Part shown: positions 1-64,000 of the stretch, in pieces
How the letters are laid out: every line of letters begins with the position of its first letter
How positions within the stretch are numbered: the first letter of the stretch is position 1
From: Halomarina litorea
GTDB lineage: Archaea > Halobacteriota > Halobacteria > Halobacteriales > Haloarculaceae
Reading direction: 5' to 3'
Length of the DNA stretch: 64,000 nucleotides
NCBI RefSeq assembly: GCF_024227715.1
Contig: NZ_CP100448.1
Location: forward strand, 682,001 to 746,000
Notes under the pieces: model-generated
What the model was told of the DNA's origin: nothing
The model's input: only the letters and a program-made list of their open reading frames with translations
Database searches by the model: none
Program-made: the position numbers and the translations under genes

Positions 1-881
1 TCGACGTAGGTGGGCCGCGCATCGCGCAGGGCGGCGAGGTCCGCCCGGCCGGTGAGTCGGTGGCTCACGAGCAGGTCGGCCTGCGAGACGGCCACCGCGG
101 GGAGTGCGCTCGGGCGCTGGGTGGCCGCCGCGAGGCTCACGCCCGGCCCGCGCCCCCGCGTGAGGAGTCGCCGGAGCGCGGGGGCCGCGAGGCCGTCGAA
201 GAAGGCGTGGGCCTCGTCGACGACGAGCCACGGGTGCCGGTCCGTGCTCCCCTCGACGCGCGCCCGGTAGCAGTCGTCCGCGACGGCCCGACAGACGGCG
301 TTCATCGGGGCGCGGTCGAGGCCCGAGCAGTCGAGGACGGTCACCTCGGGACCGAAGAGGTCCGGCGCATCGGCGTCGAAGACGCCCCACGAGGCGGCGA
401 GCGCGAGGTGGTTCGCGGCCGCGCGGCGCGTGTCCCCGTCGGCCCGCGCGTTCGCGACGAACTCGTGCATCCCGGCGAACGTGTCGCACTCCGTCGCGGC
501 CCGCCAGACCAGCGCCCCCGTCGCGCCCGTCGGGTCGAGGCCAAGGAGATCACACCACGAGCGCGGGTCGAGGGCGTCCGCGCGGACCGAGGGGTCGACG
601 ACCGACGCGGGAACGTCGCCGGGGGCGTCAGCGAGCGTCCGGAACGCACCCATCGGGTCCACGACGACCGGCGCGATGGCGTCCACGCGGGCGAGTTCCT
701 CGCAGAGGACGCCGAGCGTGTAGGTCTTTCCCGCCCCGCGCTTGCCGACGACGAGGGCGGCGTGGGGGCCGCCGAGGTCGAGTCCCACCTCCTCGCCGAG
801 GCTCCCGTCGCGGGCGCGGTACGCGCCGAGGTGCCCGACGGGGCCGCGCAGGTCGCCCGCCGGGGCGCCGAGTACGTGCAT
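1..881 (-). CDS. HerA/VirD4-like P-loop ATPase, partial
   Basis: The gene starts at ATG 881 and runs off the left edge, leaving about 293 codons with no stop. It has a Walker A motif (GKRGAGKT, about residues 46-53), a Walker B (WLVVDEAHAFF, about 220-230), and a following stretch (RGRGPGVSLAAATQRPSALP) typical of HerA/FtsK/VirD4 (DUF87-like) ATPases. Family knowledge suggests a hexameric DNA- or macromolecule-pumping ATPase, but the substrate cannot be told. A TATA-like element (plus-strand 'gatttcaac' near 908) lies 27 bases upstream, which implies a leaderless mRNA and supports the start. It is divergent from the small membrane protein at 957, with 75 bases between them. The C-terminal part lies outside the window. 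Confidence 0.8.
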   Translation of the reverse strand, partial: MHVLGAPAGDLRGPVGHLGAYRARDGSLGEEVGLDLGGPHAALVVGKRGAGKTYTLGVLCEELARVDAIAPVVVDPMGAFRTLADAPGDVPASVVDPSVRADALDPRSWCDLLGLDPTGATGALVWRAATECDTFAGMHEFVANARADGDTRRAAANHLALAASWGVFDADAPDLFGPEVTVLDCSGLDRAPMNAVCRAVADDCYRARVEGSTDRHPWLVVDEAHAFFDGLAAPALRRLLTRGRGPGVSLAAATQRPSALPAVAVSQADLLVSHRLTGRADLAALRDARPTYV

Positions 882-956
882 GGGGCGGGGTGGTCCCGTG
901 AACCGATTTCAACGCTCGCACGAGGGTTCAAGTACCGAGACGGGACCACCGGCGGT

Positions 957-1424
957 ATGCGACAGCGACTCCGCGAGCGACTCCGTGCACTCGTCCGCGA
1001 CGACCGCGCCATCGAGGGACTGCCCATCAGACTCGTCATCGCCCTCGTGGTTGGGGTGGCCAGCCTCAGCGTGATGATGAACATGCTCTCGGGCGTGCAG
1101 GGCCTCGCGGTGGTGGAACTGGACACGAAACCCGTCCCCGAGGTGGTCGGAGAGGGAGACGAGGAACTCGCGGTACAGGTCGTGACGCCGGACGGAACGC
1201 CCGTCGAGGGGGCGACCGTCATCGCGAAGAGCGGGACCGCGCGGCTCGACGGCGTGAAAGACGACAGGACGAACGCGAGCGGGTTCGCGACGTTCGACGT
1301 CGCCCCGAGACTCGGACCGAATCAGGTCGACGGGACGGTGAAGTTCACCGTCAAACCCCCCGCCGGGAGTGAGTACGTCGACCGCCGGGAGAACACGGTC
1401 GTGCTGGTGGTCGAGGGGAAGTAG
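957..1424 (+). CDS. Membrane-anchored Ig-like (carboxypeptidase-regulatory-like) protein
   Basis: A 155-aa protein. A charged N-terminus (about residues 1-21) is followed by one hydrophobic segment (about 22-44, with LVIALVVGVASLSVMMNML), then a beta-rich domain with the 'VVTPDGTPVEGATVIAKSG' turn typical of carboxypeptidase-regulatory/Ig-like folds. It is most likely anchored in the membrane with its C-terminal domain outside. It resembles short haloarchaeal proteins of the DUF7382 type, from memory only. The start is set by a TATA-like 'gttcaagta' about 27 bases upstream. The gene ends one base before the convergent methyltransferase gene. No function is claimed. Confidence 0.75.
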   Translation: MRQRLRERLRALVRDDRAIEGLPIRLVIALVVGVASLSVMMNMLSGVQGLAVVELDTKPVPEVVGEGDEELAVQVVTPDGTPVEGATVIAKSGTARLDGVKDDRTNASGFATFDVAPRLGPNQVDGTVKFTVKPPAGSEYVDRRENTVVLVVEGK

Positions 1425-1425
1425 G

Positions 1426-2178
1426 TCACCGCGAGTCGAGGCGCTCGTCCCAGTCGAGCCACTCCTGTTCCCACCCGCGCCGGCCGTGGGAGTTGCGCTC
1501 GGCGTGTTCACGGTCCTCGCGGACCGTCCGGTTGCGCTCGACGGTACCCGACTGCTCGCCGTCGACGAGCATTGGCTGGAACGCGATGGGGCCGAAGCGC
1601 TCCGACACCCGCCCGGCGGCGTCTACCGCGACGAGCGACTGCTGGTTCCCGCCGAGTGGCATCACGAGGCGGCCCTCGTCGGCCAGTTGTCGGACGAGTG
1701 CCCGGGGCGGTTCGAGCGCGGCCGCTTCGAGGAGAATCCGGTCGTAGGGGGCGTACTCGGGGAGGCCGTCGCCGCCGTTGCGGCAGTCGACGAGTACCGC
1801 GCCGTAGCCGGCGGCGGCGAGATTCGCCCGCGCGTCGAGGACCATCCGGCGGGAGATGTCGACGGCCTGTACCGTCGAGGCCCCGGCTATCTCGGCGACG
1901 ACGGCGGTGGTGTAGCCGACGCCCGCGCCCACGACGAGGACGTTGTCGTCGGGTTCCGTCTCCAGCGCTTCCAGCAGGCGGGCGGCGGTACTCGGCGCGA
2001 GCACGGTGGTCCCGTGGCGCTCGAAGGCCCGGTCGGCGTAGGCGGCGCGTTCGTCGCCCACGAACTCGTGGCGCGGGACGGCCCGCATGGCGACGCTGAC
2101 ACTGTCGCTCCGGACGCAGCCCTTCGCCTCATACTCCAGGCTGTCGACCATGTCGTCCCGGAGCACCGCGCTGTCCAT
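1426..2178 (-). CDS. Protein-L-isoaspartate O-methyltransferase paralogue (divergent)
   Basis: A 250-aa Rossmann methyltransferase of the PCMT family, alignable with the canonical copy at 3910-4542. Both have the RHEFV element, a glycine-rich SAM loop, and a PE(Y/H)APYDR segment. Two signature regions differ. The family's 'QT(I/V)S.P' pre-loop motif is replaced by TTVLAPS, and the usual E-I-G-T-G SAM loop reads VVGAGVGY. A charged C-terminal tail of about 45 residues is extra. The family repairs isoaspartyl residues using SAM, but the changed motifs make the substrate here uncertain. A TATA-like element near 2205 overlaps the end of the upstream methyltransferase gene. Confidence 0.8.
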   Translation of the reverse strand: MDSAVLRDDMVDSLEYEAKGCVRSDSVSVAMRAVPRHEFVGDERAAYADRAFERHGTTVLAPSTAARLLEALETEPDDNVLVVGAGVGYTTAVVAEIAGASTVQAVDISRRMVLDARANLAAAGYGAVLVDCRNGGDGLPEYAPYDRILLEAAALEPPRALVRQLADEGRLVMPLGGNQQSLVAVDAAGRVSERFGPIAFQPMLVDGEQSGTVERNRTVREDREHAERNSHGRRGWEQEWLDWDERLDSR

Positions 2179-2199
2179 GCTCGCTGTCGGGGTTCGACG

Positions 2200-3210
2200 C
2201 TAATCAATCGCGCGGCCCACGACCGCGCGGTCGGCCAGTCCCGGGACCGCCTCGACGCTCCCCGCGAACCCGGCATCGGCCAGCCACCCGGTGAGCGCCG
2301 CCGCGTCGTGGCACGCGCCGGTCCCCCCCGACGCGAGGGCCTCGAGGGCGACGAGCGACGCGTCCGGCGTCTCGCCGCGGACCGCGTCGACGACGACGGC
2401 GACACCGCCTCCCCCGTTCGCCCGTCCGTCAGCATTCCCCTCGCGTGCCCGGTCGGTCCCACATTCGTCCTCGCCCGTCCCGGCGACCGCCGCCCGGGCG
2501 TTCTCGAACAGTCGCCGGACCGCCGCCTCGTCGTGGCGATGGAGCACGCCGGTCGCGAAGACGAGGTCGACGGGAGCGGCGTCAACCGAGGGGAGGTCCA
2601 CCAGTGGGTCCCCGGCGACGAGTCGGACTCGCTCGTGTTCGAGGCTCTTCCGGTTGACCGCGGTCCGTTCGGGCGTGTCGAGGAGCGTCACGTCGAACCC
2701 GCGCTCGGCGAACTCGACGGCGTGCCTGCCCGCCGGGTCGGCGAGGACGAGGACGGACGCTGCGGCCGGGCGCTCGCGGACGGCGGCGGTGACGGCGGCC
2801 CTGACCGCAGTGTCGTCGCGGGCCGCGCCCGCGCCCATCTCGTTGCGGAGCCAGTGTTCGCCCCGGTCGGGCGGGTGGCCGGTCCGCATCGTCTCGGGGA
2901 GCGCCACCCAGTCGTCCAACACGTCGAGGGCGTGCGGGAGGCGGCCAATGGAGCGCACGTCCGTCTTCGTGACGAACCCGAGCAGGCGGTTCGTGGGCTG
3001 GTACTCCCCGCCCACCTCCCGGAGGAACCCCCGGTCGGCGAGTGCGGTCACGACGAGGGCTGCCGCGCGTTCGCTCACGCCCGTCTCGGCGGCCACGCCC
3101 TCGGGCGTCCCCGTCGTCGTCACCAGTGCGTCGAGCGCGCCGCTGTGCCGGGCGGCGGCGAGGAGGAGCAGTTCGCGGTAGTCTCCGGTCGTGCGGTCTC
3201 GGGTGGGCAT
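2200..3210 (-). CDS. SAM-dependent methyltransferase with N-terminal winged helix
   Basis: A 336-aa protein. Residues 1-75 look like a winged helix/dimerisation domain (VAAETGVSERAAALVVTAL), as in O-methyltransferase family 2. Residues 150-335 form a class I methyltransferase fold, with ASVLVLADPAGRHAVEFAERG as the SAM loop and DLVFATGVLHRHD as the post-II acidic motif. A low-complexity insert (about 255-275, Gly/Ala/Asp-rich) interrupts the C-terminal half. The substrate is unknown. A TATA-like element near 3237 fits a leaderless start at 3210. The next gene on the same strand, the PCMT paralogue, begins 21 bases after this stop, so the two may be read together. Confidence 0.8.
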   Translation of the reverse strand: MPTRDRTTGDYRELLLLAAARHSGALDALVTTTGTPEGVAAETGVSERAAALVVTALADRGFLREVGGEYQPTNRLLGFVTKTDVRSIGRLPHALDVLDDWVALPETMRTGHPPDRGEHWLRNEMGAGAARDDTAVRAAVTAAVRERPAAASVLVLADPAGRHAVEFAERGFDVTLLDTPERTAVNRKSLEHERVRLVAGDPLVDLPSVDAAPVDLVFATGVLHRHDEAAVRRLFENARAAVAGTGEDECGTDRAREGNADGRANGGGGVAVVVDAVRGETPDASLVALEALASGGTGACHDAAALTGWLADAGFAGSVEAVPGLADRAVVGRAID

Positions 3211-3284
3211 GCCTCACGTACCGCGGCGAGCGACAAAACGATGGGCGACCGGCCTGCGAGCCATCTCCACCCCACGACACGCCA

Positions 3285-3587
3285 TCAGGTCCGATACACC
3301 CGGAGTGTCCCCCCGAGCGAGACGACGACGAGGTGGTACCCGTACTCGAAGGGGACGTAGCCCGCGTTCCCGGGCGTATCGGTCGTCTCGCCGACGAGGG
3401 CCTGCAGGTCGTCCCAGTCGACGACGCCGTCGAGTGTCGCCAGCACTCGCTCGCGACCGTCGCCGGACACGGGGACGAGTGCGTCTGCCACTGCCGTCCT
3501 GAGACTCTCACCTCCCGCCACAGTGGTTCGGTAGACCTGCGTGTACTCGGCGAACAGGTCGACCATCGGTCCCTCTCCCTCCGGCAT
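3285..3587 (-). CDS. Small conserved-looking hypothetical protein
   Basis: A 100-aa acidic soluble protein with no recognised domain. Ala/Val-rich helices (residues 10-60) are followed by a C-terminal beta hairpin (YGYHLVVVSLGGTLRVYRT). A TATA-like element (minus strand 'cttactag', near 3615) sits 27 bases before ATG 3587, which favours this start over the internal Met at residue 8. Codon use is typical of the neighbourhood, with high GC at third positions. No function is proposed. Confidence 0.65.
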   Translation of the reverse strand: MPEGEGPMVDLFAEYTQVYRTTVAGGESLRTAVADALVPVSGDGRERVLATLDGVVDWDDLQALVGETTDTPGNAGYVPFEYGYHLVVVSLGGTLRVYRT

Positions 3588-3728
3588 GCGCCGGGGTACT
3601 CACATCTGACTAGTAAGTCCGGTGGCTAGCGGATGAGGGTGTCGTGAGGGCCAGTCTCGTCCGAACCGACTCTACGGTGCGGTACCACTCCGCACAATAC
3701 CTATACGTGACGAATCGTAGGCACGACC

Positions 3729-3902
3729 ATGGAGGGGATCGATGGGTGGACGGTCTGGTGTCTGGAGTGTGAGTTCGAGGGCATGGCGAGCCGCGAGGGT
3801 CTCGCGAGTCGTCTGGCGGAGGCGCACCGGTCGGCGTCTGACCACAGCGTTGGATACGGGACGAGCGGGGACGTAGAGACGCTTCGGTTCGAGCCGACCT
3901 GA
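3729..3902 (+). CDS. 57-aa CxxC protein
   Basis: ATG 3729 to TGA 3900-3902 encodes 57 residues: MEGIDGWTVWCLECEFEGMA, then SREGLASRLAEAHRSASDH, then GV-rich ending in RFEPT. One CxxC pair (CLEC, residues 11-14) with His33 and His39 could bind zinc in the style of the many tiny haloarchaeal zinc-finger proteins. The helix ASRLAEAHRSASDH resembles the helical half of a C2H2 finger. A TATA-like 'acaatac' near 3698 fits an almost leaderless start. A 6-bp inverted repeat (3677-3682 with 3690-3695) abuts the promoter. The role is unknown. Confidence 0.65.
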   Translation: MEGIDGWTVWCLECEFEGMASREGLASRLAEAHRSASDHSVGYGTSGDVETLRFEPT

Positions 3903-3909
3903 CCGATGC

Positions 3910-4542
3910 TCACTCGCCGCGCATGGGGACGAAGCGGACCCGCCCGTCCGTCCGCCGGTCGAGCGACCCGTCCTCTCCCTTCTCGACGACGACGAGTTCC
4001 TGGACGTCCGTCCCGACCGGGGCGACGACGCGACCGCCGGGCCGGACCTGTTCGACGACGCTATCGGGGAGCGAGGCGGCCGCACAGGTCAGGTACGCCG
4101 CGTCGTAGGGCGCGTGTTCGGGCCACCCCTCGTGGCCGTCGCCAGCGCGCACGTGGACGCCCCCGTAGCCGAGGCGGGCCAGTCGCTCGCGGGCCGCGTC
4201 GGCCAGTTCGGACTGGAACTCGATGGAGTAGACGTTGCCCGCGCCGACCAGTTCCGCCGTGACGGCGGCGTGGTAGCCACACCCCGTCCCGATTTCGAGC
4301 ACCCGGTCGCCCGGCGAGAGGGCGAGGTGGTCGCAGATGATGGCGACCATGTGCGGCGCGCTGACGGTCTGGTCGTGCCCGATGGGGAGCGGTCGGTCCT
4401 CGTAGGCCCGGTCGCGGTACTCCTCGGGGACGAACTCGTGGCGCGAGACCGTCCGTATCGCTTCGAGGACGGACTCGCGGGTGACGCGACCGCTCCGCGA
4501 CAGGGCGTCGACGAGTGCGTTCCGCTCGGCGTCGTGTGTCAT
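3910..4542 (-). CDS. pcm: Protein-L-isoaspartate O-methyltransferase
   Basis: A 210-aa protein that methylates isoaspartyl/D-aspartyl residues of aged proteins with SAM, starting their repair. All family landmarks are present: RHEFVPEE (residues 34-41), the QTVSAPHMVA pre-loop (58-67), the SAM loop VLEIGTGCGYHAAV (81-94), NVYSIE (103-108) and the GDGHEGWPEHAPYD motif. The length matches archaeal PCMT. It starts 9 bases after the stop of the HVO_0476-type gene on the same strand and has no TATA-like element of its own, so it is probably cotranscribed. Compare the divergent paralogue at 1426-2178. Confidence 0.95.
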   Translation of the reverse strand: MTHDAERNALVDALSRSGRVTRESVLEAIRTVSRHEFVPEEYRDRAYEDRPLPIGHDQTVSAPHMVAIICDHLALSPGDRVLEIGTGCGYHAAVTAELVGAGNVYSIEFQSELADAARERLARLGYGGVHVRAGDGHEGWPEHAPYDAAYLTCAAASLPDSVVEQVRPGGRVVAPVGTDVQELVVVEKGEDGSLDRRTDGRVRFVPMRGE

Positions 4543-4551
4543 GGGGTCACG

Positions 4552-5202
4552 TCACCAGACCGACCAGGCGTCGCTCGTCTCGTCGTCGCCGTAGACGCGC
4601 TTGATGTCCTTGGCGAGGGCGCCGTCGCCCCGGTGGTCGAGTTGCGAGTGGTCGTACTCCCGGGCGTCCTCGCGCAGGCGGATGGACTTCACGGTGAACT
4701 CTTCCTCGCCGAACGTCTCCGTCTCGCCGACGACGAACTCCTGGTCGCCCGGCAGGAGCAGTTTCAGGCTCCGCGTGGCGTCGTGGCGGCCGTCACGCGG
4801 GTTCAGCGTCACCGGGACGTTGACGTTGTCGACGGCGCGCGTCCAGAACGTCTCTACCTCCTCGGCGGGGGCGCTCTCGACTCGCTGCTCGTTCGCTATC
4901 TGGAGGCTCGTGATACGAACGGTCATGAGGGCCTCCTCGGTGTCGACGATGAACTCCTCGCCGACGGCGACGACTTCCTCGGCGGGCGCGGACACCCGCG
5001 TCTTGAACGACTCGCCGTCCTGCGAGACGATGACGGTGCGTTCGACCTCCCGTTCCTCCTCGATGGTCGTCTTGTGCGTGTGGCCGCACTCCGTACAGCG
5101 GACGGTCGCCGTCGTGCCCGGTGAGAGCACCTCGTGGACCGTCTCGAGGTCCGGCGAACAGGCCGGACAGGCGACGGCGAGCCGCTCTGCTGGTTCGCTC
5201 AT
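4552..5202 (-). CDS. HVO_0476-family zinc finger protein
   Basis: A 216-aa protein with an N-terminal zinc ribbon (CPAC, residues 11-14, and CTEC, residues 35-38), followed by an all-beta, acidic domain containing a repeated 'EEVVAVGEEF / EFVVGETETF' pattern. It matches the haloarchaeal family named after HVO_0476, in which this gene neighbours pcm and the aminopeptidase, as it does here. A TATA-like 'ccttttacg' near 5229 supports the start and gives pcm its promoter. The biochemical role is unknown. Confidence 0.85.
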   Translation of the reverse strand: MSEPAERLAVACPACSPDLETVHEVLSPGTTATVRCTECGHTHKTTIEEEREVERTVIVSQDGESFKTRVSAPAEEVVAVGEEFIVDTEEALMTVRITSLQIANEQRVESAPAEEVETFWTRAVDNVNVPVTLNPRDGRHDATRSLKLLLPGDQEFVVGETETFGEEEFTVKSIRLREDAREYDHSQLDHRGDGALAKDIKRVYGDDETSDAWSVW

Positions 5203-5243
5203 ATCCCGTGTTCTTGGTGCGGACGTAAAAGGGCGTCTGTGTG

Positions 5244-5279
5244 CGCGGTTCGAAGCGACCGCAGGGAGCGAGAACCGCG
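5244..5279. repeat. Inverted repeat between aminopeptidase and HVO_0476-type gene
   Basis: A perfect 8-bp stem, CGCGGTTC (5244-5251) with GAACCGCG (5272-5279), and a 20-base loop. It lies about 100 bases beyond the aminopeptidase stop and about 40 bases upstream of the next gene on the same strand. It could end aminopeptidase transcription or be a regulatory hairpin. No U-tract is visible. Confidence 0.4.
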
Positions 5280-5380
5280 GGAACCGGGCGGCGCTACTCG
5301 ACCGACGGGAGGTCCACTTCCTCGCCGCCTCGCGGTTTCACCACTCGGCTCATTGAGGTCGCCTCACCTGCTCGCTCGTC

Positions 5381-6331
5381 TCACTCGCTCGCAGGCAGCT
5401 TGACGACCTCGCCGTCGGCGTACACGGTCGGTTCCCGGATGATGCCGTCCAGATGGAGGGGCGCGTCGGTGTCGCCGCCGATACCCGCGTCGTCGCCGAT
5501 GGCGATGTGGACCGTCTCGGCGGCCTTCTCGTCCAGCAGGACACTGCCCACGAGTTCGGTGACGGCGACGTTCGTCCCGATGCCGAGTTCCGCGAGGTTG
5601 TAGGCGTCTCGGCCCACTTCCTCCGCGCCCGTCTCGACCTGTTCGCGCACGTCGTCGTCCGAGATGCGGGTGACGTAGCCGTCCTCCACGTCGAACTCCA
5701 GCGGTTCGCCCTCGACGAGGCCGTGGGGCATCATCGTCCCGTCGACGACGTACGTGCCGTTGGCGTTCTCGGGGCTGACGAACGTCTCTCCCGCCGGCAG
5801 GTTCGAGAATGTCCCCGCCTCGTGGACGATGCCGGTGTCCTGTCGCCACTCGCGGTCGCCGGGTTCGAACGTGATGTCGGTGCCGCGGGGCGTCGTGACC
5901 CGTACCTCGCTCGCGCCGGCAACCTGGTCGTACACCTCGCGCGTGTGACGTTCGATGGCGTCGTAGTCGGCGTCCAGCCCGGTCGTGAACACCTCCTCGG
6001 TGATGCCGGGCAGGGTCGCGCCGCGCGCGCCCGCCTCCATCGCGGCCGACCGTGCGCGGGTGTGACTGATGCTCTTCGTGGTGGGCGCGAGGAACACGTC
6101 CACCTCGCACATGGCGGCGGCGACGGCGGCGGGCGGTTCCTCGCCGTGCTGGTTGCCCGGCGGGTACCGGAGGATGCTCGCGTCGTCCGTGACGGCGAGT
6201 GCGGCCTCGTAGAGGGCCTCGCCGATTGGCCGGCGCTTGTCGTCGGTGACGACGAGACAGGACTCGTCGCTCCCGAGTGCCATGCACTGTTCGATGGCCG
6301 TCCGGGCGGGGGCCGCGAGGTGATCGCTCAT
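5381..6331 (-). CDS. Aminopeptidase (M29/leucyl aminopeptidase-like)
   Basis: A 316-aa protein of the haloarchaeal aminopeptidase family related to peptidase family M29/AmpS. Supporting stretches are the Ala/Glu-rich N-terminal domain, DVFLAPTTKSISHTRARSAA, the metal-site-like NLAELGIGTN (residues near 250) and GDDAGIGGDTDAPLHLD near the C-terminus. It should remove N-terminal residues from peptides in the cytoplasm using divalent metals. I chose ATG 6331 (MSDHLAAPART) over an in-frame ATG 39 bases upstream because a TATA-like 'gggctaacc' near 6358 gives a leaderless start at 6331. Gene order with pcm and the HVO_0476 protein is a familiar haloarchaeal cluster. Confidence 0.85.
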   Translation of the reverse strand: MSDHLAAPARTAIEQCMALGSDESCLVVTDDKRRPIGEALYEAALAVTDDASILRYPPGNQHGEEPPAAVAAAMCEVDVFLAPTTKSISHTRARSAAMEAGARGATLPGITEEVFTTGLDADYDAIERHTREVYDQVAGASEVRVTTPRGTDITFEPGDREWRQDTGIVHEAGTFSNLPAGETFVSPENANGTYVVDGTMMPHGLVEGEPLEFDVEDGYVTRISDDDVREQVETGAEEVGRDAYNLAELGIGTNVAVTELVGSVLLDEKAAETVHIAIGDDAGIGGDTDAPLHLDGIIREPTVYADGEVVKLPASE

Positions 6332-6419
6332 GGTCGGGAGTTCCCGCCCGGGCCGGTTAGCCCTTGCCACATCCGTCGAGTCCCCGGGTACCGGGGGGCT
6401 CCCCGCCGAACGATCCGAG

Positions 6420-6435
6420 GACTCGCTTTCGAGTA
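6420..6435 (+). promoter_or_regulatory. Candidate TrmB-type operator upstream of GAPDH
   Basis: GACT-N7-GAGTA (6420-6423, 6431-6435) differs at one base from the TACT-N7/8-GAGTA motif described for TrmB of Halobacterium salinarum, which controls gluconeogenic genes. It lies about 28 bases upstream of the GAPDH TATA element, where an activator could act. Confidence 0.45.
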
Positions 6436-6461
6436 AATCCGTGCGCGGGACGCAGTAAGCG

Positions 6462-6474
6462 CGAAATAATTATC
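6462..6474 (+). promoter_or_regulatory. Promoter (BRE/TATA) of type II GAPDH
   Basis: An AT-rich 'cgaaataattatc' in GC-rich surroundings, centred about 35 bases before ATG 6503. It predicts transcription starting near 6494 with a very short leader. Confidence 0.7.
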
Positions 6475-6502
6475 CCCGTCGCCGGGGCACGTCCGAACAG
6501 TA

Positions 6503-7564
6503 ATGATGAAAGTCGGCATCAACGGCTACGGCACCATCGGCAAGCGCGTCGCGGACGCCGTCGCCGCCCAGCCCGATATGGAACTCGTGGGCGTCGCGAA
6601 GACCCGCCCGAACTTCGAGGCGGAGACCGCTGTACGAAAGGGCTACCCGCTCTACGCCGCCATCGAGGAGCGCATGCCGCGCTTCGAGGAGGCGGGCATC
6701 GATGTCGCGGGACCGGTCGAGGACCTCGTGGAGGCGTCGGACGTCGTCGTCGACGCCTGTCCCTCCGGCATCGGTGCGGACAACAAGTCGATGTACGAGG
6801 AGTACGACACTCCCGCGCTCTATCAGGGCGGTGAGGACGCCGACCTCGTGGACGTGAGCTTCAACGCCCGGAGCAACTTCTCGGAGGCCGAGGGTGCGGA
6901 CCACGTCCGCGTCGTCTCCTGTAACACGACCGGTCTCTCGCGGCTGTTCGCCCCGCTCGTCGAGGAGTACGGCGTGGAGAAGGCCCGCGTGACCCTCGTC
7001 CGGCGCGGCGGCGACCCCGGCCAGACCGGGCGCGGCCCCATCAACGACATCCTCCCGAACCCGGTGACGCTCCCCTCGCACCACGGCCCCGACGTGAACA
7101 CCATCTTCCCGGACCTCAACATCGACACGCTCGGGATGAAGGTGCCCGCGACGCTGATGCACACCCACAGCGTGAACGTCCAGTTGGAGGAGGTGCCCAC
7201 CGCCGAGGAGGTCCGCGACCTCCTCGCCGAGGAGTCCCGCCTGTTCCTCATCCCGGAGAGCTACGACATCGACGGCGCAGGCAAACTCAAGGAGTTCGCG
7301 ATGGACCAGGGCCGCCCGCGCGGGGACATCTGGGAGAACTGCATCTGGGCGGAGTCCATCACCGTCGAGGACGGTGTTGCGCCGAAGGGGCAACAAGGCG
7401 GAGGCGGCGACGCCGCCGGAGCGGACCTCTACCTGTTCCAGGCCATCCACCAGGAGTCCGACGTGGTACCCGAGAACGTCGACGCAGTCCGTGCGGTCCT
7501 CGGCGAGACGGACGCCGAGGAGAGCATGGCGACGACGGACGAGGCCATGGGAATGGGGTTCTGA
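6503..7564 (+). CDS. gapB: Type II glyceraldehyde-3-phosphate dehydrogenase
   Basis: A 353-aa archaeal-type (class II) GAPDH, interconverting glyceraldehyde 3-phosphate and 1,3-bisphosphoglycerate with NAD(P). In haloarchaea this isozyme serves mainly gluconeogenesis. Visible are the N-terminal nucleotide-binding loop [13 protein letters not shown] (residues 4-16), the catalytic SCNTTGLSR with Cys140, and [14 protein letters not shown] Gly-rich insert ([11 protein letters not shown]) lies near residue 300. The gene begins ATGATG; the second Met (6506) is an equally good start. It has its own promoter and a TrmB-like site upstream, and is divergent from the aminopeptidase. Confidence 0.97.
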
Positions 7565-7622
7565 GGAATCGAACGTCGACCCGTTCAGAAGGTTTTTGCG
7601 GCGAAGGCTCGTGTACACGCCT

Positions 7623-8021
7623 ATGGGACCACGTGACAGGGACGACCGGGACCCGTTCAACGATATTTTCCGCGAACTCAGCCGCATGATGGACGAGATG
7701 ATGGGTGTCGAGGGCGGTATCAACGTCCAGAGCGCCGCCGACGCGGGCTTCGGCGACGACGTGCACATCGCGACCCAGAAGGACGACGACCACGTCTACG
7801 TCGTCGCCGACCTGCCGGGCGTCGAGAAGGACGCCATCGACATCAAGTGCGACGGCCGCACCCTCACCATCGGCGCCGCGACGGACCACCGCGAGTACGA
7901 GGAACGCCTCCGCCTGCCCGTCCCCGTGGACGAGCACTCCGCCTCCGCGACGTTCAAGAACGGCATCCTCGAGATTACCTTCGGGCGCGCCGACGCCTCC
8001 GCGAACATCGACCTCGACTGA
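7623..8021 (+). CDS. Hsp20/alpha-crystallin small heat shock protein
   Basis: A 132-aa chaperone that holds unfolding proteins. A Met-rich N-terminal arm (RELSRMMDEMMGVEGG) precedes the alpha-crystallin domain (about residues 45-130), which has VYVVADLPGVEKDAIDIK and the conserved G-x-L/I pattern in KNGILEITF. The start at 7623 is supported by a TATA-like 'ggtttttgc' near 7594 and by the family's usual length. It follows the GAPDH gene by 58 bases with its own promoter. The C-terminal IxI/V motif is weak (ANIDLD). Confidence 0.92.
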   Translation: MGPRDRDDRDPFNDIFRELSRMMDEMMGVEGGINVQSAADAGFGDDVHIATQKDDDHVYVVADLPGVEKDAIDIKCDGRTLTIGAATDHREYEERLRLPVPVDEHSASATFKNGILEITFGRADASANIDLD

Positions 8022-8128
8022 GTCTCCCCCGGTCCGTTCCGCACCACTGCTCGCGTCTCACCCCGTATCGACGGGTACGTCGTTCGTCTACCGAGTCGTG
8101 GACGTCCTCGTTCCCCTGCTGGGTGAGT

Positions 8129-8153
8129 GAGCGTCACGCCGAGCATGACGCTC
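8129..8153 (+). terminator. Hairpin downstream of hsp20, possible terminator
   Basis: A perfect 8-bp stem GAGCGTCA (8129-8136) with TGACGCTC (8146-8153) and a 9-base loop, 107 bases after the hsp20 stop. There is no U-run, so the terminator role is only a suggestion. Confidence 0.35.
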
Positions 8154-8348
8154 GCGAGCGCGTACTGCTTCTCGCGGAACCCCTCCGGGGGCGACAGGGG
8201 GTGGAAACGACGGCCGCACCGACGACCTGTAGGTCCGCTTCCTGCCCCGAGTGGCGGCCTCGGTGCGCCCTCCGGTCGGCCGGGGTGCCGGGTCCCCGAT
8301 TCCGCCGGCCCCGCGGGGGACCACCGGTAATACGTGGCGCCGCCTGCA

Positions 8349-8357
8349 CGTTTATCA
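8349..8357 (+). promoter_or_regulatory. TATA element of the ACT/hom operon
   Basis: 'acgtttatc' centred near 8353. The usual 27-base spacing places transcription start at about 8380, one base before the ATG of a 12-codon reading frame and about 36 bases before the ACT gene. Confidence 0.6.
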
Positions 8358-8380
8358 CCGGTCGGCCGCTTTCCCCGCCA

Positions 8381-8419
8381 ATGAGCCAGTACGCCGCCCC
8401 CGCGAGGTGGGGGAGATGA
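8381..8419 (+). CDS. 12-codon upstream reading frame coupled to the ACT gene
   Basis: ATG 8381 through TGA 8417-8419 encodes MSQYAAPARWGR. Its stop overlaps the ATG of the ACT-domain gene in an ATGA (8416-8419). Its last codons contain GAGGTGGGGGAG, a strong Shine-Dalgarno for the downstream gene. From the TATA spacing its own start would be leaderless. This is the geometry expected for translational coupling, but whether it is translated is inference. Confidence 0.45.
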   Translation: MSQYAAPARWGR

Positions 8420-8943
8420 GCGACGACGTGGTCCGGGCGTACACCGTCCGCCTCGAACTGGTGGACGAACCCGGCGAGTTGCTGAACGCGCTCCACCCCA
8501 TCGCCGACAACGGCGGGAACCTCCTGTCTATCTTCCACGAGCGCGGGAACATCACCCCGCGCGGGCACATCCCGGTCGAGGTCGACCTCGAGGCGACCCC
8601 CGAGCGCTTCGACCGCATCGTCGAGGCCCTGCGTGAAGCGGGCGTCAACGTCATCCAGGCGGGCGCGGAGCGCTACGGCGAGGAACTCACCGTCCTGCTG
8701 GTGGGACACCTCGTCGAGACGGACCTCTCGGATACGCTCTCGCGCCTCCAGACGTGTACCAACGCCTCCGTGGCGGACATCTCGCTCGTCGCCGCCCACG
8801 GCACCGAGGACGCCTCCAGCGCGCGCCTGCGCCTCGCCACGGAGACGGGCGAGGCCGACCGCGTCCTCCAGACCGTCCGCGAGGTGGCGGCCGAGAAGGA
8901 CCTCACCGTCATCGAACCGCTCACCGCGGGGGGGAGCGCGTGA
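8416..8943 (+). CDS. Tandem ACT-domain amino-acid-binding protein
   Basis: A 175-aa protein with an N-terminal ACT domain (residues 5-80; VRLELVDEPGELLNALHPIA, GGNLLSIFHERG) and a second ACT-like half (about 85-170). ACT domains bind amino acids and regulate the enzymes they are attached to or partner with. It overlaps the homoserine dehydrogenase gene by GTGA, so it is probably that enzyme's separate regulatory subunit, perhaps sensing threonine; this is inference from position. The start at 8416 is fixed by the Shine-Dalgarno GGTGGGGGAG immediately upstream. Confidence 0.85.
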   Translation: MSDDVVRAYTVRLELVDEPGELLNALHPIADNGGNLLSIFHERGNITPRGHIPVEVDLEATPERFDRIVEALREAGVNVIQAGAERYGEELTVLLVGHLVETDLSDTLSRLQTCTNASVADISLVAAHGTEDASSARLRLATETGEADRVLQTVREVAAEKDLTVIEPLTAGGSA

Positions 8944-9896
8944 GACTCGCCGTCGTCGGCGCGGGCGCGGTCGGACGCGCCGTCGCCGACCTGGCGAGCG
9001 AGTACGACCACGTCGTCACCGCGATGGCCGACTCCTCGTCGGCCGCCGTCGATCCCGACGGACTCGACGTGGAGGCCGTCCTCAGAGAGAAGAGCGAGGA
9101 GGACCGGGTCGGGACGCTCGACGCCGACGCCGCCCTCGACGCCGAGTACGACGTGCTGGTAGAGGCGACGCCGACGACCCTCGACGACGCGGAACCGGGC
9201 TACGGCCACGCCGTCGCCGCCCTCGACCGCGACCGGCACGTCGTCCTCGCCAACAAGGGACCGGTCGCGGAACGCTACGACGACCTGCGGGCGCGCGAAC
9301 GAGAGAGCGCGGGGCAGGTGCTGTTCGAGGCCACCGTCGCCGGCGCGATTCCCGCGCTCTCGACGGTCGACGACCTCGGCCCGGACCACGTCACGGCTGT
9401 TCGGGGGGTGCTCAACGGCACCGCGAACTTCATCCTGACGCGCATGGCCGCGGAGGGACTGGACTACGAACACGTCCTCGCGGAGGCACAGGATCTCGGC
9501 GTGGCGGAGGCCGACCCCGCCTTCGACGTGGACGGCACCGACGCCGCCCTGAAGTGCGTCATCCTCGCGAACGTCCTCTACGACGGGGGCTACACGCTGG
9601 ACGACGCGGGCGTACAGGGCATCCGTGACGTGCCGGGCGAGGCTCTCGAACTCGCGGCCGAGGACGGCCGGACCATCCGCCTCATCGGGTCCGTCGAGGA
9701 CGGCGCGGTGCGCGTCGGCCCGCGACTCGTCCCCGAACACGGCACCCTCGCGGTGACGGGGACGCGAAACATCGTCCAGTTGGAGACCGAGCACGCGGGC
9801 CGCCTCAACATCAGCGGGCGAGGCGCGGGCGGTCCGGAGACGGCGACCGCGGTGCTCGGAGACGTGGGCCGCCTCCCGCCGCTGGACGAGGTATAG
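8940..9896 (+). CDS. hom: Homoserine dehydrogenase
   Basis: A 318-aa enzyme that reduces aspartate semialdehyde to homoserine with NAD(P)H, on the route to threonine and methionine. It has the N-terminal Rossmann loop VVGAGAVGRAV (residues 5-15), HVVLANKGPVA (about 101-111) and the active-site region GVLNGTANFILTRM (about 157-170). GTG 8940 overlaps the ACT gene stop (GTGA). The C-terminal regulatory ACT domain found in many bacterial enzymes is absent; the ACT function is encoded by the gene before it. Confidence 0.93.
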   Translation: MRLAVVGAGAVGRAVADLASEYDHVVTAMADSSSAAVDPDGLDVEAVLREKSEEDRVGTLDADAALDAEYDVLVEATPTTLDDAEPGYGHAVAALDRDRHVVLANKGPVAERYDDLRARERESAGQVLFEATVAGAIPALSTVDDLGPDHVTAVRGVLNGTANFILTRMAAEGLDYEHVLAEAQDLGVAEADPAFDVDGTDAALKCVILANVLYDGGYTLDDAGVQGIRDVPGEALELAAEDGRTIRLIGSVEDGAVRVGPRLVPEHGTLAVTGTRNIVQLETEHAGRLNISGRGAGGPETATAVLGDVGRLPPLDEV

Positions 9897-10000
9897 TCAC
9901 GTTTCGCGCTCTCGGGGCCTGAAACAATACTCGTGGGCGGGTCGTGCCATGTCGTCCCAAACCGCTGTGCGCGGCCGAGACGCGCCCAGAGGCTTTCGAA

Positions 10001-10012
10001 ATCGTTTTATCA
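10001..10012 (+). promoter_or_regulatory. TATA element of aEF-1 alpha
   Basis: 'atcgttttatca' predicts transcription starting near 10035. Unlike most genes here, this leaves a leader of about 28 bases, containing a small GCGC-CTTT-GCGC hairpin and a weak GTGA Shine-Dalgarno before ATG 10063. Confidence 0.6.
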
Positions 10013-10062
10013 GCCTCAGCCAAAAGCTTCCCCTACAGCGCCTTTGCGCGTGAGATAAACAA

Positions 10063-11328
10063 ATGAGCGACAAACCGCACCAGAACCTGGCCGTCATCGG
10101 CCACGTCGACCACGGGAAGAGTACGATGGTCGGGCGACTGCTGTTCGAGACCGGCAGCGTCCCCGAGCACGTCATCGAGCAGTACCGAGAGGAGGCAGAG
10201 GAGAAGGGCAAGGGTGGCTTCGAGTTCGCCTACGTCATGGACAACCTCGCAGAGGAGCGCGAGCGCGGGGTAACCATCGACATCGCCCACCAGGAGTTCG
10301 ACACCGACTCCTACTACTTCACCATCGTGGACTGCCCCGGGCACCGCGACTTCGTGAAGAACATGATCACGGGCGCGTCGCAGGCGGACAACGCCGTCCT
10401 CGTCGTCGCGGCAGACGACGGCGTCGCCCCCCAGACCCAGGAGCACGTCTTCCTCGCCCGTACCCTCGGTATCGGCGAACTCATCATCGCGGTCAACAAG
10501 ATGGACCTCGTCGACTACGACGAGGACAAGTACAAGAACGTCAAGGAGGAGGTCACGAAGCTCCTCAAGCAGGTCCGCTTCCGCTCCGAGGACGCCACGT
10601 TCGTCCCCACCTCGGCGTTCGAGGGCGACAACGTCTCCGAGCGCTCGGAGAACACGTCGTGGTACGACGGCCCGACGCTCCTGGACGCCCTCAACGACCT
10701 CCCCGAGCCGCAGGTCCCGACGGACGCGCCCCTGCGCCTCCCGATTCAGGACGTCTACACCATCTCGGGCATCGGTACGGTCCCGGTCGGCCGTGTCGAG
10801 ACCGGTACCCTCGAGACCGGCATGAACGTCTCGTTCCAGCCGTCGGACGTCGGCGGCGAGGTCAAGACGGTCGAGATGCACCACGAGGAGGTCCCGAAGG
10901 CGGAACCCGGTGACAACGTCGGGTTCAACGTCCGCGGCATCGGCAAGGACGACATCCGCCGCGGTGACGTCTGTGGGCCCGCCGACGACCCGCCGAGCGT
11001 CGCCGAGACGTTCCAGGCGCAGGTCGTCGTCATGCAGCACCCCTCGGTCATCACCGCTGGCTACACGCCGGTCTTCCACGCCCACACGGCGCAGGTCGCG
11101 TGTACCATCGAGTCCATCGACAAGAAGCTGGACCCCGCCTCGGGCGAGGTCGCAGAGGAGAACCCGGACTTCATCCAGTCGGGCGACGCCGCCGTCGTGA
11201 CGGTCCGCCCGCAGAAGCCCATCAGCATCGAGCCGTCGAGCGAGATCCCCGAACTCGGGAGCTTCGCCATCCGCGACATGGGCCAGACCATCGCCGCCGG
11301 GAAGGTCCTGAGCGTCAACGAGCGATAA
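10063..11328 (+). CDS. tef1a: Translation elongation factor aEF-1 alpha
   Basis: A 421-aa GTPase that carries aminoacyl-tRNA to the ribosome. Motifs are G1 GHVDHGKST (residues 13-21), G3 DCPGHRDF (about 90-97) and G4 NKMD (about 145-148), followed by two beta-barrel domains. Length and sequence match haloarchaeal EF-1 alpha. The stop at 11328 is one base before the uS10 ATG, as in other haloarchaea, so the two are cotranscribed. Confidence 0.98.
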
Positions 11329-11329
11329 G

Positions 11330-11638
11330 ATGCAGCAGGCACGCGTCCGTCTCGCGGGAACCAGCCCCGACGACCTCGACAACATCTGCGCCGACGTCCG
11401 CGAAATCGCGGACAAGACCGGCGTCGCGCTCTCGGGGCCCGTCCCGCTGCCCACGAAGCACCTCGAGGTTCCCACCCGCAAGTCGCCCGACGGCGAGGGC
11501 ACGGCGACGTGGGAACACTGGGAGATGCGCGTCCACAAGCGCCTCATCGACATCGACGCTGACGAACGGGCGCTCCGCCAGCTGATGCGGATTCAGGTGC
11601 CGAACGACGTCAGCATCGAGATCGTCCTCGAGGACTGA
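11330..11638 (+). CDS. rps10: Ribosomal protein uS10
   Basis: A 102-aa small-subunit protein. It has the conserved loop [20 protein letters not shown] (about residues 37-56), [13 protein letters not shown], and the C-terminal strand [11 protein letters not shown]. It directly follows aEF-1 alpha, the standard archaeal arrangement. A perfect hairpin 26 bases past the stop may end the operon. Confidence 0.98.
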
Positions 11639-11663
11639 GCACGCGGACTCTTCCCGTTCGCTC

Positions 11664-11686
11664 CCGGTCCGGGTCGACCGGACCGG
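11664..11686 (+). terminator. Hairpin after rps10, possible terminator
   Basis: A perfect 9-bp stem CCGGTCCGG (11664-11672) with CCGGACCGG (11678-11686) and loop GTCGA, 26 bases after the uS10 stop. No U-tract follows. Confidence 0.45.
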
Positions 11687-11751
11687 CGGTTGTCGCTCGA
11701 ACGAACGGCTACATTCGTTTCGTTTATCACGTCCCCCGTACAGCGACGGCT

Positions 11752-12198
11752 ATGGACCGCCCCGCCGTCCTGACCGTTCTCCTCCTCGTCGCGGGCCTCT
11801 CGCTCGCGGCGTTCCCGCTCGTCTCGCCCGCCGAAGCGCCACCCGACCGCGTCGAGTTCGCCGTCGAACCCATCGACAATGAGGAACCTAACTGGGAGAC
11901 GTGGCACTACGCGAACTTCTCCGCCGCCGAGCGTTCGGCCTTCGACGCCGCGCTGGCGAACGCCTCCGCGACCGGCGCGGGCTACTACAACGCCACGCTG
12001 GCGGAGGCACCGCCGGGGTTGACGCCCCCGGCGAACGGCATCGAGTACGGCGACGTGCGCTACGACGAGTCGTACTACCTCCTGCAGGTGAAACACTACA
12101 CGTACGACGTGCCGGACGTGGCACTGCTCTCGCGGCTCGCGTCGTTACTCGTCGGCGTCCTCCTGGTGCTCGGTGCCGGGTACCGTCGATTCGTCTGA
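11752..12198 (+). CDS. Exported/membrane hypothetical protein
   Basis: A 148-aa protein with an N-terminal hydrophobic segment (VLTVLLLVAGLSLAAFPLV, residues 6-24), an external-looking acidic domain rich in Tyr and Asn (about 25-118), and a C-terminal membrane segment (LLSRLASLLVGVLLVLGAGY, 125-144) ending in RRFV. Both termini would be inside. A TATA-like 'cgtttatca' (about 11720-11728) supports the start. The family is not recognised with certainty. Confidence 0.75.
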   Translation: MDRPAVLTVLLLVAGLSLAAFPLVSPAEAPPDRVEFAVEPIDNEEPNWETWHYANFSAAERSAFDAALANASATGAGYYNATLAEAPPGLTPPANGIEYGDVRYDESYYLLQVKHYTYDVPDVALLSRLASLLVGVLLVLGAGYRRFV

Positions 12199-12238
12199 GC
12201 CGAGTGCGAATTCGCCACACGCCCCGGTCGAAACAGAA

Positions 12239-12248
12239 GCTACAAGTA
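12239..12248 (+). promoter_or_regulatory. Likely promoter of tRNA-Ala
   Basis: 'gctacaagta' centred about 29 bases before the tRNA 5' end is the only AT-rich stretch there. Confidence 0.4.
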
Positions 12249-12273
12249 CGCGACGCCGGCTACCTATGCGTGC

Positions 12274-12345
12274 GGGCTTGTAGATCAGCGGCAGATCGCT
12301 TCCTTCGCAAGGAAGAGGCCCTGGGTTCAAATCCCAGCAAGTCCA
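12274..12345 (+). tRNA. tRNA-Ala (CGC)
   Basis: A 72-nt cloverleaf. The acceptor stem is GGGCTTG (12274-12280) with CAAGTCC (12338-12344), including one G-T pair, and discriminator A. The D arm is GATCAGCGGCAGATC. The anticodon stem CTTCC/GGAAG has loop TTCGCAA, giving anticodon CGC (reads GCG). The T arm is CTGGGTTCAAATCCCAG. No intron is present and CCA is not encoded. Copies of its 3' end follow downstream. Confidence 0.97.
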
Positions 12346-12392
12346 TAATTCTGCGCCGCGAGCAATCCCGCGAGCGGCGCAGATTGTCGTCG
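12341..12392. repeat. 52-bp direct repeat, copy 1 (starts in tRNA 3' end)
   Basis: It begins with GTCCAT, shared with the tRNA-Ala 3' end, contains the stem CTGCGCCGC/GCGGCGCAG, and ends GTCGTCG. It is equal in length to the copy at 12432-12483, with about eight base differences. Confidence 0.7.
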
Positions 12393-12404
12393 CAGCAAGT
12401 CCAT
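12393..12404. repeat. Second copy of tRNA-Ala 3' end
   Basis: CAGCAAGTCCAT is identical to 12335-12346 (T arm end and acceptor 3' strand of tRNA-Ala). It sits directly after repeat copy 1. This could be a leftover attachment site or a product of local duplication. Confidence 0.6.
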
Positions 12405-12431
12405 TTCCTTTCGTTCGCTGCGCTCACTTCA

Positions 12432-12483
12432 GTCCATGATCCTGCGTCGCGCGCAAACTCGCGAGCGTCGCAGATCGTCGTCG
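12432..12483. repeat. 52-bp direct repeat, copy 2
   Basis: It again starts GTCCAT (AGTCCAT at 12431-12437) and carries a stem CTGCGTCGC/GCGTCGCAG with one mismatch. It is aligned without gaps to copy 1. Confidence 0.7.
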
Positions 12484-12569
12484 TCTCCGGACCCCTCGCG
12501 TCTGTACCACGTAACCTCGCGGTTACGGCCAGATGATGCTCTCACGAGACCTATCGACTCCAGAGAGCC

Positions 12570-13109
12570 GTGTCCCCGACCCGTCGGTGCTACCTGCGAC
12601 TCACGGGGGCGGCGCTGGCCGCCCCGCTCGCGCTGTCGACGGCGGCCAGTGCGGACGATGTGGACGTGCGCGGCGACGGTGTGCGCATCGACGCGGACGG
12701 CGACGACGTGGACGTGGACTACCGTACCGGCGGGTCCGGGCGCTGTGCGACGTACTACGACATCGAGGACGAGGACGGCGAGGAGACGTTCTGTAGCGGG
12801 ACGTCGGGCGGGTACCACTTCGTCGAGGAGGCGGACGGCGACGAGGAGCACTTCTGGTACGACGAGAACTGGACCCTGCGGCGGTACGAGGAGGAGGACG
12901 CGGACGGCGACGAACGCGAGTACGTCTACGACGCCAACGGTACCCTCCGGTACTATCGCCGCGAGGACGACGACGGCGACGAGGTGGTCGAACGCTACGA
13001 CGCCAACGGCACCCTCCGGTTCCGCCACCGTGACGACGACGACGGCGACGCCGACTGGTACTACTACGACGAGACGGGCGAACTGGTGGACTCGCGCCAC
13101 GACGACTGA
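12570..13109 (+). CDS. Tat-exported acidic repeat protein
   Basis: A 179-aa protein from GTG 12570. The N-terminus has a Tat-like motif (TRRCYLRLTGAALAAPLAL, residues 4-22) and a probable cleavage near residue 29. From about residue 66 the protein is built of four to five imperfect repeats of 21-24 residues, pattern [E/D]-x-D-G-D-E-x4-Y-D-x-N-x-T-L-R; the clearest copies lie at about 87-107, 108-130, 131-153 and 154-176. Two Cys (59, 75) occur before the best repeats. The repeats recall MORN/YwqK-like beta-hairpin arrays, but no family is assigned and no partner is visible nearby. Confidence 0.7.
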   Translation: MSPTRRCYLRLTGAALAAPLALSTAASADDVDVRGDGVRIDADGDDVDVDYRTGGSGRCATYYDIEDEDGEETFCSGTSGGYHFVEEADGDEEHFWYDENWTLRRYEEEDADGDEREYVYDANGTLRYYRREDDDGDEVVERYDANGTLRFRHRDDDDGDADWYYYDETGELVDSRHDD

Positions 13110-13663
13110 GAGTCCGTACGGTCTCCGGGTTCGGGCGGCGCGATAGAAGGTGGGACGCGACTGTGAGGGTGCGCGTCCCGACGAACGACACCTCGCGGGT
13201 GTCGAGGGAGTCGCGTGCCAGCGTCGGTGCCCGACTGTGGCGTCGCGCTCGGGGTCACCTGTGGTGGGACGGCGGCGAGTCCTGTCGTCGCGCGTCCCAC
13301 GCGTCGGTTGGTGCAGGGGGATATGTGTCTTGTGGGATATCTAACAACTCGTGGGGTTCCCGTTCCGGGTGTTCAGGCGGGGTACCCGATGACGAACCGC
13401 CGTCGGTGCGGGCAGTTCGCCTCGTCGGGGAGCGTCAGCGTCAGCCAGTTCCCGTCCGCGGAGTACTAGCGCGGACGGTACGTAGTCGAGGTACGAGTCG
13501 GGACCGAACGTCAGGAGTCGCCGGTCGTCGTCCTCGACGCAGAAGGTGGGCCGTCGCCCTCGTCGCACGCGCGAACTCATAGCGCGGACGGTACGCGCTC
13601 CGCGGGCATACGCGGGCGCTTACGCGGAGAAACGGGATTTCCTCTCGTCCGGGCCGGCGCGGG
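13110..13663. other. Intergenic region with a broken small gene
   Basis: From 13110 to about 13370 nothing convincing is seen apart from an AT-rich patch at 13320-13350. The rest holds the pseudogene at 13373-13580, a 16-bp direct repeat (13467-13482 and 13580-13595) and an inverted repeat GTCCGCG/CGCGGAC (13454-13460 with 13470-13476). Confidence 0.6.
13373..13580 (-). pseudogene. Frameshifted small protein gene
   Basis: Reading from ATG 13580, the frame CVEDDDRRLLTFGPDSYLD has haloarchaeal codon use up to about 13470. Beyond that the same frame turns into Arg/Ala/Pro-rich shadow sequence, while another frame reads YSADGNWLTLTLPDEANC and then PHRRRFVIGYPA to a TGA at 13373-13375. The two halves together would make a 65-70 residue protein with a Cys. 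The switch point coincides with one copy of a 16-bp direct repeat. The break could be real decay or a sequencing error. The function is unknown. Confidence 0.4.
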
Positions 13664-14428
13664 TCAGACGGACTCCTCGGCGGCCGTGCCGCCCTCGGAC
13701 TCCGAGTCCCCGTCGGCCGTCGAGACGGAGAGGTACTCCTCCAACAAGTCGTCGCGCTCGCGGAGCTCCTCGATGTGCCCCTCGTACACCATCGATCCCT
13801 TCTCGACGATGTAGGCGCGCTCGGCGAGTTCGAGCGAGAACGCCACGTTCTGCTCGGTGAGGACCACCGTGACGTCCTCCTTGACGACGTCGGCGAGCAC
13901 CTCCTTCAGGTCCTGGACGATGACCGGTGCGAGACCCTCCGTCGGTTCGTCGAGCATCAGGATGTCCGGGTCCTGTACCAGCGCGCGGGCCACCGAGAGC
14001 ATCTGTTGCTCGCCGCCCGAGAGGTTCCGGCCCTTGTTCTGTCGGTGGTCGTCCAGCGGTTCGAATATCTCGTACATCTCCTCGACGTCGCGCGGGTTCT
14101 TGCAGGCGTCGTGGGCGACCATCAGGTTCTCGTGGACGGTGAGCGTCGGGAAGATGCGTCGCTCCTCGGGGACGAGTTTCAGCCCCATGTTGCTGATGCC
14201 GTCGACCGAGGTGTCGATGATGTTCGTCCCCCGGTAGTTGATGACGCCATCGCGTCGCGGGATGGTGCCGGTGATGGACCGCAGGGTGGTGGTCTTGCCT
14301 GCGCCGTTGCGCCCGAGGAGGGCGACGATCTCGTTCTCGTTGACCTCCATCGAGAGGTCGAACAGGACGTGGCTGTTGCCGTAGTAGGCGTTGACGTCGA
14401 CCAGTTCGAGGACGGGTTCCGCCATCAC
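13664..14428 (-). CDS. livF: Branched-chain amino acid-type ABC transporter, ATP-binding protein LivF
   Basis: A 254-aa ATPase, one of two that power a LIV-type (HAAT family) importer. Walker A is GRNGAGKT (about residues 39-46), the signature is LSGGEQQM (about 136-143), and Walker B is ILMLDEPTEGL (about 155-165). It is shorter at the N-terminus than LivG, which is normal, and has an acidic C-terminal tail. It overlaps livG by ATGA (14425-14428). Confidence 0.93.
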   Translation of the reverse strand: MMAEPVLELVDVNAYYGNSHVLFDLSMEVNENEIVALLGRNGAGKTTTLRSITGTIPRRDGVINYRGTNIIDTSVDGISNMGLKLVPEERRIFPTLTVHENLMVAHDACKNPRDVEEMYEIFEPLDDHRQNKGRNLSGGEQQMLSVARALVQDPDILMLDEPTEGLAPVIVQDLKEVLADVVKEDVTVVLTEQNVAFSLELAERAYIVEKGSMVYEGHIEELRERDDLLEEYLSVSTADGDSESEGGTAAEESV

Positions 14429-15219
14429 TCGTCACCTCCGAGGTAGGCCTCCTTGACACGTTCGTCGGCCATCACCTCCTCGGGGGCGCCCTGCGCGATG
14501 AGCGACCCGTTGTCGAGGACGAGGATGCGATCCGAGATACCGAGGACGACCTCCATGTCGTGTTCGGTCAGCACGAAGGTGGTGTCGGTCTCCTCGTTCA
14601 GGCGGCGGACGAGGTCGACCATCTTGCGCGTCTCCGTCGCGTTCATCCCCGCCGTGGGTTCGTCCAGCAGGACGACGGAGGGGTCGATGCCGAGCGAGAG
14701 GGCGATTTCGACCTTCCGGGTGTCGCCGTGCGAGAGGTTCGAACACTCCGTCTCCGCGACCTCCTCCAGTCGGGCCAGTTCGATGACCTCCCAGGCGTGT
14801 TCCGTGAGTTCCTCGTCCTTGCGGGCGTTCGAGGTGAAGTCCATCGTCCGGTTCTCGAGGGCGATGCGCGCGATGCGGATGTTGTCGATGACCGACAGCC
14901 CCTCGAAGACGTTGTTGATCTGGTAGGCCCGCGAGAGCCCGAGACGGCTGATCTTGTAGGGTTCCATCCCCGTGACGTCCATCAGTCCCTCGTCGTCGGT
15001 CTCCACGTCCTCCGCGCCCGGTCGGGGGCGGAGTCGGACGGTGCCCTCGGTGGGCTTCAACTGCCCCGACAGCAGGTTGTAGAACGTCGTCTTCCCGGCG
15101 CCGTTGGGGCCGATAATGCTCGTGACCTCCTCCGAGTCGATGCGGACGTTCACGTCGTCGGTGGCGACGAGGCGACCGAACGCCTTGGTCAGCCCGTCGG
15201 TCCGGAGGACAGTCGTCAC
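14425..15219 (-). CDS. livG: Branched-chain amino acid-type ABC transporter, ATP-binding protein LivG
   Basis: A 264-aa ATPase partner of LivF. Walker A is GPNGAGKTT (about residues 39-47), the signature is LSHGDTRK (LSGGQ variant), Walker B is VVLLDEPTAGM, and a long LivG-type insert (PRPGAEDVETDDEGLMDVTG) lies between. GTG 15219 overlaps the livH stop (GTGA), giving tight coupling. Confidence 0.93.
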   Translation of the reverse strand: MTTVLRTDGLTKAFGRLVATDDVNVRIDSEEVTSIIGPNGAGKTTFYNLLSGQLKPTEGTVRLRPRPGAEDVETDDEGLMDVTGMEPYKISRLGLSRAYQINNVFEGLSVIDNIRIARIALENRTMDFTSNARKDEELTEHAWEVIELARLEEVAETECSNLSHGDTRKVEIALSLGIDPSVVLLDEPTAGMNATETRKMVDLVRRLNEETDTTFVLTEHDMEVVLGISDRILVLDNGSLIAQGAPEEVMADERVKEAYLGGDE

Positions 15220-16136
15220 GCCTCGGCACCCCCGAAGAGGCCCTCGGGACGGAGCACGAGGACGATGATCATCGCCACGAACGGGAACAGTTCGCCGGCA
15301 CCGGGAGCGACGAGACTCCCCACCGCGATGAGCAGGCCGATGACCATCGCGCCGACGAACGCGCCGAGGAACGACCCGAGGCCGCCGATGACGGCCACGA
15401 CGAAGGCGTTGATGATGACCTGGTCGCCGAGCGACGGCGTGACCGACTGGAGCGGCGCGACCAGGGCGCCGCCGATGCCCGCGAGGACACAGCCGGCGAA
15501 GAAGACGCCCGTGTAGAGACGCGGGACGTTGATGCCGAGCAGGGAGGCCATGTCGCGGTCCGACGACGTGGCGCGGGTGACACGCCCGATGTTCGTCCGG
15601 TCGAGGACGAGAAACAGGAGGCCCATGATGAGGAGGGCCATCACGATGACGAACAGGCGATAGCCGCCGACGGCGACCCGGTCGGCGAACCGGATGCTGA
15701 AGTCGAACACTGCGGGCGGGTTGATGGACTTCTGGCCCGTCCCGAAGACGATGCGCACCACGTCGGTGAGCATCAGGACGAACGCGAAGGTCAACAGCAG
15801 CTGGTCGAGCGGTTCGCGGTCGTACACCCGCCGGATGAACCCCATCTCGAGGGCGGCCCCGACGACTCCCACGACCAGCCCGGCGGCGACGATGCCGAGC
15901 CAGAAGTTCCCGACGGTGTTGGCCGCGAGGACGGCCACGTACGCGCCGATCATGAAGAGCACGCCGTGCGTGAAGTTGAGCACGTCGAGCACGCCGAAGA
16001 TGAGACTCAGACCGACCGCGACGAGGAACAGCCAACTGCCGATGCTGATCCCGGCGATGATCTGATTCGCCAGCAGGCTCGTGTCGATCTGCGCCACGAG
16101 CAAGTCAGGACTTACCATACCAGCCGGTCCGCTCAT
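15216..16136 (-). CDS. livH: Branched-chain amino acid-type ABC transporter permease LivH
   Basis: A 306-aa inner-membrane permease with about eight hydrophobic segments and the LivH-type features VLDVLNFTHGVLFMIGAY and FVVAVIGGLGSFLGA (EAA-like loop). Two starts are possible. ATG 16136 would need the TATA-like element near 16192 and a leader, while the internal Met (16118, MVSPDLL) is exactly 27 bases from 'gattaaacc' (16141-16149). It is first in the livH-livG-livF transcript and divergent from livK. Confidence 0.92.
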   Translation of the reverse strand: MSGPAGMVSPDLLVAQIDTSLLANQIIAGISIGSWLFLVAVGLSLIFGVLDVLNFTHGVLFMIGAYVAVLAANTVGNFWLGIVAAGLVVGVVGAALEMGFIRRVYDREPLDQLLLTFAFVLMLTDVVRIVFGTGQKSINPPAVFDFSIRFADRVAVGGYRLFVIVMALLIMGLLFLVLDRTNIGRVTRATSSDRDMASLLGINVPRLYTGVFFAGCVLAGIGGALVAPLQSVTPSLGDQVIINAFVVAVIGGLGSFLGAFVGAMVIGLLIAVGSLVAPGAGELFPFVAMIIVLVLRPEGLFGGAEA

Positions 16137-16244
16137 GGTCGATTAAACCTTTCGACGTTCCTCGTTGCCGACCGAGCGCTGTCTGGTGAAATTTACCGAC
16201 ACCGGAAGTCGGTCACACGGCGAACTACCCTCTCCACGGGCCAA

Positions 16245-16253
16245 AGTATATAT
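16245..16253 (+). promoter_or_regulatory. TATA element of livK
   Basis: 'agtatatat', the strongest TATA-like element in the divergent livH/livK region, centred about 32 bases before ATG 16281. It predicts a leader of only a few bases. Confidence 0.65.
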
Positions 16254-16280
16254 CCGGTAAGAACTACGCCCCGGTAGGCT

Positions 16281-17642
16281 ATGACACGCAGACGGAAGTA
16301 CGACAGGCAGTCGGGTAGCAACGACGGGCGCGGTGTGAACCGGCGACGCTTCCTCGCCGGTATCGGGGCGGGTGCCACGGCGACATCGCTCGCGGGCTGT
16401 CTCGGCGGCGGTGGCGGTGGCGGTGGTGGCGGTGGCAACGGGAGCGGTGGCGGCAGCGGCGACTCCGTCAAGATCGGGGCCGTGTTCCTGCTGTCCGGAC
16501 TGGCGGAGGCGCTCGGTCAGGCCTCCCGGGCGGGTGCAGAACTGGGCGTCCAGCACGTCAACGAGAACGGCGGCATCAACGGGCAGGACGTGGAGATCGT
16601 CTTCCGCGACCACGACAGCAACGGGGCCGCCGGTCCCATTACCAGCCTCGTTCAGGAGGAGAACGTCGACGTCCTCATCGGGCTGACCTCCTCCGGGGCG
16701 ACGTTACAGGCCGCGCCCACGATGGAGCAACTCGGCGTGCCGATGACGCTGACGGACATCGGCACGCCGTGGATCACGGAGTTCGACGAGGAGAAGTACG
16801 GCGACGAGAAGGCCGCCGGCATCCCGAACCTCTTCCGGACGAACGCCAACACGACCATCAACACCTACGCGATGGCGAAGTACGCCGTCGAGGAACTCGA
16901 CGTCACGCGAGTCGCCAACATCGGCCCCGACTACGCCTACGGGACCCAGACGTGGGACTACTTCAAGGCGTTCGCCGACGCCCTCGGCGGCGAGTTCGAG
17001 TACGTCGAGTCGGTGTTCCCCACGCTCGGGGCCAGCGACATGACCCCCCAGATCAACCAGGTCCTCGCGGCGAACCCCGACCTCGTGTTCACCTCGTTCT
17101 GGGCGGGTGACGCCGTCACGTTCGTCCAGCAGGCGACCGAACAGGGCCTGTTCGACCAGGTCGACGACGTCTTCGACACGCTCGGGGCGGACCCAACGGT
17201 GTTCGAGGCGCTCGGGACCACGATGCCGGAGGGCGTCCACTACTCCTCGTGGTACTGGCACTCCGCCTACGACAACCAGGAGAACCAGGACTTCGTGCAG
17301 GCGTACAAGGATGCCAACGGCGGGTCCCTCCCCTCGTTCACCGGACCGACGACGTTCTCGGCCATCCAGATCTACAAGAAGGCCATCGAGGCGGCGGGGA
17401 GCACGGAACCCGACGCCATCATCTCCGAGATGGAGGGCATGAGCCACACCGGGCCGCGCGGCGAGTGGACGCTCGACGCCGACAGCCACCAGGCGAGCGC
17501 CCCGACTATCATCGGCGAGACGAGCAAGGACGACGACGTGCCCTACGAGGGCGTCGGCCTCAAGCCCGTCCAGTCGGTGTCGCTCGACAAGCAGGAGGCG
17601 TACGACCTCCTCAAGGGAACCGATCTGCCACCGGGAATGTGA
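16281..17642 (+). CDS. livK: Branched-chain amino acid-type ABC transporter substrate-binding lipoprotein
   Basis: A 453-aa periplasmic-binding protein (type 1 fold, Leu/Ile/Val-binding family). A Tat motif NRRRFLAGIGAGA (about residues 20-32) is followed by a lipobox LAGC (37-40) and a Gly/Ser linker, so it is exported folded and lipid-anchored. The mature domain shows VKIGAVFLLSGL, NENGGINGQDVEIVFRD and the hinge TSFWAGDAV. The substrate could be branched-chain amino acids, other amino acids, amides or urea; the sequence alone does not decide. It is followed by livM after 23 bases. Confidence 0.92.
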   Translation: MTRRRKYDRQSGSNDGRGVNRRRFLAGIGAGATATSLAGCLGGGGGGGGGGGNGSGGGSGDSVKIGAVFLLSGLAEALGQASRAGAELGVQHVNENGGINGQDVEIVFRDHDSNGAAGPITSLVQEENVDVLIGLTSSGATLQAAPTMEQLGVPMTLTDIGTPWITEFDEEKYGDEKAAGIPNLFRTNANTTINTYAMAKYAVEELDVTRVANIGPDYAYGTQTWDYFKAFADALGGEFEYVESVFPTLGASDMTPQINQVLAANPDLVFTSFWAGDAVTFVQQATEQGLFDQVDDVFDTLGADPTVFEALGTTMPEGVHYSSWYWHSAYDNQENQDFVQAYKDANGGSLPSFTGPTTFSAIQIYKKAIEAAGSTEPDAIISEMEGMSHTGPRGEWTLDADSHQASAPTIIGETSKDDDVPYEGVGLKPVQSVSLDKQEAYDLLKGTDLPPGM

Positions 17643-17665
17643 ACTGACGACATGGAGCCACAGTT

Positions 17666-18730
17666 ATGAGCTACGGAGTCCGCGAGCGCCTCCTCACCGG
17701 CGAGCGCTCGAACGTGTTGATCGTCGCCTTCGCGGCGTTGCTGGTAGTGGCACCGTTCCTCGTCGGGCCGTTCCAGATGCGCCTCCTGATGGAGTCGCTC
17801 GTGTTCGCCGTCTTCGCGCTGGCGTTCAACCTGCTGTACGGCTACACCGGCCTGCTGTCGTTCGGACACGCGATGTTCATCGCCGTCTCCGGCTACACCC
17901 TCGCGCGGTTCATCACGCTCGGCGCGCCGGCGCTGGGCTTCGAGGGCCTCTTCGGCGGTGCGTCGGTGCTGGTGGCGTTTCTGGTCGCCGTCGTCCTCGG
18001 CGTCCTCGCCGCGACGATACTCGCCGTCGGCATCGGCTACCTGAGCGTCCAGCTAGAGGAGATCTACTTCGCCATGATCACCCTGTCGTTCAGCATGGCC
18101 ATCTACGCCATCGCGAACCAGGACATCGGCGGGTTGACCAACGGGAGCGACGGCATCTCCTTCATCCTCGGCGAGGTGAACCTGTTCGGATTCGAGTTCT
18201 TCCTCTACAACCTCAGCGACCCCATTGTCTACTACTTCCTCGTCCTCGTGATGTTCGCCGGGGCGACGTACGCGCTCTGGCGCATCGTCAACTCCCCGTT
18301 CGGCATGGTCTGTAAGGCCATCCGGGAGAACCCCGGGCGGACCGAGGCGCTGGGCGTGAACGACACGCGCCACAAGTGGATGACGTTCATCATCTCGGGG
18401 GCCTTCTCCGGCCTCGCGGGGGCGTTCCTCATCCCCATCCAGACCGGCATCGGGCCGAGTTTCGCCTACTGGACGTTCTCCGCCGAACCGGTCATCATGA
18501 CCGTCATCGGCGGGCCGTACTCGTTCGTCGGTCCCATCGTGGGGTCGTTCGTCTACGAGTACCTGCGCTGGGCGGTCGACCAGTACCCGTTCCTGGCCGA
18601 CCACTGGCAGTTCGCCTTCGGGTTCGTCCTGTTGCTCGTGGTGCTGTTCTTCGACAACGGCGTCGCGGGCGGCATCGACTGGGTGCGCGAGCGGGCGTTC
18701 GGCGACGGCGCGTCGTCGAGCGACGACTGA
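17666..18730 (+). CDS. livM: Branched-chain amino acid-type ABC transporter permease LivM
   Basis: A 354-aa permease with roughly nine hydrophobic segments. It has the LivM hallmarks FNLLYGYTGLLSFGHAMF, VCKAIRENPGRTEALGV (cytoplasmic ATPase-contact loop) and PVIMTVIGGPYSFVGPIVGS. It is cotranscribed with livK, while livH/G/F are on the divergent transcript, so the five-part transporter is split into two units sharing one intergenic region. Confidence 0.92.
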   Translation: MSYGVRERLLTGERSNVLIVAFAALLVVAPFLVGPFQMRLLMESLVFAVFALAFNLLYGYTGLLSFGHAMFIAVSGYTLARFITLGAPALGFEGLFGGASVLVAFLVAVVLGVLAATILAVGIGYLSVQLEEIYFAMITLSFSMAIYAIANQDIGGLTNGSDGISFILGEVNLFGFEFFLYNLSDPIVYYFLVLVMFAGATYALWRIVNSPFGMVCKAIRENPGRTEALGVNDTRHKWMTFIISGAFSGLAGAFLIPIQTGIGPSFAYWTFSAEPVIMTVIGGPYSFVGPIVGSFVYEYLRWAVDQYPFLADHWQFAFGFVLLLVVLFFDNGVAGGIDWVRERAFGDGASSSDD

Positions 18731-18772
18731 ACAGACCACCCCTTCTATCTCGCTGCGGCCCCACGGGCCGGT

Positions 18773-19504
18773 GTGATTCGCTACGACCTCGACGACCGGA
18801 CGGCGTGGGTGACCCTCGACCGCCCTGAGAAGAAGAACGCCCTCGACCTGCAGGGCTGGCGTGACCTCGCCGCCGCCCTCGACCGGGCGGCCGAGGAGGC
18901 GTGCGTCGCCGTCCTCGCCGGAGCGGGCGACGCCTTCTGTGCCGGGGACGACATCGCGACGCTCGCCGCCCTCGACACCGAGGCGGACGTGCGCGCTCTC
19001 GCCGACTGCCTCGCAGAGGGGCTGTACGGCGTGGAAACCTGTGGAGTACCAGTCGTCGCCGCCGTCGACGGTCTCGCCTACGGGGGTGGGTTCGAACTCG
19101 TCGCGGCCGCCGACCTCGCCGTCGCGAGCGAGGCCGCCACGTTCGCCCTCCCCGAGACGCGCATCGGCGCGTTCCCGCCGTACGCGGTGAGCCGAATCGG
19201 CGCGCTCTGCGGGAAGAAGCGCCTGCTCGAACTCGCCCTCACCGGCGACCCCATCGACGCCGACACCGCCCACGACTGGGGGCTGGTCAACCGCGTCGTC
19301 CCGGACGAGGACCTCCCGGGGGCCGTCGCGGACCTCGTCGACAGCATCACGGCGTCGCCCGCCCCCGCGACCCGACTGGCGAAGGAGTACGCCACCCTCG
19401 CCCTCTCACAGCACGGCGAACGCGACCGGGTCCACGGCGGGTTCGCCCGCGTGGCGACCAGCGAGGCCTGCCGGGACGCAGCGCGGGCGTTCCTCGACCG
19501 CTGA
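18773..19504 (+). CDS. Enoyl-CoA hydratase/isomerase family protein
   Basis: A 243-aa crotonase-fold protein starting at GTG 18773, with a TATA-like 'ttctatctc' near 18747. The oxyanion-hole segment GAGDAFCAGDDIATL (about residues 50-64) and the second one, GLAYGGGFELVAAADL (about 101-116), are present, as is the acidic residue in LPETRIGAFP (about 126-135) where hydratases carry a catalytic Glu. It probably acts on acyl-CoAs in fatty or amino acid breakdown. Proximity to the LIV transporter (42 bases after livM) would fit branched-chain degradation, but this is inference. Confidence 0.88.
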   Translation: MIRYDLDDRTAWVTLDRPEKKNALDLQGWRDLAAALDRAAEEACVAVLAGAGDAFCAGDDIATLAALDTEADVRALADCLAEGLYGVETCGVPVVAAVDGLAYGGGFELVAAADLAVASEAATFALPETRIGAFPPYAVSRIGALCGKKRLLELALTGDPIDADTAHDWGLVNRVVPDEDLPGAVADLVDSITASPAPATRLAKEYATLALSQHGERDRVHGGFARVATSEACRDAARAFLDR

Positions 19505-19550
19505 CGCACCGACGAGGAAACGGTTTGACCCGCCCGCGCCTACGGCACCC

Positions 19551-20483
19551 ATGCGCGCGCTCGCGGTGGTAGCACTCGCGTTCGTCCTCGCGCTCGCGGG
19601 GTGTGGCGGCGTGGACGCGCCCGCGGGTACCGAGGGGACGGTGACGCCCGCGGCGGTGCCCGACGACCCCGTCGAGGAACACGCCGGGTCGCTCGCCCCC
19701 GGGATGACGCGCGAGGGTGTCTTCGACCCGGAGCGGCTGACCGACGCCCACGCCGCCGTCCTCGCGACCACCTCCTACACCGTCCAGCGCCGGGAGATGC
19801 GGACCTACCGCAACGGAACGGTCCGCTCGCGCTACGAGAGCACCGTCCAGGTCTCGGCCGGCGGCGACCGGTTTCGCTACGCCCTCGAACAGGCCGACTA
19901 CCGCGGGGCCGAAGAGCGGGTCCGCAGCATCGACCGGTGGATGGCCGACGGGCGGGGGTTCGAACGACGCGAGAGCGGCGGGGTCAGCTACCGGCGACTC
20001 TCGAACCCCGACGCCGTCCTCCCCGAGCGCGCGACGAACCGACTCGGCCTGACGCGCATCCTCCTCGTCGTCGACCTCCACGTGACGGGGACGACGCGGA
20101 CGCCCGACGGGGCGACCCTCTACCACCTCGGCGTCGAGGGGGGTCCCGAGGACCTCCCGCCGCTTCGGGAGGTGTCGTTCGAGGCCGTCGTGCGCGAGGA
20201 CGGGGTGGTCCGGTCGTACGACCTCACCTACCTCGTCGAGCGGGAGGGGACGACGGTCCGGGTGACGGTTCAGGTCGCCTTCGGAGCGCTGGGGGAGACG
20301 CAGGCGACTCGACCGCTGTGGCACGACGAGGCCGTCGAGGCGCTGTCCGCGGACGGGACGCCGCCCGGCCCCTCGCCGACCGACTCCTCGCCGACCGCCG
20401 CCCCATCGGAGGCGTCACCGCCCCGCGCTCACCCGCGGAGCGACTCGACGGGGCGTTCGCTGGCGGCCTTCCACGCCGGATAG
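19551..20483 (+). CDS. Lipoprotein (DUF7537-like)
   Basis: A 310-aa protein with a short signal peptide and lipobox LALAGC (residues 13-18). An acidic linker follows, then a domain with DAHAAVLATTSYTVQRRE and a beta-rich fold resembling haloarchaeal DUF7537 lipoproteins, which in turn recall outer-membrane lipoprotein-carrier (LolA-like) folds; that comparison is inference. The Pro/Ser-rich C-terminus overlaps the convergent ABC permease gene by 55 bases (20429-20483), an unusually long overlap; the true end cannot be earlier because no stop precedes it. Confidence 0.75.
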   Translation: MRALAVVALAFVLALAGCGGVDAPAGTEGTVTPAAVPDDPVEEHAGSLAPGMTREGVFDPERLTDAHAAVLATTSYTVQRREMRTYRNGTVRSRYESTVQVSAGGDRFRYALEQADYRGAEERVRSIDRWMADGRGFERRESGGVSYRRLSNPDAVLPERATNRLGLTRILLVVDLHVTGTTRTPDGATLYHLGVEGGPEDLPPLREVSFEAVVREDGVVRSYDLTYLVEREGTTVRVTVQVAFGALGETQATRPLWHDEAVEALSADGTPPGPSPTDSSPTAAPSEASPPRAHPRSDSTGRSLAAFHAG

Positions 20484-21559
20484 AGGCCGCTGACGAGGCT
20501 CACGACGACGCCGAAGGCGAACGCGCCCACGAGATAGTAGGCGTTCGAGGCCACGAGGACGACGTCGAAGCCCACCTGTTCGATGAAGAGAGCCAGTCCG
20601 ACGGCGGCGAGGCCGGAGAGGAGCGCCCCGACGAACCCGCCCGCCACGCCGAGCAACGCCGCCTCCACGAGCAACGTCCGCAACACGTCGACCTTCTGGA
20701 CACCCACCGCCCGGAGGACGCCGATCTCCTGCCGTCGCTCGGCGGTGCTCATCAGCATGACGTTGAAGATGCTCACGCCCGCGACGACGAGCGAGATGGA
20801 CGCCAGCCCGACGAGGAAGGCGTTGAGCAGGGCGAAAAACTCCCCGATGGTCTCCAGTATCGACCCCAGTTCGAAGACGCTCACCCGGTCAGTGCGGGCG
20901 TTGAGGGTCGCCCTGACCTCCCGGGCGACGGCGCTCGCCGCCTCGCCCGAGCGCGCCTGCACGACCACCTGCGAGTAGTCGTCGGTGACGAACTCGCTCT
21001 CCGGGAGGACGACGGCGTTGTCCGGCTGAATCGGTGTAATCTCCTCGCTCTCGGCGAGGACGGCGACGACGCGGTAGCGATTGCCCTCTATCTCGACTGC
21101 GCTCCCCACCTGCAGGCGGAGTCGCTCGGCGACGCTCGCGCCCACGATGGCCCCCTGCCGGTGGCGCGCCGGGAGGTGGCCGTCGCTGGCCGCGAACAGC
21201 GCACGCGGGTCGTCCGTCCCGTACAGTTGCGCGAACGTCTGTCGGCCCCCGTTCGACACCACCGCGCCGTCGGTGATGAGGGGGACGACGGTCCCCCGCC
21301 CCTCCGCGGCCCGGCGTATCTCCTGGACGTCCCGCGAGGTGAGCGAGTCCACGCCCGCGTCGGCGTTCGGCGAGACGATGACCTGATTGCCGATGCCCCC
21401 CAGTTCGTTCGCGGCGCTCAATTGGAGGACGTTCCCGAGGATGCCGAGGGTGGCGATGGCGAGGACGCCGATGACGATGCCCAGCGCCGCCAGCGTCGAC
21501 CGGAGGCGGTTGCGCGAGAGGTTGCGACGCGCCAGCAGGAGGGCGGGAAAGCGCGTCAT
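20429..21559 (-). CDS. ABC transporter permease (MacB/FtsX type)
   Basis: A 376-aa membrane protein. One N-terminal membrane helix (about residues 20-42) is followed by a large external MacB_PCD-like domain (about 45-250) and three C-terminal helices with the FtsX-domain region RRQEIGVLRAVGVQKVDVLR (about 280-299). Such permeases move lipids, lipoproteins or peptides out, or transmit mechanical force, rather than import solutes. It overlaps the ATPase gene by ATGA and is last in a three-gene operon. Confidence 0.88.
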   Translation of the reverse strand: MTRFPALLLARRNLSRNRLRSTLAALGIVIGVLAIATLGILGNVLQLSAANELGGIGNQVIVSPNADAGVDSLTSRDVQEIRRAAEGRGTVVPLITDGAVVSNGGRQTFAQLYGTDDPRALFAASDGHLPARHRQGAIVGASVAERLRLQVGSAVEIEGNRYRVVAVLAESEEITPIQPDNAVVLPESEFVTDDYSQVVVQARSGEAASAVAREVRATLNARTDRVSVFELGSILETIGEFFALLNAFLVGLASISLVVAGVSIFNVMLMSTAERRQEIGVLRAVGVQKVDVLRTLLVEAALLGVAGGFVGALLSGLAAVGLALFIEQVGFDVVLVASNAYYLVGAFAFGVVVSLVSGLYPAWKAASERPVESLRG

Positions 21560-22332
21560 TCGCCGACCTCACTCGACTCGTCGGTCCGGGGGGTACCGTC
21601 CTCCCCGCCGAGTCCCCCGACGACGCCGTCGACGAGTTCGACGGTGCGGTCGGCGTACTCCGTGACGAGTTCGTCGTGCGTGACGGCGACGACGCTCACG
21701 CCCGTCTCGCAGACCCGCCGGAACTCCTCCAGAATCGTCCGGCCCGTCTCCCGGTCGAGGTTGCCCGTCGGCTCGTCCGCCAGCAGGACGTCCGGGCGGT
21801 TGACGAGCGACCGGGCGATGGCCACGCGCTGTTTCTGGCCCCCCGAGAGCTGGTTCGGGGTGTGGTCGAGGCGCTCGCCGAGGCCGACCCGGATGAGGAG
21901 GTCACGGGTGTACTCGCCGGCGTCGTAGTCGGGGTCGAACAGCGTGGGGAGTTCGACGTTCTCGGTGGCGGTCAGCGTCGGGATGAGGTGGAAGTCCTGG
22001 AAGACGAACCCGATGGCGTCCTTGCGGGCGTCGGTCTGTTCGGCGTCGGTGAGCGCGGTCACATCCCGGCCCTTGAGGTACTGCTCGCCGCTGGTGGGGA
22101 CGTCGAGGAGGCCGAGGACGTTCAGCATCGTGGACTTCCCCGACCCGCTGGGACCGACGCACGCGACGAACTCCCCGCGCCGAAGCGTGAAGTCCACGCT
22201 GTCGAGAGCGACCACCGTCTCGCTCCCGCTCTCGTAGCGCTTGGTGACGCCGCGCAGTTCGACCACGGGTGGTGCATCGTCCGTGCGGTCCGCACCGTCG
22301 CTCGCCGCGTAGCCCCCCGCGTCAGGGGTCAT
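21556..22332 (-). CDS. ABC transporter ATP-binding protein (LolD/MacB type)
   Basis: A 258-aa ATPase. Walker A is GPSGSGKST (about residues 62-70), the signature is QLSGGQKQRVAIARSL (about 164-179), and Walker B is DVLLADEPTGNLD (about 184-196), whose GNLD ending is typical of the LolD/MacB/FtsE group. An acidic N-terminal extension of about 28 residues and a Ser/Glu-rich tail flank the domain. It is linked by 4-base overlaps to both neighbours. Confidence 0.9.
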   Translation of the reverse strand: MTPDAGGYAASDGADRTDDAPPVVELRGVTKRYESGSETVVALDSVDFTLRRGEFVACVGPSGSGKSTMLNVLGLLDVPTSGEQYLKGRDVTALTDAEQTDARKDAIGFVFQDFHLIPTLTATENVELPTLFDPDYDAGEYTRDLLIRVGLGERLDHTPNQLSGGQKQRVAIARSLVNRPDVLLADEPTGNLDRETGRTILEEFRRVCETGVSVVAVTHDELVTEYADRTVELVDGVVGGLGGEDGTPRTDESSEVGE

Positions 22333-23867
22333 CGGTAGCGCGTCGCGGCCACGACGAGCGCGACGGCCGCGCCCAGCGCGACCACGGCACCGCCGAGCAG
22401 TCCCAGCGGGAACGACTCGCCTTCGGGTTCGGATCGCAGGCGCTCGTCGTAGGGGAGTTCGACCGTCTCGACGCGCTCCTCGTCGCCGACGGTGTAGCGC
22501 ACCTGCAGGGGGACGCTGGTGGCGTTGTCGGCGTCCACCCGCGCGGTCACCTCGAAGGGGGCGAACTCGCTGCCCTCGACGGTGCCGACGAAGTAGTCGC
22601 GCTGGGGGTAGGCCGGCGAGACGAACTCGTTCTCCCCGACGCTCACCACCACGCCCGTCACGTCCGCCCGCCCGGTGTTGCCCGCGTTGCCCGTGATGCG
22701 CAACACGCCGTCCTCCAGGGTCAGGTTGACGCCGGTGACGGCCAGCGACGCGTTCGGCGCGCGGTAGTCGTACGTCGTCCCCGCCGTCCCCTGCCGGTCC
22801 GCGACGGCGTAGGTGACGGCGAAACGCACCGGGCCGCCGCCGACCGTCGAGAGGTCCACCGTCACCGACTCCGACGCGCCGGGCACGAGGGTCCCGACGC
22901 CGTAGCGCGCCCGCGTCTCGCCGTCCACCTGCGCCGCCAGCACCGTCTCGCGGACCGGCGCGTTCCCGAAGTTCGTCACCGTGACGCTCACCCGGTCTCC
23001 CCTCGACTCCTCGTCGCCCGACTGCTGGGTAGCCGCCGCGCCGCCGCCACCGATGAGACTGCCCAGTTGGCCGCCGAGGTCACCCGTCGCCGCCTGCTGG
23101 GCGTCCACTCGTTCGACACGGACGCCCACGTCCTCGCGGAGGGGGTCGACCGAGAGCGTCCCCGTCGCGTTCGTCGTCGCGCGCGTCCCCCGCGCGGTGG
23201 TGTACTCCACCGTGGCGGTCACGGGGCGCTCGCCCGCCTCCCCCGGCGTGAGCGAGACGTTGAGCGTCTCGGTGGCCCCCGCCGCCAGCGTCGCGATGGC
23301 CCGTCGCTCCTCGCTCCCCTCGCCGGCCACCGTCACTGCGATGTTCCGCAGGGGCGAGGTGGTCGGGTTGGCGATTTCGACCTCGACGCCGCGTTCGACC
23401 CCCGCGACGCCCCGGCCGGGTCTGAGAGAGACCTGCGGCGGTGCCTGTTCGACCACGACGGTCAGTGGACGGGTGACCCGCACCTCGCCGCCGGTGTCGT
23501 TCTCCCCGACGACGACCACCTGCAGGTCCTTCCGCCCCGGTTCCTCGAAGGCGGTGGTGAGGGGTATCGTGACGCTCCCGCCCGGAGAGAGCGCCCCGAC
23601 GTTCGTCGCACTCACGAGGCGGTCGCCGTCCGCGTCGGCGAGAAAGAGGTCCCGGAGTTCGACGGGGGAGGGACTGCCCGCCGCCAACTGGACGGTCACG
23701 TCGGCCGTGACGGGCGCGTCGGTCACGGGCGTCTCGGGGGTGACGGCCACGCCGGAGACGGTGAGGCGGGCGTCGGGGACGCCGCCGACCGGGAGGGGGA
23801 CGGCGAGCGTCGAGACGAGGAGGGCGAGGACCAGCGCGAGAACCGGGACCGCATCGTCGTTCATCAA
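22329..23867 (-). CDS. Exported multi-domain beta protein, partner of MacB-like transporter
   Basis: A 512-aa protein with an N-terminal signal segment (VLALVLALLVSTLAVPLPVG), several consecutive Ig-like/CARDB-like beta domains (COG1361-type, e.g. GVEVEIANPTTSPLRNIAV and VSVTVTNFGNAPVRETVLA), and a C-terminal membrane helix (LGLLGGAVVALGAAVALVVA, about 487-506) ending in RYR. It is therefore a surface protein anchored at its C-terminus. It is first in the operon, with a TATA-like element near 23896. Its position suggests it is the extracytoplasmic adaptor or substrate-holder of the ABC system; that role is inference. Confidence 0.82.
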   Translation of the reverse strand: MMNDDAVPVLALVLALLVSTLAVPLPVGGVPDARLTVSGVAVTPETPVTDAPVTADVTVQLAAGSPSPVELRDLFLADADGDRLVSATNVGALSPGGSVTIPLTTAFEEPGRKDLQVVVVGENDTGGEVRVTRPLTVVVEQAPPQVSLRPGRGVAGVERGVEVEIANPTTSPLRNIAVTVAGEGSEERRAIATLAAGATETLNVSLTPGEAGERPVTATVEYTTARGTRATTNATGTLSVDPLREDVGVRVERVDAQQAATGDLGGQLGSLIGGGGAAATQQSGDEESRGDRVSVTVTNFGNAPVRETVLAAQVDGETRARYGVGTLVPGASESVTVDLSTVGGGPVRFAVTYAVADRQGTAGTTYDYRAPNASLAVTGVNLTLEDGVLRITGNAGNTGRADVTGVVVSVGENEFVSPAYPQRDYFVGTVEGSEFAPFEVTARVDADNATSVPLQVRYTVGDEERVETVELPYDERLRSEPEGESFPLGLLGGAVVALGAAVALVVAATRYR

Positions 23868-23933
23868 GTGTCACAGATAGTCGGCAACGGCGGAAATAGG
23901 TGTCGTCGGGTCGGGAGGGTCGGAACGGGGGAA

Positions 23934-25379
23934 CTACTCGTCGGTCGCGCCGACCTCGGCGGTGTCCTCCCCCTCCGTCTCCGCGTCGTCCTCGCTCTCG
24001 TCACATTCCTCGTCGCGGGTCGCTCCGCTCCCCGCTCGGTCATCCGAGGCCTCCCCGTGGTCGGCCTCGCTCTCCTCGTCCTCCACGACGACCAGCCCGC
24101 GGTTGTTCACCGCGTAGGGGTCCAGCCCGACTTCCTGCAGGAACTGCTTGTACTCGCGTTCGCACTGTTCTGCGTCCTTCTGCTTGTCGCTGGCGCGGTC
24201 ACAGAGGGCGAGGAGGTCCTCGGGAACCTCCTCCTCGTGGACGATCCAGTGGTTGATGAGGTCCGAGAGCCGCCGGATGGGCGAGGTGAAGTGGCCGTAA
24301 ATCTCGAAGTTGAGCGCGTGGTGGCCGCCGAAGGGGTCGTTCATGTACTTCGCGCGGGGCATGACGCGCATCACGGCGCGCTGTATCTTCGAGAGCTGTC
24401 GGCCGGGGGCCTGTTCGAGCGTGGCGTTGACCGCCTTCCGGGGGTCGTCCCACGAGTCGCCGGGGATGGAGACGCCGTCGAGTTCCTGAATCTCCTTCAG
24501 CGCCTTGTCCCACTCCTGCGGGGAGGGCTGGGGGTGGACGCGGTACATCGCCTCGACGCCGCGCTGGAACATCAGGACGTGCGTGACGGCCTTGTTCGCC
24601 TTCAGCATGCACTCCTCGATGATGGTGTGCGCGCGGTCCCGACTCGGGTTGAGGACGAGCGACCCGTCCTCCTTGCGCTGTTCGTGCATCTCGTTGGCGA
24701 GTTCGAACACCATCGCGCACTCCTCGTGCAGGGGCGAGTCGGGGTCGTCGAGGCGCTGTTCGGCCTGCGTGTAGGTGAGGCGCTCGTCGGAGTTGATGAC
24801 GGACTTGTAGATGTCGATGGACTCGTAGGAGAGCGTCTCCTTGTCCACCTCCATCTGGACGGTGTGGGCCAGTCGGTCCTCGTTGGGGACCAGCGAGCAG
24901 ACCGTCTCGGCGAGGACGGGCGGGAGCATGTGGATGGTGTAGGCGGGGAGGTAGACGGTGTTCCCGCGTTCGACGGCCTCGGCCCACATCGCGCTGCCGG
25001 GGTGGACGTAGTGGGTCACGTCGGCGATGTGAACCCACAGCGTGTACGTCTCCTCGTGTTCCTCGATGGAGATGGCGTCGTCGAAGTCCTGTGCGTCGAT
25101 GGGGTCGGTCGTCCACGTCGTCAGGTCTCGGAGGTCCTTCCTGCCCTCGATTTCGTCCTGAATCTCCTGCTGGACGCCCTCGGTCCGCTCGCGGGCCTCC
25201 TCGATGACGGGTTCGGGGAACTGGTCGCGAATCTCGAACTTCTCGAAGAGCTGTTCGCGCTTGTTCTCGAGGTGGCGGGCCAGTTCCTCGTCTATCTCGA
25301 CGGGTCCCTGTCCCTCGGCGGTGCCGGCGGCCGCCTGCGCCGCTCGCTTCTCGTCCTGTTCCTGCTCGGAGTCGCTCAT
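23934..25379 (-). CDS. rnr: Minimal RNase R/RNase II-type 3'-5' exoribonuclease
   Basis: A 481-aa protein consisting almost only of an RNB catalytic domain (about residues 70-410). The metal-binding Asp cluster is DPIDAQDFDDAIS. Other blocks are YTLWVHIADVTHYVHPGSAM, NTVYLPAYTIHMLP and NFEIYGHFTSPIRRLSDLINH. The cold-shock and S1 RNA-binding domains of bacterial RNase R are missing, as reported for haloarchaeal RNase R. The last 60 residues form a very acidic low-complexity tail. It would degrade RNA 3' to 5' and is thought to serve where haloarchaea lack an exosome. Confidence 0.92.
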   Translation of the reverse strand: MSDSEQEQDEKRAAQAAAGTAEGQGPVEIDEELARHLENKREQLFEKFEIRDQFPEPVIEEARERTEGVQQEIQDEIEGRKDLRDLTTWTTDPIDAQDFDDAISIEEHEETYTLWVHIADVTHYVHPGSAMWAEAVERGNTVYLPAYTIHMLPPVLAETVCSLVPNEDRLAHTVQMEVDKETLSYESIDIYKSVINSDERLTYTQAEQRLDDPDSPLHEECAMVFELANEMHEQRKEDGSLVLNPSRDRAHTIIEECMLKANKAVTHVLMFQRGVEAMYRVHPQPSPQEWDKALKEIQELDGVSIPGDSWDDPRKAVNATLEQAPGRQLSKIQRAVMRVMPRAKYMNDPFGGHHALNFEIYGHFTSPIRRLSDLINHWIVHEEEVPEDLLALCDRASDKQKDAEQCEREYKQFLQEVGLDPYAVNNRGLVVVEDEESEADHGEASDDRAGSGATRDEECDESEDDAETEGEDTAEVGATDE

Positions 25380-25523
25380 GGGGGGGCTAACGGAAGCGAG
25401 CAGTTAGGCGTATCGGGCCGGGCGTGGCTCCGATTACAAAAATTCGAGGAGAAAGCCCACGGCTTTAGTCGTGGGATGAATCCGACAACAGACCAACAGT
25501 CTCTCCGTCCCACCACGGCTTAG

Positions 25524-25946
25524 ATCGCCGTGGGCGACCTCGGCGGTATCCGTGAGGGCAACGACAAGGGACGGCATTTCAACGACAAACTCCACAAAAT
25601 GCCGTTCGCCAAACTCCTGTCGTACATCGAGTACAAGGCCCACCGCGAAGGTGTCGTGGTGGTGTTGGTGGACGAAGCGTACACGTCTCAGACGTGCAAT
25701 CGGTGCGCCGAGAGGGGTGTGCGGAACACGCAGGGCAGGTTCTGGTGTCCGCACTGTGGCTTGGACGACAACGCGGATAAAAACGGCGCAACGAACATCG
25801 GCAAACGAGTGTTGGGCAAGTTCTCGAAACCGCTGTCCGACACGGGGGCCGTACTGGCTCGGCCCGAAACTCAGGTCGTCGTTGAACCTGAGAACTCCCA
25901 AGATTCCGTGGGCCTAACCCTCAGTGAGGGAACCTCACGACTTTAG
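25524..25946 (+). pseudogene. tnpB: Truncated TnpB (C-terminal third only)
   Basis: About 140 residues instead of roughly 400, with a TAG at 25521-25523 just upstream. It keeps IAVGDLGGIREGNDKGRHF, the RuvC-region YIEYKAHREGVVVVLVDEAY and the zinc ribbon CNRCAERG...CPHCGLDDNADKNGATNI with its RuvC-III-like D-x-NGA.NI element. Missing are the N-terminal wedge/REC region and the first RuvC Asp, so no nuclease is possible. The stop TAG (25944-25946) lies inside the right-end hairpin. Confidence 0.8.
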
Positions 25947-25958
25947 TCGTGGGAGAAG
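25850..25958 (+). ncRNA. Probable omega/sotRNA region at the TnpB 3' end
   Basis: In IS1341-type genes of Halobacterium, sense-overlapping transcripts cover the tnpB 3' end, and in TnpB systems the omegaRNA ends at the element's right end with the guide beyond it. Here the 3' coding end and the two right-end hairpins (25918-25930, 25936-25951) are intact. The 5' boundary is a guess. Confidence 0.45.
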
Positions 25959-26258
25959 TCAGTCCCCGCTTCGCAGCGACCCGTAGCGCTCGCGGACGAG
26001 TTCGTCGTAGCGCGCGAGGAACTCCTCCTGTGTCGCAGGGCCGTCCGCCTCCACGTCGACGAGGAGGTTCTCCAGTTCGTCGCGAGGCTGGTGACAGAGT
26101 TCGCGGTGACAGGTCTTGCAGACGTGTTCGAACTCCTTGCCGCGGCGCGACCAGCGGTCGCCCTCCTTGTCGTACTCGCGGGCCGCCGAGCGCTCGACGG
26201 ACCGGCCACAGGCGACGCAGTCGACCCGGTCTTCCCCGCGTTTCCGCGAGCCCCACAT
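25959..26258 (-). CDS. Small zinc protein (DUF7562-like)
   Basis: A 99-aa protein from ATG 26258 (MWGSRKRGEDRVDC); an in-frame ATG 27 bases upstream is less likely because the family begins MWGSR. It has two CxxC knuckles (CVAC, residues 14-17, and CKTC, 46-49) plus His/Cys in HRELCHQPRDELE, followed by a helical C-terminus (ATQEEFLARYDELVRERYGS). It resembles haloarchaeal DUF7562. Its stop abuts the right end of the TnpB remnant, so the last residues may have been altered by the insertion. Confidence 0.8.
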   Translation of the reverse strand: MWGSRKRGEDRVDCVACGRSVERSAAREYDKEGDRWSRRGKEFEHVCKTCHRELCHQPRDELENLLVDVEADGPATQEEFLARYDELVRERYGSLRSGD

Positions 26259-26364
26259 ACTACTCGGGCCTACGTGTGTGCTCACTTAGCCTTTTTCGAC
26301 TCGGCAGTCGCGGGTCGCACGTCGGCCGCCGCTCGTCTCTCCCGGACCGCCCCGGTCGCCGGTC

Positions 26365-26396
26365 AGCAGGGAGCTCGGTCGCTACCGCTCCCTGCT
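26365..26396. repeat. 10-bp inverted repeat in divergent intergenic region
   Basis: A perfect stem AGCAGGGAGC (26365-26374) with GCTCCCTGCT (26387-26396) and a 12-base loop, between the zinc protein and the PUA gene. It is either a regulatory site or a hairpin of an unseen transcript. Confidence 0.45.
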
Positions 26397-26432
26397 CCAG
26401 ACTCGCTTCGCTCGCCGGGAGCGACCCCGGAC

Positions 26433-26441
26433 GCTTTATTT
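26433..26441 (+). promoter_or_regulatory. TATA element of the PUA gene
   Basis: 'gctttattt' centred 27 bases before ATG 26464; it predicts a leaderless mRNA. Confidence 0.65.
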
Positions 26442-26463
26442 CGCGCGACGCGGAACCCCGGGT

Positions 26464-26943
26464 ATGCAGGTCAAGTCCCGCCACCACCTCCGGAGCGACG
26501 AGATCAAACGCATCAAGGAGTCCGTCGCCGACTCGCTCGGCGTCGACCTCGACGGCGACGCCTTCGAGCGCGTGGAGTTCGTCGACGACGACACCGACCT
26601 CGTCCTCGTCGACGGCGAACCACTCGTCGTGTACTTCGACGACGAACCCATCCTCACGGTCCGCGGGGCCAACGAGTTCCCGCCGGAGCGCAACGTCGTC
26701 ACCGTCGACGCGGGCGCGGTGTCGTTCGTCTCCGACGGCGCGGACGTGATGCGTCCCGGCATCGTCGAGGCCGACGAGTCCATCGCGGCGGGCGACCTCG
26801 TCGCCATCGCCGAGGAGACACACGGAAAAGTCCTCGCCGTCGGCCGCGCGCTGGAGGACGGCGCGGACCTCGTCGGGGACTCGGGGAAGGTCGTCGAGTC
26901 GCTCCACCACGTCGGCGACGACCTCTACACCGCGACGTTCTGA
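26464..26943 (+). CDS. PUA-domain RNA-binding protein (MCT-1/Tma20-like)
   Basis: A 159-aa protein. The N-terminal half (MQVKSRHHLRSDEIKRIKES to about residue 70) matches the pre-PUA domain of the archaeal MCT-1/Tma20-related family. Residues 78-155 form a PUA domain (VTVDAGAVSFVSDGADVMRP, GIVEADESIAAGDLVAI). Eukaryotic relatives act in translation re-initiation and ribosome recycling; the archaeal role is less clear. The leaderless promoter supports the start. Confidence 0.88.
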   Translation: MQVKSRHHLRSDEIKRIKESVADSLGVDLDGDAFERVEFVDDDTDLVLVDGEPLVVYFDDEPILTVRGANEFPPERNVVTVDAGAVSFVSDGADVMRPGIVEADESIAAGDLVAIAEETHGKVLAVGRALEDGADLVGDSGKVVESLHHVGDDLYTATF

Positions 26944-26965
26944 TTCGGCTGTTCCGGGCCCGCGC

Positions 26966-27577
26966 TCAGGCGCACTGCCCGCTCGCGCTGACCCCGCCGT
27001 CGGTCAACTGGAGGGTCACGGTCCCGAGCGTGCCGTCCGCACAGGCCAGTCGGCCCGCGCCCTCGACACTGCTGGACGGTCCCGCTCCGGTGACGACGTA
27101 GACGAGCGTCGCCTCTCCACGGCCGGCGGGCAGGTCGACGGTGGCGGCGGCCCCGGCCCCGACCGCGTAGCGCTTGCTCGCGACGCTCGCGGCGGGCGCG
27201 ATGCCGACCACTTCCTCGCTCACCACGTCGTCGAGGTACCCGGCCGCCGCCACCTCGACGGTCTCCGTCCGGCCGTCGGCGCGGGTCACGGTGAAGCGCT
27301 CTGCGGGCGACTCCACGAGGTAGATGGTCACGTGGGAGGTGTCGCTCCGGTCGTTCCTGAGGTGCATCGTCTCGGGACCGAGCGGTCGCTTCGGGGCGTC
27401 ACCGGCGCTCACGTCCTCGACGGGCGGGTCGTCGCTCGGCGTACCTGCGTCCGACCCGACGCTCTCGCCGCTCGGGTCGTCCGGGTCGGCCTCCGCTACG
27501 GGCGCCACGTCCATCGCTCCACACCCCGCGAGCGCGACGAGTGCCGCGAGCGTGACGACGAGTATCTGCTGTCGCAT
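26966..27577 (-). CDS. Lipoprotein, paralogue of the next gene
   Basis: A 203-aa protein from ATG 27577, with a TATA-like 'ggctataac' near 27604, so not the upstream in-frame ATG. The signal peptide ends in the lipobox LVALAGC (residues 13-19). An Asp/Pro/Ser linker (20-65) leads to a beta domain with DTSHVTIYLVESPAERFTV and a C-terminal disulphide-like pair (RLACADGT ... VSASGQCA). It shares layout and C-terminal pattern with 27731-28447. The surface lipoprotein role is unknown. Confidence 0.8.
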   Translation of the reverse strand: MRQQILVVTLAALVALAGCGAMDVAPVAEADPDDPSGESVGSDAGTPSDDPPVEDVSAGDAPKRPLGPETMHLRNDRSDTSHVTIYLVESPAERFTVTRADGRTETVEVAAAGYLDDVVSEEVVGIAPAASVASKRYAVGAGAAATVDLPAGRGEATLVYVVTGAGPSSSVEGAGRLACADGTLGTVTLQLTDGGVSASGQCA

Positions 27578-27730
27578 GGGTGTGGTAGTACGACAGCGCG
27601 TTATAGCCCTTCTACCGCCCGTTTCGGCGACGTAACGCACTTTCGAGAGGGGAGGTACGCACTCGGTCGTCGGCGGGCGTGGGCCGCTCCGGTGGCCGTC
27701 GGGGACGACGCTGTCTAGGTGGGCCTCGAA

Positions 27731-28447
27731 TCAGTCCAGACAGTCGCCCTCGGCGGTGACGCCGCCGTCGGTGACGTTCACCCGGACGCGGCCGGGCGTG
27801 TCGTTCCCGTCGCAGGCCAGTCTGGTCGCAGCCACGACGCGCCGGTCTTCCTCGTCGTCTTCGGCCGTCGTCACCTCGACGACGAGGGTGGTCCACGACT
27901 CGCCTCCCGGGAGGTCGGCGGTCGGCGTCTCGCCCGCGTCCACCTCGTAGGTGGCCTCGCCGCGGACGGGTTCGATGGGCACGAGGTCGGTCACGGTCGG
28001 GGCGACGAGCGACCCGACCGGTTCGTCGCCCAGTTCGACCACGTCGACGCTCCCGTTCGCGTGGTACACCTTGTAGGCGGTTGCGGGACCGTCCGCCAGC
28101 GTCAGGTCCACGAGGACGTCATCCGACCCGTCGTTGCGGAAGACGACGCTGTCCGCGGGGCGTTCGGGTTCGGGCGTCGGCGTGGGCGTCGCAGTCGCCG
28201 TCTCGGGACCCTCCCCCCCGTCGGTCGGTTCGCCGTCGGTCGAATCACGGTCGTCCGTCTCGTCGCCGCCGTCGGTCGACTCGGTAGCTCCGTTCGTCGT
28301 CTCGCCGCCCGACGGGGCGGCACCGACCGTGGCGATGGGACTGGCCTCGGCGGTGTCGTTCGCCTGTGGGCGGTTTATCTGGATGGCGCTACACCCGGCG
28401 AGGACGACGAGGGCCGCGAGGGAAACGGCGAGGAGCGTCCGGTTCAT
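27731..28447 (-). CDS. Lipoprotein, paralogue of the previous gene
   Basis: A 238-aa protein. The signal peptide and lipobox VVLAGC (residues 14-19) are followed by a long low-complexity Thr/Asp/Gly/Pro linker (25-95), then a beta domain (DSVVFRNDGSDDVLVDLTL, TAYKVYHANGSVDVVELGD) and a C-terminal Cys pair (RLACDGND ... VTAEGDCLD). It has its own TATA-like element near 28473, so the two paralogues are separately transcribed on the same strand. Tandem duplication is likely. Confidence 0.8.
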   Translation of the reverse strand: MNRTLLAVSLAALVVLAGCSAIQINRPQANDTAEASPIATVGAAPSGGETTNGATESTDGGDETDDRDSTDGEPTDGGEGPETATATPTPTPEPERPADSVVFRNDGSDDVLVDLTLADGPATAYKVYHANGSVDVVELGDEPVGSLVAPTVTDLVPIEPVRGEATYEVDAGETPTADLPGGESWTTLVVEVTTAEDDEEDRRVVAATRLACDGNDTPGRVRVNVTDGGVTAEGDCLD

Positions 28448-28528
28448 GGCTGACAGGTCGCCGCCCCGGATAATAGCGGTTGTCCGAGACTCACGACGAC
28501 AGACAGATTTGTGAGGGGACAGGTGGGT

Positions 28529-29620
28529 TCAGTCCTCGGGGTACGTCGGGAGACGCGCCGAGGTGGACCCGCCCTCCACGAACGGGAGGTCGACGACGCT
28601 CGCCGGGACCTCCTCGCCCCCGACGCGGACGGTCACCGACGCGCCGTCGAAGCCGAAGTCGACGTACGCGAGGGCGACGGGGGCGTCGTAACTCGGGCCG
28701 AACGCGCCGCGGGTCACCTCGCCGACGGCCGCGTCGCCGTCGAAGACGGCCGCGCCCGACTCGGGGACGGCCTCGGGTGCGAGGCCGACCAGTCGCTTCG
28801 AGGGCCGCCCCCGGTTCTCGACGCGCGAGACGACCTCCTGCCCGACGTAACAGCCCTTCTCGAAGTCCAGCGCGTTCCTGACGCCCGCGACGTTCGGGAT
28901 GCGCCCCACCAGTTCCGTCTCGAACAGGGGGGTGCCAGCTTCGAGGGTGAGCGTGTTCCACGTGTCGTAGCCGAACGGGGCGGCGTTCAGGCCGTGGTTG
29001 ACGAGGGTGTCGAACACCGCCGGGGCGTCGTCCGCGGCGCAGATGACGTCGTAGCCCTCCTCGCCCGCGAGGCCGTCGCCCGCGACGACGGTGACGCCCT
29101 CGTCGCCCATCGACCCGCGGACGAACGAGAGGGCGGGTTCTGGCGCGCCCGCGTGGTTGAGAACGCTCGCTATCTTCTCGGTCGCCGTCCGCCCGTGGAC
29201 GCCGAAGACGCCGAAGTCGTCGGTCGCCTCGCGAATCTCGACGTCCTGAATGAACACCTTGCCCGACCAGTCGTCGACCAGCGGTCCGGCCCGGTCGGGG
29301 TGGGTGAAACAGAGGAGTCGCTCGCCGGCATTGAAGACGTAGAGGTCGGTCTCGATGCCCCCCTGCGGGTCGAGCAGGAGGCAGTAGGCACCCGTCCCGT
29401 CGTCGGTGGGGACGTGGTTCGAGACGGCGTTGTCGACGAACTCGACCCGGTCGTCGTCGCCCACCTCGACGACGCCGTAGCCCATCTCGACGACGCCGAC
29501 GGCGTTGCGGACTGCACGGTGCGTCCGCTCGTGGCGGCCGTAGTTCGCGACGACGCGCCGTCCGCCGTGGTCCGTGAACGTCGCCCCGTGGTCGGCGTGG
29601 ACGTCCTCGATGACGGTCAT
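28529..29620 (-). CDS. ygfZ: YgfZ/GcvT-type folate-binding protein
   Basis: A 363-aa protein with the GcvT fold. The diagnostic KGCYVGQE motif (residues 256-263) marks the YgfZ branch, which uses tetrahydrofolate to help assemble or repair Fe-S clusters, rather than the glycine-cleavage T-protein. Haloarchaeal annotations often call it an aminomethyltransferase. The N-terminal YGRHERTHRAVRNAVGVVEM and GFDGASVTVRVGG near the C-terminus complete the fold. No glycine-cleavage genes adjoin it. Confidence 0.88.
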   Translation of the reverse strand: MTVIEDVHADHGATFTDHGGRRVVANYGRHERTHRAVRNAVGVVEMGYGVVEVGDDDRVEFVDNAVSNHVPTDDGTGAYCLLLDPQGGIETDLYVFNAGERLLCFTHPDRAGPLVDDWSGKVFIQDVEIREATDDFGVFGVHGRTATEKIASVLNHAGAPEPALSFVRGSMGDEGVTVVAGDGLAGEEGYDVICAADDAPAVFDTLVNHGLNAAPFGYDTWNTLTLEAGTPLFETELVGRIPNVAGVRNALDFEKGCYVGQEVVSRVENRGRPSKRLVGLAPEAVPESGAAVFDGDAAVGEVTRGAFGPSYDAPVALAYVDFGFDGASVTVRVGGEEVPASVVDLPFVEGGSTSARLPTYPED

Positions 29621-29682
29621 CGTACGGAGTTGACCGCGCCGACGGATGACCGCTACGGTTCTCGCGGGTCGGGCGTGGTCGA

Positions 29683-29982
29683 TTAGAAGGGGAAGCGCTC
29701 GCGAAGCCGGTCGAACAGGGAGACGTCGTCCTCGCTCGCGTCCTCGGGGTCGGGGACGACCCGGTCGGCGGGGGTGATGACGAGGCGGCCGTCCTCGCGT
29801 CGCGTGCCGATGAGGTGTTCCTCCTTCAGCGAGGCGAGTGCGCTCTCCAGGGTGTCTATCTCGGCGTCGACGCGGGTGCGGAGTTCGAGGACCGTCATCC
29901 CCTCCTCGCCGCGTTCGACGAGCGCGTCGAGCACCGCGACCTCCGTGTCGTCACGGCTCCGGTACTCCCGCTTGGCTCGCAT
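29683..29982 (-). CDS. Winged-helix protein of DUF6432 type
   Basis: A 99-aa protein from ATG 29982, selected because a TATA-like 'cgttaagac' near 30009 gives a leaderless start; an in-frame ATG 15 bases upstream is less likely. It contains a winged helix (TEVAVLDALVERGEEGMTVLELRTRVDAEIDTLESALASL, residues 13-52; HLIGTRREDGRLVITPADRV as the wing) and an acidic tail ending LRERFPF. It is probably DNA-binding, but regulated genes are unknown. Confidence 0.82.
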   Translation of the reverse strand: MRAKREYRSRDDTEVAVLDALVERGEEGMTVLELRTRVDAEIDTLESALASLKEEHLIGTRREDGRLVITPADRVVPDPEDASEDDVSLFDRLRERFPF

Positions 29983-30074
29983 GTCCGGGGGTAACACGCC
30001 CGCGGTCTTAACGTGTGCCGTCCCGCCGACCGCCGAGGAGTAGGCTTATGTGTCGGACGTGGTAGAATCCGCCA

Positions 30075-30830
30075 ATGGCCATCACTTGTTCCCTCCTCGG
30101 ACACGACTTCGGCGAGACCGAGGTCGAACGCGAACGCGAGGAGCGCGGCAGCGAGGTGGTCACCTCCATCCGGGAGGTCACGGTCTGCCGGCGCTGTGGC
30201 GCCGAGCGTGTCCTCTCGGAGAACACCGAGGTGACGAGCATCGTCGCCCCCGAGGACGCGCCGGTGGACGTGACCGCCGACGCGCCCGCGAATCGGGAGG
30301 GGACCGCGACGTCCGGGGCTGGGGCCGGGCCGGCGTCCGCGTCCGCGTCCGCGTCGGCGTCCGACCCCGAGTCGGCATCCGCGTCCCCGGACACGGGCGA
30401 GGACGACGCCCTCGAGGACTACGACCCCGAGGACGACGACGCGGTCATCCTCACGGACGACCCCGACCAGCGTGACTACGGCGACTGGCCTTCGGAACCC
30501 GGACAGGACTACCGCCCGTGGGACCCCGACACCCTCGTCCACGAGGACGAGGAGGACGACGGGCCGACGGTCGCGGAGATGCTCGGCGAGGAGGACGACG
30601 TGCGGGTGGCAGGCGACGGCGAGGACGACGGGGACGTCGGCGCGGAGGTCATCGAGGCCGACGGCGAGCGGGTCGACCCCGCCGCGGGGCCCTCGTCGGT
30701 CCCCGACGGCGACTACCACTGTACGGTCTGCGGGTTCGCCGCCGAGGCCGAGAACTCCTCGTACCGGCCGGGCGATAGCTGTCCGTCCTGCCGGGAGGGG
30801 TACCTCACTGCGACCGAACGGAATCCATAA
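30075..30830 (+). CDS. Zinc-ribbon protein (DUF7093-like)
   Basis: A 251-aa protein. The N-terminal domain MAITCSLLGHDFGETEVERE contains CRRC (about residues 37-40) and matches the haloarchaeal DUF7093 family. A long acidic low-complexity middle contains an (Ala-Ser)n run (about 85-100) coded by a GTCCGC repeat. The C-terminal zinc ribbon has CTVC (about 216-219) and CPSC (about 236-239). A TATA-like element 27 bases upstream supports ATG 30075. The function is unknown. Confidence 0.8.
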   Translation: MAITCSLLGHDFGETEVEREREERGSEVVTSIREVTVCRRCGAERVLSENTEVTSIVAPEDAPVDVTADAPANREGTATSGAGAGPASASASASASDPESASASPDTGEDDALEDYDPEDDDAVILTDDPDQRDYGDWPSEPGQDYRPWDPDTLVHEDEEDDGPTVAEMLGEEDDVRVAGDGEDDGDVGAEVIEADGERVDPAAGPSSVPDGDYHCTVCGFAAEAENSSYRPGDSCPSCREGYLTATERNP

Positions 30831-30855
30831 ACCCGCGCTGTTCTACGAGGCATCC

Positions 30856-31248
30856 ATGCGCGAGTACAAGATGCGACGGGGCGAGCATCTCGAGGACCGA
30901 ATCCCGGACATGAAAGCGACCGTCGAGGACTACTTCGGGCCCATCACGGGCACCGAGGAGTTCAAGGGGAGCGACCTCTTCGTCGTCGGCGAGCCGAAGA
31001 ACCCGGTCTTCGAGAAGATCATCGTCGGCGCGGTGAAGTACTCCGGCAAGAAGGACAAACTCGCCGTGGACTTCATCGAGCGCCCCGCCGAGGAACTCAT
31101 CGCCGAGGGGGACATGGAGGCCGCCGAGGACGCGGTCAGCGCCAAGAACGAGTTCCTGCTGGAGGCCACGGGCCGCGACGCAAAGAGCCGCCGCGAGTCG
31201 CTCAAGCGCTCCGTCGAGGACGATGCCGAGACGCCGGACAACGTCTGA
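30856..31248 (+). CDS. DUF5611 family protein
   Basis: A 130-aa protein from ATG 30856. The conserved N-terminus MREYKMRRGEHLEDRIPDM and GSDLFVVGEPKNPVFEKIIV identify DUF5611, a small alpha/beta family of haloarchaea and methanogens with no known function. A TATA-like 'ccataaacc' (near 30829) overlaps the end of the preceding gene and predicts a leaderless start. A charged helical tail (KSRRESLKRSVEDD) ends the protein. Confidence 0.88.
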   Translation: MREYKMRRGEHLEDRIPDMKATVEDYFGPITGTEEFKGSDLFVVGEPKNPVFEKIIVGAVKYSGKKDKLAVDFIERPAEELIAEGDMEAAEDAVSAKNEFLLEATGRDAKSRRESLKRSVEDDAETPDNV

Positions 31249-31254
31249 TTCGGA

Positions 31255-32039
31255 CTACTCGACCAGTCCGTACCCCTTCTTGAAGAGGTAGACGTCGACC
31301 AGTATCACGGCCAGCGTCAGCGCCGAGAGGACGCCCAGCGAGACGTTCGGCCCCAGTTCCGTGTAGCCGAGGAAGCCGTAGCGCACGCCGTCGACCATGT
31401 ACACCATCGGGTTGAACAGCGAGACGGTGTAGTACGGTTCGGGGAGGACGGACAGCGAGTAGAACACGCCGCCGAAGAACACCAGCGGGCGGAGCAGGAA
31501 CTGCGTCAGCACGGTGAGGTAGTCGAAGTCCTCTGCCCACAGGCCGCCCACGACGCCGAGCGAGGCGAACAGTGTCGGAATGACGAGCGCGAACGCCAGC
31601 AGGTAGAACGGCTGTGCCACCCGAACGGGCGTGAACAGCAGGCCGACGGCGACGACGATACCCCCCACGAGCAGGCCCCGGAGCGCACTGGAGAGGATGT
31701 ACGCGAACACCATCGCGGTGTGCGAGAGCGGGGAAGTGAGTACCTCGTGAATGTAGTCGTTCCAGCGACCGTGGAAGATGGAGAAGGAGGCGTTCTCGAA
31801 GGCGTTCGACACCGCCCCGAGGACGACGAGGCCGGGCAGGACGAACTCCAGATACGAGTAGTCGCCGCTGACTCCCGAGAGGCGCGACCCGAGGACGACG
31901 CCGAAGACGGCGAAGTACAGCAGGTTCGTGATAGCGGGCGGGAGGAACGTGTTCCGCGGCCGCCGGACGAACCGGAGTATCTCGCGGCGGAGGAGGGTGA
32001 GAAAGCCCGTGGCCCGCGCCGACCCCGACGAGAGGACGC

Positions 32040-32043
<4 letters not shown>
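31255..32043 (-). CDS. ABC-2 type transporter permease
   Basis: A 262-aa membrane protein with six hydrophobic segments and the ABC-2 signature region NAFENASFSIFHGRWNDYIHE followed by LTSPLSHTAMVFAYI. It pairs with the ATPase whose gene overlaps it by 4 bases (32040-32043). Such daunorubicin-resistance-type exporters move drugs, lipids or polysaccharides; the substrate is not evident. It converges with the DUF5611 gene at a distance of 6 bases. Confidence 0.9.
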
Positions 32044-33053
<1,010 letters not shown>

Positions 33054-33105
33054 TGCACACGGTCGGCCGTCGCGTCGGTTAAGGGTGCTGAAACCGGCGG
33101 GACCT

Positions 33106-33465
33106 TCAGCGAGAGAGCTTCTCGCGGGAGACGCTCACACCCGAGGGAGTGATGATGAGCTGGTCGTCGTCCTTCTGGACGATGTCGCCGCCCACCTCGC
33201 GGGCGACCTGCTTCAGTTCGTCCGAGATGTGCTCCATCGTCCGGTCGGAGGTCGTGTGACGCGTGATGTCCGCGACGACGATGTCGCCGTCGTAGACGGC
33301 GTCCTTGATGGCGATGATGTCCTGCTTGTCGGCGATCTTGGCGATGTGTACCTCCGTCTGCGAGGCGGTGGACTCGGTCTCGAAATCGTCGAGGTCGAGT
33401 TCGACGTACTCGTCGGTGCTGCGCGTGCCACGGCCGCCCCCCAGGAGCTTGTCCATGAGACCCAT
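33106..33465 (-). CDS. sepF: Cell division protein SepF
   Basis: A 119-aa protein from ATG 33465 (MGLMDKLLGGGRG), chosen over two in-frame upstream ATGs because a TATA-like 'gaactatgc' near 33494 predicts a leaderless start at 33465. The N-terminal amphipathic helix should bind the membrane. The core (VELDLDDFE onward; KQDIIAIKDAVYDGDIVVAD, LKQVAREVGGDIVQ) is the archaeal SepF fold. SepF anchors FtsZ at the division site in archaea lacking FtsA. Confidence 0.93.
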   Translation of the reverse strand: MGLMDKLLGGGRGTRSTDEYVELDLDDFETESTASQTEVHIAKIADKQDIIAIKDAVYDGDIVVADITRHTTSDRTMEHISDELKQVAREVGGDIVQKDDDQLIITPSGVSVSREKLSR

Positions 33466-33556
33466 AGGACGTGACGGGACCGTTGCGGGCATAGTTCTTA
33501 CGTCACACCAGTTCGACACATTCGTAGAGGATATTAAAATTACGAGAAATAAATCG

Positions 33557-33569
33557 AAATACTATTACG
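33557..33569 (+). promoter_or_regulatory. Promoter of the subtilase gene in an AT-rich island
   Basis: 'aaatactattacg' centred about 30 bases before ATG 33595, within a strikingly AT-rich stretch (33528-33570) shared with the divergent sepF side. Confidence 0.6.
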
Positions 33570-33594
33570 CAAGTCCCCGGGACGGGTAGTTCGT

Positions 33595-34803
33595 ATGTCA
33601 CACGACAGCACGACTCGTCGACAATTCCTCGGTGGGACTGCGGTTGGACTGGTGGGGACGCTCTTCGCGGGAACGGCGGCGGCGGGTGGCGCGCCGAAGC
33701 GCATCGTCGGGACGAGCACGCCGGAGGCGGCCGAGGAGGCGCGCGACAGGGCCGAGTCGGTCGGTCGGACGCTCGACTTCGACGACATCGGCATGGCAGT
33801 CGCCGGGCGGTTCTCGGACAAGGCGGTCGAGCAGTTGCGCCGTCGTCGGGACGTCCGCTACGTCGAGGAGGACGGGACGATGCACGCCATCCACGGCGAC
33901 GCGGGGGCGCGTGGCCCGAGGAACGGCGGCGGGGGCGACGTCGGGACGACGGCCGCCCAGACCCTCGGGTGGGGCGTCGACCGGGTCGACGCGGAGGTGG
34001 CCCACGCGAACGGCGCGACGGGTGCCAGCGCCGACGTCGCCGTCCTCGATACGGGTATCGACTCCGACCACCCCGACCTGCAGGGGAACCTCGGCGCGGG
34101 CAAGGCGTTCGTCAAGGCCCGCGGGAAGTACGCCGAGAAGTGGGACGACGACAACGACCACGGTACGCACTGTGCGGGTATCGCCGACGGTATCGACAAC
34201 GGAGAGGGCGTCGTTGGCGTCTCGACGGCGGCGACGCTCCACGCCGTGAAGGTCCTCGACAAGCGCGGGTCGGGGTCGTTCTCCGACATCGCCGCCGGCG
34301 TCCAGTACGTTGCCGACCAGGGGTGGGACGTCGGGTCGATGAGCCTCGGCGCGTCCTCGGGGTCCCAGACGCTGAAGGACGCCTGCCAGTACGCCGTCGA
34401 CCGGGGCGTGTTCCTCGTCGCGGCGGCGGGCAACAGCGGTCCCTGCAGCGACTGTGTGGGCTATCCCGCGAAGTACTCGACGGTGGTCGCCGTCTCCTCC
34501 ACCGCGCCGGGCGACTCGCTGTCGGGGTTCTCCTCGACGGGTCCCGAAGTCGAACTCGCCGCTCCCGGGACGGACATCTACTCGACGGTTCCGGGCGGCT
34601 ACGACACCTTCTCGGGCACCTCGATGGCCTGTCCCCACGTCGCGGGGGCGGCCGGGCTACTGATGGCGAACGGCGACTCCAACACCACCGCACGCTCCCA
34701 GTTGGGGAGCACCGCCGAGGACATCGGCCTCTCGGCCAACGAGTCCGGCGCGGGCCTCCTCGACGTGGCCGCCGCACTCGGCCTGCCGTCGAGCGACGAC
34801 TGA
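33595..34803 (+). CDS. Tat-exported subtilisin-like serine protease (halolysin type)
   Basis: A 402-aa S8 protease. The Tat signal is TTRRQFLGGTAVGLVG (residues 6-21). A propeptide of I9 type (about 34-95; FSDKAVEQLRRRRDVRYVEED) precedes the catalytic domain. The triad lies in VAVLDTGIDSDHPDL (Asp), DHGTHCAGI (His) and FSGTSMACPHVAGAAG (Ser), with the oxyanion Asn in AAAGNSGPC. Compared with halolysins of about 520 aa, it lacks the C-terminal extension and ends soon after the catalytic domain (LPSSDD). It is an extracellular protease. Confidence 0.93.
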   Translation: MSHDSTTRRQFLGGTAVGLVGTLFAGTAAAGGAPKRIVGTSTPEAAEEARDRAESVGRTLDFDDIGMAVAGRFSDKAVEQLRRRRDVRYVEEDGTMHAIHGDAGARGPRNGGGGDVGTTAAQTLGWGVDRVDAEVAHANGATGASADVAVLDTGIDSDHPDLQGNLGAGKAFVKARGKYAEKWDDDNDHGTHCAGIADGIDNGEGVVGVSTAATLHAVKVLDKRGSGSFSDIAAGVQYVADQGWDVGSMSLGASSGSQTLKDACQYAVDRGVFLVAAAGNSGPCSDCVGYPAKYSTVVAVSSTAPGDSLSGFSSTGPEVELAAPGTDIYSTVPGGYDTFSGTSMACPHVAGAAGLLMANGDSNTTARSQLGSTAEDIGLSANESGAGLLDVAAALGLPSSDD

Positions 34804-34843
34804 GGTCGCGATTCGTCCCGTTTCGTCCTGTTTCGTCCCTCGC

Positions 34844-35926
34844 TCAGCGCCCGACCCAGGCCCGCAACTGCTCGCGCGAGAACAGCGTCGACGGTTCGTC
34901 CATGTGGACTGCTATCTCCCCGGAGAGCGCCTTCAGTCCCGCGCGCTGGACGGGCCGCGGGAGCGAGTACGCCAGTCGCACCGCGTGGCCCAGTCGAATC
35001 TCGGTCCGCAGGTCGTCGCGCCACGCGCGTTCGTAGTCGCCGAGCGTCCCCGGTCTCGACGGATCGACCTCGCGGGCGGCGTGGTCGGCCGCGCGCATCC
35101 CGTAGAGGATGCCGCCGCCGGTGAACGGCTTGGTCTGCCCGGCGGCGTCACCCAGCAGGAGGCTCCGCCGGCCCGTCACCCGCTTGGGCGGGCCGATGGG
35201 GATGAGGCCGGAACAGCGGTGGTCGAGTTCGACGCCGTACTCGGTACACAGGTCGTCGAACCGGCCCGACACGTCGTCGCCGGGGCGGGCCGCGAGACCG
35301 TACTCGACGCCTCCGTCGCCGCGCGGGATGCGCCACGCGAAGAAGCGCGGGACGGTGAGGTGGACGTCGACGAACCCCTGATGGTCCGGTTCGGCGTCGA
35401 ACCCGAGGACGCCGTGGAGGAACTCGCCGGGGTCGGGGAGACCGCAGGCCGCCCGGACCCGCGAGCGCGGGCCGTCCGCGCCGACGACCATCCGCGCCTC
35501 GTGTCTCTCGACGCCGTCCGGCCCGGTCACGACCACCTCGACGCCCTCGCGCGTCTCGGTGACGCCGGTGACGGTGTGGCCGTCGCGCACGTCCGCGCCC
35601 GCCTCGCCGGCCGCCCGCGCGAGGACCTTGTCGAGGCCGACGCGGTCGATGGCGTTGGAGATGGCCTCGCGCTTGTAGAACGGTTCGCCGGCGGTGTCGG
35701 GGCCGCCGACGTGGAAGCGCGCGCCGCGAATCTCGTTCTGGAAGAGGTCCTCGCGGGCGCCCTCGGGGACGTACTCCCAGAGGTCGAGGCTGACGTGGCC
35801 CGAACACGCGAGGGGCTTCCCCACCTCGCCCTGTTCGAAGACGAGGACGTCGTGGCCCGCCTCGGCGCTCCGCCGGGCGAACCGGGACCCCGCGGGTCCG
35901 GCACCCACGACGATGAAATCGTGCAT
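34844..35926 (-). CDS. Geranylgeranyl reductase family protein
   Basis: A 360-aa flavoprotein from ATG 35926 (MHDFIVVGAGPAGS); a TATA-like 'agatattcg' near 35953 rules out the in-frame ATG 45 bases upstream. It has the FAD dinucleotide loop GAGPAGSRFARRSAEAG, KPLACSGHVS, a second FAD motif LLLGDAAGQTKPFTGGGILYG (near 265), and a helical C-terminus. The family saturates isoprenoid chains of archaeal lipids or menaquinone, or of plant pigments; the exact substrate cannot be told. Confidence 0.88.
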   Translation of the reverse strand: MHDFIVVGAGPAGSRFARRSAEAGHDVLVFEQGEVGKPLACSGHVSLDLWEYVPEGAREDLFQNEIRGARFHVGGPDTAGEPFYKREAISNAIDRVGLDKVLARAAGEAGADVRDGHTVTGVTETREGVEVVVTGPDGVERHEARMVVGADGPRSRVRAACGLPDPGEFLHGVLGFDAEPDHQGFVDVHLTVPRFFAWRIPRGDGGVEYGLAARPGDDVSGRFDDLCTEYGVELDHRCSGLIPIGPPKRVTGRRSLLLGDAAGQTKPFTGGGILYGMRAADHAAREVDPSRPGTLGDYERAWRDDLRTEIRLGHAVRLAYSLPRPVQRAGLKALSGEIAVHMDEPSTLFSREQLRAWVGR

Positions 35927-36004
35927 CGACCGTCCATCGAACGGCGCCGGTCGAATATCTTCTGTCTTCACTCGTTGCCCCCGGTCGGTCGTCCCCCGCG
36001 TCGA

Positions 36005-36997
36005 CTACGGGACGACTGCCATCCCGCGCGGGGCCTGCCCCCGGTAGCCGTCGTGCCAGTCCACGTCAAGCGGCCGCCAGGAGCGGCCGGCGTCCGTCGA
36101 GCGATACGGCCCGTGGTTCGTCAGCGCGAAGAACTCGCCGTCCCCGCCCGGGGCGAGGACCGCCCGGAGCAGTCCATCCGGGTCCGGGAGGCCGTCCATC
36201 GTCCGCTTCCACTCCCCGTCCTCGCTCCGGTAGACGTAGGACTCGGCCTCCGAGGGGGTGTGGGCCGTCCACGCGCTGGAGGCACTCGAGACGACGACGG
36301 TGTCCGGGTCGCCGGGGTCGACGGCGACGCTCCAGCAGTAGCGGTGGTCGAGGCCGGCCTGCGAGTGGTCCCACGTCTCGCCGCCGTCGGTCGTCTCGGC
36401 GTAGCCGTCGCCCGCGGCGGCGTACAGTCGCCCCGGGGCGTCGGGGTGCGTGGCGAGGGTGTGGTTGTCCCGACGTGCCGTGGGGACGCGGTCGGTCCAC
36501 GTCTCCCCGCCGTCGTCGCTGGTGACGAGGGCCCCCGCCTCGATGCTCACCGCGAGGCGGTCGGGGTCGTGTGGCGACTGCGAGATCCAGCGGACGTGGT
36601 GAGTCTCCGGACGGGGCGGGAAGTACCACTCCTCGCTGGAAGGGAGGTCGGTCAGCCCCGGTCGCTCCGCCCACGTCTCGCCGGCGTCCGTCGAGTGATA
36701 GACCCGGGAGGGTTCGGTCCCGACCCACACCTCGTCCGGGTCGTGCGGGCTGACGGTGACGGCGGTGACGGACTCGCCGACGACGTCACCGCCCACGCGG
36801 TCCCACGTCTCGCCGCCGTCGGTGCTCCGGCGGAGGCCGGCGTCGAACGTGCCACAGAACACCCGGTCGGGGACGTCGGGCGAGGCGGCGACGCACTCCA
36901 GGTCGTGGTCGGCGAACCGCTCACGGAGCGTCCACTCCTCGTCGGTCCCCTCGAGGACGACGAGTGCGTCGCGGAGGGCGGCGTAGATGCGCGTCAT
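36005..36997 (-). CDS. BNR/sortilin-type beta-propeller protein
   Basis: A 330-aa protein from ATG 36997, supported by a TATA-like element near 37024. It has repeated BNR/Asp-box motifs S-T-D-G-G-x-T-W (STDGGETWDR, STDAGETWAE, TSDDGGETWTD, TTDGGETWDH, STDAGRSWRP), each closing a propeller blade, so about six to seven blades fill the protein. There is no signal peptide, hence it is predicted cytoplasmic. Catalytic residues of sialidases are not evident. The function is unknown; related proteins are annotated as exo-alpha-sialidase or photosystem assembly-like. Confidence 0.82.
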   Translation of the reverse strand: MTRIYAALRDALVVLEGTDEEWTLRERFADHDLECVAASPDVPDRVFCGTFDAGLRRSTDGGETWDRVGGDVVGESVTAVTVSPHDPDEVWVGTEPSRVYHSTDAGETWAERPGLTDLPSSEEWYFPPRPETHHVRWISQSPHDPDRLAVSIEAGALVTSDDGGETWTDRVPTARRDNHTLATHPDAPGRLYAAAGDGYAETTDGGETWDHSQAGLDHRYCWSVAVDPGDPDTVVVSSASSAWTAHTPSEAESYVYRSEDGEWKRTMDGLPDPDGLLRAVLAPGGDGEFFALTNHGPYRSTDAGRSWRPLDVDWHDGYRGQAPRGMAVVP

Positions 36998-37045
36998 ACC
37001 CGTCGGTCGGCGTCGGTCGCCAAAGAACCGACCGCTCTCCACCGC

Positions 37046-37393
37046 TCAGGCGCTCGCGACGGCGGGGTCGCTCTCGTACTCGTAGCCATCGAGGTCGCTC
37101 GCGGCCAGCCACGACTCGATGGCCTCGACGCCCTCCTCGCGGGCGCTCGCCTCGTCGTCGCCCGCGACGCCGACCGCGAGGGTCAGCGTCACCACCATCC
37201 GGTACGGCTCGAAGGGACCCGCGGGTTGCTCGTAGACGGCCGCGTGGTCGACGGCGAACGACCCGCCGTCCGGTTCGGTCCCGCGCAGTCGTTCGCGCAG
37301 TTTCCGCCGCGCGCTACTCCGTGCGGTCCCCTCCGTCGAGTCGCTGACCGTCACGACCGTCTTCACCGTCCGTTCGACTTCGTAGCGCGCCAC
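37046..37393 (-). CDS. Small hypothetical protein with internal pseudo-repeat
   Basis: A 115-aa acidic protein. Two similar beta-helix halves can be seen: RYEVERTVKTVVTVSDST plus a helix (ARSSARRKLRERL), and YRMVVTLTLAVGVAGDD plus a helix (ASAREEGVEAIESWL). This suggests a duplicated ferredoxin-like or dodecin-like half-fold. No family is recognised. It lies upstream of the beta-propeller gene on the same strand, 48 bases from that gene's start, and its 3' end overlaps the propeller's promoter zone. Confidence 0.65.
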   Translation of the reverse strand: MARYEVERTVKTVVTVSDSTEGTARSSARRKLRERLRGTEPDGGSFAVDHAAVYEQPAGPFEPYRMVVTLTLAVGVAGDDEASAREEGVEAIESWLAASDLDGYEYESDPAVASA

Positions 37394-37473
37394 TCAGCGC
37401 TCACCCCGGACGTCGTTCGCGTGCATGGTGGACGTGTTCGCCCCCGAGGGGATGACCGTTTCGCCCGTCGCGC

Positions 37474-38496
37474 TCACAGCGTGAGACACCCCTTGACGAC
37501 CGCGGGGTCGCGTGCCCGCTCGAACGCCTCGCCCACGTCCGCGAGGGGAGCGGTGAAGTCCACGATACCCGCCACGTCGACGCGCCCGTCGGCCAGCAGG
37601 GACACCGCCGCCGGGTAGGTGTTGCTGTAGCGGAAGGACCCCCGCACGTCGAGTTCGTCGTCCACCAGCGAGAGCACGTCGTACTCCGCTTCGGCCTGCG
37701 CCGCGAGGCCCACCTGCACGACGACGCCGCCCCGCCGGGCGCAGGCGGGGGCCGCCTCGATGGCCGGGCGCGCGCCGGAGGCTTCGACGACCACGTCCAC
37801 GCCCCGACCGCTGGTGTAGTCGTCGACGGCGCCCGCGAGGTCACCCGTCGCGTCGACGACCGCGTCGGCTCCCCGTTCTCGTGCGCGGTCGAGTTTCGCC
37901 GGGACCACGTCCGCGACGAGTACCTCCGTCGCGCCCGCCGCCCGCGCCGCGTCCATCGTCAGCAGGCCGATGGGCCCCGCGCCGGTTATCAGGACGGTGT
38001 CGCCCACGCCCACGTCGCCGCGGCGACAGACGTGGATACCCACGGAGAGGGGTTCACAGAGCGCTCCCGCGCGCGTGCTCACGTTCCGCGGGAGGGGGTG
38101 ACAGAGGTCGGCGGGCCACGCGACGTACTCCGCGAGTGCGCCGTCGTGGGGCGGCGTCGCCATGAAGCGCACGTCGGGACAGAGGTGGTACTCGCCGCGC
38201 TTGCACCACTCGCACTCCCTGCAGGGGACGCCCGGTTCGATTGCGACCCGGTCGCCCGACTGGAGGGCGGTCACGCCGTCGCCCGCGCCGACCACCTCGC
38301 CGGCGGCCTCGTGGCCGAGAATCAGGGGCGACTCGACGACGTAGTCGCCGATGCGCCCGTGGTCGTAGTAGTGGAGGTCCGACCCGCAGATGCCCACCTC
38401 GCCGACGCGGACGAGGACCTCGCCGGGCGCGGGGTCGGGTCGCTCCCGCTCTTCGAGTTCGAGAGTGCCGGGTTCGGTGAGGACAGCGACCTGCAT
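37474..38496 (-). CDS. Zinc-dependent medium-chain dehydrogenase (sorbitol dehydrogenase-like)
   Basis: A 340-aa alcohol/polyol dehydrogenase. The catalytic zinc region is CGSDLHYYDHGRIGDYV (residues 37 onward) and GHEAAGEVV (His62, Glu63). Structural zinc Cys residues are in PCRECEWCKRGEYHLC (about 93-108). The NAD site is LITGAGPIGLLTMDAARAAG (about 169-188). CGSDLHY with YDHGRIG resembles sorbitol, xylitol or threonine dehydrogenases; the substrate is uncertain. It has its own leaderless-type promoter near 38523. Confidence 0.88.
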   Translation of the reverse strand: MQVAVLTEPGTLELEERERPDPAPGEVLVRVGEVGICGSDLHYYDHGRIGDYVVESPLILGHEAAGEVVGAGDGVTALQSGDRVAIEPGVPCRECEWCKRGEYHLCPDVRFMATPPHDGALAEYVAWPADLCHPLPRNVSTRAGALCEPLSVGIHVCRRGDVGVGDTVLITGAGPIGLLTMDAARAAGATEVLVADVVPAKLDRARERGADAVVDATGDLAGAVDDYTSGRGVDVVVEASGARPAIEAAPACARRGGVVVQVGLAAQAEAEYDVLSLVDDELDVRGSFRYSNTYPAAVSLLADGRVDVAGIVDFTAPLADVGEAFERARDPAVVKGCLTL

Positions 38497-38547
38497 ACCT
38501 CGTCTACTCCTCGCGGAGGCAAAACGGTTCGTCGCCGGGGGTCCCGA

Positions 38548-41490
<2,943 letters not shown>

Positions 41491-41630
41491 CGTGTGGGCC
41501 AGGGGGCGACGGCCTACATTCCTGTCGGTTCCTCTCCGACTTGCCGACGCCAGCAACGCCGTTTTGGAGCTTCAGAAGCCCTGTCGAGGGCGACGAGCGG
41601 TTCGGCTCTCGGGCCGGTTCGCGGGGCGAG

Positions 41631-41639
41631 GTTTATTAG
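41631..41639 (+). promoter_or_regulatory. TATA element of the LURP-one gene
   Basis: 'gtttattag' centred about 28 bases before ATG 41663; it predicts a leaderless mRNA. Confidence 0.65.
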
Positions 41640-41662
41640 TGGTGACGTGACAACTGCCCCCT

Positions 41663-42238
41663 ATGAGCGGAACCCAGGACGTCATCGGTGGCCTCGACCT
41701 CTCGGCCGACGACTACGTCATCAAACAGAGCCTCGTCCGGAGCAAGTACGCGGTGACCGACGGCGACGGGAACCCCGTCCTGAAGGGCAAGAAGAAGCGC
41801 TTCAAGATCAAGGAGGAGTTCCCCTTCACGAACCCGCAGGGCGACGTGGTCTTCCGCATCAAGGCGCGGAACATCCTCGACGTGGCGGGCAACTACGAAC
41901 TCGTCGACGAGGAGTCGGGCGAGCCGTTCGCCGTCATCGAGAAGGAGTACACCCTGTTCAAGCACGTCTACAACATCCGCGACCCCGACGGGCGGATGCT
42001 CGCGCGCATCGAGTCCGAGAGCGCCGTCGTGATGGCCCTGAAGTCGTTCTCCGATATCGTGAGCATCCTGCCCCACTCGTACTCCATCACCGGCCCGGAC
42101 GGCGAGCACATCGGGTCCATCAGCGAGCGTCTCTCGCTGCGCGACATCTTCGACGTGCACGTCGGCGACACCGGCGACGCCCCCCGCGAGGCCATCGTCG
42201 CCGCCGCCATCACCATCGACGCCCTCGAAGAGGACTGA
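41663..42238 (+). CDS. LURP-one-related (Tubby-like fold) protein
   Basis: A 191-aa protein with the LURP-one/DUF567 pattern: YVIKQSLVRSKYAVTDGDGN near the start, KKKRFKIKEEFPFTNPQGD, KARNILDVAGNYELVDEESG and YNIRDPDGRMLARIE. The family adopts a Tubby/phospholipid-scramblase-like beta barrel; its function in prokaryotes is unknown. There is no signal peptide. It has a leaderless start and stands alone between uvrA (divergent) and a glycine-zipper protein. Confidence 0.8.
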   Translation: MSGTQDVIGGLDLSADDYVIKQSLVRSKYAVTDGDGNPVLKGKKKRFKIKEEFPFTNPQGDVVFRIKARNILDVAGNYELVDEESGEPFAVIEKEYTLFKHVYNIRDPDGRMLARIESESAVVMALKSFSDIVSILPHSYSITGPDGEHIGSISERLSLRDIFDVHVGDTGDAPREAIVAAAITIDALEED

Positions 42239-42289
42239 ACGGGTCCCCCTCGCCGGGACGCTGATATTCCCGCACGCGCTATCCGGGAC

Positions 42290-42550
42290 ATGACAATCGG
42301 TGCCGACGACCCCGCCGCCCCGCCCGGAGAACGCGGGGACGGGCGGGGCGAGACGGACGCGGGAAGCGCGATGGGCGCGGGGATGGGTCTCGGCATCGCG
42401 CTCGGTCTGGCCATCGGTGCGGCCGTCGGCGTCGCCACCGACGACCTCGGCCTCTGGATGGGGGTCGGCGTCGCCATCGGCGTCGCGATGGGGGCCGCCA
42501 TCGGCGCTGGTCTCGACGCGGAGTACGGCGACGCCGGGGAGGCCGAGTGA
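42290..42550 (+). CDS. Glycine-zipper membrane protein
   Basis: An 86-aa protein with an acidic head (residues 1-26) followed by two Gly-rich hydrophobic segments (MGAGMGLGIALGLAIGAAVG, about 28-47, and MGVGVAIGVAMGAAIGAGL, about 57-75) with G-x3-G spacing. Both termini are predicted inside. Glycine zippers pack helices tightly and can form oligomers. The function is unknown. Confidence 0.75.
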   Translation: MTIGADDPAAPPGERGDGRGETDAGSAMGAGMGLGIALGLAIGAAVGVATDDLGLWMGVGVAIGVAMGAAIGAGLDAEYGDAGEAE

Positions 42551-42587
42551 CGACCCGCCGCGCCCGGCGGCCCGGCGAGCGCCGGCC

Positions 42588-43151
42588 ATGATGGCCACCA
42601 CCCACGCCCTGGTCGGCGTGACGCTCGCGGCGGCGTTCGTCCCCCTCGCTCCCGAATCCGCCTCGCTTCTCGCCCTCGCGGGCGGCGTGGGCGGCACCGC
42701 CCCCGACGTCGACACCGTCGTCGGCACCCACCGGAAGACGCTGCACTTCCCCGCGTTGGGGTGGGTCGTCGCCCTGCCGGCAGTCGCCATCGCCGTCCTC
42801 GCGCCCGGTCCGGCGACGGCCGCCGCCGCCTGCTTCCTCCTCGCGGCGGCGGTGCACTCGCTGTCGGACGTACTGGAGGGCGGACGGGAACTCAGGCCGT
42901 GGGAACGGACGACGGACCGGGCGGTGTACTGTCACCTCTGTCGTCGGTGGCTCACCGCCCGGCGACTCGTCCGGTACGACGGGTCCCCCGAGGACCTCCT
43001 CCTCACTGCGGTCTTCGCGGTCCCCCCGCTCCTCGCGTTCGGCGGGTCCGTCGGGGCGGGATGTCTCGCGCTCGTCGCCCTCGGCGCGGGCTACACGCTC
43101 GTCCGAAAGCGGGTCCCGGCGCTGGTGGAGTTCGCGAACACGGGCCGGTGA
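42588..43151 (+). CDS. YdjM/DUF457-like membrane metal-dependent hydrolase
   Basis: A 187-aa protein (start ATG 42588 or the adjacent ATG 42591). The N-terminus THALVGVTLAAAF, GGTAPDVDTVVGTHRKTLHF (His/Asp-rich loop) and AAAVHSLSDVLEGG with conserved His and Asp match the YdjM/DUF457 fold, with four to five membrane segments. A CHLC pair (near residue 115) is an extra. The family is called a metal-dependent hydrolase by similarity to phospholipase C-like enzymes; activity is unproven. Confidence 0.78.
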   Translation: MMATTHALVGVTLAAAFVPLAPESASLLALAGGVGGTAPDVDTVVGTHRKTLHFPALGWVVALPAVAIAVLAPGPATAAAACFLLAAAVHSLSDVLEGGRELRPWERTTDRAVYCHLCRRWLTARRLVRYDGSPEDLLLTAVFAVPPLLAFGGSVGAGCLALVALGAGYTLVRKRVPALVEFANTGR

Positions 43152-43164
43152 GTGTCTCCAGACA

Positions 43165-43195
43165 GTGAATAACGGCCCTTTCGATAGGTATTCAC
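43165..43195. promoter_or_regulatory. Inverted repeat just upstream of the flippase-like promoter
   Basis: GTGAATA (43165-43171) and TATTCAC (43189-43195) form a perfect 7-bp dyad with a 17-base spacer, directly before the TATA-like 'gataactta' (43198-43206). The position fits an operator. Confidence 0.4.
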
Positions 43196-43230
43196 ACGAT
43201 AACTTAGGTCGGTCGAGGGATACGGGAACC

Positions 43231-44286
43231 ATGAACACACCCACGCACGACGGGTCGGTCGACGGACGGGAGTGGCGGGGGGTCCGCCGTCTCGTCACGA
43301 CCGCCGTCGTGGGAGGGGTCGTCGTCGCCCTCGCCGCCGCCCTCTTCTCGGGCACCCACTCGCTCCCGGACGGCGTCGACGGGCGGACGCTCGCGGGACT
43401 GCTCGCCCTCGCGTTCGTCGCGCTGGCCTGCTGGGGGCTCTCGCTGCACGTCGTGCTCGTGACGCTCGGCGCGGGCGTCGGCCCCGTCCGCTCCGTGGGC
43501 CTCTCGCTGGCCACCAAGTTCGTCGCGAACGTCGCGCCGTTCGGGCAGGCCGCCGGCGCGCCGGTCAGCGGCCTCCTCGTCGCCTCGGCGACCGACCTCG
43601 AACTCGAACGCGCGCTCACCGCCGTCGTCACCGTCAGTACTCTCACGAGCGCGACCGGCGTCGCTCTCGGAATCGTCGCCCTCGGCGGTGGCGGACTGGG
43701 GGGGTCGACGACCGCCCGCGTGGCTGCGAGCGCACCCCTCGTCGTGGGTCTCGGCGCGCTCGTCGTCGCGGGGTGGCGTCGCCGCCGCCGGGTCGCCGTC
43801 CTCCTCGCGGCCGTCCTCACTCCCCTCGCCCGGGTCGTCGCTCCCGTCCACCCCCGCGTGGACCCGCCGACCCGCGAGGCCGTCGCGGCCCGCGTCGACG
43901 GCCTGTTCGTCGCGGTCGAGGAGATCGCCCGCGCGCCGCGCCGCGTCGCCCTCGCGGTCGGGTTCGCCGCCTGCGGGCAGGTGCTGACCGCGACCTGTCT
44001 GTGGGTGGCCCTCGATGCGGTCGGCTCGCCCGTCGCCTTCCCCCTCCTCCTCGGCGTCCTCCCGCTGGCGAGCGTCGGGACGCTCGTCCCCTCGCCGGGA
44101 GGCACCGCTGGCGTCGAGGCGGCGCTCGTCGGTCTGCTGGTGTCGCTCGCGGGGATGGCGCTCCCGCTGGCCTCCGCGGCGGTCATCCTCTACCGGGTGG
44201 CGACGTTCTGGGCGCCGCTCCCGGTGTGTGGCGTGGTCGCCGCCGCCTTCGGCGGGCGGGACGTCATCTCGCTGGTGCGGGGATAG
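43231..44286 (+). CDS. Flippase-like membrane protein (LPG synthase TM family/UPF0104)
   Basis: A 351-aa protein from ATG 43231 (MNTPTHDGSVDG); a TATA-like element near 43202 argues against the in-frame ATG at 43165, which lies in an inverted repeat. About eight hydrophobic segments are present. Conserved stretches are LATKFVANVAPFGQAAGAPV, VLPLASVGTLVPSPGGTAGVEAAL and ILYRVATFWAPLPVC, typical of lysylphosphatidylglycerol synthase-type transmembrane (UPF0104) proteins linked to lipid or glycolipid flipping. The substrate is unknown. Confidence 0.85.
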   Translation: MNTPTHDGSVDGREWRGVRRLVTTAVVGGVVVALAAALFSGTHSLPDGVDGRTLAGLLALAFVALACWGLSLHVVLVTLGAGVGPVRSVGLSLATKFVANVAPFGQAAGAPVSGLLVASATDLELERALTAVVTVSTLTSATGVALGIVALGGGGLGGSTTARVAASAPLVVGLGALVVAGWRRRRRVAVLLAAVLTPLARVVAPVHPRVDPPTREAVAARVDGLFVAVEEIARAPRRVALAVGFAACGQVLTATCLWVALDAVGSPVAFPLLLGVLPLASVGTLVPSPGGTAGVEAALVGLLVSLAGMALPLASAAVILYRVATFWAPLPVCGVVAAAFGGRDVISLVRG

Positions 44287-44350
44287 GGGTCTCCGGTGGG
44301 GGCCACATGGCGTGACCGACCGGGGCGAGGGCGACGAGACGCTTCGTCCG

Positions 44351-44809
44351 TCACTCGATACCGGGACAGTCGTGGCTCTCGGGCAGCCTGTGGGCCGGAC
44401 AGTACGAGTCGGAGCAGTACGAGCAGGTCCGGTCGTCGACGAGGGTGTCGCCGCACCCGTCGCAGACGGCTATCGCTCTCCCGTCGGCGTACCAGTCGTG
44501 TATCACGCCGATGACGCCCTCCAACGAGTCCCCCCGCTCCGTCAGCGAGTACTCGACCCGGAACGGCTTGTCGCTGACCATCTCCCGTTCGACCAGCGCC
44601 CGCTCCTCCAGTTGTTTGAGCGTCTCCGAGAGGACCTTACTGGAGATGTCGGCCAGTTCCCGCTTGAGTTCGTTGAAGCCCATCGAACCGCTCTCTTGTA
44701 TCTGGTCGATGACGGGGAGGTACCACTTGCGACCCAGGAGGTTCCCGATGTCGCCGAGGTCGTCCCGGGACTCGTCGGTACGACCCTCGCCGGAGCCATT
44801 GAGCACCAT
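44351..44809 (-). CDS. HxlR-type regulator fused to an AN1 zinc finger
   Basis: A 152-aa protein from ATG 44809. Residues 18-110 form an HxlR winged helix (LLGRKWYLPVIDQIQESGSM, LKQLEERALVEREMVSDKPF, VEYSLTERGDSLEGVIGVI). Residues 114-150 match the AN1 finger spacing exactly: C-x2-C-x9-C-x2-C-x4-C-x2-H-x5-H-x-C (CDGCGDTLVDD to ESHDC). AN1 fingers are best known in eukaryotic ubiquitin-linked stress proteins and occur in archaea. Combined with HxlR it would make a metal-binding or partner-sensing repressor. It lies 52 bases downstream of the Bat-type regulator, on the same strand. Confidence 0.88.
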   Translation of the reverse strand: MVLNGSGEGRTDESRDDLGDIGNLLGRKWYLPVIDQIQESGSMGFNELKRELADISSKVLSETLKQLEERALVEREMVSDKPFRVEYSLTERGDSLEGVIGVIHDWYADGRAIAVCDGCGDTLVDDRTCSYCSDSYCPAHRLPESHDCPGIE

Positions 44810-44861
44810 GTGGGATACTCTCTCCCGTACACGGAAGAACCCGACTCTCGACACTACCGGC

Positions 44862-45515
44862 TCACTTCGGCCCGTTCTCGTTGCTGGCGAGGAACTCGTC
44901 GACGATGGAGGTGATACCGCGCCGCAGGCGCTGGGACGCGGCGTTGTCGCTGATGCCGACCAGTGCCGCCAGGTCACCGAGGGTGATACCCCGCGGGATG
45001 TCCCAGTATCCGTTCGCGTGGGCCGTCGAGATGATGTCGTACTGCTCGTCGGTGACGGTCGTCTCGTCGCGAGGGACGCTCGGGTTGTAGATGCGGCGCA
45101 GTTCGATCTGCACGTCGTGCTCGACGCACTGGTCGCGAAAGATCCCGAGGTCGTCCCGGTCGGCGAACTGGAGGCGGAACTCCCACTCGTCGGCTCCGCC
45201 CGCCGCCCGGAGGACGTCGGCGCGCGACGTGATCAGCGGTCGGACGAGCGAGTCGATGTCCGGGGACCAGCGAATCTCGAAGAGGTATCGGCCGTCGGTC
45301 CGGGTGAGGCAGGTCACCTCCTCGACGAGTGTGTCGGTACCGAGCGTCTCCTCGATGGCCGCGCGATCGCCACCTTCCACCCAGAACAGGGGAATCACTC
45401 CCGTCTGAAGCGGGACGATTCGCTCGAGTTCGACCCTGATGTCCGGGTACGTCTCGAAGAGGGTCCCGAGCGCGAACTGGTCCGCCGGGACGGCGATGTC
45501 GGTGATGACCACCAT
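44862..45515 (-). CDS. Bacterio-opsin activator (Bat)-type HTH-10 regulator
   Basis: A 217-aa protein. The N-terminal Bat-type beta domain (residues 1-140; VVITDIAVPADQFALGTLF, GRYLFEIRWSPDIDSLVRPL) is followed by an HTH_10 DNA-binding domain (about 155-207; TVTDEQYDIISTAHANGYWD, ITLGDLAALVGISDNAASQR). It lacks the PAS/GAF sensor domains of Bat itself. It is probably cotranscribed with the HxlR-AN1 gene, making a two-regulator unit. Targets are unknown. Confidence 0.9.
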   Translation of the reverse strand: MVVITDIAVPADQFALGTLFETYPDIRVELERIVPLQTGVIPLFWVEGGDRAAIEETLGTDTLVEEVTCLTRTDGRYLFEIRWSPDIDSLVRPLITSRADVLRAAGGADEWEFRLQFADRDDLGIFRDQCVEHDVQIELRRIYNPSVPRDETTVTDEQYDIISTAHANGYWDIPRGITLGDLAALVGISDNAASQRLRRGITSIVDEFLASNENGPK

Positions 45516-45619
45516 GTGTGAACAAAGTTACATAACGTACCGAGCCGCTTGCCGCTTTCGCGTCGTGTCGCGCGGCGAACGGAATCGGTATGGCTGTGGC
45601 CCCGTCCGGCACTCGGAGG

Positions 45620-46357
45620 CTACACCTTCTCGGGGAGCCACCCGCCGTCGACTTCGACGTTCTCGCCGCTGACGTAGTCGCTGTCCTCGTCGACGAAGAA
45701 GAGCATCGCCTGCTGGAGGTCCTCGAACCGCGCGGGGCGGCCCCGGGGCAGGTCCTCGGGGAACTCCTCGGAGTTCTCGACGACGTACGGCGAGACGGCG
45801 TTGACCGTGATGCCGTCGTCCTGCGTGTCGGCGGCCAGCATCCGCGTGAACATCAACACGCCCGTCTTGGCGACGAAGTAGGGGAAGTTCTTCGGCGAGA
45901 CGAGGCCCTTCTCGGCGGAGGCGTAGCCGACGTTGACGATGCGGCCCCACTCCGACTCGCGCATGGGGTCGAGCGCCCGCTTCGAACAGATGCAGGTGGC
46001 GTCGAAGTTCGTCCGCATGACGTTCTGCCACGTCTCCCAGTCGATGTCGGTCCAGTGGGCGGGCGCGAAGTTCCCGACGTTGTTGACGAGGACGTCGACG
46101 TCCCCGAGTTCGGCCTCGACGGTGTCGAACATCCCGTCGACGTCCTCGGGGTCGGTGACGTCCGCCCCGACGGTCATCGCCGTCCCACCGTCCTCGCGGA
46201 CCGTCTCGGCCACGTCGTCTGCGGCCCCGTCGCTCGTGTTGTAGTGGACGGCGACGCTCGCGCCGTGGTCGGCGAGCGAACGCAGGAGTTCGCGACCGAC
46301 GCCCTTCGCGCTCCCGGTGACGAGTGCGACGCGCCCGTCGAGGTCGGGTTCGAGCAT
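45620..46357 (-). CDS. Short-chain dehydrogenase/reductase (FabG-like)
   Basis: A 245-aa SDR. The cofactor loop is TGSAKGVGREL (about residues 15-25), followed by NNVGN (about 91-95) and the catalytic Tyr and Lys in PYFVAKTG (Y-x3-K, about 161-168), with Gly-Tyr-Ala-Ser (the catalytic Ser) before. It reduces or oxidises a hydroxyl/keto group with NAD(P)H; relatives include 3-oxoacyl-ACP reductase. The substrate is not evident. It has a leaderless-type promoter near 46384. Confidence 0.9.
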   Translation of the reverse strand: MLEPDLDGRVALVTGSAKGVGRELLRSLADHGASVAVHYNTSDGAADDVAETVREDGGTAMTVGADVTDPEDVDGMFDTVEAELGDVDVLVNNVGNFAPAHWTDIDWETWQNVMRTNFDATCICSKRALDPMRESEWGRIVNVGYASAEKGLVSPKNFPYFVAKTGVLMFTRMLAADTQDDGITVNAVSPYVVENSEEFPEDLPRGRPARFEDLQQAMLFFVDEDSDYVSGENVEVDGGWLPEKV

Positions 46358-46394
46358 GGCTGGTCGTCGCGCCCGACGTGCTTAGCCCTCGGGG

Positions 46395-46802
46395 TCAGCG
46401 GCGCGCCCGCCGCCTCCACTCGCGTTCCTGTTCGCGTTCGGTGATGTGTCGCCTGCCGTCGGCGAGTCGGTCGCGCGCCGTCGCCTCGAACTCGACCACG
46501 CTCGGGAGGAAGCCCGCCTCGAAGTCCTCCAGTACGTCGTAGCTCCAGTGCTCGCCGCCCTCGGATCGCTCGGCGACGACCCCGCGCGGGAGCAGGTCGT
46601 CGCGGAGGGCGTCCGCCAGCCCCTCGTGGCCCGCCTCGCGGAACAGTTCCTCGGCGGCGGCGAGGTGGTCCATCGCGTGGCCGGTGTTGTGGTGGAACGA
46701 GACGAGGTGGCCGTGGGCGCGCCGGAGCCACTCCACGCTCAGTTCGGCGCGGTGGAGGGCCTCCCGTTCGGCCGCCGAGAGGTCCAGGTCCGTGTCACTC
46801 AT
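46395..46802 (-). CDS. Helical hypothetical protein
   Basis: A 135-aa, mostly helical, highly charged protein with a His-rich segment (RRAHGHLVSFHHNTGHAMDH, residues 28-47) reminiscent of a DinB-like or four-helix-bundle metal site, and an Arg-rich C-terminus (EREWRRRARR). The family is not recognised with certainty, though similar proteins occur widely in haloarchaea. The start is supported by a TATA-like 'gctatcccc' near 46830. It lies 37 bases upstream of the SDR gene on the same strand. Confidence 0.72.
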   Translation of the reverse strand: MSDTDLDLSAAEREALHRAELSVEWLRRAHGHLVSFHHNTGHAMDHLAAAEELFREAGHEGLADALRDDLLPRGVVAERSEGGEHWSYDVLEDFEAGFLPSVVEFEATARDRLADGRRHITEREQEREWRRRARR

Positions 46803-46880
46803 GGTGCACGATAACGCACGGCAGGGGATAGCGATGTCGTCGCTCCCTGTAAGGATTTACGCGAACCCGAGGTAATGTGT

Positions 46881-46890
46881 TGATACTTAA
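46881..46890 (+). promoter_or_regulatory. TATA element of the ROK kinase gene
   Basis: 'tgatacttaa', centred about 30 bases before ATG 46917; it predicts a nearly leaderless mRNA. Confidence 0.6.
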
Positions 46891-46916
46891 GTGTGCGGGG
46901 GACGCTTCGTCTGACA

Positions 46917-47885
46917 ATGCCCTACTACGCGGGCGTCGACCTCGGCGCGACGAACGTCCGGGCGGTCGTCGGGGACGGGGACGGCACCATCCTCGGGCAG
47001 GCGAGCCAGTCGACCCCGCAGGGACCGACCGGCATCGCCGTCACCGAGGCGGTCCTCGCGGTCCTGCGCGAGGCCTGCGAGGCCGCCGACGTCTCCCCGC
47101 ACCGCGTGACCGCCGCCGGTATCGGCTCCATCGGCCCGCTCGACCTGACGGAGGGAACCGTCGACGGTCCCGCCAACCTCCCGGACGCGGTCGGTCGCAT
47201 CCCCCTGACCGGCCCCGTCGGGAACCTCGTCGAGTCCGACCGGGTGTACCTGCACAACGACACCAACGCCGGCTGTCTCGGCCAGCGCTTCTTCAGCGAC
47301 CGCAACCCCGACGACATGGTGTACGTCACGATGTCCTCGGGCGTCGGCGCGGGCGTCGCCGTCGACGGCCACCTCCTGCAGGGGTGGGACGGCAACGCCG
47401 GCGAGGTGGGCCACATGACCGTCGACCCCGACGGTCGGCTGACCTGCGGGTGTGGCGGCGCGGGCCACTGGGAGGCGTACTGCTCGGGCAACAACATCCC
47501 GAACTACGCCCGCTACATCCACGAGACGGGCGACTACGAGACGGACCTCGACCTCGAGGCGCCCGACTTCGGCGCGCCGGCCGTGTTCGACGCGGCGAGC
47601 GCGGGCGACCCCCTCGCGGAACGCGTCGTCGAGCGAGTCGGGGAGTGGAACACCGTCGCCATCGCCAACGTCGCTCACGCCTACGCCCCCCTCGTCGTCT
47701 ACCTCGGCGGGGCCGTGGCGCTCAACAACCCCGAGCAGATACTCGACCCCATCGTCGAGTCGCTTCCCGACCGCGTCACGATGGTGAACGTCCCCGACGT
47801 GGAACTCACCACCCTCGGCGACGACGTGGTCGTCCTCGGCGCGCTCGCCAGCGCCATCACCGGCGGCGGGCGGCGCGCCCCTTGA
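46917..47885 (+). CDS. ROK family sugar kinase (glucokinase-like)
   Basis: A 322-aa kinase that phosphorylates a sugar, probably glucose, with ATP. It has the phosphate-binding loop VDLGATNVRAVVGD (residues 6-19), the substrate Asp in YLHNDTNAGCLGQ (about 110-122), SSGVGAGVAVDG, and a ROK zinc motif in which GEVGHMTVDPDGRLTCGCGG and GHWEAYCSG place His and Cys in the usual C-x-C-G-x2-G-H arrangement. The start at 46917 is favoured over an in-frame ATG 24 bases upstream by promoter spacing. Confidence 0.9.
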   Translation: MPYYAGVDLGATNVRAVVGDGDGTILGQASQSTPQGPTGIAVTEAVLAVLREACEAADVSPHRVTAAGIGSIGPLDLTEGTVDGPANLPDAVGRIPLTGPVGNLVESDRVYLHNDTNAGCLGQRFFSDRNPDDMVYVTMSSGVGAGVAVDGHLLQGWDGNAGEVGHMTVDPDGRLTCGCGGAGHWEAYCSGNNIPNYARYIHETGDYETDLDLEAPDFGAPAVFDAASAGDPLAERVVERVGEWNTVAIANVAHAYAPLVVYLGGAVALNNPEQILDPIVESLPDRVTMVNVPDVELTTLGDDVVVLGALASAITGGGRRAP

Positions 47886-47950
47886 GCGCGGGGAGGTTCC
47901 CCGCGCCACGGGACCACAAACGATACGGCGAGTGACATCCAGAGGCGTGT

Positions 47951-49429
47951 ATGCACGACCCCCGTGCTGGCGTCTCCCGACGGCACGTCCTCGCGTCCGC
48001 CGGCGGGGCGTTCGCCCTCCCCGCCCTCTCGGGCATCGCGACCGCACAGCAGTCGAACGACTACGGCCCCCTCGGACGGGTCAAGGTGGACGGCACCAAG
48101 GAAGTCGTCGTCGAGGGAGACACCGCCTACCTCGCGACGACCAGCGGCTTCGCCACCGTCGACGTGAGCGACCCCGCCTCGCCCGCCCTCCTCGCCGACC
48201 GGCGTGACCTCCTCGCGGACCGCGAGGACGGCCCGCTCCGGATGATATACGACGTGAAGGTGAGCGGCGAGAACCTCCTCGTCGTCGGCCCCGCCAACGG
48301 CGTACAGGACGCCTTCCGCGGCGCGGTACTCTACGACGTGAGCGACCCCGCCGACCCGACCGAACGAACCGTCTACGAGACGGACTTCGCCATCCACAAC
48401 GCCTACCTCGACGGTACGACGGCGTACCTCACCGGCAACGACGGGCGGGGCAACCCGCTGGTCGCCGTCGACGTGGCGGCGGGCGAGGAACTGGGCCGGT
48501 GGTCGCCCGCCGACGAGGACGAGGCGTGGCTAGACGTCTACCCCGGCTTCCGGTCGCTCCACGACGTGTACGTGCAGGACGGCGTCGCCTACCTGCCCTA
48601 CTGGGACGCCGGGACGTGGATGGTCGACGTGAGCGACCCGACGGACATCTCCCGGATCGCCAAGGTCCGCGGCCCCTCCCCCGAGGAACTCGCGAGTCGC
48701 AACCGCCTGAACGTCCTCGAACCGCCGGGCAACGACCACTACGTCACGGTGAACGAGGACGCCTCGCTCCTCGCCATCGGCATGGAGTCGTGGGACTACC
48801 GCGACGGCGACGGGAGCGGCGGGCCGAGCGGTATCGACCTCTACGACGTATCGGACCCGGAGAACGCCGAGAGACTGTCGACCATCACGCCCCCGCCCGC
48901 GGAGAACGACAACCGGCAGGGCGGCGTCTGGACCACCTCGCACAACCTCGACGTCGCCGAGGATAGAGTCTACGCCTCGTGGTACCAGGGCGGCGTGCAG
49001 GTGTTCGATATCTCCGACCCGTCCGCACCGGCCCTCCTGCGGGGGTGGGCCGACCGGGACGCGGCGAGTTTCTGGGGTGCGGCGAGCGTCACCCCCGGCG
49101 AGTTCTTCGTCGCCAGTTCGACGGACTACCGCGGCAAGACGGCCGCGCTGTTCACCTTCCCCGACGCGCCCGCCGACGAGCGCTCGACGCGGACACAGAC
49201 GTCGACGCCCACCGACACGCCCGCCCCGAACGGGACCACGGGGAACGACACGAACGGGTCGAACGGGTCCGGGACGACGTCCGCGCCGACGACGAACGGG
49301 ACGGCCACCACCGCCCCCGCCGGCAACACCACGGAGGACACCTCCTCGAGCGACGGGCCGGGGTTCGGCGTCGCCGCCGGCCTCGCCGGCCTCGGACTGG
49401 GCGCGTGGCGCGCCCTCCGCCGCGAGTAA
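47951..49429 (+). CDS. Tat-exported LVIVD beta-propeller with PGF-CTERM anchor
   Basis: A 492-aa surface protein. The Tat signal is SRRHVLASAGGAFALPAL (residues 9-26). Residues 40-405 contain LVIVD-type repeats ending in DVSDPA(S/D)P (GFATVDVSDPASPALLAD, GAVLYDVSDPADPTERT, GVQVFDISDPSAPALLRG), predicted to form a propeller. A Thr/Asn/Gly-rich, glycosylation-prone linker follows (about 410-465), and then PGFGVAAGLAGLGLGAWRAL plus RRE, the tripartite PGF-CTERM signal processed by archaeosortase ArtA and lipid-anchored. The ligand or role is unknown. Confidence 0.88.
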   Translation: MHDPRAGVSRRHVLASAGGAFALPALSGIATAQQSNDYGPLGRVKVDGTKEVVVEGDTAYLATTSGFATVDVSDPASPALLADRRDLLADREDGPLRMIYDVKVSGENLLVVGPANGVQDAFRGAVLYDVSDPADPTERTVYETDFAIHNAYLDGTTAYLTGNDGRGNPLVAVDVAAGEELGRWSPADEDEAWLDVYPGFRSLHDVYVQDGVAYLPYWDAGTWMVDVSDPTDISRIAKVRGPSPEELASRNRLNVLEPPGNDHYVTVNEDASLLAIGMESWDYRDGDGSGGPSGIDLYDVSDPENAERLSTITPPPAENDNRQGGVWTTSHNLDVAEDRVYASWYQGGVQVFDISDPSAPALLRGWADRDAASFWGAASVTPGEFFVASSTDYRGKTAALFTFPDAPADERSTRTQTSTPTDTPAPNGTTGNDTNGSNGSGTTSAPTTNGTATTAPAGNTTEDTSSSDGPGFGVAAGLAGLGLGAWRALRRE

Positions 49430-49435
49430 TCGGGA

Positions 49436-50818
49436 CTACCCGCCGAGGGCGTTCTCGACGGCGCTCGCCACGTTCCTCGCCTTCTCGGCCAGCGCTTCGG
49501 GCACCTCGCCGGCGGCGACGGCCTCGTCCAGTTCGTCGTCGTCGACGCGTTCGACCGTCCCGTCGGCGTGTCGCACCACGTCGACGTGCAGGTCGACGTA
49601 GCGCGCCACCTCCGGGAACAGTTCGACCGGCGTACAGACGTTCACGTACGTCCCCCGTCGCTCGCCGTCGCTCCCCCGGTAGACCGTCGGGTACCACCAG
49701 CGTCCCTCCTTCAACTTCGTGGTGGCCACGTCGCCCGCTCGCCGTTCGACGCCGAGGGCGTCGTAGGTCCCCCCGGGCGTCATCTTTCGTTCGACGGTGA
49801 TGCCGCCGTCGGGGTCGTACTCGACCACCTCGCCCCTCCCGAGGACGATGAGCCTGCCGTCCGGTTTCCCGTGACCGAGGGCGACCCGGTCGCCCTCGCG
49901 CGGACCGAACTGCCGGGTGAGCGCGGCGAACGGGAAGTCCGTGTCGGCGCTCGTCCCGCCACAGACCGCCTCCGCGAAGTCGACGGCGGCGCTGGCCTCG
50001 CGGGTCGCGGCCTTACAGCGGTGGTGGCCGGTCATCGTCGTCGTGACTGCCCGGCGGGCCTCGTCCAGCGCGAACCGTGATTCGCGGCCGAACCAGACCC
50101 ACGTCGTCGCCCGGTCCTCGGTGAGACGCTGGGGGGCCTCGACCTCGTCGGGGAGCGACTCCTCTACGCGCTCGGCCCGGTCGTTCAGGTCGTCGAGCGT
50201 CGTCGCGAGGGCGTCGAGGCTCGCGTCGTCCGCTCGGTCGTTCCACCGCACCGCCCACCCCTCACGGGGGTCCGTCGGGAGGACGCTCGCGAGGTCGAGG
50301 CTCGTGTCGCCGGTGCTCCCGCCGCGCACGAGACGGGCGAGGCCGTTGCCCACCTCGATGGTCGGGTCACAGAGGGGGTCGTCGTCGTCCCACGGGGCGG
50401 CCGCCGACCGCACCTGTACGCGCACGGCGTCGCCCTCCTCCAGGTAATCGTCTACGCGGTCGAACGGGAGGTAGCCCTCCACGTCGCCGAGGTCGAGGAC
50501 CGCGCCGGGACCTCGGGTCCCGGTGACGACGGCGTCGAAGACGCTCCCCGTGGGGGCCGGGTCGTCCCACGCCAGCGTGTCGACGCCCAGTCCGCGCAGT
50601 CGGTCGGCGACCGCCGAGACGCCGTCGGCCTCGCCCTCGACGCCCACGCCCTGTCGGTCGCGGGTCGTCGCCACGTGCACGTCGGCGGGTTCGACCGGGA
50701 ACGACTCGTCGAAGCGCTCGCGGATGGGTTCGGACGCCTGCACGACGGCGTGGTCGTCGCCCTCGTACAGGAGGTGGGTGAGCGCCGTGGTGTAGATGCC
50801 CCGGACGCTGACGTTCAT
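49436..50818 (-). CDS. FAU-1-type RNA-binding protein/RNase E/G homologue
   Basis: A 460-aa protein from ATG 50818 (MNVSVRGIYTTALTHLL), the conserved N-terminus. An S1-like domain (about residues 95-145; FDAVVTGTRGPGAVLDLGDV, EGYLPFDRVDDYLEEGDAV) and a C-terminal DUF402 domain (about 365-455; GRWWYPTVYRGSDGERRGTY, VDLHVDVVRHADGTVERVDD) match the archaeal FAU-1 family. The Pyrococcus protein binds AU-rich RNA and processes 5S rRNA precursor. It overlaps the upstream 124-aa gene by ATGA. Confidence 0.88.
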   Translation of the reverse strand: MNVSVRGIYTTALTHLLYEGDDHAVVQASEPIRERFDESFPVEPADVHVATTRDRQGVGVEGEADGVSAVADRLRGLGVDTLAWDDPAPTGSVFDAVVTGTRGPGAVLDLGDVEGYLPFDRVDDYLEEGDAVRVQVRSAAAPWDDDDPLCDPTIEVGNGLARLVRGGSTGDTSLDLASVLPTDPREGWAVRWNDRADDASLDALATTLDDLNDRAERVEESLPDEVEAPQRLTEDRATTWVWFGRESRFALDEARRAVTTTMTGHHRCKAATREASAAVDFAEAVCGGTSADTDFPFAALTRQFGPREGDRVALGHGKPDGRLIVLGRGEVVEYDPDGGITVERKMTPGGTYDALGVERRAGDVATTKLKEGRWWYPTVYRGSDGERRGTYVNVCTPVELFPEVARYVDLHVDVVRHADGTVERVDDDELDEAVAAGEVPEALAEKARNVASAVENALGG

Positions 50819-51189
50819 AGGTCGTCGGGGTCGGCCGCGAAGCGAACCCGACCGTCGATAGTCGGGCCGAGGGTGAGTTCGACGGTGCCGTCCTCGAGGG
50901 GACGGCCCCCCTCGATTGGCACGCCCCACGAGTCGAACTTGAGGTACCCCCGGATGTCGGCGGCGTGGGTGTAGCAGTCGAGGTGGTCGACCGTGTGCTC
51001 CTGCGGGCCGCCAGCGCCGTGGGCGCGGTCCATGTCCGAGTAGACCGTCCCGCGGTCGGCGAAGAACTCGACGAGGGCGTCCGCGTCGGCCCGCGTCCGC
51101 TCTTTTACGAGGTCGTCGGCTTCTCGGAGCTGCTCCTTGGAGAGGCCCACCTCGCGGAGGGCCGCCTGCGTCCGCTGGTCGAAGTGCAT
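50815..51189 (-). CDS. DUF7532-like hypothetical protein
   Basis: A 124-aa protein. A helical N-terminal half (MHFDQRTQAALREVGLSKEQ, LVKERTRADADALVEFFADR) is followed by a beta-rich C-terminal half (GVPIEGGRPLEDGTVELTL, DGRVRFAADPDDL). It resembles a haloarchaea-only family (DUF7532, from memory). It is first in a two-gene operon with FAU-1 (ATGA overlap), and a TATA-like element lies near 51216. A role linked to RNA handling is only suggested by this coupling. Confidence 0.75.
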   Translation of the reverse strand: MHFDQRTQAALREVGLSKEQLREADDLVKERTRADADALVEFFADRGTVYSDMDRAHGAGGPQEHTVDHLDCYTHAADIRGYLKFDSWGVPIEGGRPLEDGTVELTLGPTIDGRVRFAADPDDL

Positions 51190-51264
51190 GGCCGCGTTTG
51201 GCGGGGGGCCGGCGAAAAGGCCACGGTACGGCGGCCTCCCCGGTGATGGCCGACCCTCGGCGAG

Positions 51265-52701
51265 TCAGGCCGGGTAGTCCTCGCGCCACGGACGACGGCG
51301 CTCGATGGCGGCGCTACCCGCGAGGACGAGGTCGTCGTCGAAGCGCCCGCCGGCCAGCTGGAGGCCGACGGGCAGGCCGTCGACGAGGCCCGCCGGGACC
51401 GACGCCGCGGGGTGGCCCGAGAGGTTGTACGGTTGCGTGAGCACCCAGCCGCGGTACGGGTCCACGTCCACGCCGTCGACCGTCCCCGGTTCCTCGCCGT
51501 GGGGGAACGGGAGGACGCCCATCGTCGCCGTGGCCAGCAGGTCGTACTCCGCGAAGCACTCCTGCAGGCCGTCGAACACCCGCGAGCGGACGACGTCAGC
51601 ACGGGTGGACGCCCGCGCGGTCGGCGTCTCGGCGTCCAGCACGAGGTCCACGAGGTAGGGGCGCAGTCGGTCGCGGTCGGCGCCGCGCGGGTCGAACCCC
51701 TCCGCTTCGAGGGCGTCGAACACTCCCTGCCAGCGCACCCTCGCCATCGTGTAGTAGGCCTCGAGTATCTCGGAGTGGTCGTGGCCGAGGTCCGGGTCGA
51801 CCGCCTCCACCGTCGCCCCCGAACGTTCGAGGGCGCGGACGGCTTCGTCACAGACCTCCCGTACCTCGGGTTCGACCGGGAAGACGCCCATATCGGGGCT
51901 GTAGGCGACCCGAAGGTCGTCGACGGGTCGGTCCACGGCGGCGGCGTAGTCCGTATCGACGGGGACCGAGTGGGGGTCCTCGGGGTGGAGGCCGGCCATC
52001 ACGTCCAGCGAGCGGGCGGCGTCCTCCACCGTGCGGGCCAGCGGTCCCTTGTGCGAGAACGGGGTGTGACTGGCGAAAGCGTTGGGCCGCCCGACGTTCG
52101 GGACGACGCCGTAGGTGGGCTTGAGGCCGTAGACGCCACAGCAACTCGCGGGGATGCGGATGGACCCGCCCGCGTCCGACCCGGGTGCGAGGGGGACGAG
52201 CGAGTCTGCGAGGGCGGCCGCCGCCCCGCCCGAGGACCCGCCGGCGGTCCGGTCGGGGTCGAAGGGCGTGCCCGTCGTCCCGGCGACGCGGTTCTCCGTC
52301 GTCGTCCCGAGGCCGAACTCCGGCGTGTTCGTCTTCCCGACGACGATGGCCCCCGCCTCTCGGAGGCGGGCGACGAACGGCGAGTCCGTCTCGGCGACCC
52401 GGTCTTCGAACAGGAGCGACCCCGAGGTGGTCCGCACGCCCGCCACGTCGTCGAGGTCCTTGACGGCGACGGGGACGCCGTGGAGGGGACCGAGGGGGTC
52501 GCCCGCCTCGACGGCCGTGGCCGCCTCCATCGCCGACTCGCGGGCCAGTTCGTCGGTGACGGTGACGAAGGCGTTGGTCCGGTCCCCCCGCTCGCGGATG
52601 CGCGCTAAGTGCGCCTCGACCACTTCGACGGGCGAGCACTCGCCGTCCCTGACGCGCCGGGCGATGCCGGCGGCCGTCATCTCCGTGTAGGTCGGTGCCA
52701 T
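51265..52701 (-). CDS. Amidase (amidase signature family)
   Basis: A 478-aa hydrolase of carboxylic amides. The Ser-cisSer-Lys triad is visible: Lys in VPVAVKDLDDVAGV (about residue 78), and the Gly/Ser-rich signature TAGGSSGGAAAALADSLVPL followed by GSDAGGSIRIPASCCGVYGL (about 150-195). It is longer than and unlike GatA in context (no gatB/C nearby), so it is probably a general amidase rather than the tRNA-dependent one. A TATA-like element near 52728 supports the start. Confidence 0.9.
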   Translation of the reverse strand: MAPTYTEMTAAGIARRVRDGECSPVEVVEAHLARIRERGDRTNAFVTVTDELARESAMEAATAVEAGDPLGPLHGVPVAVKDLDDVAGVRTTSGSLLFEDRVAETDSPFVARLREAGAIVVGKTNTPEFGLGTTTENRVAGTTGTPFDPDRTAGGSSGGAAAALADSLVPLAPGSDAGGSIRIPASCCGVYGLKPTYGVVPNVGRPNAFASHTPFSHKGPLARTVEDAARSLDVMAGLHPEDPHSVPVDTDYAAAVDRPVDDLRVAYSPDMGVFPVEPEVREVCDEAVRALERSGATVEAVDPDLGHDHSEILEAYYTMARVRWQGVFDALEAEGFDPRGADRDRLRPYLVDLVLDAETPTARASTRADVVRSRVFDGLQECFAEYDLLATATMGVLPFPHGEEPGTVDGVDVDPYRGWVLTQPYNLSGHPAASVPAGLVDGLPVGLQLAGGRFDDDLVLAGSAAIERRRPWREDYPA

Positions 52702-52826
52702 GGTACACGGGGCGGCGACGGGGCGAAAAAGGTGCGGGTCGGTCGGCCGCCGGTCCCGACCCGGGACGGCGCGCGGAGCAGTCCGGAGGGCGTAGAGTTA
52801 GGGGCCCCTCGCCCGTTCGTGCCCGT

Positions 52827-53840
52827 ATGGGACAACGCGACCCCGTGGAGGCGCGCGCCGACCGCTCGCGCGACCTCTACGACATCGCGACGTGGGAGCC
52901 GAGGAGTCGTCTCGATCGGATAGCGGTGAAACTGTACCGGGGCGCGGTCGCCGTCGGTCGGGGGGTCATCATCCTTCTCAGCCTCGCGTTCGTCCTCGGC
53001 GTCGTCTTCCTCATCGGGACGAACGACCCGGTCGTCGGCGTACTGACGCTCCTCTCGGCGGTGCCGGCTCTCGGGCTGGCGTGGTACATCTACTCGGCGG
53101 ACGTGACGAGTAAGGAACCGTTCGTCCCCATCGTCCTCACGTTCTTTCTGAGCGTCTTCTTCGCGACGTTCGCCGGCATCGTCAACACTACGCTGAGTTT
53201 CGTCCAGACGCTCGGCCTCCCCGGGTTCGTCCTCTTCTTCTTCCTCGTGGTCGGCCCCGTCGAGGAGGCGGTGAAACTGCTCGCCGTCCGCCTGTACGCC
53301 TACGGGTCGTCGAGTTTCGACGCCGTCATCGACGGTGCCGTCTACGGGGCCATCGCCGGCCTCGGGTTCGCGACCATCGAAAACGCCCTCTACATCGTCC
53401 AGAACACGCAGATGGGGGCGACGGGGGCGGACCTCCTCGTCCAGCAGTTGAGTTCGTCCGACGGCTCCATCACCGCCTTCCGGGCGCTCGCCGGCCCCGG
53501 CCACGTCATCTACTCGGCGTTCGCGGGCTACTACCTCGGACTCGCCAAGTTCAACCGGGAGAACGCCGGCCCCATCGTCGCGAAGGGCATCCTCATCGCG
53601 GCCCTCATCCACGCGACGTACAACACGCTCGTCAGCTTCGTCCCGAGCGTCGCGGGCGCGATTCTCGGCGTCGGTTCCCTCGTCGCGTTTTTCGCGTTCG
53701 TCGTCGTCTACCAGGGGTTCTTCGGCTACATCCTCTACCGGAAGCTCAAGCGCTACGGCCGGACCTACCGGGCGGTCCAGAGCGAGACCGAGCGCTCGGG
53801 CGGGACGGTCGGCGTGGACTCGACGGAGTTCGACGGCTGA
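52827..53840 (+). CDS. prsW: PrsW-family intramembrane metalloprotease
   Basis: A 337-aa membrane protein from ATG 52827, with a TATA-like 'gagttaggg' near 52799. It has about eight hydrophobic segments and the PrsW motifs GPVEEAVKLLAVRLYA (EExxK), FATIENALYI, GPGHVIYSAFAGYYLG and ALIHATYNT, which hold the metal-binding Glu and His residues. In Bacillus, PrsW performs site-1 cleavage of an anti-sigma factor; archaea have no such sigma factor and the substrate here is unknown. It converges with riboflavin synthase with no gap. Confidence 0.9.
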   Translation: MGQRDPVEARADRSRDLYDIATWEPRSRLDRIAVKLYRGAVAVGRGVIILLSLAFVLGVVFLIGTNDPVVGVLTLLSAVPALGLAWYIYSADVTSKEPFVPIVLTFFLSVFFATFAGIVNTTLSFVQTLGLPGFVLFFFLVVGPVEEAVKLLAVRLYAYGSSSFDAVIDGAVYGAIAGLGFATIENALYIVQNTQMGATGADLLVQQLSSSDGSITAFRALAGPGHVIYSAFAGYYLGLAKFNRENAGPIVAKGILIAALIHATYNTLVSFVPSVAGAILGVGSLVAFFAFVVVYQGFFGYILYRKLKRYGRTYRAVQSETERSGGTVGVDSTEFDG

Positions 53841-54518
53841 CTACCGCGACGCCAGTCGCTCCGCGTAGCGCGCCTGCGGGTCCGACTCGCCTTCCGCCGC
53901 GAGCAGTCGTTCGACGTACTTCGCCACCACATCCACCTCCAGGTGGACCGGGTCGCCCACCGACTTCTCCGAGAGCGTCGTCAACTCGTAGGTCGCGGGG
54001 ATGATTGCGACGGCGAACGCGTCGTCGGAGAGGTCGGCGACGGTCAGCGAGATGCCGTCGACGGTGATGGAACCCTTCTCGACGACGTAGCGCCGGAGTT
54101 CGGCGGGCAACGAGAAGGCGAAGGTCCAGTCGTCTCCTAGTTGCTCGATACTCACCACCTCGCCGGTGCCGTCGACGTGCCCCTGCACGACGTGACCGTC
54201 GAAGCGCCCGTCGGCGGGCATCGCGCGTTCGAGGTTGACGTGGTCGCCCTCGACGAGTTCGTCGAGGTACGTCCGGCGGAGGGTCTCCTCCGAGAGGAAC
54301 AGGTCGAACGCCTCGTCGTCTGCCTCTCCGGCGGTGCCGGTTTGCTGTGGGTCCGAAGGACCCACTCCCTCTACGGTCAGACACGCTCCACTGACGCTGA
54401 TGGACTCGCCGTGGGCGAGTTCGGGCGCGAAGTCGGCGGCGACCCGGATGCGTCTGCCCTCCGGGGACTGTTCGACGCCGACCACCTCGCCCGTCGTCTC
54501 GACGATGCCGGTGAACAT
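53841..54518 (-). CDS. ribE: Riboflavin synthase (bacterial-type, two-domain)
   Basis: A 225-aa enzyme that dismutates two 6,7-dimethyl-8-ribityllumazines to riboflavin. The N-terminal MFTGIVETTGEV and tandem lumazine-binding barrels with matching SVSGACLTV and TVDGISLTV are present, with GHVDGTGEV between. An acidic insert of about 16 residues (PSDPQQTGTAGEADDEA, about 53-69) enlarges a loop of the first barrel compared with the family's usual form. ATG 54518 is set by the conserved MFTG start and a TATA-like element near 54545. Confidence 0.95.
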   Translation of the reverse strand: MFTGIVETTGEVVGVEQSPEGRRIRVAADFAPELAHGESISVSGACLTVEGVGPSDPQQTGTAGEADDEAFDLFLSEETLRRTYLDELVEGDHVNLERAMPADGRFDGHVVQGHVDGTGEVVSIEQLGDDWTFAFSLPAELRRYVVEKGSITVDGISLTVADLSDDAFAVAIIPATYELTTLSEKSVGDPVHLEVDVVAKYVERLLAAEGESDPQARYAERLASR

Positions 54519-54601
54519 GGTCCGGGTAGGCAGTGTGGGACACAAAACCCCCCGGTTCCGGAGAGCGGGACGCTTTTTGCCCGACCCGCGATACGGGAGG
54601 T

Positions 54602-54859
54602 ATGGCACGCGGCATCCTCGGGACGCTCGGGCTGCTGGGAACGCTCGTGTTCGCCGTTCCACTCGGCTTCCTCGGCGTCCAGTTTCTCGTCTCCGAACGC
54701 TACCTGATGGGCGGGGTGTTCCTCGGTCTCGCGGTGGCGATGGTCCTCCTCCAGGAGTTCCTGACGACGCCACAGGACATCCCCGCCATGCTCGCGGAGA
54801 AGGTGACCGGCACGGTCGTCGGCGAGGAGAAGCCCGAGGAGTCGAAGCGGTCGGAGTAG
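54602..54859 (+). CDS. Small membrane protein (DUF7533-like)
   Basis: An 85-aa protein with two hydrophobic segments (GTLGLLGTLVFAVPLGFLGV, residues 7-26, and GGVFLGLAVAMVLLQEFL, about 37-54) and a conserved-looking TTPQDIPAMLAEKVTGTVVG followed by a charged tail. It resembles a haloarchaeal two-helix family (DUF7533, from memory). A TATA-like 'gctttttgc' near 54574 supports the start. It is divergent from riboflavin synthase and convergent with the helicase. Confidence 0.78.
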   Translation: MARGILGTLGLLGTLVFAVPLGFLGVQFLVSERYLMGGVFLGLAVAMVLLQEFLTTPQDIPAMLAEKVTGTVVGEEKPEESKRSE

Positions 54860-54867
54860 TTCTGGAA

Positions 54868-56730
54868 CTACTGGGCGGCCAGCGGTTCCTGGGCCTCGCG
54901 CATGACGTCGTCGAGCGACCGCCCCGTCGGGCGGTTGTGCAGGAGGACGTCGATGGGCAGGGTAGGCGCGCCGTCGACGAGGTTCTCCATGAGGACGAGA
55001 CGCTCTCTGGCGCGGGACATCCCGACGTAGAACACCCGCCGTTCGTTGTCCGTGAGGCACGGGATGGGGTCGGTGTGCTTCGTGAACTCCACGTCCTCGT
55101 CGCCGACGCGGACGGTGGTGTCTTCGGGGTCCTCGGCCCCGGGGTCGGCGGTGAGGGTGGCGGCCATCTGCTCGACCACCTTCTCGGTGAGGTCGGTCGC
55201 CACGAACACGTGGTCGGCCTCGCGGCCCTTCGCGGAGTGGATGGTGCCGACGCGGACCTGCGAGCGGTCGACGTGCTGGTAGTCGCCCGTGAAGTACGCC
55301 TTGATGGAGCGTTTCTGGTAGTTCGTCACTTTGCGGACCATGTCGGCGGCGCTCGCCGAGTCGGGCGTGAAGGGGGCGTATTCCTTGACGAACGCGGGAT
55401 CGACCTCCATGTCGGTCAGGTCCTCGACACCCTCCTCGTCCTGTAGTTCGTCGATGGCGTCGAACAGGTCGTCGCGCTCGCTCGTGCCGAAGGCGGCGGA
55501 GTCGAGCATCTCGGCGAGACGGCGGGCCTGCAGGCCGTTGACGGGTTCCTCGTCCTCCAGCAGTTCGACGGCCCGGATGTAGTCGGTCAGACGGTCGGTC
55601 CACATCCGCTGGTCGGTGAGCGCCTGGAAGGGGATGCCGTAGTCGATGAACTCGTCCATGAACTGGAACATCTGGTAGCGCGCCCGGAACAGCACCATCA
55701 CGTCGCCGTCCTCGTCCTGCTCGATGGTCGCCCGGATGTTGCGCACGAGGTCGTACATCGAGGGGTCGCGCACCGCCTCGACGCGCCCGCCCTCCGTCCG
55801 GGGCAGGAAGTCCTTCTCCTGTCGCTCGGTGACGTGGGCTATCTCGCGGTTGACGACGTTGAGGATGCGCGAGGGGAGTCGGTAGGAGGTGTCGAGGATG
55901 ACGTCCTCGCCCACCTCGTTGAGCAGGAGGCTCGGGTCCGCGCCCTGCCACGCGTAGACGACCTGGTCGTCGTCGCCCGCGATGAGGACGCGGTCCATGT
56001 GGGCCTTCCACTCCTCGTAGACGTCGTACTGGAGGGTCGTGATGTCCTGAAACTCGTCGATGACGAGGTAGTCGACGCGGGGGAGCAGCGAGCGCTGTTT
56101 GACGCGTTCGAGCATGTCGGCGAAGCCGACGAGGCCGTTGTCGCCCTTGTACTTGCGCCACGCCCGGATGGCCTCGGGGACGTCCAGTCGGTCGTCGTCC
56201 GAGGACCACGTCGGGGTGTACTTGTTGCCCGTCTGGGCGTTCGGGTCGATGTCCGGCGGGAGGCGGACCTCCTCGACGTTCCACTGGAAGGGGACGTCGT
56301 ACCAGTCGGCCACGTCGCGGCGGGTCCGCTGGAGCCACTGGCTCGTCGCGATGATCTTGTTGCCCATCGTCGTCGATCGGGAGGACCGGCGGCGGGAGGC
56401 CTCGTACTCGTCTTCGAACTCCAGGCCGAAGTCCTCGCAGAACTCCTTCTTGTCCTTCTCGCCGACGACGTCGCCACGCGAGAGGTTGAGCAGTTCGTAG
56501 GCCTTCGCGTGCATCGTACAGACGTTCGAGCGCAGCGACCGGGGGCTCCGGTCGAGCCGCTCGGCGAGCCGCTCGCGAATCTCCGCGGCGGCCGCTCTGG
56601 TGTACGAGACGACGAGGATGTCCTCGATGTCGATGCCCTCCTCGAGAAGCGCGTCGACGCGGTCCAGCAGCGCCGTGGTCTTCCCACACCCGGGACCGCC
56701 GAAGAGCCGGGTGACCTGCGTGTCCGTCAT
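54868..56730 (-). CDS. UvrD/Rep-family superfamily 1 DNA helicase
   Basis: A 620-aa ATP-dependent 3'-5' helicase. Motif I is GGPGCGKTT (about residues 12-20), motif II is VIDEFQDIT (about 229-237), motif III is AGDDDQVVYAWQGADP, motif V is GTIHSAKGREADHVFV, and motif VI is VFYVGMSRARERLVLM. It is shorter than bacterial UvrD by roughly 100 residues. A TATA-like 'cttatacgg' near 56756 fixes ATG 56730 as leaderless. Helicases of this type act in repair and fork restart; the haloarchaeal role is not established here. Confidence 0.92.
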   Translation of the reverse strand: MTDTQVTRLFGGPGCGKTTALLDRVDALLEEGIDIEDILVVSYTRAAAAEIRERLAERLDRSPRSLRSNVCTMHAKAYELLNLSRGDVVGEKDKKEFCEDFGLEFEDEYEASRRRSSRSTTMGNKIIATSQWLQRTRRDVADWYDVPFQWNVEEVRLPPDIDPNAQTGNKYTPTWSSDDDRLDVPEAIRAWRKYKGDNGLVGFADMLERVKQRSLLPRVDYLVIDEFQDITTLQYDVYEEWKAHMDRVLIAGDDDQVVYAWQGADPSLLLNEVGEDVILDTSYRLPSRILNVVNREIAHVTERQEKDFLPRTEGGRVEAVRDPSMYDLVRNIRATIEQDEDGDVMVLFRARYQMFQFMDEFIDYGIPFQALTDQRMWTDRLTDYIRAVELLEDEEPVNGLQARRLAEMLDSAAFGTSERDDLFDAIDELQDEEGVEDLTDMEVDPAFVKEYAPFTPDSASAADMVRKVTNYQKRSIKAYFTGDYQHVDRSQVRVGTIHSAKGREADHVFVATDLTEKVVEQMAATLTADPGAEDPEDTTVRVGDEDVEFTKHTDPIPCLTDNERRVFYVGMSRARERLVLMENLVDGAPTLPIDVLLHNRPTGRSLDDVMREAQEPLAAQ

Positions 56731-56820
56731 TGAGGGACGCAAGGGGTCCGACCGTATAAGTGACGTGGCTTCTGGGACGGGAACTGGCCGAAAACGGGCG
56801 CTACCGGACGGACAGGTGGG

Positions 56821-56985
56821 CTACGGTGCCCATCCACACACGCTGCACTGTGTGGCCGACATGTCGTGCAGGCCACTACACTCGGGACACTGCTTCTTGT
56901 TATACTCCTGCTCCCAGCTTGGCGCTTCGGTCCGGTGACCGCGCTGTGACAGGAACTCGTCGAACATGTCGCCGTTCGTCGCCAT
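56821..56985 (-). CDS. 54-aa zinc finger protein (HVO_0416-like)
   Basis: From ATG 56985, 54 residues: MATNGDMFDEFLSQRGH, then WEQEYNKKQCPECSGLHD, then CSVCGWAP. Two CxxC knuckles (CPEC and CSVC) form a zinc ribbon closed by GW-A-P. The start at 56985 is preferred over the in-frame ATG at 57003 because a TATA-like 'gtttatcac' (plus 57012-57021) puts transcription start near 56990. It resembles the small haloarchaeal HVO_0416 zinc-finger family. The role is unknown. Confidence 0.8.
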   Translation of the reverse strand: MATNGDMFDEFLSQRGHRTEAPSWEQEYNKKQCPECSGLHDMSATQCSVCGWAP

Positions 56986-57166
56986 ACAGGTATGACATGG
57001 CACACCACAGTGATAAACCTACTGCTCCCCCACACGACCCGCGACTTCCTGCAGGAATAGTGAACGGTTCGTGACGACCGTCCAACGTGTCGCGGTCGAA
57101 CGGTCGGAATCGACGGGCCGAGTGCGGGCCGAACCCGATGCGGGAGTCGGCCGGGGCGGCGACCGC

Positions 57167-59029
57167 TCAGGCGAGGAAGAAGAGGAGGACGGTGACAGCG
57201 GTGACGCCGAGGATGAACGCGGCAGCGAGCGCCCCGCCCATGGCTATCATCGCATTGGCGTGGCTGGCGAGGGTCTCGGTGCGGTCGTTGCCGAACACCG
57301 TCACCGACGCCCGTTCGGTGGCCATGCCCGCCTCGACGGGTTCGAGGTCCGCGAGTGCGGCGTCCACGAGGTCGACGATGAGGGCACGGAGTTCGCCGTC
57401 GTCGATGGCACTTCCCACCTGGTTGTCCGCCTCGACGGTGTTGACGATGTGCGTGTCCGTCGTCATCACCTCCGCCTCGTCGACCCGGTCCGCGATGGAC
57501 TCGAGGAGGGCGTCGCGCAGGCCCGGTTCCATGTTGTTGCCGTCCACGAGGACGTAGCCGGTGCGCTGGTCGCCGACCTCGACGACGGCGACGCGCACGC
57601 CGAGGGGACCGATTCCCTCTCGGGGCGTCCACTCGGTCCGCTCCCACGCGACGCCGAGACGGAGGGGTTCGCGTTCCCCCGCCGCCAGCGTCCCGCCCGC
57701 CTCGCCCGCGGCCTGAATCATCGAGAACGACCGGACGCTCCCGGGCGTGACGTGCCCGAGGTCGTCGCCCGCCAGGCCGTTGTTGCTGTTGTGGGCGTCG
57801 ACGAGGAGGACGTCGCGGAGGCCGGCGGTCCGCGCCTCGGCGGCCGCCGAGAGGCCGACGGCGTAGGAGACGTCGTCGGCGAAGTTCGGGGCGAAACTCG
57901 AGACGAGGAGCGCCCCGTCGCCGAACGCCTGTCCCAGCAGGGTGGCCTCGCCGTCGCTCGTCCTGACGCTCCGCGAGGCGGTCGGGGCGTACTCGATGCG
58001 GTCGTGGGCGCGCGCCGCCGTCTCGATGATGGTGTCGACCTCCCGTTCGGTGACGAGGTTGAAGTCGTGGCCGGCGGTGGCGTGGGGCGGGAAGCCCAGT
58101 CCGTCGGTGGAGGCGGCGACCCGTTCGGGGAGGTTCCCGCCGCCGATTTCGCCCATCGGCCCGGGGTGGATCATCGGGAGGACGAACCGGGCCTTCTCCT
58201 CGCCGTCCTCCCGCCGGAAGGAGAGGACGGTGACGGGGACGACGGCCTCCTCGCCCAGTTGCTCGAAGAAGTCCTCCAGTTCGCGGGTCCCTTCGGCGAC
58301 GTGGCCGATGAACCCGCGGAAGAAGTCGAGGACGCTCACGCCGAGACTGCGGTTCCACGGCCGGTCGATGGTGACGACGAAGAGCCAGACGGCAAGCGCG
58401 TACAGCACGCAGATGCCCGCCAGCAGGACGAAGTCGCCGGGGGCGATGACCGAGAGTTCGGCGGGCGCGCGTTCGGGCCGCGAGAGGTACGAACGGGTGA
58501 GGGGGCCGCCGACCTCCAGAAAGCGCATCGTCCCGCTGTAGACGAACAGGAGGGCGGCACCCACGAGCGTCTGGATGCTGGCGGGGACCGACGCCGCGAG
58601 CAGTGACTTCCGCGAGACGGCCATCACCACGAGCAGACGGATGGCGAAGACGCTCGCCAGCGCGAACAGGAGGGCGTCGAAGACGAACTGCTGGCCCAGT
58701 CGCGTCGAGAGCACCGCGATGACCCCCACGACGGTCATGACGGCGACGACGACGAGTTCGCAGAACAGCGCCAGCAGCGAGGCGCGGTTCGGCGTCAACT
58801 GTCCGCCGAGTCGCCGGTCGACCCACGGGGTGAGGACGCTCGCGGCGACGGTGGGGATGCCGATGAAGAAGACCCCCTGCCAGGCGTCCTCCAGCGCGAA
58901 CCGGGACTCGAAGGCGGCGACGCCCGCGAGGGCGGCGATGACGAGCGAGAAGGCGACGCTGGCGTACCAGCTGGGCGCGCGGAAGATGTACCGCGACAGG
59001 CTGGCGAGGTCGCCCTGTGTCGCCGTCAT
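57167..59029 (-). CDS. DUF2070 family membrane protein
   Basis: A 620-aa protein. Residues 1-235 contain about seven membrane segments. The large C-terminal domain is soluble with conserved FVLPMIHPGPMGEIGGGNLP (about 283-302), HDFNLVTEREV, LLVDAHNSNNG (about 402-412) and VLVDGNNMEPGLRD, rich in His/Asp/Asn as in a metal-dependent active site. A final membrane helix lies at about 595-618. DUF2070 is an archaea-wide family without known function. It follows guaAA by 6 bases on the same strand. Confidence 0.88.
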   Translation of the reverse strand: MTATQGDLASLSRYIFRAPSWYASVAFSLVIAALAGVAAFESRFALEDAWQGVFFIGIPTVAASVLTPWVDRRLGGQLTPNRASLLALFCELVVVAVMTVVGVIAVLSTRLGQQFVFDALLFALASVFAIRLLVVMAVSRKSLLAASVPASIQTLVGAALLFVYSGTMRFLEVGGPLTRSYLSRPERAPAELSVIAPGDFVLLAGICVLYALAVWLFVVTIDRPWNRSLGVSVLDFFRGFIGHVAEGTRELEDFFEQLGEEAVVPVTVLSFRREDGEEKARFVLPMIHPGPMGEIGGGNLPERVAASTDGLGFPPHATAGHDFNLVTEREVDTIIETAARAHDRIEYAPTASRSVRTSDGEATLLGQAFGDGALLVSSFAPNFADDVSYAVGLSAAAEARTAGLRDVLLVDAHNSNNGLAGDDLGHVTPGSVRSFSMIQAAGEAGGTLAAGEREPLRLGVAWERTEWTPREGIGPLGVRVAVVEVGDQRTGYVLVDGNNMEPGLRDALLESIADRVDEAEVMTTDTHIVNTVEADNQVGSAIDDGELRALIVDLVDAALADLEPVEAGMATERASVTVFGNDRTETLASHANAMIAMGGALAAAFILGVTAVTVLLFFLA

Positions 59030-59035
59030 GCCGGC

Positions 59036-59584
59036 CTACTCACAGCGTGCGCGGAAGTTCTCGAAGACCTCCTCACCCCGCTCCGTGTGGGCCACCTCGG
59101 GGTGCCACTGGACCCCGTAGAGGTCGCGGTCGGGGTCGCTCATCGCCTCGACGCCACAGACGTCAGAACGGGCGGTCACCGTGAACCCGTCGGGGACCTG
59201 CTTCACCTCGTCGGCGTGGCTCGCCCAGACGCGCGTCTCGGGGGCGAGCGACCCCACGAGCGGGTCCGCCTCGTCCAGAATCTCGACGGTCACGTCGGCG
59301 TAGCCGCCGTAGTCGCCGCTGCCGACCTCGCCGCCCAGTGCGTCCGCCATCAGTTGCATCCCGAGACAGATGCCGAGGACGGGGACGCCGAGGTCCAGAT
59401 ACTCCGCGGACCGCCCGGCACGGTCCATGTCGGGCCCTCCGGAGAGGACGATGCCGTCGGCGTCGACCTCCTCGGGCGGCGTCTCGTTGTCCACGATATC
59501 GGTCTCGACGCCGATGTCGCGGAGCGCCCGCCCCTCGAGGTGGGTGAACTGCCCGTGGTTGTCCACCACGACGATACGAGTCAT
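59036..59584 (-). CDS. guaAA: GMP synthase glutaminase subunit (split type)
   Basis: A 182-aa class I glutamine amidotransferase that feeds ammonia to the separate GMP synthase ATPase subunit of archaea. The nucleophile is in LGICLGMQLM (Cys about 75), and the His-Glu pair is in GVQWHPEVAHTERGEE (about 160-175). The N-terminus MTRIVVVDNHGQFTHL is typical of the archaeal form. A TATA-like 'tttttatcg' near 59612 gives a leaderless start exactly at 59584. It is first in a unit with the DUF2070 gene. Confidence 0.95.
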   Translation of the reverse strand: MTRIVVVDNHGQFTHLEGRALRDIGVETDIVDNETPPEEVDADGIVLSGGPDMDRAGRSAEYLDLGVPVLGICLGMQLMADALGGEVGSGDYGGYADVTVEILDEADPLVGSLAPETRVWASHADEVKQVPDGFTVTARSDVCGVEAMSDPDRDLYGVQWHPEVAHTERGEEVFENFRARCE

Positions 59585-59830
59585 TGCCGGACAGTACGGT
59601 AGGTACGCGATAAAAACCCCGTGGAACGTCCCGCGACCGGTTCGAGACGGCCCCACACACCCGGGGGACCTCGGGTCACCGACGAAACGACTGGATTCGG
59701 CGCTGACAGCCATTCTGCAGGCGTATGCAGGATGCATGCTTATCCGTGTAGCTTCGTAACCCGAGTTGTCAGAGCAATTCGTCGCATAGTGCTACGAGCC
59801 ACTCCTGCAGGAAGGACTCACTACCACTCA

Positions 59831-60667
59831 ATGCCCACGAACGAACACCGGACACGAGCCGTCGACTCCCTCGAATCGCTGGGGCTCCGAGAGTACGAGG
59901 CGAAGTGTTTCGTCGCGCTTGCACAGCTTTCGGAGGGGACCGCGAAGGAGATCAGCAAGGTCGCTGGCGTTCCTCGTTCGCGCGTGTACGACTCGCTGGA
60001 GAAGCTCCGGGATCGTGGCCTCGTCGACGTCCGGGAGTCGAACCCCCGGCGGTACCGCGGCGTCCCGGTCGACACGGCAATCCAGACGCTGAAAAACGAG
60101 TTCGACGACCACCTCGATACGGCCAGCGACAACCTCTCGAAGATACAGGTCTCGCCCCAGCAGGGCGACAACGAGTTCTGGACCATCTCGGGCAAGGAGA
60201 ACGTCTCCGAACGCGGCTCCGACCTCGTCGAGAGCGCCCAGCACGAGGTGTTCGTCATGCTCTCCGAGAACGACGCGGTCACCGACCTCTCGCTCGGGTG
60301 GATCCGTCAGGCGCTCGACCAGGGCGTCACGACGTTCGTCGACGCCGTCTCCGAGGCCCAGCGAGAGGACGTCGAGGCGCGAACGCCGGGCGCGCAGGTG
60401 TTCGTCTCGGGGCGTGGCTCCGACGACGAGGTGAGCGTCGGCCGCACCCTGCTGGTCGACGGGCAGTCCGTCCTCCTCAGCACCGTCGGCGAACCCCTCC
60501 CGACCGTTCAGGAGGAGACGGCCGTCGTCAGCGAGGGGTCGGTCGGCTCCCGCATCGCCAGTCTCGTCGAGGAGGTGTCCCGCTCCCGGCGCGACTCCGG
60601 TCCGAGCGTCGAACAGCCCACCCCGCAGTTCGAGACGGCCGACGCCGCCGAGGGCGGCGACGACTGA
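59831..60667 (+). CDS. TrmB-family transcriptional regulator
   Basis: A 278-aa protein. The N-terminal TrmB winged helix (residues 12-85; LGLREYEAKCFVALAQLSEG, KEISKVAGVPRSRVYDSLEK) and a coiled segment (about 88-110) are followed by a C-terminal domain with GSDLVESAQHEVFVMLSEND and SVGRTLLVDGQSVLLSTVG, the phospholipase-D-like/TrmB effector fold. It is shorter than the sugar-sensing TrmB of Halobacterium (about 350 aa), so it is likely a paralogue with another ligand. TGCAGG occurs three times in its upstream region (59716, 59726, 59806). Confidence 0.88.
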   Translation: MPTNEHRTRAVDSLESLGLREYEAKCFVALAQLSEGTAKEISKVAGVPRSRVYDSLEKLRDRGLVDVRESNPRRYRGVPVDTAIQTLKNEFDDHLDTASDNLSKIQVSPQQGDNEFWTISGKENVSERGSDLVESAQHEVFVMLSENDAVTDLSLGWIRQALDQGVTTFVDAVSEAQREDVEARTPGAQVFVSGRGSDDEVSVGRTLLVDGQSVLLSTVGEPLPTVQEETAVVSEGSVGSRIASLVEEVSRSRRDSGPSVEQPTPQFETADAAEGGDD

Positions 60668-60670
60668 GCC

Positions 60671-60757
60671 TCACAGTTCCCGAAGGTCGAAGCGCTCGTT
60701 CTCCCCGGTCCACGTTTCCGTGTCGTTCGCCTCGCGCGTGTCGAAGGGCGCCTTCAC
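60671..60757 (-). CDS. Possible 28-aa protein or gene remnant
   Basis: From GTG 60757 to TGA 60671 the frame reads VKAPFDTREANDTETW then TGENERFDLREL, with haloarchaeal acidic composition and GC-rich third positions on the minus strand. It is either a tiny gene or the surviving 3' end of a lost one; the frame stays open further upstream without an ATG. It is convergent with the TrmB-family gene. Confidence 0.35.
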   Translation of the reverse strand: MKAPFDTREANDTETWTGENERFDLREL

Positions 60758-60814
60758 GCCGATAACGGGCGACGGGGCGGGCCACTTGCGAGTGTAAGCC
60801 GACGACCCCTCCCC

Positions 60815-61342
60815 CTACTCGCCGTAGCGGTCGGCCGCCGACTCGAAGCCCAGTTCCTCGCCCTCGCGCGAGCGCCGTTCCTCCCGGGCGGCGATGGCCT
60901 CGGGGTCGGGTGCGGCGTCGTCGTCGACGCGCGCCCACGAGTCGTGGACCTTCGCGTGACACCACCGACAGAGGTAGACGGTTATCTCGTGGGTCAGTCT
61001 CTCGCCCTCGCTCACCCGATAGGAGAGGTGGTGCTCTTCGAGGAGGGGTCGCTCCCCCGAGTGGCCCATTCTGACCTCCTCCAGCCCACAGCGGACGCAC
61101 TCCCGCGAGCGGTTGCGACACCGGAAGTGGGGGCAGTCCGCCCACTCCCAGTCTGGTCCAGACCGGGACACAACCGGGCAGGCGTAGTCGCGGTCCCGGA
61201 GGGAGCGGGCGAACCGCGAGTCGGGGTCGGCGCGCTCAATCGCGTACCGGCACCGTCCGTCGTCGGTGACGTGGTCACACCGCTCGACGTAGTCGTAGGG
61301 GTCGTCCACGCCGACGGACGTCCCCTCCGGCGTCTTCTCCAT
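60815..61342 (-). CDS. HNH-like zinc protein (DUF7097-like)
   Basis: A 175-aa protein from ATG 61342 (MEKTPEGTSVGVDDPYDYVE), with a TATA-like element near 61370. It carries scattered Cys/His pairs: CDHVTDDGRC, CPHFRCRNRS, then CVRC (CVRCGLEEVRM), LLEEHHLSYRVSEGERL and VYLCRWCHAKVHDSW. The last part (CxxC, HH, CxxCHxxxH) has the layout of an HNH/beta-beta-alpha-metal domain. It resembles a haloarchaeal family I recall as DUF7097. Nuclease activity is unproven. Confidence 0.82.
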   Translation of the reverse strand: MEKTPEGTSVGVDDPYDYVERCDHVTDDGRCRYAIERADPDSRFARSLRDRDYACPVVSRSGPDWEWADCPHFRCRNRSRECVRCGLEEVRMGHSGERPLLEEHHLSYRVSEGERLTHEITVYLCRWCHAKVHDSWARVDDDAAPDPEAIAAREERRSREGEELGFESAADRYGE

Positions 61343-61447
61343 ACGGGCGGGTCGGGCCTGTCGGAGTTGAACCTTCGTGCTTGCTCGCGTCGGGACGGGT
61401 ACAGGCGTACCCGAACCGCTTTTTCCGGCCCGTCGGGAGCCTCGTCC

Positions 61448-61786
61448 ATGCGCGTCGTCCACGAGTCGGGGCGGGTGCTCGCCACGAACGTCGACACCGC
61501 CGACAGCCTCCTCTCGCAGGGTCTCGGCCTCATGTTCCGTCGGTCCATCCCCGACGACTACGCGCTGGTCTTCCGCTTCGGGAGCCAGAAGCGCCGGTCG
61601 CTGCACATGCTCTGTGTCCCCTTCGACATCGACGCCGTCTGGCTCTGTGACGGCGTCGTCCAGCGGGTGACGACCATGCGGGCGTGGACGGGCCACGGCG
61701 CCGGCGTGGGCGACACCGTCGTCGAACTCCCGGCGGGCGCACTCGACGGCGTCGAGGCGGGCGACCGGGTGACCGTCGAGGGGTGA
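61448..61786 (+). CDS. DUF192 family protein
   Basis: A 112-aa protein from ATG 61448, with a TATA-like 'gctttttcc' near 61421. Conserved DUF192 features are ADSLLSQGLGLMFRRSIPDD, the aromatic LVFRFGSQKRRSLHMLCVPF, DIDAVWLCDGVVQRV and the closing VVELPAGALDGVEAGDRV. The family is a small beta-barrel of unknown function, usually exported in bacteria; there is no signal peptide here. Confidence 0.88.
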   Translation: MRVVHESGRVLATNVDTADSLLSQGLGLMFRRSIPDDYALVFRFGSQKRRSLHMLCVPFDIDAVWLCDGVVQRVTTMRAWTGHGAGVGDTVVELPAGALDGVEAGDRVTVEG

Positions 61787-61822
61787 CGGGGCCTCGGGCG
61801 GTCAATACTGCCGCGACCCGCC

Positions 61823-61832
61823 GCGTATATCC
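61823..61832 (+). promoter_or_regulatory. TATA element of the LeuA-type gene leader
   Basis: 'gcgtatatcc', centred near 61828. The usual spacing places transcription start near 61855, about 185 bases before the GTG of the enzyme gene and 4 bases before a 22-codon reading frame. Confidence 0.55.
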
Positions 61833-61858
61833 CTCCGCCGTCCCTGCGTTCGGGTACC

Positions 61859-61927
61859 ATGGCAGACAACATGGAGGATAGGTCAAGTCGCCGCGAGGCG
61901 GCTGGCCGGGAAATTCGACGGTTCTAG
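61859..61927 (+). CDS. 22-codon upstream reading frame
   Basis: ATG 61859 to TAG 61925 encodes MADNMEDRSSRREAAGREIR plus RF. It would be nearly leaderless given the TATA position. Codon use (GAT, AGG, TCA, AGT, ATT) is unlike the surrounding genes, which suggests a leader peptide rather than a functional protein. It contains no Leu, Ile or Val codon except one ATT, so a classical leucine attenuator is not supported. Confidence 0.4.
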   Translation: MADNMEDRSSRREAAGREIRRF

Positions 61928-61965
61928 CCACTCCACTACTCGACCCAGCGACGCCCCCTCACCGT

Positions 61966-61990
61966 TCGCCGCACTGCTCGGCGACCGAGC
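61966..61990 (+). promoter_or_regulatory. Two mutually exclusive hairpins in the leader
   Basis: TCGCCG (61966-61971) pairs with CGGCGA (61979-61984) around a 7-base loop, and GCTCGG (61976-61981) pairs with CCGAGC (61985-61990) around CGA. The two stems share bases 61979-61981 and cannot form together, a layout seen in attenuators and riboswitch expression platforms. GC-rich DNA makes chance hairpins common. Confidence 0.35.
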
Positions 61991-62039
61991 GTCGCGCGCC
62001 GCTTCTGACGCACCGTTCCCCGACGCCTCGCCCCCCGAC

Positions 62040-63518
62040 GTGCAGTTCCTCGACACGACGCTCCGCGACGGCGAGCAAGCGCCGGGTGTCTCGCTCTCGC
62101 CCGAGGAGAAGGCGGACGTCGCCCGACTGCTCGACCGGGCGGGCGTCGCCTACGTCGAGGCAGGGAGCGCCTGTACGGGTCCCGGCGAGCGCGAGACCAT
62201 CTCGCGGGTCACCGACCTGGACCTCGACGCGACGGTGACGAGTTTCTGTCGCGGCGTCCGGAACGACGTGGACCTCGCCCTCGACTGCGGCGTCGACGGC
62301 GTCAACCTCGTCGTCCCGGCGAGCGACCGCCACGTCGAGACGAAGGTGGGCACCACCCGCGAAGACGTCGTCGCGGACACGGTCGAACTCGTCGAGTACG
62401 CCCGCGACCACGGCCTCTGGGTGGAGGTGCTCGGCGAGGACGGCTCGCGGGCCGACGTGGACTTCCTCGAACGCCTGATGGGCGCGGCACTCGACGCCGG
62501 CGCCGACCGGGTGTGCTACTGCGACACCGTCGGGCACGCGACGCCCGACCACACCTACGAGGTGGTTTCGCGACTCGCGGACCTCGGCCCGACGAGCACC
62601 CACACGCACGACGACCTCGGCCTCGCCGTCACGAACGCCCTCGTCAGCGTCGCGGCGGGTGCGGACCTCGTCCACGCCACCGTCAACGGCATCGGCGAGC
62701 GTGCGGGCAACGTCGCTCTGGAGGAGGTCGCCATCGCCCTCCAGCACGGCTACGGCGTCGAGACGGTCGACTCGACCCAACTGTACGCGCTCGCCCGACG
62801 CGTCGCCGAGGCGACGGGCGTCCCCCTCGCGCCGAACAAGGCCGTCGTGGGCGAGAACGCCTTCGCCCACGAGTCGGGCATCCACACCGACGGCACGCTG
62901 AAGGACGACCGGATGTACGAACCCTACCCGCCCGAGACGGTGGGCCGGGACCGCAGGCTCGTCCTCGGGAAGCACGCGGGCCGGGCGGGCGTCGAGGCGG
63001 CCCTCGCCGAACACGGCCTGCACCTCACCGACGAGGCACTCGGGACGGTCGTCGAGCGCGTGAAGGAACTGGGCGACCGGGGGAAACGCGTCACCGACAC
63101 CGACCTGCTCGCAATCGCCGAGGACGTGCGCGGACAGGGCCGCGAGCGCCGCCTCCGACTGCTCGACCTGACGGCGACGAGCGGGAACGCCACGCCCACC
63201 GCGAGCGTCCGACTGGCACTCGACGGCGGGGTGCGCGTCGCCTCCGGCACCGGGAGCGGCCCGGTCGACGCCGCGATGCAGGCGGTGCGGGCCGCGCTGG
63301 GCGACGTGGCCGCCGTCACGCTCGATTCGTACCACGTCGACGCCGTCACGGGCGGGACGGACGCCGTCGTCTCCGTCGAGGTGGAACTCTCGCGCGGCGA
63401 CAGCGCGGTGAGCGCGACGGCCAGCGACGCCGACATCACGCGGGCGAGCGTCGTCGCCATCGTGGACGCGGTCGACCGCCTGCTCGTGACGGGTCGACCG
63501 GCGGCGAGCGCCGACTGA
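62040..63518 (+). CDS. LeuA/CimA-type synthase (2-isopropylmalate or citramalate synthase)
   Basis: A 492-aa acetyl-CoA:2-keto acid condensing enzyme. The TIM barrel begins at once with FLDTTLRDGEQAPGVSL (metal-binding Asp, Arg), then GSACTGPGERETISRV, CYCDTVGHATPDHTYEV, STHTHDDLGLAVTNAL (His-x-His metal motif) and NGIGERAGNVALEEV. The C-terminal LeuA dimer domain (about 365-490) carries allosteric sites in the family. Archaeal relatives make citramalate (isoleucine route) or isopropylmalate (leucine route), and sequence alone leaves both open. GTG 62040 matches relatives that start right before the first strand, although the frame stays open and coding-like for about 35 codons upstream without ATG/GTG. 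Confidence 0.9.
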   Translation: MQFLDTTLRDGEQAPGVSLSPEEKADVARLLDRAGVAYVEAGSACTGPGERETISRVTDLDLDATVTSFCRGVRNDVDLALDCGVDGVNLVVPASDRHVETKVGTTREDVVADTVELVEYARDHGLWVEVLGEDGSRADVDFLERLMGAALDAGADRVCYCDTVGHATPDHTYEVVSRLADLGPTSTHTHDDLGLAVTNALVSVAAGADLVHATVNGIGERAGNVALEEVAIALQHGYGVETVDSTQLYALARRVAEATGVPLAPNKAVVGENAFAHESGIHTDGTLKDDRMYEPYPPETVGRDRRLVLGKHAGRAGVEAALAEHGLHLTDEALGTVVERVKELGDRGKRVTDTDLLAIAEDVRGQGRERRLRLLDLTATSGNATPTASVRLALDGGVRVASGTGSGPVDAAMQAVRAALGDVAAVTLDSYHVDAVTGGTDAVVSVEVELSRGDSAVSATASDADITRASVVAIVDAVDRLLVTGRPAASAD

Positions 63519-63579
63519 CCCTGGAGCCGTCGCTCGTCGGGTGATAAACGCAGGAAACCGCAGTCTCGGTCGGTATCGT

Positions 63580-63870
63580 TCAGTCGTCGCCGACGGCGGG
63601 CGTCGCCTCCTCCGCGTCGGACTCCGTGTCCACGGACGGCCCGTCGACGATCTCGTAGAGGTTCTGGCGGGCGTCCGCGAAGTAGACGTCCTCGTCCACG
63701 ACCGCTATCGCCTCGAGGCGTTCGAGCGCGTAGCGGACCGTGCGCGCCGAGAGCATCGACTCCTCGACGATGCCCTTCTGGGTGAGGGGCCCGTTGTACT
63801 CGAGCACCTTGTAGACGAGCTTCGCGCTCGGCGGGAGGTCCGCGATCCCCTCGGCGGTTGAGTCGCTCAT
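63580..63870 (-). CDS. Conserved haloarchaeal winged-helix regulator
   Basis: A 96-aa protein. Residues 12-70 form a MarR-like winged helix (LPPSAKLVYKVLEYNGPLTQ, KGIVEESMLSARTVRYALER, AIAVVDEDVYFADARQNLYE), followed by an acidic tail. A TATA-like 'gtttaagc' near 63902 gives an almost leaderless start at 63870. Small single-domain HTH proteins like this are widespread in haloarchaea; targets are unknown. Confidence 0.88.
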   Translation of the reverse strand: MSDSTAEGIADLPPSAKLVYKVLEYNGPLTQKGIVEESMLSARTVRYALERLEAIAVVDEDVYFADARQNLYEIVDGPSVDTESDAEEATPAVGDD

Positions 63871-63985
63871 TGGTGTATTTAATCACTCACCCACGTCGCT
63901 TAAACCTTGACCCGGCGGTCGGAAGCCGGACACGTCCGCGAATCGGACCGAACGGCTTTTGCGGCCGCACGGCCGACTCGGGCGT

Positions 63986-64000
63986 ATGGCTACCGACACG
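63986..64000 (+). CDS. Start of a gene cut by the right edge
   Basis: ATG 63986 followed by GCT ACC GAC ACG (MATDT). A TATA-like 'gcttttgcg' about 29 bases upstream fits the leaderless pattern. Nothing can be said about the product. Confidence 0.45.

What the first reader, a model, noticed from the sequence alone, without database searches (positions are those of the whole stretch)
25456..25964. TnpB reduced to its C-terminal third but with the guide-RNA end intact
The fragment keeps the zinc ribbon, the 3' coding end and the right-end hairpins from which omega/sotRNAs are made, but it cannot be a nuclease. If transcribed, the RNA would read directly into the 3' end of the convergent zinc-protein gene, giving a guide matching its own locus. 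A full TnpB elsewhere could load it, or the RNA could act alone, as proposed for Halobacterium sotRNAs.
Basis: partly seen in the sequence, partly recalled or inferred. Interest (0 to 1): 0.5.

Follow-up and report, generated by a model that had tools for sequence, protein, structure and literature searches.

The report
Core-deleted TnpB transposon keeping its guide-RNA end
A small jumping gene in a salt-loving archaeon has lost the middle of its DNA-cutting enzyme but kept both of its ends, including the part that would be copied into a guide RNA; it looks like a recent, probably inactive leftover of a kind already described in such microbes.

Summary
Window 25438-25962 is a 525-bp IS200/IS605-type element next to a TTAC target. 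It keeps the left end as well as the right end. About 1.16 kb between them is missing compared with full-length relatives, leaving TnpB residues ~219-386 of 386, without RuvC-I. A covariance model built without the window scores its right end 114.9 bits; 26 of 26 alignable pairs are intact, three by double changes.

A guide read from this end would match its own locus, but there the sequence is preceded by TCAG, not TTAC. No TTAC-preceded match exists in the genome, so the only proper target is the lost empty site. No close TnpB (best 42% identity) and no Y1 TnpA was found in the genome. The element is absent from this site in 7 of 7 congeners. Its closest copies, in other families, are also truncated. 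Best reading: a recent non-autonomous deletion derivative, a known kind (Haloquadratum PATEs).

Side findings: the insertion swaps a convergent gene's TAA stop for TGA in phase, a recurrent pattern; and haloarchaea carry conserved TnpB-less mini-elements with a covarying omegaRNA-like RNA.

The parts
25434..25437 (+). TTAC target / TAM-type tetranucleotide, outside the element
   Evidence: TTAC (rarely TTAT or TTGA) directly precedes the left end in nearly all of 34 relatives printed (by eye)
25438..25520 (+). Left end (LE) with near-terminal palindrome at 25456-25475
   Evidence: aligns with left ends of full-length elements, about 41-87 nt at 72-91% identity
25521..25524 (.). Internal deletion junction (about 1.16 kb missing relative to full-length elements); TAG stop at 25521-25523 closes the frame upstream
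   Evidence: LE and tnpB body lie ~1.24 kb apart in full-length relatives and 79 bp apart here; junction sequences printed, no direct repeat could be assigned because the parent sequence is unknown
25530..25946 (+). TnpB C-terminal fragment, 138 aa from a GTG, frame open
   Evidence: PF07282 E 1.6e-21; 72-73% aa identity to the closest named full-length TnpBs
25845..25962 (+). omegaRNA (sotRNA-type) scaffold and right end (RE), ending TCAG
   Evidence: R1 114.9 bits, E 4e-27; 26 of 26 ungapped pairs standard, 3 gapped, 3 kept by double change; sub-threshold HgcC match, 28.9 bits, E 1e-4, gathering 50
25963..25982 (+). Sequence that would be the guide; antisense to the last codons of DUF7562
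   Evidence: position relative to RE; no TTAC-preceded match in the genome; that guides start right after RE is established knowledge of TnpB systems, not tested
25959..26285 (-). Convergent gene DUF7562 (zinc protein); its TGA stop (25959-25961) lies inside the element
   Evidence: PF24443 E 1.9e-41; joining the flanks gives ...RSGE-TAA, the occupied site gives ...RSGD-TGA
23934..25379 (-). RNB-domain exoribonuclease gene, divergent left neighbour
   Evidence: PF00773 E 3.1e-89; neighbour pair conserved in 7 of 7 congeners

Best explanation
A recent non-autonomous deletion derivative of an IS200/IS605-family element carrying an IS1341-type tnpB. An element of a subfamily that is spread by horizontal transfer among haloarchaea inserted 3' of TTAC, exactly in the TAA stop codon of the convergent DUF7562 gene. 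The stop became TGA in the same phase, so the neighbour was hardly harmed (last residue E to D). An internal deletion then removed (or had already removed) the interior from ~80 bp inside the left end to TnpB codon ~218. Both DNA ends, which TnpA needs, and the omegaRNA scaffold, which overlaps the right end, remain. With no TnpA and no cognate TnpB found in the genome it now most likely does nothing; if transcribed, its RNA would be an orphan omegaRNA whose only proper target, the TTAC-preceded empty site, is absent from its own genome. Shown: anatomy, ends, deletion, target, stop swap, no close partners found. Inferred: order of events, horizontal spread, present inactivity.
For: LE and RE both present, with ~1.16 kb missing between them. 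Window against its closest copy L182 (93%, another family; itself an independent internal deletion with a frameshift, at a different TTAC site): 29 differences in 412 coding positions, 20 at third codon positions (p 1e-4), so most divergence arose while the gene was intact and the deletion is recent. No Y1 TnpA in the own genome. Nearest own-genome TnpB match 42% identical, next scaffold 32.9 bits. Element absent between RNB and DUF7562 in 7 of 7 congeners. Core-deleted IS605-type elements in haloarchaea are described in print (PMC3119063, passages).
Against: The 138-aa frame has no stop and no frameshift and the scaffold has no broken pair, so no decay is visible yet. Scaffold differences to L182 are fewer (4 of 119) than upstream (26 of 318), but not significantly so (Fisher p 0.09). 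PMC3119063 reports strain-specific IS605/PATE insertions in a strain whose tnpA copies are all disrupted, so lack of TnpA is not proof of immobility. The assembly is 98.4% complete, so a partner could lie in missing sequence.
Confidence: 0.8

Rival explanations
1. Orphan omegaRNA that works in trans: transcribed from an internal start, loaded by one of the other resident TnpBs, and guiding it to the empty site on incoming or sister DNA, so the deleted element is still kept by homing.
For: Scaffold intact. The genome has about eleven other TnpB loci (12 further PF07282 matches, two of them parts of one locus), several full length. In Thermococcus kodakarensis HgcC RNAs start inside transposase genes and two of five detected are not linked to a transposase (PMC4247193, passage).
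Against: No cognate: best resident TnpB match 42% identical, best other scaffold 32.9 bits. No TTAC-preceded target in the genome. No transcript data.
Confidence: 0.07
2. Stand-alone or antisense RNA: a transcript from the element reads into the 3' end of DUF7562 and acts on its mRNA, or the RNA has its own role as proposed for Halobacterium sotRNAs.
For: Geometry: the element points into the convergent gene and ends in its stop codon. TnpB-less relatives of the RNA occur as conserved elements elsewhere.
Against: Insertion found in one species only, 0 of 7 congeners. Folding of this copy is only mildly better than shuffled (z -1.80, 13 of 200 shuffles as good). No promoter evidence was obtained.
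Confidence: 0.08
3. The C-terminal TnpB fragment is expressed as a small zinc protein (binding RNA or blocking TnpB).
For: 138-aa frame open from a GTG; differences to L182 mainly at third codon positions.
Against: The third-position bias is expected from the time before the deletion. A TAG lies three codons before the GTG. The same region is frameshifted in L182.
Confidence: 0.04

Closest known systems
Core-deleted IS605-type elements and PATEs of haloarchaea (Haloquadratum walsbyi; PMC3119063, passages read)
   Same: Near-terminal palindromes at both ends, no inverted terminal repeats, no target duplication, conserved targeting oligonucleotide, interior deleted. [quoted passage not shown]
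   Different: Here the remaining frame is open, the omegaRNA scaffold is shown to be intact, and the element is single-copy. The passages seen do not discuss omegaRNA.
Full-length TnpB elements of the same family in Halomicroarcula, Halorientalis, Halorubrum, Natrinema and others (among loci L046-L076)
   Same: LE, RE, TTAC, up to 72-73% aa identity over the fragment
   Different: Full 385-386-aa TnpB and ~510 bp between LE and the start codon, both missing here
sot0042 / sot2652 (Rfam RF02656, RF02657) and HgcC (RF00062) RNAs
   Same: Overlap the 3' end of tnpB and the right end; HgcC matches over its whole length
   Different: HgcC match is below gathering (28.9 of 50 bits), and RF02656/RF02657 do not list this right end even at E 10

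Membership tests
IS200/IS605-family element (tnpB-bearing, IS1341 group) | tnpB homologue | tested here: met
   PF07282 E 1.6e-21, C-terminal fragment only
IS200/IS605-family element (tnpB-bearing, IS1341 group) | subterminal palindromes at both ends, insertion next to a fixed short target, no duplication | tested here: met
   joined flanks restore an intact gene end
IS200/IS605-family element (tnpB-bearing, IS1341 group) | Y1 transposase TnpA available | tested here: not met
   none in the element; PF01797 has 0 matches in the own genome, while it rings in 5 of 14 controls. tnpB-only members are an accepted part of the family (established knowledge)
Functional TnpB RNA-guided nuclease | complete RuvC site (I, II, III) with WED/REC part | tested here: not met
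   only residues ~219-386 of 386 present
omegaRNA | conserved structured scaffold at the tnpB 3' end | tested here: met
   R1 114.9 bits without training on the window; 26 of 26 ungapped pairs
omegaRNA | transcribed, bound by TnpB, guides cleavage | not testable with these tools
   needs RNA-seq and pull-down
PATE (palindrome-associated transposable element) | near-terminal palindromes, no inverted terminal repeat, too short to code for a transposase, derived from IS605-type | tested here: met
   525 bp with LE and RE palindromes; longest tnpB frame 138 aa
PATE (palindrome-associated transposable element) | multiplied or mobile as such (homogeneous PATEs) | tested here: not met
   single copy in its genome

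The most novel reading that the evidence does not exclude
The window element is an early member of a real class: TnpB-less IS200/IS605-type elements that move and persist as bare omegaRNA carriers. In this class the RNA acts in trans with foreign TnpBs or on its own, and the enzyme gene is dispensable. The class includes a covarying 270-330-bp family with an extra 5' RNA domain in at least seven haloarchaeal genera, and a 437-bp family with five young copies in Halorutilus.
Probability: 0.12. Interest if true: 0.75.

Novelty: new member of a known kind. Interest (0 to 1): 0.36.

Why it matters
By itself it is one more degenerate transposon. It matters as a pointer. Right ends with an intact omegaRNA scaffold but no TnpB are not rare in haloarchaea: of 19 scaffold matches of at least 50 bits in 59 genomes, 10 had a full TnpB, 2 only the C-terminal third, and 7 none recognisable in the DNA held around them. 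Some of these are conserved, covarying elements. That makes the old question of whether sotRNA/omegaRNA can work without its own TnpB directly testable in cultivated strains.

Tried and rejected
Looked for a close full-length parent in the own genome, in 59 relatives, in 391 genomes of the class, in GTDB contigs, plasmids and viral contigs (none). None was found; the closest copies (L182 93%, L209 94% over 192 bp, L105 91% over 105 bp) are all truncated. One search scored only two candidates per genome, so a parent may have been missed.

Rejected: 'truncated from the 5' side' (LE is present). Rejected: self-targeting guide (no TTAC at its own locus). Considered a selected small protein; the codon-position bias is explained by history before the deletion.

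Tested whether the scaffold is better conserved than the rest (4 of 119 against 26 of 318 differences): not significant (p 0.09). Single-sequence folding gives only z -1.80. Rfam gathering search of the window: no omegaRNA family. Paper search for IS605 + stop codon + TTAC + insertion: 0 papers. Among the first 15 of 135 papers listed for HgcC/TnpB/IS605/omega RNA, none mentions HgcC. Neither search proves absence from print.

Full report
What is there. The window lies in a 3.88-Mb haloarchaeal genome (98.4% complete). At 25530-25946 a 138-aa frame encodes the C-terminal part of TnpB (PF07282, E 1.6e-21). It matches residues ~219-386 of a 386-aa relative and is 72-73% identical to the closest named full-length proteins.

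Both ends are present. In most of the full-length elements among the 60 GTDB loci, a left end of about 41-87 alignable nt lies about 1.24 kb upstream of the stretch that aligns with 25524. In the window the left end is only 79 bp away. Printing 34 left ends and 34 right ends side by side (read by eye) puts the boundaries at TTAC|25438 and at 25962 (TCAG). Full-length copies end in TCAG (the family ~72% identical to the fragment) or TCAC (the ~54% family). The element is thus 525 bp long with about 1.16 kb deleted.

The insertion site. Joining the flanks gives the DUF7562 gene ending ...RYGSLRSGE-TAA; with the element it ends ...RYGSLRSGD-TGA, the TGA being the reverse complement of the last bases of the right end. 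The element therefore sits exactly in the stop codon and replaces it in phase. The neighbours RNB and DUF7562 are adjacent in 7 of 7 other genomes of the genus, none with the element between them (the genome-wide matches also lie elsewhere). Three of the seven have long intergenic regions (L107, L110, L111) without a match to this element.

The RNA. A covariance model from 24 relatives, without the window and L105, scores the window right end 114.9 bits. Of its 29 pairs, 26 are alignable in the window; all 26 are standard and three are kept by changes on both sides relative to the main family. The structure was derived from relatives, so it is not circular for the window, but alignment A3 was fitted to the model. 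Alone, the sequence folds only slightly better than shuffled (z -1.80, 13 of 200 shuffles as good). Rfam: a sub-threshold match to HgcC over the whole model (28.9 bits, gathering 50, E 1e-4). The H. salinarum sot families find other right ends in this genome, all below their gathering scores, but not this one.

Partners. The own genome holds 13 PF07282 matches including this one. The best TnpB is 42% identical to the fragment. The next scaffold scores 32.9 bits. No Y1 transposase was found. A guide starting at 25963 would match its own locus, but the four bases before it are TCAG. A genome search for TTAC plus 14 guide bases with up to three mismatches gave the locus itself (two mismatches, both in the TTAC part) and three others with two or three mismatches, while the reversed control gave four matches, that is, chance. 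So the usual logic of these elements applies: the only proper target is the empty site.

Age. The closest copy, L182, from another family, is 93% identical over 431-433 bp. It is also an internal deletion with a different breakpoint, keeps TTAC and ~20 bp of the left end, has a frameshift, and also sits in the stop codon of a convergent gene, an ATP-dependent DNA ligase by its sequence (recognised by eye, not searched)...YDEQ-TAA to ...YDEH-TGA. Of 29 differences in 412 coding positions 20 are at third positions (p 1e-4). The two copies therefore diverged mostly as working genes and lost their interiors late. L209 (192 bp, 94%) and L105 in H. rubra (105 bp, 91%) are shorter remnants.

How it most likely works. 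It does not, at present. It is a non-autonomous derivative that TnpA could in principle still move, with an RNA scaffold that could in principle still be made. PMC3119063 (passages) describes such core deletions of IS605-type elements in Haloquadratum, calls the products PATEs, and reports most tnpB copies there as disrupted. PMC12558985 (abstract, passages, section 4.3; [quoted passage not shown] PMC4247193 (passages) reports HgcC RNAs starting inside transposase genes and two that are not linked to any.

Wider view. Among 59 genomes, 19 matches to the scaffold model reach 50 bits: 10 have a full TnpB in one piece, 2 have the C-terminal third only (window, L158 in H. rubra), 7 have no TnpB recognisable by a 12-protein profile in the DNA held around them, about 1.5 kb each side or more. 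The first look scored 57 candidates per genome, so these are lower bounds. Weak tblastn pieces of 54 aa or less remain at two of the seven (L163, L165).

Three of the seven (Halomarina PSR21, Halorutilus salinus, G041) belong to a family of 270-330-bp elements with TTAC, left-end palindrome, a conserved core and a TCAG right end. Further members or parts lie in Salinirubellus, Natrialba magadii, Haladaptatus (2), Halobellus (right end lost), Natribaculum and at a contig end in H. rubra. None of the ten has a TnpB within the DNA held, about 1.5 kb each side, less at the contig end. In a nine-sequence alignment 12 of 39 predicted pairs show double changes; in one helix three adjacent pairs are changed on both sides in two sequences, Natrialba and G041. 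Separately, Halorutilus has five copies of a TnpB-less element of about 437 bp, 91.6-96.6% identical to one of them, at different sites, with a sot0042-like right end (49.8-58.5 bits, gathering 88). These are leads for the 'RNA alone' idea, not proof.

Stop-codon pattern. Across 71 distinct right ends of this family, 16 close a convergent, GC3-rich frame of at least 80 codons in the stop phase, against 3 and 2 in the other two phases; of 1188 TTAC sites in the same loci 42 do (Fisher p 2e-8). A looser count gave 22 against 8 and 5. In the window itself, where TTAC is rare, 13 of 41 sites fall in that class by the looser count, and the background includes sites inside genes, so selection against harmful insertions may explain much of it.

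Verdict. Observation partly confirmed, interpretation partly supported, ordinary in kind, with two side observations worth following.

Noticed in passing
window 25434-25437 with 25959-25962; L182 1928-1931; 71 right ends: TTAC target plus TCAG/TCAC right end means that insertion into the TAA stop of a convergent gene leaves a TGA stop in the same phase. 16 of 71 copies sit so, against 42 of 1188 TTAC sites.
   Followed up: partly
L224 1328-1646, L221 1326-1602, L243 1501-1780, L244 1501-1779, L233, L245-L248, L223: A family of 270-330-bp TnpB-less elements in at least seven haloarchaeal genera, with a covarying RNA (5' domain plus omegaRNA-like 3' domain); no feature annotated under the plasmid matches where annotation was available; no Rfam family at gathering threshold in the members scanned (L221, L224, L233).
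   Followed up: partly
L216-L220 (Halorutilus salinus): Five copies of a TnpB-less element of about 437 bp, 91.6-96.6% identical, at different sites, with a sot0042-like right end (49.8-58.5 bits). None of seven TnpB loci examined there (of 13 PF07282 matches) shares that right end.
   Followed up: partly
own genome C1:14288-14473 (L235): A second solo sot0042-like right end (43.4 bits) without TnpB within about 1.5 kb.
   Followed up: partly
window 25845-25962; L221: HgcC (RF00062) of hyperthermophiles matches this right end over its full length below threshold, suggesting that HgcC RNAs are omegaRNA-type right ends.
   Followed up: partly
window 25530-25556: The RuvC-II region reads VGDLGGIRE, and full-length relatives also have GD where TnpBs usually have ED (recalled); the catalytic glutamate may be displaced in this family.
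   Followed up: no
window 61867-61919: leuA-Halobacteria RNA leader (RF03001, 60.2 bits).
   Followed up: no
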